Positions 1-35,769 of a stretch of DNA of 35,769 nucleotides are shown here, piece after piece (within the stretch, counting starts at the first letter, position 1; the number at the start of each line of letters is the position of its first letter). Below the pieces are notes generated by a model, which saw only the letters and a list, made by a program, of their open reading frames with translations, was not told where the DNA came from and made no database searches. The position numbers and the translations under genes are program-made. The stretch is from a candidate division WWE3 bacterium RIFCSPLOWO2_01_FULL_39_13 (GTDB lineage: Bacteria > Patescibacteriota > WWE3 > 2-01-FULL-39-13): positions 41,107 through 76,875 of the forward strand of contig MEVH01000007.1 in assembly GCA_001772665.1 (NCBI GenBank), given 5' to 3'.

Positions 1-2814
1 AACGCGCTTAATTTATCAACGGGTGGAAGTGAACGATTGAGAATAGATAATGCGGGCAACGTCGGCATCGGGACGACGGGACCGAGTGACAAGCTTTCAA
101 TTGGATCAGCAGCTAACCCAGGGGATTTGTCAGTATATTCTGGGACAGCGGCTTCTGATAATCTCAGTTCTCATTATGGGTATCTTTTTAGAAATGCATC
201 AACCTTTGTCAACTTTGCCAGTTTGGACAGTAGTAATAATGTCCATTTGGGGACAAGCGCAAATGCAAATTTACAACTATATACAAATAATTTGAGACGA
301 GTCACGATAGATAATTCTGGCAACGTCGGCATCGGGACGACGAGTCCAAATTCAAAGTTAGAAGTCAACGGAGTAGGCTCATTTAGTTTGGGTGCAGTAG
401 GAGCTCCTGGCATTAGTTTTAATGGGGATTTGGATACAGGAATGTGGTCAAGTGGAGCTAACGCGCTTAATTTATCAACGGGGGGAAGTGAGCGGTTGAG
501 AATAGATAGTTCGGGCAACGTCGGCATCGGGACGACGAGTCCTGGAGCAAAATTACATAGCAATATTGGATCTGGTGCAGCCGATGCTATGGCAGGTTAT
601 TTTTATGGGTCAACATCGTTGGGTAATACTTTCACTGATATTGCTGGGCGAACAAGGACTATGGCAACCTTAGTTGCTGGAAATAACTGGGGTGATGCAA
701 ACGGCAATGTTCTTAATGTATATTCAGCCATAGGTGATGGGTTGTTATTTGTCAAGGCAAGCGGCAACGTCGGCATCGGGACGACGAGCCCAAATTCAAA
801 GTTAGAAGTCAACGGAGTCGGTTCTTTTAGTTTGGGAGCAGTTGGAGCTCCTGGCATTAGTTTTAATGGGGATTTGGATACAGGAATGTGGTCAAGTGGA
901 GCTAACGCGCTTAATTTATCAACGGGGGGAAGTGAACGAATGAGAATAGATAGTTCGGGCAACGTCGGCATCGGGACGACGAGTCCTGGAGCAAAATTAC
1001 ATAGCAATATTGGATCTGGTGCAGCCGATGCTATGGCAGGTTATTTTTATGGGTCAACATCGTTGGGTAATACTTTCACTGATATTGCTGGGCGAACAAG
1101 GACTATGGCAACCTTAGTTGCTGGAAATAACTGGGGTGATGCAAACGGCAATGTTCTTAATGTATATTCAGCCATAGGTGATGGGTTGTTATTTGTCAAG
1201 GCAAGCGGCAACGTCGGCATCGGGACGACGAGCCCAAATTCAAAGTTAGAAGTCAACGGAGTCGGTTCTTTTAGTTTGGGAGCAGTTGGAGCTCCTGGCA
1301 TTAGTTTTAATGGGGATTTGGATACAGGAATGTGGTCAAGTGGAGCTAACGCGCTTAATTTATCAACGGGGGGAAGTGAACGAATGAGAATAGATAGTTC
1401 GGGCAACGTCGGCATCGGGACGACGGGGCCTTCGGCAAAGTTAGAAGTTAACGGCCAGGTAAAAATAGACGATTTAACTGCAGCAGGAGGCGCCGACGCC
1501 GTCCTGTCATCAGGAGGCATTTTAACCACCGTTTCCTCCAGCCAGAGATATAAAACGAACATATCCGACTACAGCAACAAAGATATTCTCGGCATTGTGA
1601 ACAAACTTCGGCCAGTAAGCTTTGACTGGAAAGATAACACACTAACCCCAGGTATGCACGACTTCGGACTAATAGCCGAAGAAGTTTACCAGATCGCCCC
1701 AGAACTCGTGACATACGAAAAAGACGGCACAACAATAAGAGGAGTCAAATACGACAGACTCCCAATTCTTCTAACAAAAGCTGTTCAGGAATTATCAGCA
1801 GTAACAGATTCCCAGCAAATCGAAATAACAGCAATAGGAACACAAAACAAAACCGCAGAAGAAAAACTTCTCACACTCGAGCAAACGCTATCCTCAATCA
1901 AACTAGATGAAAACGGAAACATAATCACCACCGAAACCGACATTAACACCCAGCTCACAACAGTCCAGGACACAATCCTAAACCTTGAACAAAGAATAGC
2001 AATACTAGAAAATGCACAAACCACGCAAGACGCACAAGATACACAGCCAACCGATACCAGCCAAAACCAAAGCAACACTTTAGAACCAGCACTACCCAGC
2101 GGACCCCAACAACAACTAAACGAACTCACATCAGGCTACGAACTCCTAACCACAAAAATCAACCTACTCGAACAGATATACCAAAATTCAGCTACCGATA
2201 ACCCTGAAACGCCAGCACAACCAGAAAACCAGCTCTTCACACAAGAAAACGAGCTAAACATCCACCTAGACAAAAACCTTACCATCTTCAAAAACCTAAA
2301 CGTACTAGGATCAGTAACGCTAGTAGACCTTGCCACAACAGGAAACATCACAGCCGGACTAATAGAAATAAACAGCACCGAACAATCAATAAACGCAATA
2401 GGCACAAAACTACAACTACAAAATCAGCCAGGAGCAGACAACATCGAAATCTTCGCAGGCAAAATAGTACTAACAAAAGAAGGAAATATACAACTAAACG
2501 GACAAATCACAGCCAACAAACTCAACATCACAACCCAAAACCCATCAGACGAAAATACCGACACCAGCCAGCAAGCCGATTCAGAAGGGATTGTATCCGC
2601 AGCATCAGCAGGCAAAACCAAAATCTCAAAAGGACAAACAACAACAACAATAGAAACCATAGCCCTCACACCAAACTCACTAATCTTTGTAACCCCAGAA
2701 AAACCCATACCAATAGGAGCACAAAAAAACACACAAACCGAAAACTCATTCACCATAACCCTCTCTGAACCACAAGAAAAAGATCTAGAAGTCAACTGGT
2801 GGGTTATTAATTAA
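1..2814 (+). CDS. Repeat-containing fibre/adhesin-like protein with C-terminal intramolecular chaperone (peptidase S74) domain, 5' truncated by window edge
   Basis: GNVGIGTT(S/G)P motif seven times; 'SSQRYKTNISDYSNKDILGIVNKLRPVSFDWKDN...HDFGLIAEEVYQIAPELV' is an S74-type signature. The TTG at 37 is not a real start: codons 1-36 read NALNLSTGGSER, part of the internal repeat. Confidence 0.85.
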   Translation, partial: NALNLSTGGSERLRIDNAGNVGIGTTGPSDKLSIGSAANPGDLSVYSGTAASDNLSSHYGYLFRNASTFVNFASLDSSNNVHLGTSANANLQLYTNNLRRVTIDNSGNVGIGTTSPNSKLEVNGVGSFSLGAVGAPGISFNGDLDTGMWSSGANALNLSTGGSERLRIDSSGNVGIGTTSPGAKLHSNIGSGAADAMAGYFYGSTSLGNTFTDIAGRTRTMATLVAGNNWGDANGNVLNVYSAIGDGLLFVKASGNVGIGTTSPNSKLEVNGVGSFSLGAVGAPGISFNGDLDTGMWSSGANALNLSTGGSERMRIDSSGNVGIGTTSPGAKLHSNIGSGAADAMAGYFYGSTSLGNTFTDIAGRTRTMATLVAGNNWGDANGNVLNVYSAIGDGLLFVKASGNVGIGTTSPNSKLEVNGVGSFSLGAVGAPGISFNGDLDTGMWSSGANALNLSTGGSERMRIDSSGNVGIGTTGPSAKLEVNGQVKIDDLTAAGGADAVLSSGGILTTVSSSQRYKTNISDYSNKDILGIVNKLRPVSFDWKDNTLTPGMHDFGLIAEEVYQIAPELVTYEKDGTTIRGVKYDRLPILLTKAVQELSAVTDSQQIEITAIGTQNKTAEEKLLTLEQTLSSIKLDENGNIITTETDINTQLTTVQDTILNLEQRIAILENAQTTQDAQDTQPTDTSQNQSNTLEPALPSGPQQQLNELTSGYELLTTKINLLEQIYQNSATDNPETPAQPENQLFTQENELNIHLDKNLTIFKNLNVLGSVTLVDLATTGNITAGLIEINSTEQSINAIGTKLQLQNQPGADNIEIFAGKIVLTKEGNIQLNGQITANKLNITTQNPSDENTDTSQQADSEGIVSAASAGKTKISKGQTTTTIETIALTPNSLIFVTPEKPIPIGAQKNTQTENSFTITLSEPQEKDLEVNWWVIN
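337..1430 (+). repeat. 444-bp in-frame tandem repeat (148 aa), about 2.5 copies
   Basis: 'acgacgag(t/c)ccaaattcaaagttagaagtcaacgga' begins at 337, 781 and 1225; the spacing is exactly 444 bp. Copies 2 and 3 look identical until ~1425. Confidence 0.9.
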
Positions 2815-3046
2815 AAACACCGAAAGGCTTTAATATCCTGCGTCCCGGCTTTTTATGGTACTCTATATTTTGACCAAAAGACGAGACTTTTCCTTCATAA
2901 AATCCGGGGTCAGACTTCACGTTTAGGTTGTTAACAAGCCAAAATCCTGCCTTTTGCATTGATTTAACCGTATCTATAGGCTTTTTGACAGAATTTGCGT
3001 GCTTTTGGCAAACAGCTTGTGCAGTCTTATATTCCCCGTCAAACAT
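2807..3046 (-). pseudogene. Possible C-terminal remnant of an unknown protein
   Basis: The frame extends upstream of the ATG as QQSYGFYWSQ... to a TGA and overlaps the region upstream of the AbiEi-like gene. Looks protein-like, no family recognised. Confidence 0.25.
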
Positions 3047-3115
3047 TTGAGACCAATAGAATCCATAGCTTTGTTGTCAAAAAGCGAAAAGCCGGTTGTG
3101 TTATACTACGCATAT

Positions 3116-3658
3116 ATGCAAAGTATAAACAGACTCGGCGTCTTGCTTAAACAGCCTCAAAAACTGTTTCATACCAAAGATCTTGAATTATTGTGGCATA
3201 TAAACAATAAAAGCACTTTGTATTCAACAATCAATCGTTATTTAAAGAAAGGCTACTTAATTCAGATATACCGTGGATTTTATTCCACTGTAGAGCCGAG
3301 TAGTATTAACCCGCTTGAGCTTGGAACCTCCGCCATCCACGAATACTGCTATCTGAGCACCGAATCAGTTCTGGCAAAAAGCGGTATTATATTTCAAAAT
3401 ATTCCGTATCTCACCTTTTGTTCATCCAAGAATAGGAAATTTTCAATTATCGGACATTCATTTATAAGCCGACAACTAAAACCAGCTCTTTTGTTTCAAA
3501 GCGCTGGCATTATAGAACAGCCCAATTATAAAGAAGCCAGTCTAGAAAGGGCAGTTGCTGATATGCTTTACTTTAATCCCAGCTATTATTTTGACGCCAA
3601 AGATCAAATCAATTGGGATAAAGTAAATTACATAAAAAAGGAGGTTTACAGACAATGA
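3116..3658 (+). CDS. AbiEi-like type IV TA antitoxin / transcriptional regulator
   Basis: N-terminal wHTH-like 'NRLGVLLKQPQKLFHTKDLELLWHINNKSTLYSTINRYLKKGYLIQIYRGFYS' typical of AbiEi-type antitoxins. ATG at 3116 lies 8 nt after an extended -10 (TGtTATACT). Confidence 0.65.
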   Translation: MQSINRLGVLLKQPQKLFHTKDLELLWHINNKSTLYSTINRYLKKGYLIQIYRGFYSTVEPSSINPLELGTSAIHEYCYLSTESVLAKSGIIFQNIPYLTFCSSKNRKFSIIGHSFISRQLKPALLFQSAGIIEQPNYKEASLERAVADMLYFNPSYYFDAKDQINWDKVNYIKKEVYRQ

Positions 3659-3829
3659 TACTGCCTAACCCAATTAATAAGCTTTATCGAAAAAAAAGTT
3701 ACCGAAACAATAATCAACGAAGACATTAACATGATATTGCCCTATACAAAGTTTTCAGCTATTAGGAAATCTTTAAAAGAGGAGGTTTTGAGCTTGTTAA
3801 GAGATGAAATTGGACGAAGTAATTCTTAG
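3656..3829 (+). pseudogene. Degenerate AbiEii-like toxin remnant (start fused out of frame to C-terminal tail)
   Basis: AAGGAGG then ATGATACTGCCTAACCC overlaps the antitoxin stop; that frame ends after ~24 codons. Another frame reads FIEKKVTETIINEDINMILPYTKFSAIRKSLKEEVLSLLRDEIGRSNS*. Confidence 0.45.
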
Positions 3830-3989
3830 CAGTCTCAGACTAGAATACAAGCATAAAGAATCGAAGCCTTCATTAATTTTTAATCTCCGCTTAATATCTT
3901 TGAAGCCGTTTTTTAATAAACAGTAAATTATCTGTTAATCCCCAAGGTCTATGATTGATTAAATAGAGCCACCATCGCGCAACATAAAA

Positions 3990-4562
3990 ATGACATACAC
4001 CAAATATTATACAAAAAAATCATTCGACTCTAGCCCCGCCGTTGGGCAAAGCGAGACAAACCCATATAACAAAACAAACTCAAACCAAAAACCCAAAAGC
4101 ACCCTCGAATACGAAAAATTCCGCGTCCGCGGACATATAAAAAGCTTCAGAGATTTAGAAATATATAAACAAACCACCGACCTCGCATCACAGATATTCC
4201 TCCTCATCCTTCCACAAACCCTCCCGCAAAAAAACCTCATACAACCAGAACTCGAAATCCTAAAACAAATAGCAAAAATCATCCCGAAAACAATCGCCGA
4301 AGCATTCGGAGACAGATACACCGACAGAAAACTCGCATACATCAAACTCGAAACAGCAATGAGAACCACATCAATACTAATCGCCAAAATCGACTTTCTA
4401 ATAGCAATGATCACACACCAAGATACCAAACAAGAACTCGTAAAATTAATAAACAAATATCAGATACAAAAAAGAAAAACCCTAAACCTTAAAAGAGCAT
4501 GGGAAAAAACCGACGAAAAATTCGGCCCAAAATTTGGTTCTGCGAGCCCTAAAAATGAATGA
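3990..4562 (+). CDS. Four-helix-bundle protein (23S rRNA IVP-like family)
   Basis: 'IKSFRDLEIYKQTTDLASQIFLL...IPKTIAEAFGDRYTDRKLAYIKLETAMRTTSILIAKIDFLI' fits the family pattern. Confidence 0.7.
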   Translation: MTYTKYYTKKSFDSSPAVGQSETNPYNKTNSNQKPKSTLEYEKFRVRGHIKSFRDLEIYKQTTDLASQIFLLILPQTLPQKNLIQPELEILKQIAKIIPKTIAEAFGDRYTDRKLAYIKLETAMRTTSILIAKIDFLIAMITHQDTKQELVKLINKYQIQKRKTLNLKRAWEKTDEKFGPKFGSASPKNE

Positions 4563-5628
4563 AACCAACCCCCTCCAAACAAAAACTCCTGATGTCTGCC
4601 CATATTGCCAGGGCAAACAAATAACAAAAAAAGGAATAAGATCAAAAAAATACGAACAAATCCAAATATATTACTGCAAAAAATGCCAGAAAAAATTCAC
4701 CGCATCATATACCAAAGGCAAAACCTATCCCTTAAAAATCATACTCGACGCAGTCACCGCCTATAACAGACTAAACTCACTTGACCAATCAGCAAACACA
4801 ATAACACAAAAATACGGCATAAAAATAAGCCCGCAGAATGTTGCAAATTGGGCAAAATCCCTTCGCAAGCACCTTAGCTTTTTACGCATGAGAGAATTCG
4901 TAAATAAAAAGTATGACAAACATGACGTTTTTATAGAAACCCAGATGTTTCATGGACAAATATACAACTTCAAATACCACAGAGCTAAAACCGACTTAAT
5001 ACTAGACGAAGACTTCAAGCATTATAAACTAAGAGCAATTCAAGAATTTTTAGAACTTGTAGTTGCAGAATGCCCGCACCAGGCGTTTAAAGAAAGCACT
5101 AAAAGAGCCTCAGAGTACAAAAATGTCTTTAACCTTGATCAGGTAAAAATATCACCAAAAACAAACACTGCCAATGAAAACACGAGATTAATACTTCAGT
5201 CTGTCGCAAACAATAAACTAAGGCACGAAGTCTTGCAAGAATTCATGCTGGTAAACGATTCGGTTACAATAGCCTGCGAAATACCAGTAATACTTGACTA
5301 CGACGACATCTGGCATTACAAAAACACCTTGGGCTTTGATGTACCGATTAAAATAGCCGAAGACGAAAAAATAACAGGACACATAGACCTTTTACAAATC
5401 AGAAACGGTCAGATACATATTTTGGATTATAAGCCAAGCGCCAAAAAAGCCAAACCTGTCGACCAGCTAACCCTATACGGACTTGCACTCGCCAGACTCA
5501 CAGGCCTAAGATTAATTCACTTCAAATGCGCATGGTTTGACGAAAACGACTATTTTGAATTTTATCCACTGCATGTTGTGTACAAAAAGTTCCCATCTAA
5601 AAGAAAGAAAAAAAGCAGAAGCCATTGA
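4555..5628 (+). CDS. Zinc-ribbon/HTH (IS1 InsA-like transposase DNA-binding) fused to PD-(D/E)XK nuclease domain
   Basis: N-term CPYCQGKQITKKGIRSKKYEQIQIYYCKKCQKKF plus HTH 'NTITQKYGIKISPQNVANWAK'; C-term 'ITGHIDLLQIRNGQIHILDYKPSAKKAKPVDQLTLYGLALARL' resembles a PD-(D/E)XK core (D...D-Y-K). First plausible ATG is 4555. Confidence 0.7.
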   Translation: MNETNPLQTKTPDVCPYCQGKQITKKGIRSKKYEQIQIYYCKKCQKKFTASYTKGKTYPLKIILDAVTAYNRLNSLDQSANTITQKYGIKISPQNVANWAKSLRKHLSFLRMREFVNKKYDKHDVFIETQMFHGQIYNFKYHRAKTDLILDEDFKHYKLRAIQEFLELVVAECPHQAFKESTKRASEYKNVFNLDQVKISPKTNTANENTRLILQSVANNKLRHEVLQEFMLVNDSVTIACEIPVILDYDDIWHYKNTLGFDVPIKIAEDEKITGHIDLLQIRNGQIHILDYKPSAKKAKPVDQLTLYGLALARLTGLRLIHFKCAWFDENDYFEFYPLHVVYKKFPSKRKKKSRSH

Positions 5629-5659
5629 CAACTCTCCCAATTGACCCTAAATTAAGAGA

Positions 5660-6835
5660 GTGGAGTCTCTGAATTTAGGCAAAATATACATTCCAAGAAC
5701 TATAGAGCCGTTAATTAAGGGTCAGCTATTCAAAGGCAAGGTGATTGTAATCTACGGAGCCAGGCAAGTTGGCAAAACCACCTTAGTAAAAAAATTAGTA
5801 AGTGAGCTTTCTAAAAAAACCAGCACTTATCTAAACTGTGATGAGGCGGATATACAAAGCAGACTAAACGAAGCAGATACATCAACAAAACTGCGCTCAA
5901 TAGCAGGGGACAGAGAAATTGTTGTCATAGATGAGGCGCAGAGAATAAAAAACATTGGATTAAAGTTAAAGTTATTAATTGATACCTACCCAAACCAGCA
6001 ATTTATTGCAACAGGCTCTTCGTCTTTTGAGTTGTCAGATGAAATCTCGGAACCCTTAACTGGGAGGTCTTTAGAATACTGGCTTCATCCCTTATCACTT
6101 GTAGAGCTCTACAATGCCTTCGGAGAGCTTGAGCTAACAAGAAATCTCGAAAATATCATGATTTACGGATCTTACCCCAATGTTGTTGACGTGGTTTCTG
6201 AGCAAGACAAGAGGGCTATTATTAACAATATAGCCACCAACTATCTTTACAAAGATGTGCTTAAATTTGGCGGTTTAAAAAGCGCCGAAATTATTCGAAG
6301 CCTTCTGCGTGCGCTAGCCCTTCAGGTGGGAAGCGAAGTCTCTTATTCTGAAATTGCGCAGCTTATTGGGGTGTCAAAAGAAACGGTATCAAATTATATT
6401 GAACTTTTGGAAAAAGTTTACATTATATTTAGGCTTAACCCTCTTAGCCGAAACCTTAGAAAAGAAATAGGAAAACTTAGAAAGATATATTTTTATGACG
6501 TAGGTATCAGAAATGCCCTTATTAATAATCAAAACCCATTAAACATGCGCAGCGATGTTGGGGCGCTTTGGGAAAATTTAATGATTGCAGAGAAAAAAAA
6601 GCAGGAAAATTTCATTGGGAATAAACTTTCACTCTATTTTTGGAGAACATACGACCAACAGGAAATTGACTTAGTAGAAGAGAAGGGCGGGGGATTATGG
6701 GCTTATGAATTTAAGTGGCGTAAAAATAAAGCTAAAAAGCCACCCAAGGCTTGGATTGACGGCTATCCAAACTCAGCATGGGATGTGATTACAAATGAAA
6801 ATTTTAATACCAGCTACGTCTTACCGCATACTTAA
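5660..6835 (+). CDS. AAA_14/DUF4143 ATP-binding protein (copy 1)
   Basis: Walker A GARQVGKTT, Walker B EIVVIDEAQRI, C-terminal 'IYFYDVGIRNALINN...ALWENLMIAEKKK...FWRTYDQQEIDLVEE'. Confidence 0.85.
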   Translation: MESLNLGKIYIPRTIEPLIKGQLFKGKVIVIYGARQVGKTTLVKKLVSELSKKTSTYLNCDEADIQSRLNEADTSTKLRSIAGDREIVVIDEAQRIKNIGLKLKLLIDTYPNQQFIATGSSSFELSDEISEPLTGRSLEYWLHPLSLVELYNAFGELELTRNLENIMIYGSYPNVVDVVSEQDKRAIINNIATNYLYKDVLKFGGLKSAEIIRSLLRALALQVGSEVSYSEIAQLIGVSKETVSNYIELLEKVYIIFRLNPLSRNLRKEIGKLRKIYFYDVGIRNALINNQNPLNMRSDVGALWENLMIAEKKKQENFIGNKLSLYFWRTYDQQEIDLVEEKGGGLWAYEFKWRKNKAKKPPKAWIDGYPNSAWDVITNENFNTSYVLPHT

Positions 6836-6947
6836 CACCACAATATATCCATGTCTTGTCCGTCACAGGTTAACAAACGAGATTATTAATCAACGACATA
6901 TGTTAGTGTATTACAGGAAGCAATCTGTGAAACAGTTTTATAAAAAT

Positions 6948-7421
6948 CTACTTTAATTCAACAGCAGCTCCTACCGCTTCAAGTTTCTTTCTTGCTTCTT
7001 CGGCGTCTATCTTTTTGGCTTTTGATAAAATAACAGCATCGCCTTTTTCTACAAGATTTTTTGCGTCAACTAATCCAAGTGTCTGATCCAGTTCTCTTAC
7101 TGCTTTTATAACTGCGAGCTTTTGATCTCCGCCAGATTTAAGAACAACATCATATTCTGATTTTTCTTCTTCGGGTGCTGCTTCTGCAGCTGCTCCGTTT
7201 TCTGTGGCCATCATTATTGGTGCTGCTGCTGAAACTCCAAATTTTTCTTCTAATGCTTTTACTAGATCAGAAAGCTCTAGAACTGTCATCTTTTCTACAA
7301 TTTCCATAACTTTTTTAGAATTATCCGAAAGGTTTACCGCATCTTTTCGCGGTGATTCTTCGGCTTTCTTTTCCGGCTCTTTCTGAGTGGCTTTTTTGGT
7401 TTCTTCTTTTTCTTCTGCCAT
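6948..7421 (-). CDS. rplL: 50S ribosomal protein bL12 (L7/L12) with charged N-terminal extension
   Basis: 'KSEYDVVLKSGGDQKLAVIKAVRELDQTLGLVDAKNLVEKG...EARKKLEAVGAAVELK'; strong SD (aggaggtga) upstream. Confidence 0.95.
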   Translation of the reverse strand: MAEEKEETKKATQKEPEKKAEESPRKDAVNLSDNSKKVMEIVEKMTVLELSDLVKALEEKFGVSAAAPIMMATENGAAAEAAPEEEKSEYDVVLKSGGDQKLAVIKAVRELDQTLGLVDAKNLVEKGDAVILSKAKKIDAEEARKKLEAVGAAVELK

Positions 7422-7467
7422 AAATGAATCACCTCCTGGTTTTTATCCCTTTATATGGGGACGGATT

Positions 7468-8004
7468 CTATTGGGATTTTTGATCCCTAATTTTTGATAA
7501 CGCGCGGACAAATTTACTTTGTACTCCACTTAGTACCATTGCAAGGCCCCTGGCAGGGGAAGAAAACCCAGCTAAAACCTGTGCAATAAGCTGCTCCTTA
7601 GTGGGAAGTTTCGAAAGCTGTTCTACCCTTAGTGAAGAGATGACATCACCGTTTAATATACCTATATCTATTGCTCCTTTTTCTGACTTTTTAATGAACT
7701 TGTAAAGAATGTTAATAGGAGAAATCAGATCATTGCCTCCAGGGATCATAAGGGCATGCTGTCCCTTTATTTCATCCTCGGTATGGATATTAAATTTTTG
7801 TAATACTCTTTTAATTAATGTGTTTTTAACAATTACTAAACTTGAGCCGGTTTCTTTTAGCTGTTTTCGAAGATCCGAAAGCTCATTTACTGTAATCCTT
7901 GAATAATCAAAAACGAGAGCAGATGGTTTTGATTTGTCAGCCGAAGATTTAAGATCATCAGAAAGCTTGTCAACAAGCTTTTTCTTGGCTTCTAAATTTT
8001 TCAT
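7468..8004 (-). CDS. rplJ: 50S ribosomal protein uL10
   Basis: 'LSDLRKQLKETGSSLVIVKNTLIKRVL...' and position upstream of rplL. Confidence 0.93.
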   Translation of the reverse strand: MKNLEAKKKLVDKLSDDLKSSADKSKPSALVFDYSRITVNELSDLRKQLKETGSSLVIVKNTLIKRVLQKFNIHTEDEIKGQHALMIPGGNDLISPINILYKFIKKSEKGAIDIGILNGDVISSLRVEQLSKLPTKEQLIAQVLAGFSSPARGLAMVLSGVQSKFVRALSKIRDQKSQ

Positions 8005-8026
8005 ATTTGTTTAGTATATTAAAGGA

Positions 8027-8092
8027 ATCTTCTTCCTCGGCAGGGTATACATTTAACCGGGTGCCCTGCTGTCTTCGGACGTTGAGATTCTA
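8027..8092 (-). promoter_or_regulatory. Ribosomal protein L10 leader
   Basis: Minus strand reads CGTCCGAAGACAGCAGGGCACCCGGTTAAATGTATACCCTGCCGAGGAAGAAG; 'CCGAAGACAGCAGG...CCUGCCGAGG' is the conserved L10 leader core, directly upstream of rplJ. Confidence 0.85.
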
Positions 8093-8139
8093 ACACATAG
8101 TCTGAAGTCAAACAACTCCGCTTTGCTCCGAGAGCTGAT

Positions 8140-9063
8140 TTAAATGTCCAGTCTGATGCTTGGGCTCATAGTCGTCGCAATGTACGCTTTTAAAATCAGC
8201 TTCTTTTTCATTTTTGCCGGCGAATTTTTTTGGATTTCTTCAAGCAGGTGATTAATGTTTGCTTCAAGATCCTCCTTATTAAAGTTTATTTTACCGATTA
8301 TCTGGTGAATTACCGCGTGGTTAGGCTGATTCTTTACTTCAATTTGCCCCTTAGATAAGTCCTTTAAAACCTTTTCAGGATTATCGGTTATAGTGCCGGT
8401 TTTTGGCGATGGCATCATACCCTTGGGTCCCAAGATTTTTGCAGCTTTGGCTATCCCTTTCATAGACGCAGGAGTTGCGACAATAATATTAAAGTCTGTC
8501 TCGGGCTTCAGCTTTCCGTTTAGAATTTCATCTACTGCTGAAATATCCCTGTACAAAACATTATCCTTTTTGCCTTCGTTATTATCAGAAAGTACAAGTA
8601 TCTGGATGATCTTTCCTGTACTAAAGGGCAGGGAGGTCGTAAATCTGACCCTCTGGTCAGAGTTTTTTGGGTCTATTCCCAGTGTAACGTGCAGTTCAAC
8701 TGTCTCAGTAAATTTAGCGAATGCTGATTTCTTCAAAATATCCAGCGCTTCTAGTACTTTATAGGATTTTGCTTTATCAATGGACTTTCTAGCCTTAAGG
8801 TACTTGACTCCTCTTTTCTTTTTCTGTTTGCCAGCTTTTTTCTTTGCAGGGGATTTCTCTGTTTCTTTTTTGCCCCTGTCCTTTTCGTCAGATTCTCCCT
8901 CTATCTTTGCCTTGCTGCCTGCTTCAGTTTTCTGGTCTGAAACTGGTTTGTCCCAGCTTTCCAGCTCTTTGGAGGCTCCTTTTTTGCTCTGCTTTTTCTG
9001 TTTCTTTTCCAGCTTGTCCAGGTCTTCTGGTTTAATTGTGTGGTCTGCTACTCTTTGAGCCAT
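8140..9063 (-). CDS. rplA: 50S ribosomal protein uL1 with ~90-aa Lys/Glu-rich N-terminal extension
   Basis: 'TETVELHVTLGIDPKNSDQRVRFTTSLPFSTGK...GPKGMMPSPKTGTIT' is diagnostic for L1. Confidence 0.95.
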   Translation of the reverse strand: MAQRVADHTIKPEDLDKLEKKQKKQSKKGASKELESWDKPVSDQKTEAGSKAKIEGESDEKDRGKKETEKSPAKKKAGKQKKKRGVKYLKARKSIDKAKSYKVLEALDILKKSAFAKFTETVELHVTLGIDPKNSDQRVRFTTSLPFSTGKIIQILVLSDNNEGKKDNVLYRDISAVDEILNGKLKPETDFNIIVATPASMKGIAKAAKILGPKGMMPSPKTGTITDNPEKVLKDLSKGQIEVKNQPNHAVIHQIIGKINFNKEDLEANINHLLEEIQKNSPAKMKKKLILKAYIATTMSPSIRLDI

Positions 9064-9155
9064 AATGTTGGTAACTAGTAACTGGTTGCTAGACTTTTTA
9101 TTGACTTTCTCTCATTTTTTTGTTATAAGATATCTATCACGATGAGAGGGCACGC

Positions 9156-9698
9156 CTAAGGTTTTGTCCGAAGGTTATTCCCTCTTTTTTTATCCTCCTT
9201 ATTTTCAACCTTTTTACGGAAGCTATTGACGTAGATAATATACTTTCTAAACTTTCTTAACAAGTAAGAAAATCCATTTTTATTAGGAACAATTAATTTC
9301 ATCATCTTATCTTTTGAATCTAGATATTTAATTAAGCAGTGGAAATCTCCATCCCCAGAGACTATTACCGCCTTGTCATAATTAGGATATTCGATCATCG
9401 AATGCAATACTAATTCGGCGTCAACATTACCTTTAATTAATCGGTCTTTGGAATTTATCTCAAGTGTTGGTTTGAATATCAGAATATATCCCGATTCCTG
9501 GAGGTACTTGTATAGTCCTTCATTGCTTGGAACCATACCAATAAAAAGATATGATTTTTGCGCCTTATATTTGTCTTTAAGATATGTTCTAAATCTTGCG
9601 AAATCTAGCACCCAGCCTTGAGACCTGACTCCGAGGTTTAAATTCTGGCTATCTATAAAAGCGTAAATTCTTTCTTTCTTTCTGTTTTTATTCTGCAT
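9156..9698 (-). CDS. NYN/LabA-like PIN-fold RNase domain protein
   Basis: 'RIYAFIDSQNLNLGV...GNVDAELVLHSMIEYPNYDKAVIVSGDGDFHCLIKYL' contains the NYN acidic motifs. Confidence 0.85.
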   Translation of the reverse strand: MQNKNRKKERIYAFIDSQNLNLGVRSQGWVLDFARFRTYLKDKYKAQKSYLFIGMVPSNEGLYKYLQESGYILIFKPTLEINSKDRLIKGNVDAELVLHSMIEYPNYDKAVIVSGDGDFHCLIKYLDSKDKMMKLIVPNKNGFSYLLRKFRKYIIYVNSFRKKVENKEDKKRGNNLRTKP

Positions 9699-9751
9699 AT
9701 AATAGTTTAGCGGTCTGTGAATAGTATGAACCCTTGTTATTTATTCAAAAT

Positions 9752-10171
9752 CTAACTCTCTACTTCTGCGCCCATACTGCGGGCAGTCCCGGCAATTATT
9801 TTCATTGCCTGTTCTATGTTGTTTGCGTTAAGATCAGGCATTTTAACCTCGGCGATCTCCTTAATCTGCGCCTTGGTGAGTTTACCGATTTTCTCGCGGT
9901 TTGGAACTCCTGATCCTTTTTCGGCTTTTAGTGCCTTTAGTATAAGACTGGCAGCGGGAGGAGTTTTAAGAATGAACGTGAATGACGCGTTGTCAAAAAT
10001 GCTTATTTCTGCCGGGACAATTCCCTCCATGCCCTTTGTCTGCTCGTTAAATTGTGTGCAGAACTGCATTATTTGAACACCATGCTGTCCAAGGGCTGGG
10101 CCGATTGGGGGAGCCGGATTGGCCTTTCCTGCTGTGATATTCAGTTTTATGATAGTTTTTAGCTTTGGCAT
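9752..10171 (-). CDS. rplK: 50S ribosomal protein uL11
   Basis: '[37 protein letters not shown]'. Confidence 0.97.
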
Positions 10172-10177
10172 AAGTTT

Positions 10178-10795
10178 TTATGCAGGTTCAACCTGCGCAA
10201 AATCTACTTCTACTGGGGTTTCTCTGTCGAATATTGAAACAAGAACTTCAAGCCTTCCCTGATCGGGCATTACTTTATTAACTTTTCCTAAAAAGTCTTT
10301 AAACGCGCCGGCATTAATCTTAACCGCATCTCCTTCGCTGAATTTGGCCTCAAACTTTGGTGTATCAATTTTCATGAATTTAATTATCGAATCGACCTCT
10401 TTTTTTGAAAGGGGAGCTGGCTGGTTTCCTACGCCGACAAATCCTGTTACTCCTGGTGTTGATCTGATCGCGTACCAGACTTTATCAGATAACTCTGCTT
10501 TAACAAGAATGTACCCGGGAAACATTCTTTCATCAATTTCTTTTTTATGCCCTTGTGTAATTATGATTTTTTTCTGAGTCGGAATTAAAACTTCATTAAT
10601 TTTTTCTGTCAAGTCCATTACATTCGCGCGTTCTCCAAGAGTTATCGCAACCTTTCTCTCGTGTCCTGAATAGGTGTGGATAACATACCACTTAGCATTT
10701 TCGTTTATTTTGTCGGTAAACTTAACCGCTGCTGGAGCGCTTTTTCTGTCTTCAACTTCAACTTTTTGGTTTTCTCTCTTATTCTTCTTAGGCAT
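10178..10795 (-). CDS. nusG: Transcription termination/antitermination protein NusG
   Basis: 'KWYVIHTYSGHERKV...MFPGYILVKAELSDKVWYAIRSTPGVTGFVG' and KOW-like C-terminus. Confidence 0.96.
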   Translation of the reverse strand: MPKKNKRENQKVEVEDRKSAPAAVKFTDKINENAKWYVIHTYSGHERKVAITLGERANVMDLTEKINEVLIPTQKKIIITQGHKKEIDERMFPGYILVKAELSDKVWYAIRSTPGVTGFVGVGNQPAPLSKKEVDSIIKFMKIDTPKFEAKFSEGDAVKINAGAFKDFLGKVNKVMPDQGRLEVLVSIFDRETPVEVDFAQVEPA

Positions 10796-10820
10796 ATACT
10801 AAAAATTGATTAAAAAATCT

Positions 10821-11003
10821 TCACTTAACCAAAAGCCCGATGAGCCTTCCGAACATTATATCAAGTATTCCGAGATAAAAGCTGACAATAAGGCTAACAA
10901 TTATTACAACCTGAGTCAACTTTACTGCCCGCTGTCTTGTGGGCCAGGTAACTTTTTTCAACTCAATTTGTGTTTCTTTGATGAACTTGATTGGGTCAAA
11001 CAC
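10821..11003 (-). CDS. secE: Preprotein translocase subunit SecE (GTG start)
   Basis: 'IKFIKETQIELKKVTWPTRQRAVKLTQVVIIVSLIVSFYLGILD' upstream of nusG. Confidence 0.93.
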   Translation of the reverse strand: MFDPIKFIKETQIELKKVTWPTRQRAVKLTQVVIIVSLIVSFYLGILDIMFGRLIGLLVK

Positions 11004-11009
11004 ATCGAG

Positions 11010-11015
11010 ATTATA
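11010..11015 (-). promoter_or_regulatory. Extended -10 (TGcTATAAT) 6 nt upstream of the secE GTG
   Basis: Minus strand: atgcTATAATctcgatGTGtttgac. Confidence 0.65.
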
Positions 11016-11070
11016 GCATAAAACGGGGGATTCGTTGCCGGCTCATTAACAAACAACCCCCGAGGTTGTT

Positions 11071-11610
11071 TCAGGCACGGCGTTTTGCCTCTACTGTGTT
11101 CTCTAGTGTCTTGAGTAAATCCCTGCAAAGCGATGTATTGAAAAGCCTAGCTTCTTTAAGCTTTTCCAGTCTTCCTCTGAATCTTTCTTGCAGAATATCA
11201 ATTTTGGGGGGATACCTAGTGTACATTGTTCGGAGAACTCCCAATTGTATTGGCACATGCGGAGAAAGGTCTAGAAATCGTTTTCCTGTAAAAATTTCGT
11301 GATTTGTGTCAGGTAGAGGAGAATATACAGTATCACCGCCATCTTCTTGTACCTTGCTAAGTAATCTTCTACTTTGCGCCCTGTCCGCGGTAACTCCAGA
11401 CTTGTCTGAAATAATAACGATTACTTCGTAAGGTGGCCTTATTCGATCTAATTTTTCAGTGCGTCTGCCTATGTCCAGCAGAAAGACCGCGGTGTATCCC
11501 TCTTTTGCCAAACTATCGTTCATAATAGGAATTGCTGTCTCTACAAGACTAAAAAGGCCATCTTCTAAAGGGGTTTGCTCTAGGGTTTTTGGAACCGCGT
11601 GCATAGACAT
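11071..11610 (-). CDS. Hypothetical protein
   Basis: 179-aa ORF, no strong competing frame, no family recognised. Confidence 0.55.
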   Translation of the reverse strand: MSMHAVPKTLEQTPLEDGLFSLVETAIPIMNDSLAKEGYTAVFLLDIGRRTEKLDRIRPPYEVIVIISDKSGVTADRAQSRRLLSKVQEDGGDTVYSPLPDTNHEIFTGKRFLDLSPHVPIQLGVLRTMYTRYPPKIDILQERFRGRLEKLKEARLFNTSLCRDLLKTLENTVEAKRRA

Positions 11611-11761
11611 ATTAATATAAGTAACGAAATTTCTGAGTGGGTATCACTTAGTCATAATTCTGGCCTGAAGTTAGTCGTTGCTATATGACTTATCTTTAAT
11701 ACTCCGAAGTATTTTCCCAAAAGAATAGCACACAATCCCATTATTTTGTACAATGGTTGAA

Positions 11762-12178
11762 ATGCCTGATTTTAAATCTATCGAGCCAGTCAAATACGAC
11801 CGCAAAAAGCACGATATATCTTTTCAAAATGCTTTTAACGGGATTTTACTCGCTTTTAAAACCCAGCCGAACTTTAGGTTTCATATGCTGTTTTTTATTT
11901 TGGCAACTCTCCTTGGAATCGTTTATCAGATTACGGTATATGAATACCTAGCCATCCTTGTTATTAGCACAATAGTAATGGCAATGGAGATGGTAAATAC
12001 AGCGGTAGAGGCAATAGGCGACGAAATTTCGGGAGGTAAATTTGACAAGCTTATAGGAGTGGCAAAAGATGTTTCTGCCGGAGGCGTTTTAATTGCTGCT
12101 ATCGGATCAATCTTAATTGGATTTTTTATCTTTTTCCCGAAAATATATGCGGTTATTGTGTCCGGCTTTGTGTGGTAG
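11762..12178 (+). CDS. dgkA: Diacylglycerol kinase family (DgkA-like) membrane protein
   Basis: 'FQNAFNGILLAFKTQPNFRFHMLFF...EMVNTAVEAIGDEI...KLIGVAKDVSAGGVLI' is the DgkA motif. The ATG at 11753 overlaps the -10 TACAAT, so 11762 is preferred. Confidence 0.85.
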   Translation: MPDFKSIEPVKYDRKKHDISFQNAFNGILLAFKTQPNFRFHMLFFILATLLGIVYQITVYEYLAILVISTIVMAMEMVNTAVEAIGDEISGGKFDKLIGVAKDVSAGGVLIAAIGSILIGFFIFFPKIYAVIVSGFVW

Positions 12179-12255
12179 GGTTTCCACATTTATAAAGTTA
12201 ATTCCAATGCTTAGCAGCCTTGAGGGGCACTTGTCCATGTTATACTTTTTAAGCT

Positions 12256-12864
12256 ATGTTGTTTGATACTTTTTTGAGCAATCCTGTTGCTGGGGTTGTT
12301 GTCCTTGCTTCAATAATCGGAGCAATATCAGTACATGAAGCTTCGCACGCTTTTGCTGCGGTCAAACTTGGAGATTCTACTCCGAAATTGCAGGGGCGCT
12401 TGACGTTAAATCCTCTCAGGCATCTTGATCCTTTGGGGACTTTGCTTTTGATTTTTGCCGGCATAGGGTGGGGGAAGCCTGTTCAATTTAATCCTTACAA
12501 TCTAAAGCATCCGCGCAGGGATTCGGGTCTGATAGCATTTGCCGGACCCGCTTCGAATATTGTTATGGCTGTTGTTGTGGCTGTTGTTGCGAGAATACTG
12601 CCAATACAATCTATCCTTATTTTGACTGTAGTCCAGTATTTCGTCGCGATAAATCTGGTTTTGGCAGTGTTTAATCTTCTGCCGATAGAGCCATTGGATG
12701 GCTTTAAAATTGTCTCGGGAGTACTTCCATCCTATTTAGTCCATAAATGGGAGGAAACCCGCCGGTACGGCATTTTTATTCTTATAATCCTATTAATCAC
12801 CGGGGCATTCAGCAGGATAGTCAGACCTGTTGTTGACACCGCCTTAAGGCTTCTTCTGCCTTAG
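12256..12864 (+). CDS. Site-2 protease family (M50) membrane metalloprotease
   Basis: HEASH zinc motif, 'GRLTLNPLRHLDPLGTLLL', 'NLLPIEPLDG'. Confidence 0.88.
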   Translation: MLFDTFLSNPVAGVVVLASIIGAISVHEASHAFAAVKLGDSTPKLQGRLTLNPLRHLDPLGTLLLIFAGIGWGKPVQFNPYNLKHPRRDSGLIAFAGPASNIVMAVVVAVVARILPIQSILILTVVQYFVAINLVLAVFNLLPIEPLDGFKIVSGVLPSYLVHKWEETRRYGIFILIILLITGAFSRIVRPVVDTALRLLLP

Positions 12865-12938
12865 TACTCTGCATGCTAAAATTATGAGGATTTTAATGAG
12901 CTGACTGTCTCCTTAATTCCAGGGGGAAAGTTGAATTG

Positions 12939-13015
12939 GCCTCCTTAGCTCAGATGGTTAGAGCGCGTCCATGGTAAGGACGAGGTCTTCGGTTCAATTC
13001 CGAAAGGAGGCTCCA
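12939..13015 (+). tRNA. tRNA-Thr (GGT), CCA encoded
   Basis: Acceptor gcctcct/aggaggc, anticodon stem cgtcc-atGGTaa-ggacg, T-arm ggttcaattcc, CCA end. Confidence 0.93.
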
Positions 13016-13021
13016 GATTCT

Positions 13022-13097
13022 GCTAGCGTAGCTCAGTTGGTAGAGCAGCTGTTTTGTAAACAGCAGGTCGTCGGTTCGAATCCGACCGCTAGCTCCA
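13022..13097 (+). tRNA. tRNA-Thr (TGT), CCA encoded
   Basis: Acceptor gctagcg/cgctagc, anticodon stem gctgt-ttTGTaa-acagc, T-arm cggttcgaatccg, CCA end. Confidence 0.94.
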
Positions 13098-13131
13098 GAT
13101 TTTTTCTAGTCCCATAGGAACGGCCTTTTTA

Positions 13132-13159
13132 TTGACAAAATATGTCATGAATGTAAAAT
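13132..13159 (+). promoter_or_regulatory. Sigma70-type promoter: TTGACA - 16 bp - TAAAAT
   Basis: TTGACA at 13132-13137 and TAAAAT at 13154-13159. Confidence 0.7.
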
Positions 13160-13164
13160 AAAAA

Positions 13165-13377
13165 TTGTGATGACAGTCACAAACCTGCAGTGCTCGTATA
13201 TCAATATAAGCGATCACTACAGATGCTTATTGCGGGTGTCTTGAGTTGCCGTGCGAACGTGTTTGCACAGCACAGAGACTTGCCCAGGTTGACGCAACGT
13301 GGTCGACTTCTGAGTGTACGGCACAGCGGGTGGTATTATGATTGCTTTGATAAAGTCCCTGTTATGGGGACTTTTTT
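13165..13377 (+). ncRNA. Candidate structured non-coding RNA with own promoter and terminator
   Basis: Hairpins 13165-13182, 13203-13231, 13251-13268 and 13288-13307; long-range pairing of CTGcagTGCtCGTA (13185-13198) with TACGGCACAG (13317-13326); intrinsic terminator at the end; no credible ORF. Confidence 0.6.
13353..13377 (+). terminator. Rho-independent terminator
   Basis: AAGTCCC-tgttatg-GGGACTT followed by a T run. Confidence 0.8.
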
Positions 13378-13483
13378 CGGCTTATCGGGGATATCAAACT
13401 CCAGGTCTGTGTTTTGGACTGCGAATGATCCCTGCTTGTGCTAAAATACTCTATGTCTTTGGGTAATTATTGAAATTAGAATT

Positions 13484-13657
13484 ATGGCAAAAAAAGGGAA
13501 ACGCCAGCTTCTGCTTTTTGTCTGCCCCGAATGCAAGCATCAGAATTATATTTCTGAAAAAAGCAAAATTAACACCACCGATAAAGTGTCCCTTAAGAAA
13601 TACTGCAAGTGGTGTAGAAAGCGCACCGTGCATAAAGAATCTACGAGGTTGAAATAA
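13484..13657 (+). CDS. rpmG: 50S ribosomal protein bL33 (57 aa, absent from the ORF track)
   Basis: Translation MAKKGKRQLLLFVCPECKHQNYISEKSKINTTDKVSLKKYCKWCRKRTVHKESTRLK*; zinc-binding CxxC pairs. Confidence 0.92.
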   Translation: MAKKGKRQLLLFVCPECKHQNYISEKSKINTTDKVSLKKYCKWCRKRTVHKESTRLK

Positions 13658-13780
13658 TCTTTTCGAGCGCTGTCTGCTAAATGCTCCATATATATGCTCC
13701 GTCTAGGGTTATTATGAGGTTCTGGCTCAAGAATGAGCATATGGATATTGAGCTGAAGTTTAAGTACAATATTCCTGCAT

Positions 13781-13855
13781 AGGCCTGTGGTGAAATTGGT
13801 ATCACGGCGGTCTCCAAAACCGCTATTCTGGGTTCGAGTCCCAGCAGGCCTGCCA
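13781..13855 (+). tRNA. tRNA-Trp (CCA), CCA encoded
   Basis: Acceptor aggcctg/caggcct, anticodon stem gcggt-ctCCAaa-accgc, T-arm ctgggttcgagtcccag, gCCA end. Confidence 0.94.
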
Positions 13856-13942
13856 GAAGAGAAGTCTCCAGTCGCCTTCGGCGACCGAGTCCCAGCAGGC
13901 CTGCCAGAAGAGAAGTCTCCAGTCGCCTTCGGCGACCGAGTC
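13836..13942 (+). repeat. 51-bp tandem duplication including the 3' end of tRNA-Trp
   Basis: 'gagtcccagcaggcctgccagaagagaagtctccagtcgccttcggcgacc' at 13836-13886 and 13887-13937, then 'gagtc'. Confidence 0.92.
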
Positions 13943-14186
13943 AAACGGGAGCTTTCAAATTCTTATCCCAATTTAATGAAATCGTTTTAACACCGTCATT
14001 AAATAGCGCTTAAACGACGGAAATATTCGACGCATCCTATATGAAGTAATAAAGTATTGACATCTTGCGCATATAGGCCATAGTTTTGATTAAGGTTGTG
14101 GATTGTCACTCCCTTGACCTGTCCTTTAATTGCGGTTTTTTAGATACAAGGTCTAAGGAACTGTTTTAAATAGGTGGTGATGGTTG

Positions 14187-14237
14187 ATGCCAGCAAAAAA
14201 GAAAGCAAAGAAAGCTAAGAAGAAAGGGAAGAAATAA
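14187..14237 (+). CDS. 16-aa lysine-rich micro-ORF (MPAKKKAKKAKKKGKK)
   Basis: ATG preceded by a purine-rich aggtggtgatgg stretch; TAA at 14235; strong terminator 32 nt downstream. Confidence 0.5.
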   Translation: MPAKKKAKKAKKKGKK

Positions 14238-14268
14238 CTTTATGAAAGCTAGCTTTGATGAAAAATGA

Positions 14269-14299
14269 AGCGGCTGGGACAATACCAGTCGCTTTTTTT
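14269..14299 (+). terminator. Rho-independent terminator
   Basis: AGCGGCTGG-gacaata-CCAGTCGCT (9 bp, one G-U) followed by T7. Confidence 0.85.
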
Positions 14300-14487
14300 A
14301 TGACTGATAGTCGGTAGTCATGGGGAATCTATTGAATCTATTTTGCGAGGCCTTAGACCAAATTAACCTGCTTCATTAAACTGAATCTCTATATTAAAGG
14401 CCGATTTTCAAATAGTGTTAATTATTAGGATATTATCCTGTTTCGCTTTGTTCATTTTCTTGTCAGAGTTTTGTAATTTATTTAGTA

Positions 14488-14493
14488 TATAAT
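14488..14493 (+). promoter_or_regulatory. -10 TATAAT, 6 nt before ATG of the response regulator
   Basis: tagtaTATAATaaaaacATGaag. Confidence 0.6.
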
Positions 14494-14499
14494 AAAAAC

Positions 14500-15171
14500 A
14501 TGAAGGCGTTGATCATAGATCATGATCCCAGAACCAGAAAGGCCTTGACCCGGATCCTTAAAGACGACTATATAGTTGATGCTGCCTCATCTGCTGCTGC
14601 TGCCGAGCAGCTTATAATTAACTCTTCTTACGATATTATCCTTTTAGATCTTATACTCCCAGATATGGATGGAGAGGATTTGTGCAGTCTTCTAAAAGCA
14701 AGGCTTAAGACTGTTCCCGTTGTAGTAATCACTGACAAGTCAGCTGTGTCAGACAAAGGAGATGCTTTCGAACACGGAGCAGATGACTATCTTGTAAAGC
14801 CTTTCAGTACGCTAGAGCTTAAGGCCCGCATGAGGGCGCTCCTGAGACGTTCTTACAACAGCAGCAATGGATATCTCGAGAATATTCAAATCAGAAATCT
14901 GCATCTTGACCGCAACAGACGCATTGCGGCTCATAAAGGTGTGAGGCTCACTCTGCGGAAAAAAGAGCTGCAGCTTCTTGAGTTCTTGCTATTAAATAGA
15001 GGGAGAGTTCTGACACGCGGTGAAATTCTAGAAAATGTTTGGGATACCGCAACAAGTCCATTTACCAATACAGTTGATGTCCATATTAAACGCTTAAGGG
15101 ATAAAATAGAAAAGCCCTTTAATGAAAGCTATATCGAGACAATTCACGGGATAGGATATCTGGTTGAGTAG
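14500..15171 (+). CDS. OmpR/PhoB-family response regulator (orphan)
   Basis: Receiver 'DIILLDLILPDMDGEDLCSLL...VVVITDKS...GADDYLVKPFSTLELKARMRALLRR' plus C-terminal winged helix 'RGEILENVWDTATSPFTNTVDVHIKRLRDKI'. Confidence 0.93.
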   Translation: MKALIIDHDPRTRKALTRILKDDYIVDAASSAAAAEQLIINSSYDIILLDLILPDMDGEDLCSLLKARLKTVPVVVITDKSAVSDKGDAFEHGADDYLVKPFSTLELKARMRALLRRSYNSSNGYLENIQIRNLHLDRNRRIAAHKGVRLTLRKKELQLLEFLLLNRGRVLTRGEILENVWDTATSPFTNTVDVHIKRLRDKIEKPFNESYIETIHGIGYLVE

Positions 15172-15180
15172 GGCTAATAT

Positions 15181-15534
15181 TTATGTCTTTAAGAAGGAGC
15201 TTCTACGACTCTTGGCTTTGGAAGTAGCTTTTCCCTTAGTCTTTGAGTCAATCTCGGGCTTGGAGTTTGCAGCAACCTGTACACCTGCTTTTTTCTCCTC
15301 TCTGATTTCACCTGGATACAGGGGCATGCTAAGCCCTTTGATTTTGCCTCGTTTGATCGATTTCAGGCACTTGGCACATACTTTTGCCTTTGTGTTTTCA
15401 CCCTCAACATTTAAAACCGTCTTCCGCAGGTTCGGCTTTCGGCGCACAATAGAGCGGTATTTTAGTCCCCAGATTAAAGTAACCTTTTTTGCTCTAAGAG
15501 GACTTTTTTCGCAAATGTCGCAAGATATTCCCAT
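15181..15534 (-). CDS. rpmB: 50S ribosomal protein bL28 with basic C-terminal extension
   Basis: 'CDICEKSPLRAKKVTLIWGLKYRSIVRRKPNLRKTVLNVEGENTKAKVCAKCLKSIKRGKI'. Confidence 0.85.
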   Translation of the reverse strand: MGISCDICEKSPLRAKKVTLIWGLKYRSIVRRKPNLRKTVLNVEGENTKAKVCAKCLKSIKRGKIKGLSMPLYPGEIREEKKAGVQVAANSKPEIDSKTKGKATSKAKSRRSSFLKT

Positions 15535-15595
15535 AACTGTAGAATTAAACCACTTTTTTGCTATAAATACAATGACAAAGGCTTTTATAGCAGCG

Positions 15596-15668
15596 AAGTG
15601 AATACCGCCAACTAAAGTTGGTGGTTTCCTATGCCTTCACTTCGTGAGTTCGCCTTAGGCATAGTAAA
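15596..15668 (+). repeat. MITE/REP-like hairpin element, short form (copy A)
   Basis: AAGTGAATACCGCCAACtaaAGTTGGTGGTTTCCTATGCCTTCACTTCGTGAGTTCGCCTTAGGCATAGTAAA; the same ends and core as the reverse complement of 33443-33560. Confidence 0.8.
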
Positions 15669-15851
15669 TAATAGCCGAGATCGGACACTTGTGAAACTGT
15701 CTGAATTACTGCTGCAACTGGAGATTCATTTTTTGTTGACTTCTGGTTAGTAAAAAGTTTTGTCTTTGTTAATATTTTGTTTCGATTAAGTTAATCCCCA
15801 GAAAATATAATGTGTCAAGAAGGTTGTAAATCTTGATTTAACAGGTTTAAT

Positions 15852-16883
15852 ATGATGCTTAACAATAATGATATTAGAAGAATAAATATAAGATACCCGT
15901 TGCGGGGTGGTGAAGGTGACCATATAGATGGTGACGATGCGAAAAGATTTAAAATTTCATGCGTGCGGGGAAAATTGGGAAAAGAAGAGGAGGATATATT
16001 AAAAAAAATGTGTTTTGGAAGCGAGCCACGGCCTAAAATGCTTAATATTGCCGGTGGTTTTGCTTTAGAGGATTCGGTATGTGTTGCAGTTGTGGGTTCA
16101 AGAAAGATAACACAGTATGGAAGGGATGTGTGTGAATACATTGCTGGTGGATTGGCGGCCGCCGGCGTGACTATTGCCAGCGGGTTAATGTATGGTGTCG
16201 ACCTTTGTGCGCATAAGGCTGCAATCTCGGCCGGCGGCCGGACTATAGCCGTTCTCGGATATGGATTTGACCATCTAAAAACACTGCGGTATGCAAGACC
16301 GGTAGCAGACGAAATCATTTCAAAAAAATGCGGTGTCGTAATCTCAGAATACGAAGACTTTCAAACTCCCGAAGTATGGACATTCCCTCGAAGAAACCGT
16401 ATTGTGTCTGCATTTTCTAAGGCAGTCGTAATAATAGAAGCATCAGAAAACTCTGGGAGCATTATAACTGCGGGATTCGCGCTTGAGCAGGGAAAAGAAG
16501 TTTTTGTTGTCCCAGGTTCCATTTTTAGCGATGTCAGCAAAGGCAAGCACAAGCTTCTGAAGCAAGGGGCAATCCCGGTAGATTCTCCTTTGGATATTCT
16601 TAATTACCTTGGTATCACCAGCTCCACAAACTCCTCAAGCCAAGGAAACTCCACGGCCTTTCAGACTTCTTTACCTAATCTTTCTGAGAACGAACTAACA
16701 GTTTGGGAAATTTTGAAAAACGAGACCAATCCTCTTACACTTGATGACCTGCTATTTGAAACAAAAATGAGCCCAGCAAGCCTTAATGTTGCCGTTACCT
16801 CGTTAGAGCTTCTTGGTCTGGCAAAACATGACTCGTCTAATAGCATACAAAAAAATAGCTTGACAATCCCTGTACACTGGTAA
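15852..16883 (+). CDS. dprA: DNA-processing protein DprA/Smf
   Basis: 'VAVVGSRKITQYGRDVCEYIAGGLAAAGVTIASGLMYGVDLCAHKAAISAGGRTIAVLGYG...RRNRIVSAFSKAVVIIEASENSGSIITAGFALEQGKEVFVVPGS'. Confidence 0.96.
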   Translation: MMLNNNDIRRINIRYPLRGGEGDHIDGDDAKRFKISCVRGKLGKEEEDILKKMCFGSEPRPKMLNIAGGFALEDSVCVAVVGSRKITQYGRDVCEYIAGGLAAAGVTIASGLMYGVDLCAHKAAISAGGRTIAVLGYGFDHLKTLRYARPVADEIISKKCGVVISEYEDFQTPEVWTFPRRNRIVSAFSKAVVIIEASENSGSIITAGFALEQGKEVFVVPGSIFSDVSKGKHKLLKQGAIPVDSPLDILNYLGITSSTNSSSQGNSTAFQTSLPNLSENELTVWEILKNETNPLTLDDLLFETKMSPASLNVAVTSLELLGLAKHDSSNSIQKNSLTIPVHW

Positions 16884-16894
16884 ACTGTATGAGT

Positions 16895-19255
16895 ATGAAA
16901 AATCTGGTTGTGGTTGAATCTCCGTCAAAAACCAAGAAGCTGTCTGATTTTTTAGGAAAAGGTTACAAGGTAGTTTCGTCTGTCGGGCATATCCGCGACC
17001 TGCCGAAGTCGTCTCTTGGAGTAGATGTCGAGCACAATTTTATTCCGTTATACATAAATGCTCCTGACAAAAAGGATGTAATCAGGGATCTGAAAAAAGA
17101 GGCTAAAACTTCTGACTCAATTTATCTGGCAACTGATTTGGATCGTGAAGGCGAGGCGATTGCCTGGCATGTTGCGTATGTTATGAATAATGACAATGAC
17201 TTGAAGGATGAGTCTCCTTCGGCAGCTCAGTCTCCTTCGATAGTGCAGCTCGCAGACAGCCAGAACTTTCAAATTGCCGGTAAGCTCAAAAATTCTTTGG
17301 GCCATAATCCAAAGATTTATCGTGTGACGTTTGATTCAATTACAAAAGAGTCTGTTTTGGATGCATTTAAAACCCCCCGGCGTCTTGATATGTCTTTAGT
17401 CGATGCCCAGCAAGCCAGAAGGGTTTTAGATAGATTGGTTGGATATAAATTGTCCCCGCTTCTATGGGAGAAAATAAGATACGGTCTATCGGCGGGAAGA
17501 GTCCAGTCTGTTGCTGTCCGATTTATAGTAGAAAGGGAAAGGGAGATTAAGAAGTTTAAGAAGTCTTTGTACTTTGAGATTATAGGAGAATTCGGGTCGC
17601 CTACTGCGATGACTTCTGCGATTGCCATAGGTGCCACAGGCGCCATAGGCGCCCGACTGTCTAAAATCAACGGCAAATCAATTTATGAAAAGAAAAAGTA
17701 CGACCTTTTTGCCGGGCAGTATTCTGTATCGTGCACAGCCATTTCATCTCAGCAAGAAGCTGACAAGATTCTAAAAGACCTAAAATCCTGCGCATTTACC
17801 GTTTCAAAAGCAGAGAAAAAAGAAACCCGAAGTCATCCAAGTCCTCCATTTACTACAGCCAGCCTTCAGCAGTCAGCAGCGTCAAATCTGGGATATTCTC
17901 CGAAAAGAACAATGCAAATAGCTCAAAGGCTTTACGAAGGCGGACGCATAACATATATGAGAACAGACAGCGTGAATATCAACCCGGGGTTTGTTAAGCA
18001 GGTGAGAAATTACATAAATGGAGAGTTCGGCTCTAAGTATCTTTTTAACACCGAACGGTATTACAGGGCGAAAAAATCGGCTCGTGTTCAAGAGGCTCAC
18101 GAGGCAGTAAGACCGACTTCTGTACAGATATCAGCCGAAAAATTACCTGAATCGGTTACACCACAAGAAAGAAAGCTTTACGACTTAATCTACAGGAGAA
18201 CCGTTGCGACTCAGATGTCCCCAGCGGTTTACTCTAATTCAAGAGTCGAAATAGACGGGTCTAAAAATGAGGCGGTCGATAAAGCTAAAATGTCTCCGAA
18301 TAAAGTCTCTGCCTACACTTTCTCTGCTTCCGGCTCAATTCTTGTTTTTGACGGATTTCTAAAGGTCTACCATTCGAAAAACCGTGATGTTGAAATTCCT
18401 GATGTAAAAATCGGGGGTAGGCTGAATATGGCAAAAGCCGAAAGCGAGGCGAAAGAACTGACTCCTCCGCCCAGGTATAATGAGTCGTCTCTTGTTAAAG
18501 AGCTTGAGCGTTTTGGAATCGGCCGTCCGTCAACTTACGCTTCTATTATTGACACGATTCAGGCGAGGGGATATGTAAAAAAAGAGGATAAGGTTTTATA
18601 CCCGACTGACAATGGGATGGTGGTAAATGACCTTTTGGCAAAGCATTTTCCGCAGATTGTTGATATTGATTTTACTGCAGAAATGGAAGGGAATCTCGAT
18701 GAGGTCGCACTTGGAAAGCTTAACTGGAAGAAGCTTATCAAGGATTTTTATACTCCTTTTGAAAAGCTTTTAATAGCCAAGAAGAAGGAAATTAAAAAGG
18801 AGGATGTCGTTGTATTAGAGAAGACCAAAGAGAAGTGTCCTGAATGCAAAAAAGGGAAGCTGGTAGTAAAACTTGGCAAATACGGAAGGTTTCTAAGCTG
18901 TGAAAAGTTTCCCGACTGCCAGTATGCAAGGCCGATAGAAGATAACACGGGTGAAGGAAATCCAAATGCAGATCAGCAAAAGGAACTTGATAACTTAAAT
19001 GAAAAATGCCCTGAATGCCAGGGAAAGCTTCTTGTTAAAACCGGGCGCTTCGGGCAGTTTATTGCCTGCGAGAATTATCCTAAGTGCAAGTACACAAGAA
19101 AGATAGATAAAAAAGTTGGTATGAAATGCCCCGAATGCGGTGGAAAACAAGGCGGTGAAGTAGTTTATAAAAAAACCAAAAAAGGAAGAACATTTTACGG
19201 ATGCTCGCGCTACCCCGACTGCAAGTTCGCCAGCTGGACAAAACCGAAGAAATAA
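16895..19255 (+). CDS. topA: DNA topoisomerase I (type IA) with C-terminal zinc fingers
   Basis: 'MKNLVVVESPSKTKKLSDFLGKGYKVVSSVGHIRDLP', 'GRITYMRTDSV', CxxC pairs at the C-terminus. The start at 16895 gives the canonical N-terminus. Confidence 0.96.
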   Translation: MKNLVVVESPSKTKKLSDFLGKGYKVVSSVGHIRDLPKSSLGVDVEHNFIPLYINAPDKKDVIRDLKKEAKTSDSIYLATDLDREGEAIAWHVAYVMNNDNDLKDESPSAAQSPSIVQLADSQNFQIAGKLKNSLGHNPKIYRVTFDSITKESVLDAFKTPRRLDMSLVDAQQARRVLDRLVGYKLSPLLWEKIRYGLSAGRVQSVAVRFIVEREREIKKFKKSLYFEIIGEFGSPTAMTSAIAIGATGAIGARLSKINGKSIYEKKKYDLFAGQYSVSCTAISSQQEADKILKDLKSCAFTVSKAEKKETRSHPSPPFTTASLQQSAASNLGYSPKRTMQIAQRLYEGGRITYMRTDSVNINPGFVKQVRNYINGEFGSKYLFNTERYYRAKKSARVQEAHEAVRPTSVQISAEKLPESVTPQERKLYDLIYRRTVATQMSPAVYSNSRVEIDGSKNEAVDKAKMSPNKVSAYTFSASGSILVFDGFLKVYHSKNRDVEIPDVKIGGRLNMAKAESEAKELTPPPRYNESSLVKELERFGIGRPSTYASIIDTIQARGYVKKEDKVLYPTDNGMVVNDLLAKHFPQIVDIDFTAEMEGNLDEVALGKLNWKKLIKDFYTPFEKLLIAKKKEIKKEDVVVLEKTKEKCPECKKGKLVVKLGKYGRFLSCEKFPDCQYARPIEDNTGEGNPNADQQKELDNLNEKCPECQGKLLVKTGRFGQFIACENYPKCKYTRKIDKKVGMKCPECGGKQGGEVVYKKTKKGRTFYGCSRYPDCKFASWTKPKK

Positions 19256-19379
19256 ATTCCTGTGGCTTTTTTAGTTTGTTCATATTTCTTCATTTTTTCG
19301 CCAATTATAAGATGACAGGGCAACTTATTAATCTCCAAGTCTTGTTAGTACAAATAGTGAGAAATAGCTTCCTATGGGG

Positions 19380-19385
19380 TATAAT
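19380..19385 (+). promoter_or_regulatory. -10 TATAAT, 6 nt before ATG 19392
   Basis: ggggTATAATaatggtATGtcaaaatgc. Confidence 0.6.
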
Positions 19386-19391
19386 AATGGT

Positions 19392-19808
19392 ATGTCAAAA
19401 TGCATAATACTAGATGACGATGAGACTTTCCAACGATTACATCGGCGTCGTTTGATACGTCTGGGGCTCGAAGAATATATGGTGTTTTCATTTGATAGTA
19501 ACGAGGAAGCTCTTCGATTTCTAGAAGAAAATCCTGACGTTGACCGTGGAGTTTTCGATTGGAATCTGAATCCATATGGAAGATCTGGTGGACCTTATAC
19601 AGAAGGGGCTGTAAGAAGGATACTTGAGACACATGGAAGTGTCCTTCTTACAAGTGGAACGGACGATTCAACAGGCAGACTGAGTGAGTTGATGCGAGAA
19701 TCAGGTGATGAAGCAAGATTAAGATTTGTTGACAAACGCCTTCTGGAAACAGGTGATTATGAGTTCTTAGTAGCTGATACAAGGGAGTGGCAACCGCAAA
19801 TTTCTTAA
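19392..19808 (+). CDS. Stand-alone receiver-like protein
   Basis: 'SKCIILDDDETFQRLHRRRLIRLG...RGVFDWNLNP...SVLLTSGTD...RFVDKRLLETGD' follows a CheY-like D-D/D/T/K layout. Confidence 0.65.
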   Translation: MSKCIILDDDETFQRLHRRRLIRLGLEEYMVFSFDSNEEALRFLEENPDVDRGVFDWNLNPYGRSGGPYTEGAVRRILETHGSVLLTSGTDDSTGRLSELMRESGDEARLRFVDKRLLETGDYEFLVADTREWQPQIS

Positions 19809-20048
19809 TTCAGCTTCCTTATGAACACATGGTGTTGCTAATTATGGAACAAAAAACAGACAAATAATCCAAAGGCATACCTTCCTAAACTGTTTAGCTC
19901 TTATATTTTTTGCTCTCTGCCTCTGCAACTTTATCGGCTGGCAAAATAACTTCTGCCGGCAATTCGCGCGAATTGCGCACATATATGAGTGGAAATCGCA
20001 CGAATTCCGCTTGACGCCTATCTGGGTTCCTGGTAGTCTTTATGTAAG

Positions 20049-21185
20049 ATGTTAAATAGATCTTTAAAAAGCATTGTTATTGAGGCTTTAACAACTACTA
20101 ATAAGGGGGTTATTATATACGGTGCCAGGCAGGTTGGGAAAACCACACTCGCAAATGAAATAATTCGCTCTCTTGGGCTAAGAACCCTTATGGTTAATGC
20201 TGACCAAAGTAAGTATTTCGACATATTGTCAAGTCGTGATGTAAATAAGCTTAAAAACTTTACCGAGGGGTATGATTTATTATTTATTGATGAAGCGCAA
20301 CGCATACCTGAGATAGGTATTAATCTTAAAATAATCTTGGATAATTTTAAGAATTTAAAGGTTGTTGTTACAGGATCGTCTTCTTTGGATTTAGCAAGCA
20401 AAATCAGCGAGCCTTTGACTGGACGGATATTGACTTACAAGTTATACCCGATTTCTTTTCTTGAATTATCATCATTCCTTAATAAATTTGAACTCGATGC
20501 ACAGTTGGAAGAACGCATGATATATGGATCTTACCCTGAGATTTTCTCTATAGTCGGCGAAAATAATAAAAGAGAATATCTGCAAAATCTTAGTGATAGT
20601 TATTTATATAAGGATTTGTTAGAACTGGGAGACATAAGAAATTCATCAAAAATAAGGGACTTATTAAAATTGCTGGCATTTCAAATTGGCTCCGAAGTAT
20701 CAATGTCTGAACTTGGTTCAAGCTTAGGAATGGGTAAAGATACCATTTCACGATACATTGATTATCTAGAAAAGTCATACGTAATTTTTAGTCTAGGCGG
20801 TTTTAACCGCAATTTAAGAAAAGAAGTAACGAAAATGGACAAGATCTATTTTTATGATCTAGGTATTCGAAATATTCTTATTGATAATATGAAACCAATA
20901 AAAGACCGAGTCGACGCAGGGCAGTTATGGGAAAACTTTATAATAGTAGAAAGAATCAAGTACCTGGCATATATTCAGAAATATGCATCATCGTACTTCT
21001 GGAGATTATATACGGGTGCTGAACTTGACTATATAGAAGATTCTGAAGGATCTTTAAAGGGTTTTGAATTCAAATATGGCGGGAAAAAAGTTAAAAAGCC
21101 GAACGGATGGACTCTAGCATATCCCAAAGCATCTTTTGATTGTATAAACATGAGTAATTATTTGAATTTTATAGCAGGGCTATAA
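20049..21185 (+). CDS. AAA_14/DUF4143 ATP-binding protein (copy 2)
   Basis: GARQVGKTT, LLFIDEAQRI, 'KIYFYDLGIRNILIDNMKPI...GQLWENFIIVERIK...YFWRLYTGAELDYIED'; collinear with the 5660-6835 protein. Confidence 0.87.
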   Translation: MLNRSLKSIVIEALTTTNKGVIIYGARQVGKTTLANEIIRSLGLRTLMVNADQSKYFDILSSRDVNKLKNFTEGYDLLFIDEAQRIPEIGINLKIILDNFKNLKVVVTGSSSLDLASKISEPLTGRILTYKLYPISFLELSSFLNKFELDAQLEERMIYGSYPEIFSIVGENNKREYLQNLSDSYLYKDLLELGDIRNSSKIRDLLKLLAFQIGSEVSMSELGSSLGMGKDTISRYIDYLEKSYVIFSLGGFNRNLRKEVTKMDKIYFYDLGIRNILIDNMKPIKDRVDAGQLWENFIIVERIKYLAYIQKYASSYFWRLYTGAELDYIEDSEGSLKGFEFKYGGKKVKKPNGWTLAYPKASFDCINMSNYLNFIAGL

Positions 21186-21278
21186 GTGTCATCCAAAAGC
21201 GTTATAGTGCGAAAGGTTGACCTATAACATAAATAACGTATAATATCCATATTAATTAAGCTAATTCAAATAAAAATC

Positions 21279-21653
21279 ATGAATCAATTTCAACCTGAGT
21301 GTATAGGAGTGGCTGGGGTAGATCGCAGAGAAGAAGATACTTTTAATAAGACAGATGGCTTTACTGATGGTACGCCTGGAAAAAATGTTTGTTACTGGAA
21401 GCCTTTTGGCAAAAGATCCGGAGAGGACGATCAATCCGATGCTTTGAGTGGTGGTAAAGGTAGTGAAGAGGAGCAAATAAATAGAAAGAGCAGAGAGGCT
21501 GCCGAGTTAAGAGGGAAAGCTATGCAGGCAAGGGAAGATGACGATTCTGATCGGGCTATCAAACTTGAACAGGTGGCTAGAAAGCTCAACCGCGATGTCG
21601 AGGATTGGCAGGAAGAGAAGGAAAGAAAAAAGAAGTCTTGGTGGCAACAATAA
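21279..21653 (+). CDS. Hypothetical highly charged protein
   Basis: 124-aa ORF; TATAAT near 21240 upstream; no family recognised. Confidence 0.5.
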   Translation: MNQFQPECIGVAGVDRREEDTFNKTDGFTDGTPGKNVCYWKPFGKRSGEDDQSDALSGGKGSEEEQINRKSREAAELRGKAMQAREDDDSDRAIKLEQVARKLNRDVEDWQEEKERKKKSWWQQ

Positions 21654-21857
21654 CGGATTAGCTGTCCTTAAATAGATGATTTTTCAGCTTCAAACATCCA
21701 AGCCGAGAGAAGTCAGCATCGTTAGTTTGACTCTATGCATCTATCTTTGCTATCATTCCGCTATCACATCATGACTAGACGTGCTCCTGATCTTACTGTC
21801 TAGTCAGAGGGTAAAGGGGCAGTTATTGTCAGACATTAAAAGTTAATAAACGCTAAT

Positions 21858-22796
21858 ATGAAAATACCTTCTGTTGAAGAGATGATAGAAGCTGGAGTCC
21901 ATTTCGGGCATCAAACGCGAAGGCGTAATCCTAAAATGGATAAGTTTGTTTATTCAACTGAAAATAAGACCAGCATTATTGACCTTTATCAAACAGCAGA
22001 CCTTCTTAAAACCGCCTGTGAATTTCTTTATGATCTTGCCAAAAACGGCAAGCAGATAATTATTGTCGGTACAAAAAGACAGGCGTCCGGAATGGTCAAA
22101 AAATATGCGCAGGAGTCGGGGGCTATGTTTGTGAATGTAAGGTGGCTTGGCGGAACTTTCACTAATTTCAGTTCAGTCAAAAAGAGCCGGGATGAGTTGA
22201 AGAATCTAAAAGAAGGCAGAGATAAAGGAACTTTTAACAAATACACCAAAAAAGAACGCCTTTTAATTAACCGCAAGGTAGAGAAGCTCGAAGAGCTTGT
22301 CGGTGGAATTGCTTCGCTTGATTCAAATCCATCTGCAATTGTTGTTATTGATCCAAAACGCGAGAAAACCGCAGTCCACGAAGCAAATATTGTAAACGTC
22401 CCTGTAGTCGGCCTTATCGATACCAACTGCAATCCTGATGATATTAATTATCCAGTCAGCGGTAACGACGACGCCCTTAAATCAATTGAGCTGTTTTTGT
22501 CAGCAGTATGCTCTGTGATAGGGCAGGGATACAAAGAGTTTGAATCGGCAAAAGCCAAATCTGCTGAAGTAAAAAAAGAAGATATTAAAGTTCCTGCAGT
22601 GCATGAATTAAAGCCGGTGCAGGAGGAGTCTCCCAAAACGGCAGAGAAGAAAAAAGAAACTGCAAAAGCAAAAGAAAATCCAGAAAAAAAGCCGGCAAAG
22701 GCTTTGAAAAAAGAAAAGAAGGAAGCTTCAAAAGCTGAAAAGAAAGCAGGAAAAACTCCTAAAAAGGCGAAATCTCGAAAGAAAAAGTCAAGTTAA
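21858..22796 (+). CDS. rpsB: 30S ribosomal protein uS2 with Lys/Glu/Ala-rich C-terminal extension
   Basis: 'MIEAGVHFGHQTRRRNPKMDKFVYSTENKTSIIDLYQT...IIIVGTKRQA...VNVRWLGGTFTNF...VVIDPKREKTAVHEANIVNVPVVGLIDTNCNPD'. Confidence 0.96.
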   Translation: MKIPSVEEMIEAGVHFGHQTRRRNPKMDKFVYSTENKTSIIDLYQTADLLKTACEFLYDLAKNGKQIIIVGTKRQASGMVKKYAQESGAMFVNVRWLGGTFTNFSSVKKSRDELKNLKEGRDKGTFNKYTKKERLLINRKVEKLEELVGGIASLDSNPSAIVVIDPKREKTAVHEANIVNVPVVGLIDTNCNPDDINYPVSGNDDALKSIELFLSAVCSVIGQGYKEFESAKAKSAEVKKEDIKVPAVHELKPVQEESPKTAEKKKETAKAKENPEKKPAKALKKEKKEASKAEKKAGKTPKKAKSRKKKSS

Positions 22797-22811
22797 CCTT
22801 TGAGGTTGTTT

Positions 22812-23258
22812 ATGGATATAAAAATCATTAAAAAACTAAGAGAAGAAACAGGCGCGGGAGTAATGGATGCCAAAAGAGCGCTAGAAGAAACCAGAGGCGA
22901 TTTTAAAAAGGCTAAAGATTATTTGCGTGAGAAAGGAATAGAGAGAGCTGCAAAAAAATCTGACAGAGAAATAAAGGCTGGAAGAATTTTTGCTTATATT
23001 CACGCCAATGGAAAAGTGGGGGCTTTGGTAAAACTTGGGTGCGAAACAGATTTTGTTGCAAAAACTGACGAATTCGAAAAGCTTGGGACAGAAATTGCTA
23101 TGCAGACGGCAGCAATGGATCCAAAAGATGTAAAAGATCTTTTAGAGCAGGACTATATAAGAGATCCTTCTAAAAAAATAAAAGACCTTTTAACCGAAAC
23201 TATAGCCAAAATAGGAGAGAATATAACACTTTCCCAGGTTTCAAGAGTTGAGATATAG
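22812..23258 (+). CDS. tsf: Elongation factor Ts, short form
   Basis: 'KIIKKLREETGAGVMDAKRALEETRGDFKKAKDYLREKGI...AYIHANGKVGALVKLGCETDFVAKTDEF'; 148 aa from ATG 22812. Confidence 0.94.
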   Translation: MDIKIIKKLREETGAGVMDAKRALEETRGDFKKAKDYLREKGIERAAKKSDREIKAGRIFAYIHANGKVGALVKLGCETDFVAKTDEFEKLGTEIAMQTAAMDPKDVKDLLEQDYIRDPSKKIKDLLTETIAKIGENITLSQVSRVEI

Positions 23259-23281
23259 CATCTAAAACTGCCTTTTTGCAA

Positions 23282-24634
23282 ATGCATACAGACAAAGACG
23301 ATATACCAGGTGACTACAAGGATCATGTAGTAGATGATGTAGAATCCTTCCTTCGCAATTGCGGAACAAATGTTCCAGGAGAACACGGAGTTAAATCTGA
23401 CATCCCCTTAGAAAGACAGCAGGTCGACGATTATTTTACTTCGATATTCAATACATATGGCTATATTAAGGCTGGGGATCGTATAGCAAAATGGCTATCT
23501 GGCGAAATAAATACAGCGCTGGATGGTATTAGTATGCCCGTTCTTACAAGACAATTTCAAGAATATCTTTCAGGAAAAGAAAGATTTGAAGTAGTTGTCC
23601 AGATGATCCGAACGTATAGGCTGCTTCCGTACGCAACAGATGAAGATTTTTTTGGGGAATTGCTGTTAGGTTTATCAGATATTATTACGGACTATCATAA
23701 TTATCTTGAGAGAGACGAAGTTGACAATCTACTGGACGGCCTCTTAAGTGGTCACCAGAATGCATTAGAGGTGGACGAATCTTCAAGCAGAGATCACATT
23801 GCACACGATTTGTTTTTACTAATGGGGTTATATGTTTTAGATGCGCGTATAGGTTACGAGTCTGTTGTTCGTAGTTTGTCTGATCCTGAAATTGATTTAG
23901 CAGAAGAATCAAAAATCCGCTCAGATTTAATAGAACTGAATAATTATATAGAGATGATCAATTTGTATAGAGTTATGTTAGATCATGCTGCTGAAGATGG
24001 TCTGTCAGTTCCTTCATTATGGTTAGATTTTGAAAATAAGGATCTAGTGGGAAAAGTTGTGAAATCCAGAAAGATAGTTGAGGAAGTCCTTTGCGAAATG
24101 GGTGAAGTTTTAAAATTACAATCATGCAATGCTGTAGGAAGAGCGCGAGCCCTTCTTAAAGGAACAGATAGAACGATGAGGCTCTTGAATACAAGAAAAA
24201 CCGATCCATACGAAGCTGTAAAGTCTTTAAGAAAATCCGGATTCATGCTGCTCCGTAACGAGTGTAATGACCAGAAAACGAGAGTCGAAAGTGATGCTCT
24301 GGCAAGATACTTGATTGATTCGTTAGCAATTGTAAGCCTTAGAGCTATTAAATTTGCATACGTATTTAAAACGGATCTCGTTAACCAAGAACATGATTTA
24401 CGACGTGAGTTGGAGCTTACTAGGGTATGCCCTACTTATTTGCTTCAAGCCCTGAAATTACATCTGGCTGCAGCGTACTTAGAATGTGAGCGGCGTGAAA
24501 GAGATGCTAAGCTGATTTATTCACAACAGCCGTTTTCATATGTGCATCATGTCATAGATAGTTATGGGAGGGTCGGAAGAGTTTGGGAAATTTACGAATG
24601 TGCTTTAGAGTTAGAAAGAGAATACAGGTCATGA
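23282..24634 (+). CDS. Hypothetical predominantly helical protein (unknown X)
   Basis: Long uninterrupted ORF in the rpsB-tsf-frr block; no family recognised. Confidence 0.75.
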   Translation: MHTDKDDIPGDYKDHVVDDVESFLRNCGTNVPGEHGVKSDIPLERQQVDDYFTSIFNTYGYIKAGDRIAKWLSGEINTALDGISMPVLTRQFQEYLSGKERFEVVVQMIRTYRLLPYATDEDFFGELLLGLSDIITDYHNYLERDEVDNLLDGLLSGHQNALEVDESSSRDHIAHDLFLLMGLYVLDARIGYESVVRSLSDPEIDLAEESKIRSDLIELNNYIEMINLYRVMLDHAAEDGLSVPSLWLDFENKDLVGKVVKSRKIVEEVLCEMGEVLKLQSCNAVGRARALLKGTDRTMRLLNTRKTDPYEAVKSLRKSGFMLLRNECNDQKTRVESDALARYLIDSLAIVSLRAIKFAYVFKTDLVNQEHDLRRELELTRVCPTYLLQALKLHLAAAYLECERRERDAKLIYSQQPFSYVHHVIDSYGRVGRVWEIYECALELEREYRS

Positions 24635-24701
24635 TTATAATAGAGTGTTTTTTCCGATAAAGTAGCTGGGTTAATTTAGCTTTATTTCCTGCTTAAAATT
24701 T

Positions 24702-25442
24702 ATGCCAGATCCAGATGAAGTTTGTAAATCCGGAGGAGCTGATTCTCCTACATGGGTCGGTATTGACACCGCTGAATTTGTAAAAGGGGTGGTGGCCACA
24801 ATTGAATCATCATCTGGTGTGACTATCGACCAAGAACTTGGTTTTCTGGATAGAAGGTGGCCAGAAATTTTAGATGGAGATGTCCCAAGGTTAGTCGAAG
24901 AAGCAGTCGTGATAAGCAGAAATACGCTAGAAGAAGCCTTAGCACTTCTCGTACAGTACCATCTTGATCTTCGATCAATTGAAATAGTTACTACAATTTC
25001 TGGTTTTAAACCACCAAAAGAAAATTATTTCCCGACTTTTTTAAGGCTATTGCGTGATGAAGCAGAAGATACTAAAGTGCGCGAACAAGCTAGACTCCTC
25101 GCTACCGATTTCGCTAAAATGGCTCTAAATCTTAATCTCTTAAGACCATCCTTTGTTTACACTCATTTTTGGAAATTTGTTAGGTGTGATAAATGCGATG
25201 ATGATACTGAGTTGATAGATACTAGAAAGAATATAACACCAGCGAACTTGTTAGCTGCAATTAAGCTTCAAGTTCTTAGTACTTATTGCGTGAACCAAAG
25301 TCATGCAAGTAAATCGTGGAGATTTCCTGAAGAGGCAATAGCTAAAGATGAACTCAGATTAATTAATAAGAAATTTGCTAATTTATGCCGTCTCCATAAT
25401 TTAATCGCTGTTCTTGGTTATCAAGGCTTGATATCTACTTAA
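24702..25442 (+). CDS. Hypothetical helical protein (unknown Y), possibly a distant paralogue of the upstream gene
   Basis: C-terminal segment 'FVYTHFWKFVRCDKCDDDTELIDTRKNITPANLLAAIKLQVLSTY' parallels 'FAYVFKTDLVNQEHDLRRELELTRVCPTYLLQALKLHLAAAY' in X. Confidence 0.7.
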   Translation: MPDPDEVCKSGGADSPTWVGIDTAEFVKGVVATIESSSGVTIDQELGFLDRRWPEILDGDVPRLVEEAVVISRNTLEEALALLVQYHLDLRSIEIVTTISGFKPPKENYFPTFLRLLRDEAEDTKVREQARLLATDFAKMALNLNLLRPSFVYTHFWKFVRCDKCDDDTELIDTRKNITPANLLAAIKLQVLSTYCVNQSHASKSWRFPEEAIAKDELRLINKKFANLCRLHNLIAVLGYQGLIST

Positions 25443-25478
25443 TTGCCTTATTGGGTTCTCTATGCTATTAATTAAACC

Positions 25479-26033
25479 ATGAAAGCAGATGATTTGGATT
25501 CTCATTTAAGCGAGATTGAGTCTTTTCTAGCTTCTGAATTGAGCAAGATGAGGTCAGGGCGGGCGACCACTTCTCTGGTTGATGATATTATGGTTGTGGC
25601 TTATGACGGAGCCGATCCTCTTCCGGTTAAAGAGCTTGGAATGGTTTCTGCTGATGATCCTCTTTCTATTACTATTACCCCTTGGGATAAGTCCATCTTA
25701 GAAAAAATTGAAACTGCGATAAGAAAATCGGGCAGGGGATTTAATCCAGTCAATGACGGCCAGGCTATACGCGTGCCTGTCCCTCCTATGACAGAAGAAA
25801 CCCGCAGGCAGAGAGTCAAAGAAATTTCGGCGCTGGTTGAGCAGTCAAAAATAAAGGTGAGGACGATCCGCCAGGACGTAATAAAATCGGTAGAAGAAAT
25901 GGAAGATACCGGAACAATTTCAGAAGACGACATGTTTTCGCAGAAAAAGCAGATAGAAGAAGCGGTATCGCAGACAAACCAGAAGCTTGAAAAAATGGGA
26001 AAAGATAAAGAAGCGGAATTAATGAGGCTGTGA
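25479..26033 (+). CDS. frr: Ribosome recycling factor
   Basis: 'LASELSKMRSGRATTSLVDDIMV...PWDKSILEKIETAIRKSGRGFNPVNDGQAIRVPVPPMTEETRRQRVKEISALVEQSKIKVRTIRQDV'. Confidence 0.97.
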   Translation: MKADDLDSHLSEIESFLASELSKMRSGRATTSLVDDIMVVAYDGADPLPVKELGMVSADDPLSITITPWDKSILEKIETAIRKSGRGFNPVNDGQAIRVPVPPMTEETRRQRVKEISALVEQSKIKVRTIRQDVIKSVEEMEDTGTISEDDMFSQKKQIEEAVSQTNQKLEKMGKDKEAELMRL

Positions 26034-26047
26034 GTCTACTTCATACC

Positions 26048-26077
26048 GGGGTTACCCCGTTTACCCTTGTCCCTAAA
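26048..26077 (+). repeat. 30-bp repeat GGGGTYACCCCGTTTACCCTYGTCCCTAAA, copy 1
   Basis: Near-identical to 27364-27393; contains the GGGGTtACCCC palindrome. Confidence 0.85.
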
Positions 26078-26227
26078 TAATATTGTTGTTGAGGTCTTTT
26101 TTGACGAGTTTATTTTTATGTTATCAAGTTGTTAGATTAGTTATGCAAATATGATCCTTTTGTATAAATCGCCGTTTTGTTCTAATATTAGAAAGACTCC
26201 CGCAGTAAGAAGATTATTTCACGAATC

Positions 26228-27364
26228 ATGATTCCTTCGATTTTGATTTTCATTTTAATACTTTCGCTTCTGGTTTTTGTTCATGAACTTGGGCATTTTA
26301 TAATGGCGCGGAAGTTTGGAATTAATGTCGAGGAATTCGGAATTGGGCTTCCTCCCCGGATATGGGGCAAAAAGATCAAAGGTACAATATATTCTATTAA
26401 CCTTCTTCCTCTTGGGGGATTTGTGAAAATAAAAGGAGAAGACTTTGAAGGCTACAATCCCAAAGACAAATCCAATTTTATTAACAAAAAACCTTGGCAG
26501 AAATCTCTTGTCCTTCTTGCTGGGATTATTATGAATCTTCTTCTGGCAGTAGTTATCTTCTATTTTATTCTTGGATTAAATGGTTTTAAATCGGCACCGA
26601 TACTGCTTTTACAGGATCATAACTTTCCTTTTGGCAAGGCAGAGCCGTCGCCGAATGTCATCACATTTATAGAAAGTGATTCTCCCGCGCAGAAAGCCGG
26701 TGTTCAGTTTGCTGATAAGATTATCAAGATGTCATACAAAGAGGATTTTGTCTATCCGCAGAATGTCGACGAAGTTAGGGCATTCGTTGAGAATAAAGCA
26801 GGGGAGAAAGTGATCCTTGATACAGTAAACATAAATTCAGGAGATAAAAATGACTATACCGTTGTGCCAGTTTACAACGGAGATTTGAAACAGCCGGCGC
26901 TTGGAATAGCCTTGTCTGACGCTGTTATCCTTGATTATAATACTGGAGTTGATCGCGTTTTTGCAGGATTTTTGCACGGATGGAATATTACAGGATATGC
27001 AATTTCGGTATTTGGAGGGATGATTTCTGCGAGCATACAATCCCGTGATGCCGGAATAGTTGCCGAAGGCGTGTCAGGCCCAGTAGGAATTTTCGGAGTG
27101 GTACGATCTGTTATTGAGTCTGGAGGCAAGAGAGTAGTTTCAACTATGTTTGATCTGACAGCGATTTTGTCTTTGTCTCTTGGTATTATGAACCTTCTGC
27201 CTATTCCAGCGCTTGACGGCGGAAGGCTCGTTTTTGTAGTTTCAGAATGGATAACCGGCAAACGCCCATCCCAGAAACTTGAAGCCCGCGCCCACCAAAT
27301 CGGATATTTCCTTCTTCTCGCACTTCTGCTTTTGATAACAGTAAAAGACATCCGTCGCTTATAG
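26228..27364 (+). CDS. rseP: RIP metalloprotease RseP-like (M50, PDZ)
   Basis: 'LLVFVHELGHFIMARKFGINVEEFGIGLPPRIWGKKIKGTIYSINLLPLGGFVKIKGED', PDZ region, 'MNLLPIPALDGGRLVF'. Confidence 0.95.
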   Translation: MIPSILIFILILSLLVFVHELGHFIMARKFGINVEEFGIGLPPRIWGKKIKGTIYSINLLPLGGFVKIKGEDFEGYNPKDKSNFINKKPWQKSLVLLAGIIMNLLLAVVIFYFILGLNGFKSAPILLLQDHNFPFGKAEPSPNVITFIESDSPAQKAGVQFADKIIKMSYKEDFVYPQNVDEVRAFVENKAGEKVILDTVNINSGDKNDYTVVPVYNGDLKQPALGIALSDAVILDYNTGVDRVFAGFLHGWNITGYAISVFGGMISASIQSRDAGIVAEGVSGPVGIFGVVRSVIESGGKRVVSTMFDLTAILSLSLGIMNLLPIPALDGGRLVFVVSEWITGKRPSQKLEARAHQIGYFLLLALLLLITVKDIRRL

Positions 27365-27393
27365 GGGTCACCCCGTTTACCCTCGTCCCTAAA
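27364..27393 (+). repeat. 30-bp repeat, copy 2
   Basis: GGGGTCACCCCGTTTACCCTCGTCCCTAAA, at the rseP stop codon. Confidence 0.85.
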
Positions 27394-27497
27394 AAACGGC
27401 TCATCCAAGCCCCTTTTTGAAAAGTTTAGAATTAGTTTATCAAGATGTCAGTTTTATAACATACAGTTTTACTGCAATTGTTGGTACAATTCATTAA

Positions 27498-28922
27498 ATG
27501 AATTTAACTCCTAAATCCAAAAACGTCAGCAAGTGGTATAACGAAGTTATATTAAAGGCTGAACTTGCAGATTATTCTCCTGTAAAAGGATGTATGGTTA
27601 TAAGGCCGGATGGGTATTCAATATGGGAAAATGTCCAGCGAATTTTTGACGCCGAAATTAAAAAAGCAGGTGTACGAAACGCCTATTTTCCCATTTTTAT
27701 TCCTATGAGTTTCCTTGAAAAAGAAAAAGAGCATGCTAAAGGGTTTTCACCAGAGCTGGCAGTTGTAACAAAAGGAGGAGGAGAAGATCTTGCTGAACCG
27801 CTTGCTGTAAGACCGACTTCAGAGACAATAATGTATCATCAATTTTCGAAATGGATTCAAAGCTACCGTGACCTTCCTATGAAGATAAATCAGTGGAATA
27901 ACGTTGTCAGATGGGAAAAAAGAACATATCTTTTTATGCGGACCACCGAGTTTTTATGGCAGGAGGCTCATACTGCGCATGCAACTCACAAAGAGGCTGT
28001 TGAAGAAGCGGAAAGGGCGTTGAAATCTTATATTGATTTATATAAAAACCATTTTGCTATATACGGAATAGCCGGCATAAAAAGCAAGTCAGAAAAGTTT
28101 GCAGGAGCAGAGAAAACCTATACTTATGAAGTATTGCTTCCTGGTGGCAAGGCGCTTCAGGCTGGTACCACTCACGATCTCGGGCAGAATTTTTCGAAGC
28201 CTTTTGAGGTCAATTTTACGGATAAAAATGGCAAATTGGATTATGTTTGGCAGACTAGCTGGGGATTGTCCACGAGAAGCATAGGAGGGTTAATCTTAAC
28301 GCACGGAGATGATAATGGATTAGTTATTCCTCCTGATCTTGCGTACTTACAGATAGTAATTGTTCCAGTTTTGTCAAAATCTAAGGAAGATACTGAATTA
28401 ATAAGCAAGTCGTGGGAAATAAAAGCGAATTTGGAAAAGATTTACCGAGTGGGATTAGATGAAAGACAAGAACATACATATGGCTGGAAGCTTAATGAAT
28501 TGGAGCTTAAAGGTATCCCTGTAAGGATTGAACTTGGCAAAAAGGAAATCGAGGAGCAATCGGCAACAGTTTATCGAAGGGATCTAGGCACAAAAGAGAA
28601 GGTTAAGTTCAACAATTTGGAAAAGTATATAGAAATCTTACTTAAAGATATACAAGATGGTCTCTTCGAAAAATCCCGCGAGTTTACTAAAGCGAATACG
28701 CACAGGGTAGGTGCCTATGATCAGTTCAAGGAAATTATGAGAACAAGCAGGGGTTTTATTGAGGCTTTCTGGTGTGAGTCAGAAGATTGTGAAATGAAGA
28801 TAAAAGAAGAGACGAAAGCCACGACTAGATGCCTTCCGCTTGATGCCAAGACAGAAAAGGGCAAATGTATTTACTGTGGAAAAGAATCTTCCCGCAGGTG
28901 GGTCTTTGCGCAGGCCTATTAG
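27498..28922 (+). CDS. proS: Proline-tRNA ligase, archaeal/eukaryotic-like (type 3) form
   Basis: 'KWYNEVILKAELADYSPVKGCMVIRPDGYSIWENVQ...AVRPTSETIMYHQFSKWIQSYRDLPMKINQWNNVVRWE...FLWQEAHTAH'; no bacterial-type insertion domain. Confidence 0.95.
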   Translation: MNLTPKSKNVSKWYNEVILKAELADYSPVKGCMVIRPDGYSIWENVQRIFDAEIKKAGVRNAYFPIFIPMSFLEKEKEHAKGFSPELAVVTKGGGEDLAEPLAVRPTSETIMYHQFSKWIQSYRDLPMKINQWNNVVRWEKRTYLFMRTTEFLWQEAHTAHATHKEAVEEAERALKSYIDLYKNHFAIYGIAGIKSKSEKFAGAEKTYTYEVLLPGGKALQAGTTHDLGQNFSKPFEVNFTDKNGKLDYVWQTSWGLSTRSIGGLILTHGDDNGLVIPPDLAYLQIVIVPVLSKSKEDTELISKSWEIKANLEKIYRVGLDERQEHTYGWKLNELELKGIPVRIELGKKEIEEQSATVYRRDLGTKEKVKFNNLEKYIEILLKDIQDGLFEKSREFTKANTHRVGAYDQFKEIMRTSRGFIEAFWCESEDCEMKIKEETKATTRCLPLDAKTEKGKCIYCGKESSRRWVFAQAY

Positions 28923-28979
28923 ATTTCTTTAATTTTTAAATTATTCAGGTCTTTATGCTCTAAGTTCTAAATCCAGTGT

Positions 28980-28985
28980 TATAAT
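28980..28985 (+). promoter_or_regulatory. Extended -10 (TGtTATAAT), 6 nt before the HIT ATG
   Basis: ccagTGtTATAATaccaccATGgattg. Confidence 0.7.
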
Positions 28986-28991
28986 ACCACC

Positions 28992-29330
28992 ATGGATTGT
29001 ATTTTTTGTGATATTGCCGAAAAAAAGGCTCGGGCTAAGATTGCTTACGAAGATGATGAGTTTATTGCGTTCGAAAATATTAATCCGCAGGCTCCTGTGC
29101 ATTTGCTTGTGATGCCAAAAAGTCACTTTTCAAAACGGGACATGATAACGGGTTCCTTCGAGAATTTTTGGGATAAAATGATGCTGGTTGTGCAAAAAAT
29201 CTTGAAAATGAAGGAGCTTGATAAAACAGGATATAGGCTGGTAATAAACGGAGCGGGATATAACATAATCGATCACGAGCATATCCATATCTTAGGCGGA
29301 AAAGGCTGGCGTCCCGCAGATGATCTGTAG
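28992..29330 (+). CDS. HIT family protein
   Basis: 'CIFCDIAEKKARAKIAYEDDEFIAFENINPQAPVHLLVMPKSHF...DHEHIHILGGK'. Confidence 0.94.
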   Translation: MDCIFCDIAEKKARAKIAYEDDEFIAFENINPQAPVHLLVMPKSHFSKRDMITGSFENFWDKMMLVVQKILKMKELDKTGYRLVINGAGYNIIDHEHIHILGGKGWRPADDL

Positions 29331-29479
29331 AAGACAATTTGGGTATGTACCTGAAACAATATGCGTGTTATCGGATGTCAGATAGGGCTGGATTTGCCAA
29401 AAAAGAGTAAAAATTATAATATGAGCGGAGCGAGTATTACAGCATACCGCGTGCGTTAGCTCGCGGTAGTTGATTATAC

Positions 29480-29561
29480 TTTTTGCCATAACCAATCACT
29501 CCATAAGGAGTGCTAGGCAAAAAGGAGGCTACGGGCAGGGCAAAGCTAAACCTGTAGGCTC
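29480..29561 (+). promoter_or_regulatory. Structured 5' leader of rpsU (two adjacent stem-loops)
   Basis: TTTTTGCC(29480-29487)/GGCAAAAA(29516-29523) enclosing ACTCC-ataa-GGAGT; then GAGgCTACGGG(29525-29535)/CCTGTAGgCTC(29551-29561). Confidence 0.5.
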
Positions 29562-29604
29562 ACTTTGAATTTGCAATAGTAATTTATCCGGGAGGTGTTT
29601 TTAA

Positions 29605-29805
29605 ATGGCGGCAAAAGGTGCCGAAATAAACCTTAAAGAATCAAAAATGTCAGTTGAACAAGCTTTAAGGGAATTAAAAAATATGGTTGAAGAAGACATG
29701 CAGATACTGACCGACAACCGATATTACGTTAAACCCACAAAACAACGCAGAGAAAGGGAAAAGCGCAGAAAAGCAAGCATCCGCAAATATAACAAGTATA
29801 ATTAA
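29605..29805 (+). CDS. rpsU: 30S ribosomal protein bS21
   Basis: Small basic C-terminus 'RYYVKPTKQRREREKRRKASIRKYNKYN', SD GGGAGGTG, adjacent to yqeY. Confidence 0.85.
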   Translation: MAAKGAEINLKESKMSVEQALRELKNMVEEDMQILTDNRYYVKPTKQRREREKRRKASIRKYNKYN

Positions 29806-29807
29806 GC

Positions 29808-30275
29808 ATGATTTTAGAAAGGCTGAAAGAAGACCTCACAAAGGCAATGTTCGAAAGGGATTTGAAAAAGGCAAATGCTATAAGGCTTTTGCTGGCTGAG
29901 TTTCAAAATGCCGAAATAGCTTTGTATCCGCAGGGCAAAACGCTTGATGAAACTGCCAAGACAGCCATTCTCAGCCGTGAGCACAAAAAGCGCAAAGAAT
30001 CCGCTGAAATATATGAAAAAGCAGGACGTCTGGAACTTTTAGAGCAGGAAAAATACGAGATTTCGATTATAGGGCAGTATCTTCCGAGTCAGCTTTCGGA
30101 TGAAGAGATAGAGGGTGCGGTGAAGCAGATAATTTCTGAAATGACGTCCAGCAGGAAAACTCCACTTAATTTTGGTGCTGTAATGAGCGCGTCAATGGCC
30201 AAGTTAAAAGGAAAAGCTGAAGGGAAAAAGGTTTCTGAGATTGTAAAAAGACTGACCTCTGGTACATCCTCATAG
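29808..30275 (+). CDS. yqeY: GatB/YqeY domain protein
   Basis: 'ILERLKEDLTKAMFERDLKKANAIRLLLAEFQNAEIAL...YLPSQLSDEEIEGAVKQII'. Confidence 0.93.
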   Translation: MILERLKEDLTKAMFERDLKKANAIRLLLAEFQNAEIALYPQGKTLDETAKTAILSREHKKRKESAEIYEKAGRLELLEQEKYEISIIGQYLPSQLSDEEIEGAVKQIISEMTSSRKTPLNFGAVMSASMAKLKGKAEGKKVSEIVKRLTSGTSS

Positions 30276-30301
30276 ATTATAAATCTAAATGAAACAGATA
30301 T

Positions 30302-30463
30302 GCCGGGAAGTGCTTGCGTAAGCAGTCCTCCAAAGGCGGATAGGCACGGAAGTTTGCCGAATCAACTTCCTCGCTCTCGGCCTGATACCGATGTAATTGA
30401 ATATATCAATTCGAATACTCCATCAGGCCTGCGAGAGTCTGCTTCCTCAAGCACATTCCCAGC
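30302..30463. other. Large multibranched inverted-repeat structure (candidate ncRNA or MITE-like element)
   Basis: Outer stem GGGAAgTGCTTGcgtAAGCAG (30305-30325) with CTGCTTcctCAAGCAcaTTCCC (30439-30460); hairpin GGAAGTT/AACTTCC (30348/30364); GGCCTGAT/ATCAGGCC (30379/30422); apical AATTGA/TCAATT (30395/30406). Confidence 0.65.
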
Positions 30464-30494
30464 TTATCCCAAGTAATTAATTCTGGAATCGAAG

Positions 30495-30788
30495 TTACTT
30501 CTTGTGATGTATTCCTAAAAGGTGAAGTATTCCGTGTTCAGCAAGCTCTGCAATTTCGTGGCGAATGTCCTTATTGCCGTAGTTCTTCATCTGTCTTTTT
30601 GCCTGATCAATATTTACAATTACGTCCCCGATATAATATTCTCCATCAGGAATCTTTTCATTTATACTAAATGACAAAACATCAGTTGGATAATCCTTTT
30701 TCAAATGCTTCTTATTCAATCTCTGAATCTCATCATCCCCGACAAAATGAACATTTATTTTTGAATTCTTTTTAACCTCAAATTGCAT
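30495..30788 (-). CDS. ybeY: rRNA maturation endoribonuclease YbeY (short)
   Basis: 'INVHFVGDDEIQRLNKKHLKKDYPTDVLSFSI...YYIGDVIVNIDQAKRQ...HEIAELAEHGILHLLGIHH'. Confidence 0.9.
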   Translation of the reverse strand: MQFEVKKNSKINVHFVGDDEIQRLNKKHLKKDYPTDVLSFSINEKIPDGEYYIGDVIVNIDQAKRQMKNYGNKDIRHEIAELAEHGILHLLGIHHKK

Positions 30789-30956
30789 AGTGTAATGATA
30801 GCAGTTTCATGAAAAAAGTTACGAAGCATACGCAGACCTGTTGGATAAATCTAGATGCAACACCAGGAATTCGCTCTAGCTATTGTCCTAGAGTTCAAGT
30901 TTGAACTTCCCCACCTGAGTCGCCGACAATTGCTCCAATAGCTCTAGTATTCAATG

Positions 30957-30962
30957 TATAAT
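30957..30962 (+). promoter_or_regulatory. -10 TATAAT, 6 nt before pth ATG 30969
   Basis: caaTGTATAATacccttATGgatatgg. Confidence 0.65.
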
Positions 30963-30968
30963 ACCCTT

Positions 30969-31619
30969 ATGGATATGGAACTGATCGTCGGACTTGGAAA
31001 TCCCGAGCCTGAACATTCGTGGGCGAGGCATAACATGGGGAAGGAAACTGTTAATGAACTGAAGAGGATTTGGTTTTCTGATGCAAAATGGGAGTTAGAT
31101 AAGAAGCTTGGGGCGGAGATATGTAAAAGTTCTGTGGAAAGCCTCCAAACAGTGTTTGGAGAAGCAGCCCGTGGGGCATCTCGACTTCCGTCAGACTCGG
31201 GAATTGACCTCCCAGCAGTGTCTGGTGTTGTTCTTGCCAAGCCTCTTTGTTTTATGAATGAGATTGGTGGTGTAGTAAAGAAGCTTGTTGAATATTACGA
31301 CGTCGGGTTGAAAAATGTAGTTATTGTCTATGATGAGCTGGATCTTTCTGTCGGCGAGTACAAACTGGTATTTGACAGAGGATCCCATATTCATAACGGC
31401 ATCCTGTCTGTTGAAAATCATTTAAAATCCAAATCTTTCTGGCATCTGCGTGTCGGGGTGAGAGATCCAAAAATACCTGACAGCGTGCAAAAAACTGGGA
31501 GAGATCCTTCTAAGTATGTTTTGCATAAATTATCTTCTGGCGACAAAAAAAAGATCTTAAAAATGATTAACGAATCTATCACCGCTGAATTAAATAGCTT
31601 CTTGAGTAAAAAAATATAA
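30969..31619 (+). CDS. pth: Peptidyl-tRNA hydrolase
   Basis: 'MELIVGLGNPEPEHSWARHNMGKETVNEL...LAKPLCFMNEIGGVVKKLVEYYDV...VIVYDELDLSVGEYKLVFDRGSHIHNGILSVENHL'. Confidence 0.93.
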   Translation: MDMELIVGLGNPEPEHSWARHNMGKETVNELKRIWFSDAKWELDKKLGAEICKSSVESLQTVFGEAARGASRLPSDSGIDLPAVSGVVLAKPLCFMNEIGGVVKKLVEYYDVGLKNVVIVYDELDLSVGEYKLVFDRGSHIHNGILSVENHLKSKSFWHLRVGVRDPKIPDSVQKTGRDPSKYVLHKLSSGDKKKILKMINESITAELNSFLSKKI

Positions 31620-31725
31620 CTTACGCAAATCAATTTAAGGTGGTAAAAATTACATAACCATTGAGACAGGCGATAGTTGATTCCTAAACGGATAGTTTTT
31701 GAGTTATCGGATTAATTTCTGACAA

Positions 31726-33405
31726 ATGTTTTATACCAAATATCGTCCGCAGAAATTTTCAGAATTGATAGGATTAAATCATGTAGTATCTTCTATTACT
31801 GGTGCAATTGCGGGAGGGAACCCCCCTCATGCTTACTTTTTTTCAGGCTCACGCGGAATAGGAAAAACCACAACGGCCCGGCTTATAGCTAAAGCTCTAA
31901 ACTGTGAGAGTCCAGAAATAAATTCGTCTGATTTAATAGTAAAATTTGAGCCCTGCGGAAAATGTTCAAATTGTTTGGCAATTCAAAATGGCAGTCATAT
32001 AGATTTAATAGAAATAGACGCAGCATCTAACAGAGGCATCGACAACATCCGCGAGCTTAAAGATAATGTCATTTTATCGCCGTCGCTTGGAAAGAGTAAA
32101 ATCTACATAATAGACGAGGTGCACATGCTTACAACAGAAGCCTCTAATGCGCTTCTTAAAACTCTTGAAGAGCCTCCGGCGCATGCGTATTTCATCTTGT
32201 GCACCACGAATCCTGAAAAAGTCCTTTTGACAATAAAATCCCGCTGCCAGCAGTTTCATTTAACACGGCCGACAACCGAGAATATTGTGGCGAAGCTTGT
32301 GAAAATTGTTAAGGATTCAAAAAAAGATATGGCCGATGAGAGCCTTAAAAAGATTGCGATAGCAGCTAAAGGAGCATACCGCGAGGCGGAAACGCTTTTA
32401 GAGCAGATAGTAAGCGGAGACGCTTCTGAAGATAAAATTCTGGCATCTCATAATCTTAACTATTTCTCGTTTGCCAAGGCTGTGTTTGCTGGCTCGCGTG
32501 CTGAATCAATTGAGCTTATACATGAAATTTATTCGGGCGGAGAAAACATAGAGTACTTTACAGAAAAGTTTGTTGAGTATCTGAGGTCTTTGTTATTTTC
32601 TAACTTGAAGGTTACCGGGGTAGATGATGTAATGGATTTAACTTCAGAGGAAGTTGAGTTTGCTGGCGGAATATCCATTACAAAACTTAAAGAAGGAATA
32701 GAAAAATTCAGCATGGCGTTGAATGAATTTAGATTCGCAGCTGTTCCAACGCTTCCGCTTGAGCTTGCAGCTGTTGAATTGGCAGGGGATAGAAAAGAGG
32801 ATACTGTGCGAAAGAATCCTTCCAGGCCTTTTGGCCCTGATAAAAAGATAGACTCCCAAAAAGAAGGCAAAAATGATAAATCACAAAAGGAGAAAATCGG
32901 CTCTTCAAAAGCAAGTGAAGAAGATAAAACCTCAAGTAAGTCTGATTCAAAAGAGTCCTCTTCGAAAGATGAAAAAATAGAAGTGGAGGATTCAAAAGAG
33001 CCCGAAGATAAATATGCGGATCTCTCCAACAATGCAGGTCTCTTTGTAGAATTCCCATACAAAGAGCTCATAGAAAAGGTGAAGCCGAGCAACCATTCTA
33101 TCAATTTAATGATGCATTCGTGTGATTTTGTCGGATTTGATGGCAAGAATCTGCATTTAACGGCCTATTATTCTTTTCACCGCGAGAGGCTTATGAGTGT
33201 GAAAGTTCGGGGGATAATAGAAAATGCTGCGCAAGAACTGACAGGAAGTGTCGTGGTTTTAAAATGCGGACTGTCTGCAAAAAAGCCCGATGCAAAAAAG
33301 CTGACTGATATGAATGTGATGCCTATTGTGAAAAAAGAGAAAGAAGAAGATGTAGACGAAATCTTCGAAAAAGTCTTCGGCGGGCATGTAGAGAGAAAGG
33401 AATAA
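31726..33405 (+). CDS. dnaX: DNA polymerase III subunit gamma/tau
   Basis: 'MFYTKYRPQKFSELIGLNHVVSSI...HAYFFSGSRGIGKTTTARLIAKALNC...IDEVHMLTTEASNALLKTLEEPPAHAYFILCTTNPEKV'. Confidence 0.96.
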   Translation: MFYTKYRPQKFSELIGLNHVVSSITGAIAGGNPPHAYFFSGSRGIGKTTTARLIAKALNCESPEINSSDLIVKFEPCGKCSNCLAIQNGSHIDLIEIDAASNRGIDNIRELKDNVILSPSLGKSKIYIIDEVHMLTTEASNALLKTLEEPPAHAYFILCTTNPEKVLLTIKSRCQQFHLTRPTTENIVAKLVKIVKDSKKDMADESLKKIAIAAKGAYREAETLLEQIVSGDASEDKILASHNLNYFSFAKAVFAGSRAESIELIHEIYSGGENIEYFTEKFVEYLRSLLFSNLKVTGVDDVMDLTSEEVEFAGGISITKLKEGIEKFSMALNEFRFAAVPTLPLELAAVELAGDRKEDTVRKNPSRPFGPDKKIDSQKEGKNDKSQKEKIGSSKASEEDKTSSKSDSKESSSKDEKIEVEDSKEPEDKYADLSNNAGLFVEFPYKELIEKVKPSNHSINLMMHSCDFVGFDGKNLHLTAYYSFHRERLMSVKVRGIIENAAQELTGSVVVLKCGLSAKKPDAKKLTDMNVMPIVKKEKEEDVDEIFEKVFGGHVERKE

Positions 33406-33442
33406 CCTAAAATAGGAAATCCTCATATTCCGCTCATCCTTC

Positions 33443-33560
33443 TTTTACTATGCCGCTTAAAGCCACCGACTTCTGTCGGTGGATGAATAGGCGTCCGCCT
33501 AAGGCGGGTCGCGAAGCGTAGGCATAGGAAGCCACCAACTCCTGTTGGCGGTATTCACTT
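33443..33560 (-). repeat. MITE/REP-like hairpin element, long form (copy B)
   Basis: Reverse complement AAGTGAATACCGCCAACaggAGTTGGTGGCTTCCTATGCCTACGCTTCGCGACCCGCCTTAGGC...CCACCGACagaaGTCGGTGG...GGCATAGTAAAA shares ends and core with 15596-15668. Confidence 0.8.
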
Positions 33561-33565
33561 TCTTG

Positions 33566-33571
33566 TATACT
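33566..33571 (+). promoter_or_regulatory. -10 TATACT, 6 nt before recR ATG 33578
   Basis: ttcttgTATACTatccctATGaaactc, beside repeat element B. Confidence 0.6.
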
Positions 33572-33577
33572 ATCCCT

Positions 33578-34195
33578 ATGAAACTCCCGAAATCTATTCA
33601 AGATGTTGTTGACGGGTTTGAATCGCTTCCCGGAATTGGGCCAAAAACAGCGCAACGGCTTGCATTTTATCTTCTTCGTATGCCTAAAGATGATGTAGAG
33701 CATTTCGGGCATGCGGTAAATGAAATAAAATCCAAAACCCAGATTTGCGAAAAATGTTTTAATGTTTCAGAAGAAAAAACCTGCGATGTTTGCGGGGATG
33801 ATTTGCGTGATCGGTCTGTTTTGTGTGTTGTTGAATCTCCTTTGGATGTTCTGGCTATGGAAAAAAGCGGATATAAAGGTTTATATCATGTTTTGCATGG
33901 GGTTTTAAATCCAATAGCCGGAATCGGTCCTGACGAGATTTTTCTTGACCAGCTTTTTACAAGGCTGGGATCTTCTGATTCCATAAAAATAAAGGAAATT
34001 ATTCTTGCAACTAATACTTCTCTTGAAGGAGAATCCACCGCTATGTATATTGCAAAAGGTTTAAAAGAGCGGTTTGATGGCAAAATCAAAGTCTCAAGAA
34101 TCGGCAAAGGACTTCCAATAGGAGCTGATATCGAATATGCCGACGAACAGACCTTAAATGACGCCCTAAGCGGAAGAATTCAGTATAATCCGTAG
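33578..34195 (+). CDS. recR: Recombination protein RecR
   Basis: 'MKLPKSIQDVVDGFESLPGIGPKTAQRLAFYLL...CEKCFNVSEEKTCDVCGDDLRDRSVLCVVESPLDVLAMEKSGYKGLYHVLHGVLNPIAGIGP'. Confidence 0.97.
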   Translation: MKLPKSIQDVVDGFESLPGIGPKTAQRLAFYLLRMPKDDVEHFGHAVNEIKSKTQICEKCFNVSEEKTCDVCGDDLRDRSVLCVVESPLDVLAMEKSGYKGLYHVLHGVLNPIAGIGPDEIFLDQLFTRLGSSDSIKIKEIILATNTSLEGESTAMYIAKGLKERFDGKIKVSRIGKGLPIGADIEYADEQTLNDALSGRIQYNP

Positions 34196-34217
34196 AAGAG
34201 GATGTGAACTGTCTAGT

Positions 34218-34415
34218 ATGAAAAAAGCTAAAGTGATTGTTTTGGTTGCTGGTATTGTAATATTTTTGTCTATTGTGGAGTGGTGGTATTTCGCATATAT
34301 TACGGATAAAATTGTAAACCAAGGGACTACTCCCCCGAGTTTGATTACACTCATCGGGTCTTCAGTTGCAATTTGGGTTGGTGTACTGTCTTATCTGCTT
34401 AAGAAAGATGATTAG
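34218..34415 (+). CDS. Small membrane protein, two predicted TM segments
   Basis: 65 aa with 'VIVLVAGIVIFLSIVEWWYFAYI' and 'LITLIGSSVAIWVGVLSYLL'. Confidence 0.5.
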   Translation: MKKAKVIVLVAGIVIFLSIVEWWYFAYITDKIVNQGTTPPSLITLIGSSVAIWVGVLSYLLKKDD

Positions 34416-34582
34416 TACATAAGAGTGTGTGAGTTTATAGATTTGACAGAACAAAAATTTAAAGAACTTATACAATAATGGGACGAGCACAAAAGCAAAT
34501 TCGGGATGCACCAAGAAACGCCCAGCTGAGGAGAAAAGAGAGTAAAATTTAATCATATGAAATCGGAGTTTTTGGGAATAAA

Positions 34583-35635
34583 ATGACAAACATAAAGAAA
34601 TTCGATATTCAAAAACAATTCAAAAAACTTCCCGATAATGAGATTGTTTTTTATCGTTCCCAAGACGGAATGATACATATTGAGGTGCTTTTTGCAGAGA
34701 TAAACATCTGGCTGACGCAGAAGCGAATCGCGGAACTTTTTGGAACAACTCCTCAAAATATCACCCAACACATTGGGAATATCTATACCGATGGTGAAAT
34801 TGACCAACCGGCAACTTGTAAGAATTTCTTACAAGTTCAGGGCGAAGGCGGTAGGCAGATAAAGCGAAATATAAAAATGTATTCCCTTGAAGTCATTATC
34901 GCCGTGGGATATCGCGTCAACTCAGATCGGGGGCGGGAATTTAGAGCGTGGGTCACAGAGATCCTCAAAAGTTATATTCATAAAGGGTATGCACTGGACA
35001 ATGACCGGATGAAATACGGCTCCCGTTTCAGCACCCGCTACTTTGAAGAATTATACGAGGAAATAAAGGATATTCGTACCAGCGAGCGGATGATGTATCA
35101 GAAAATCACGGATACTTATGCCACTGCGCTTGATTATTCACCGAATGCACCAGAGACAAAGGAGTTTTTTGCTACCGTTCAAAATAAATTACATTTTGCC
35201 ATTACCGGCAGCACAGCGGCTGAAATTGTGGCTAAAAGAGCTAATAGCTCAAGGCCAGTCATGGGATTGACCTCTTGGCGCAAATTTCCAAAAGGCAAGA
35301 TTATGCCGAGTGATATAGTAATCGCTAAAAATTATTTAAACAAAGATGAATTAAAGCATTTGGATCGGATCGGGAATATGTATCTTGATTACGCCGAAAT
35401 GCAGGCAGCTCGAGATAGGGTGATGACTATGAAGGATTGGAAGGAGAAGCTGGATGCATTCTTAAAGTTCAGCGAGTATGAGATCTTGACCAATGCAGGA
35501 AAGATTTCCCACGAGGTGGCCACCAAGCTGGCTTTGAAAGAATATAAGAAATATAAACCGGTTCAGGACAAAAGCTACATTTCTGACTTTGACCGCGTGG
35601 TGAAAAGTCTTTCTAAGCCTGCTAAGAAAAAATAA
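34583..35635 (+). CDS. RhuM family protein
   Basis: 'EIVFYRSQDGMIHIEVLFAEINIWLTQKRIAELFGTTPQNITQHIGNIYTDGEI...RQIKRNIKMYSLEVIIAVGYRVNSDRGREFRAWVTEILKSYIHKGYALD' is the RhuM signature. Confidence 0.92.
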   Translation: MTNIKKFDIQKQFKKLPDNEIVFYRSQDGMIHIEVLFAEINIWLTQKRIAELFGTTPQNITQHIGNIYTDGEIDQPATCKNFLQVQGEGGRQIKRNIKMYSLEVIIAVGYRVNSDRGREFRAWVTEILKSYIHKGYALDNDRMKYGSRFSTRYFEELYEEIKDIRTSERMMYQKITDTYATALDYSPNAPETKEFFATVQNKLHFAITGSTAAEIVAKRANSSRPVMGLTSWRKFPKGKIMPSDIVIAKNYLNKDELKHLDRIGNMYLDYAEMQAARDRVMTMKDWKEKLDAFLKFSEYEILTNAGKISHEVATKLALKEYKKYKPVQDKSYISDFDRVVKSLSKPAKKK

Positions 35636-35769
35636 CTATGCAATATTCAGTTGTAAATTTAGACAAAACAATAACAAGCTTCTAGGGCAATTGCATCTAA
35701 CCCGAACTTCACCCAATAAATGAGATAAAATACATTCATAGTTTTTCTTGCTTGAAAGGAGCACTATGG

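Follow-up and report, generated by a model that had tools for sequence, protein, structure and literature searches.

The RNA encoded at positions 13165–13377 (+) of the 35,769-nt stretch of candidate division WWE3 DNA analysed here (the window) is very probably a divergent 6S (SsrS) RNA from a bacterium of the Patescibacteria/CPR, and would by analogy act as an RNAP-binding promoter mimic with pRNA-driven release. 6S RNA, a global brake on transcription, is a small RNA that holds RNA polymerase by mimicking an open promoter. The identification is based on homology, gene order, covariation and two competing folds, all of them computed. The first-pass annotation of this DNA had offered a divergent 6S RNA or a new class, and had remarked that a match to a known housekeeping RNA would solve the identity at the cost of the novelty. 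Relatives, synteny and covariation support the divergent 6S RNA, and by that standard the question of identity is settled and little of the novelty is left: the RNA is a known kind of RNA, in the form of a divergent member that standard searches miss.

The gene order in the window is an M50 gene, two tRNA-Thr genes, the RNA, rpmG and tRNA-Trp. The upstream neighbour is an M50 (site-2 protease family) gene (12256–12864, +; Pfam PF02163, E 1.1e-12) whose protein has its best named match in candidate division WWE3, and the downstream neighbour, rpmG (ribosomal protein L33; 13484–13657, +; PF00471, E 3.3e-16), is found at the same place downstream of the RNA in relatives. The promoter scan recovered the previously reported sigma-70-type promoter in its reported place (13132–13159, +), with TTGACA at 13132–13137, a 16-nt spacer and TAAAAT at 13154–13159; it matches the consensus at 11 of 12 positions and is the top-ranked promoter-like site within 12860–14500. 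At the other end, an intrinsic terminator was read from the sequence (AAGTCCC-TGTTATG-GGGACTT plus T run, 13353–13377, +). The hairpin of the earlier description stands (13353–13373), but not its six T residues after the stem: the run is six in all (13372–13377) and two of these also pair in the stem, which is probably why our terminator scan did not list this site. Given these promoter and terminator sequences, the 6S-like RNA would be expressed as a transcript with putative ends at 13165 and 13377, an interval that accords with the matches of two models, R3 and R2 (see below). As had been noted before, there is no credible reading frame: the ORF scan gave no convincing ORF across 13165–13377, only short frames with GTG or TTG starts, the longest of which (84 aa) passes through the terminator.

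At gathering thresholds, Rfam reported only tRNAs in the window; at E <= 10 there was nothing meaningful at the RNA and no 6S score for the window copy, and a search of the source genome (0.8 Mb, 31 contigs, 93% complete) with the 6S model RF00013 returned no match. The all-Rfam comparison suggested in the first-pass annotation therefore gave no clean match for the window copy. Its identity as a divergent 6S RNA was nevertheless reached, and the proposed homology is carried by a chain of models rather than by a direct match. Each of the family's four other genomes has a relative of the RNA upstream of rpmG, and these relatives share with it the promoter type, the fold and common motifs along the whole RNA. 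TTGACA and −10-like hexamers precede the relatives at L004, L006 and L007; a terminator-like hairpin was seen in the relative of genome G002, and no clear terminator was seen after those of G003 and G004. The relative of G004 (L034), the only family member to approach the RF00013 cut-off, matched the model from end to end and scored 46.2 bits (E 1.6e-6 in 25 kb), 0.2 bits short of the curated cut-off of 46.4 bits, which is a detection rule and not a property of the RNA. In this alignment L034 carries the residues of the 6S consensus: CCUGC..UG.(U)CGU paired with ACGGCA..GCGGG, as well as GGG...ACCCACC.

Model R3, built from the four relatives with the window copy excluded, found the window copy at 81.0 bits (E 7e-24, 13165–13333) and no second match. 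Model R2, built from 14 RF00013 matches of the phylum, none from the window's family, ranked the RNA first in an unfiltered search of the window (18.0 bits, E 0.012 over the window, 13177–13338; next best 8.6). The same model found the relatives L034, L033 and L037 at 43.4, 36.4 and 24.9 bits, respectively, and a genome of the same order (G005) at 55.9 bits. R3 and R2 meet at L041/L042, where R3 matched 1501–1579 and R2 about 1448–1613 with about 90 bits. Under stricter filters, R2 matched 8 of 45 genomes of the class and missed the window copy. Model R1 does not recognise most 6S matches of the phylum and so could not by itself have named the RNA. A partial R1 match in G015 (L038), which pairs poorly and lacks all of the expected neighbours, was judged to be a chance match, as was a match in G056 (L043) that comprised the closing stem alone. 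BLAST-level DNA searches of 57 relatives, and a DNA search of phage records, gave nothing useful.

The RNA (214 nt as folded) reached −82.0 kcal/mol versus −61.0 ± 4.4 for 200 dinucleotide shuffles (z −4.73; 0 of 200), which bears out the earlier proposal of a structured RNA. By fold and covariation it forms a rod of about 200 nt with a closing stem, a central bubble and an apical arm, and the leader hairpin (TTGTGA/TCACAA), the long-range closing stem and the internal hairpins that had been described before (GTGCGAA-CGTG-TTTGCAC, 13251–13268; GTTGAC/GTCGAC, 13288–13307) are all present on the + strand. The 5' leader hairpin TTGTGAT-GACA-GTCACAA (13165–13182) has seven pairs, two of them changed on both sides, and is 91% paired in five genomes; its sequence is changed and its pairing kept in the four relatives. 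In the closing stem, CCTGC-a-GTGC-t-CGTATA (13184–13200), which contains the 6S-type motif CUGC..UG.UCGU, pairs with TGTACG-GCAC-a-GCGGG (13315–13330), which contains the 6S-type ACGGCA..GCGG, and 7 of the 15 pairs are changed on both sides. The apical arm GGGTGTCT...AGACttGCCC (13234–13285, with an upper hairpin at 13251–13268) has 6 of 8 pairs changed on both sides and aligns to the 6S element GGG...CACCCACC.

The central bubble can be folded in two ways. In fold A, a downstream duplex joins its strands, with AAGCGATCAC (13208–13217, +) pairing with GTGGTCG-a-CTT (13299–13309, +); this duplex has ten pairs (four changed on both sides) and one bulge, forms in all five copies, and corresponds to the bubble-strand helix of the Rfam 6S consensus. 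The G002 row of fold A was fitted with one base omitted, and has nine pairs in the real sequence. In fold B, each strand closes on itself: the 5' central-bubble hairpin ATAAGC/GCTTAT (13206–13230, +) has six pairs, four changed on both sides, is 97% paired and holds a conserved ACA in its loop, and the 3' central-bubble hairpin GTTGA/TCGAC (13288–13307, +) has five pairs, two changed on both sides, and is 100% paired. The fold A duplex is incompatible with the stem of either hairpin, and the forced folds differ by only 0–2.7 kcal/mol in all five copies. Computationally, the downstream duplex proved exchangeable for the 3'-bubble hairpin, with compensatory changes in each helix. Across the five copies, fold B together with the loop-loop pairing had 23 of 45 pairs changed on both sides, and fold A 19 of 40, values that were as high in none of 500 shuffles in each case; 93.8% of the cells of the fold B alignment were paired, versus 35–43% when it was slid. 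The covariation that the first-pass annotation had wanted sought in homologous intergenic regions is strong in these five copies, although the alignments were hand-guided (N padding, with a few G001 spacer bases and one G002 base omitted), which biases the pair counts towards structure. Among 28 other 6S matches of the phylum and the class, bubble strands paired with their own partners at −19.9 kcal/mol versus −12.6 kcal/mol when swapped (0 of 5000 permutations).

As modelled, this two-fold central bubble is built like the known 6S/pRNA release switch. In the described 6S cycle, pRNA synthesis unwinds the downstream duplex, other helices form and the polymerase is released (PMC8876501). The RNA studied here would be transcribed from its own sigma-70-type promoter and, by analogy with 6S RNA, would bind the primary-sigma RNAP holoenzyme as an open-promoter mimic, with the central bubble lying between the closing stem plus downstream duplex and the apical arm. 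A rise in NTP levels would lead the polymerase to transcribe a short pRNA, for which the 5' bubble strand would serve as the template. The predicted start, placed solely by its position relative to the duplex and the alignment, is about 13218–13220, probably within the loop of the 5'-bubble hairpin, and the pRNA would read back through GAUCAC and AAGC. Its synthesis would break the downstream duplex; the freed 3' strand could then snap into the 3'-bubble hairpin while the freed 5' strand is held by the pRNA or by the 5'-bubble hairpin, and the polymerase would be released. Binding, pRNA synthesis and release are all proposed here from the analogy with 6S RNA. TCAC/GTGG was first read as a kissing loop, and extending it gave the ten-pair duplex that matches the Rfam 6S consensus, a simpler reading. 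A variant 6S RNA, in which the 5' ATAAGC/GCTTAT and 3' GTTGA/TCGAC hairpins jointly replace the downstream duplex, possibly joined by TCAC (13214–13217) with GTGG (13299–13302), is conceivable, though we regard it as doubtful. Such an RNA would switch between two states even in the absence of pRNA, and when free might toggle between polymerase-binding and non-binding forms.

The RNA resembles 6S/SsrS (RF00013) in its length, its own sigma-70-type promoter, the two closing-stem motifs, the downstream duplex between the bubble strands, the apical arm opened by GGG..CCCA, and a 3'-bubble hairpin some of whose bases also belong to the downstream duplex. It departs from RF00013 in that the window copy falls below Rfam detection, in having an AAGC-type downstream duplex where the consensus has CCcCuGAgCC/GGuUCaAggg, and in its additional 5' leader hairpin and conserved 5'-bubble hairpin. 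The predicted opening of a P2-type downstream duplex by pRNA synthesis, and the 3'-bubble hairpin, are shared with described 6S release switches, including that of E. coli (PMC8876501). A 5'-bubble hairpin was only weakly predicted for B. subtilis 6S-1 RNA and was not confirmed by probing, and 14 Firmicutes RNAs of the 6S-1 type give a consensus whose 5' strand is open (PMC8876501); the hairpin found here is, in contrast, a six-pair stem with compensatory changes. Together with the leader hairpin it may represent a lineage variant, a tentative reading because only about four distinct lineages are represented.

These same two hairpins, which are absent from the RF00013 consensus, together with the lack of an Rfam match for the window copy, would fit a new class of structured RNA that is unrelated to 6S RNA and has its long closing stem and locus by chance. 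We consider this unlikely, since the close relative L034 matches RF00013 over its full length near the threshold, the independent model R2 settles on this position in the window as well as in three relatives, and the gene neighbourhood is that of other 6S matches. Every one of the five family members has the RNA immediately before rpmG, in G003 and G004 separated from the start codon by only about 60 nt, which could instead point to a cis-acting rpmG leader (ribosomal protein autoregulation or a riboswitch) rather than a free RNA; this is very improbable, given that the RNA in the window has its own terminator before rpmG, that a terminator-like hairpin also occurs in G002, and that the related RNAs of other families (L039–L042) follow an M50 gene and are not beside rpmG.

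Least probable of all are two assignments to other known RNAs. Ms1 is a 6S-like RNA of Actinobacteria that binds core RNAP without the primary sigma factor (PMC9130861), and the present RNA shares its 6S-like shape, RNAP binding being Ms1's known property; because Ms1 is structurally related to 6S RNA, the fold alone cannot separate an Ms1-type RNA that binds the core enzyme from one that binds the holoenzyme. However, Ms1 has different gene neighbours and was described from Actinobacteria (PMC9130861), and the sequence motifs found here align to RF00013, so that an Ms1-type RNA is scarcely credible. Equally little credit is given to a signal recognition particle (SRP) RNA, for which the slot is open in the source genome, as RF00169 finds no small SRP RNA in this 93% complete assembly; yet no SRP match was obtained at the RNA at E <= 10, and a relative scores as 6S. 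Earlier inspection had failed to match the RNA to SRP RNA, RNase P RNA or tmRNA, and our searches agree. RNase P RNA (RF00010) was located on contig C22 of the source genome (E 1e-20, 66.9 bits versus a cut-off of 100) and tmRNA (RF00023) on contig C4 (E 2e-36), neither gave a covariance-model match at 13165–13377, and the RNA is therefore neither of them. The housekeeping RNAs of this genome look divergent in general.

The reading as a divergent 6S RNA is also consistent with the gene neighbourhood of 6S RNA in the phylum. RF00013 matched 30 of 380 sampled phylum genomes, four above the cut-off and none in the window's family, and by this model alone the small-genome bacteria of the phylum would seem mostly to lack 6S RNA. 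An M50 gene lies within about 1.5 kb of 20 of the 30 RF00013 loci, 19 times upstream on the same strand, with the orientation read from coordinates, and 6S RNA is recurrently found just downstream of a same-strand M50 gene (L044–L073, L154, L159 and L161). The RNAs in L039–L042 all lie directly downstream of an M50 gene as well, and G050 repeats the order M50, 6S, tRNA, rpmG and tRNA-Trp, except that its tRNAs (Thr, Tyr, Thr) stand between 6S and rpmG whereas the two tRNA-Thr genes of the window precede the RNA. Since relatives were found by synteny and lineage models, part of the apparent absence of 6S RNA is a failure of detection. The M50-6S gene order offers a practical handle for finding the remaining copies, and the two-fold anatomy makes it possible to test the 6S release switch in a distant lineage. 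Our literature search found no paper on 6S RNA in CPR bacteria.

At two of the other 6S loci, L046 and L047 (1501 to about 1655, −), the bubble of the RNA is almost closed by a long downstream duplex, UCAUGCAAACC with GGUUUGUGCAUGA. Two tandem repeats were also seen in the window. A perfect 51-bp tandem duplication of 2.1 copies (13835–13942) is a copy of the tRNA-Trp 3' end together with the bases that follow it, and a 444-bp tandem repeat of 2.5 copies with 98% matching (319–1425), within a 925-aa ORF (37–2814), seems to have arisen by recent in-frame duplication within a repetitive protein.
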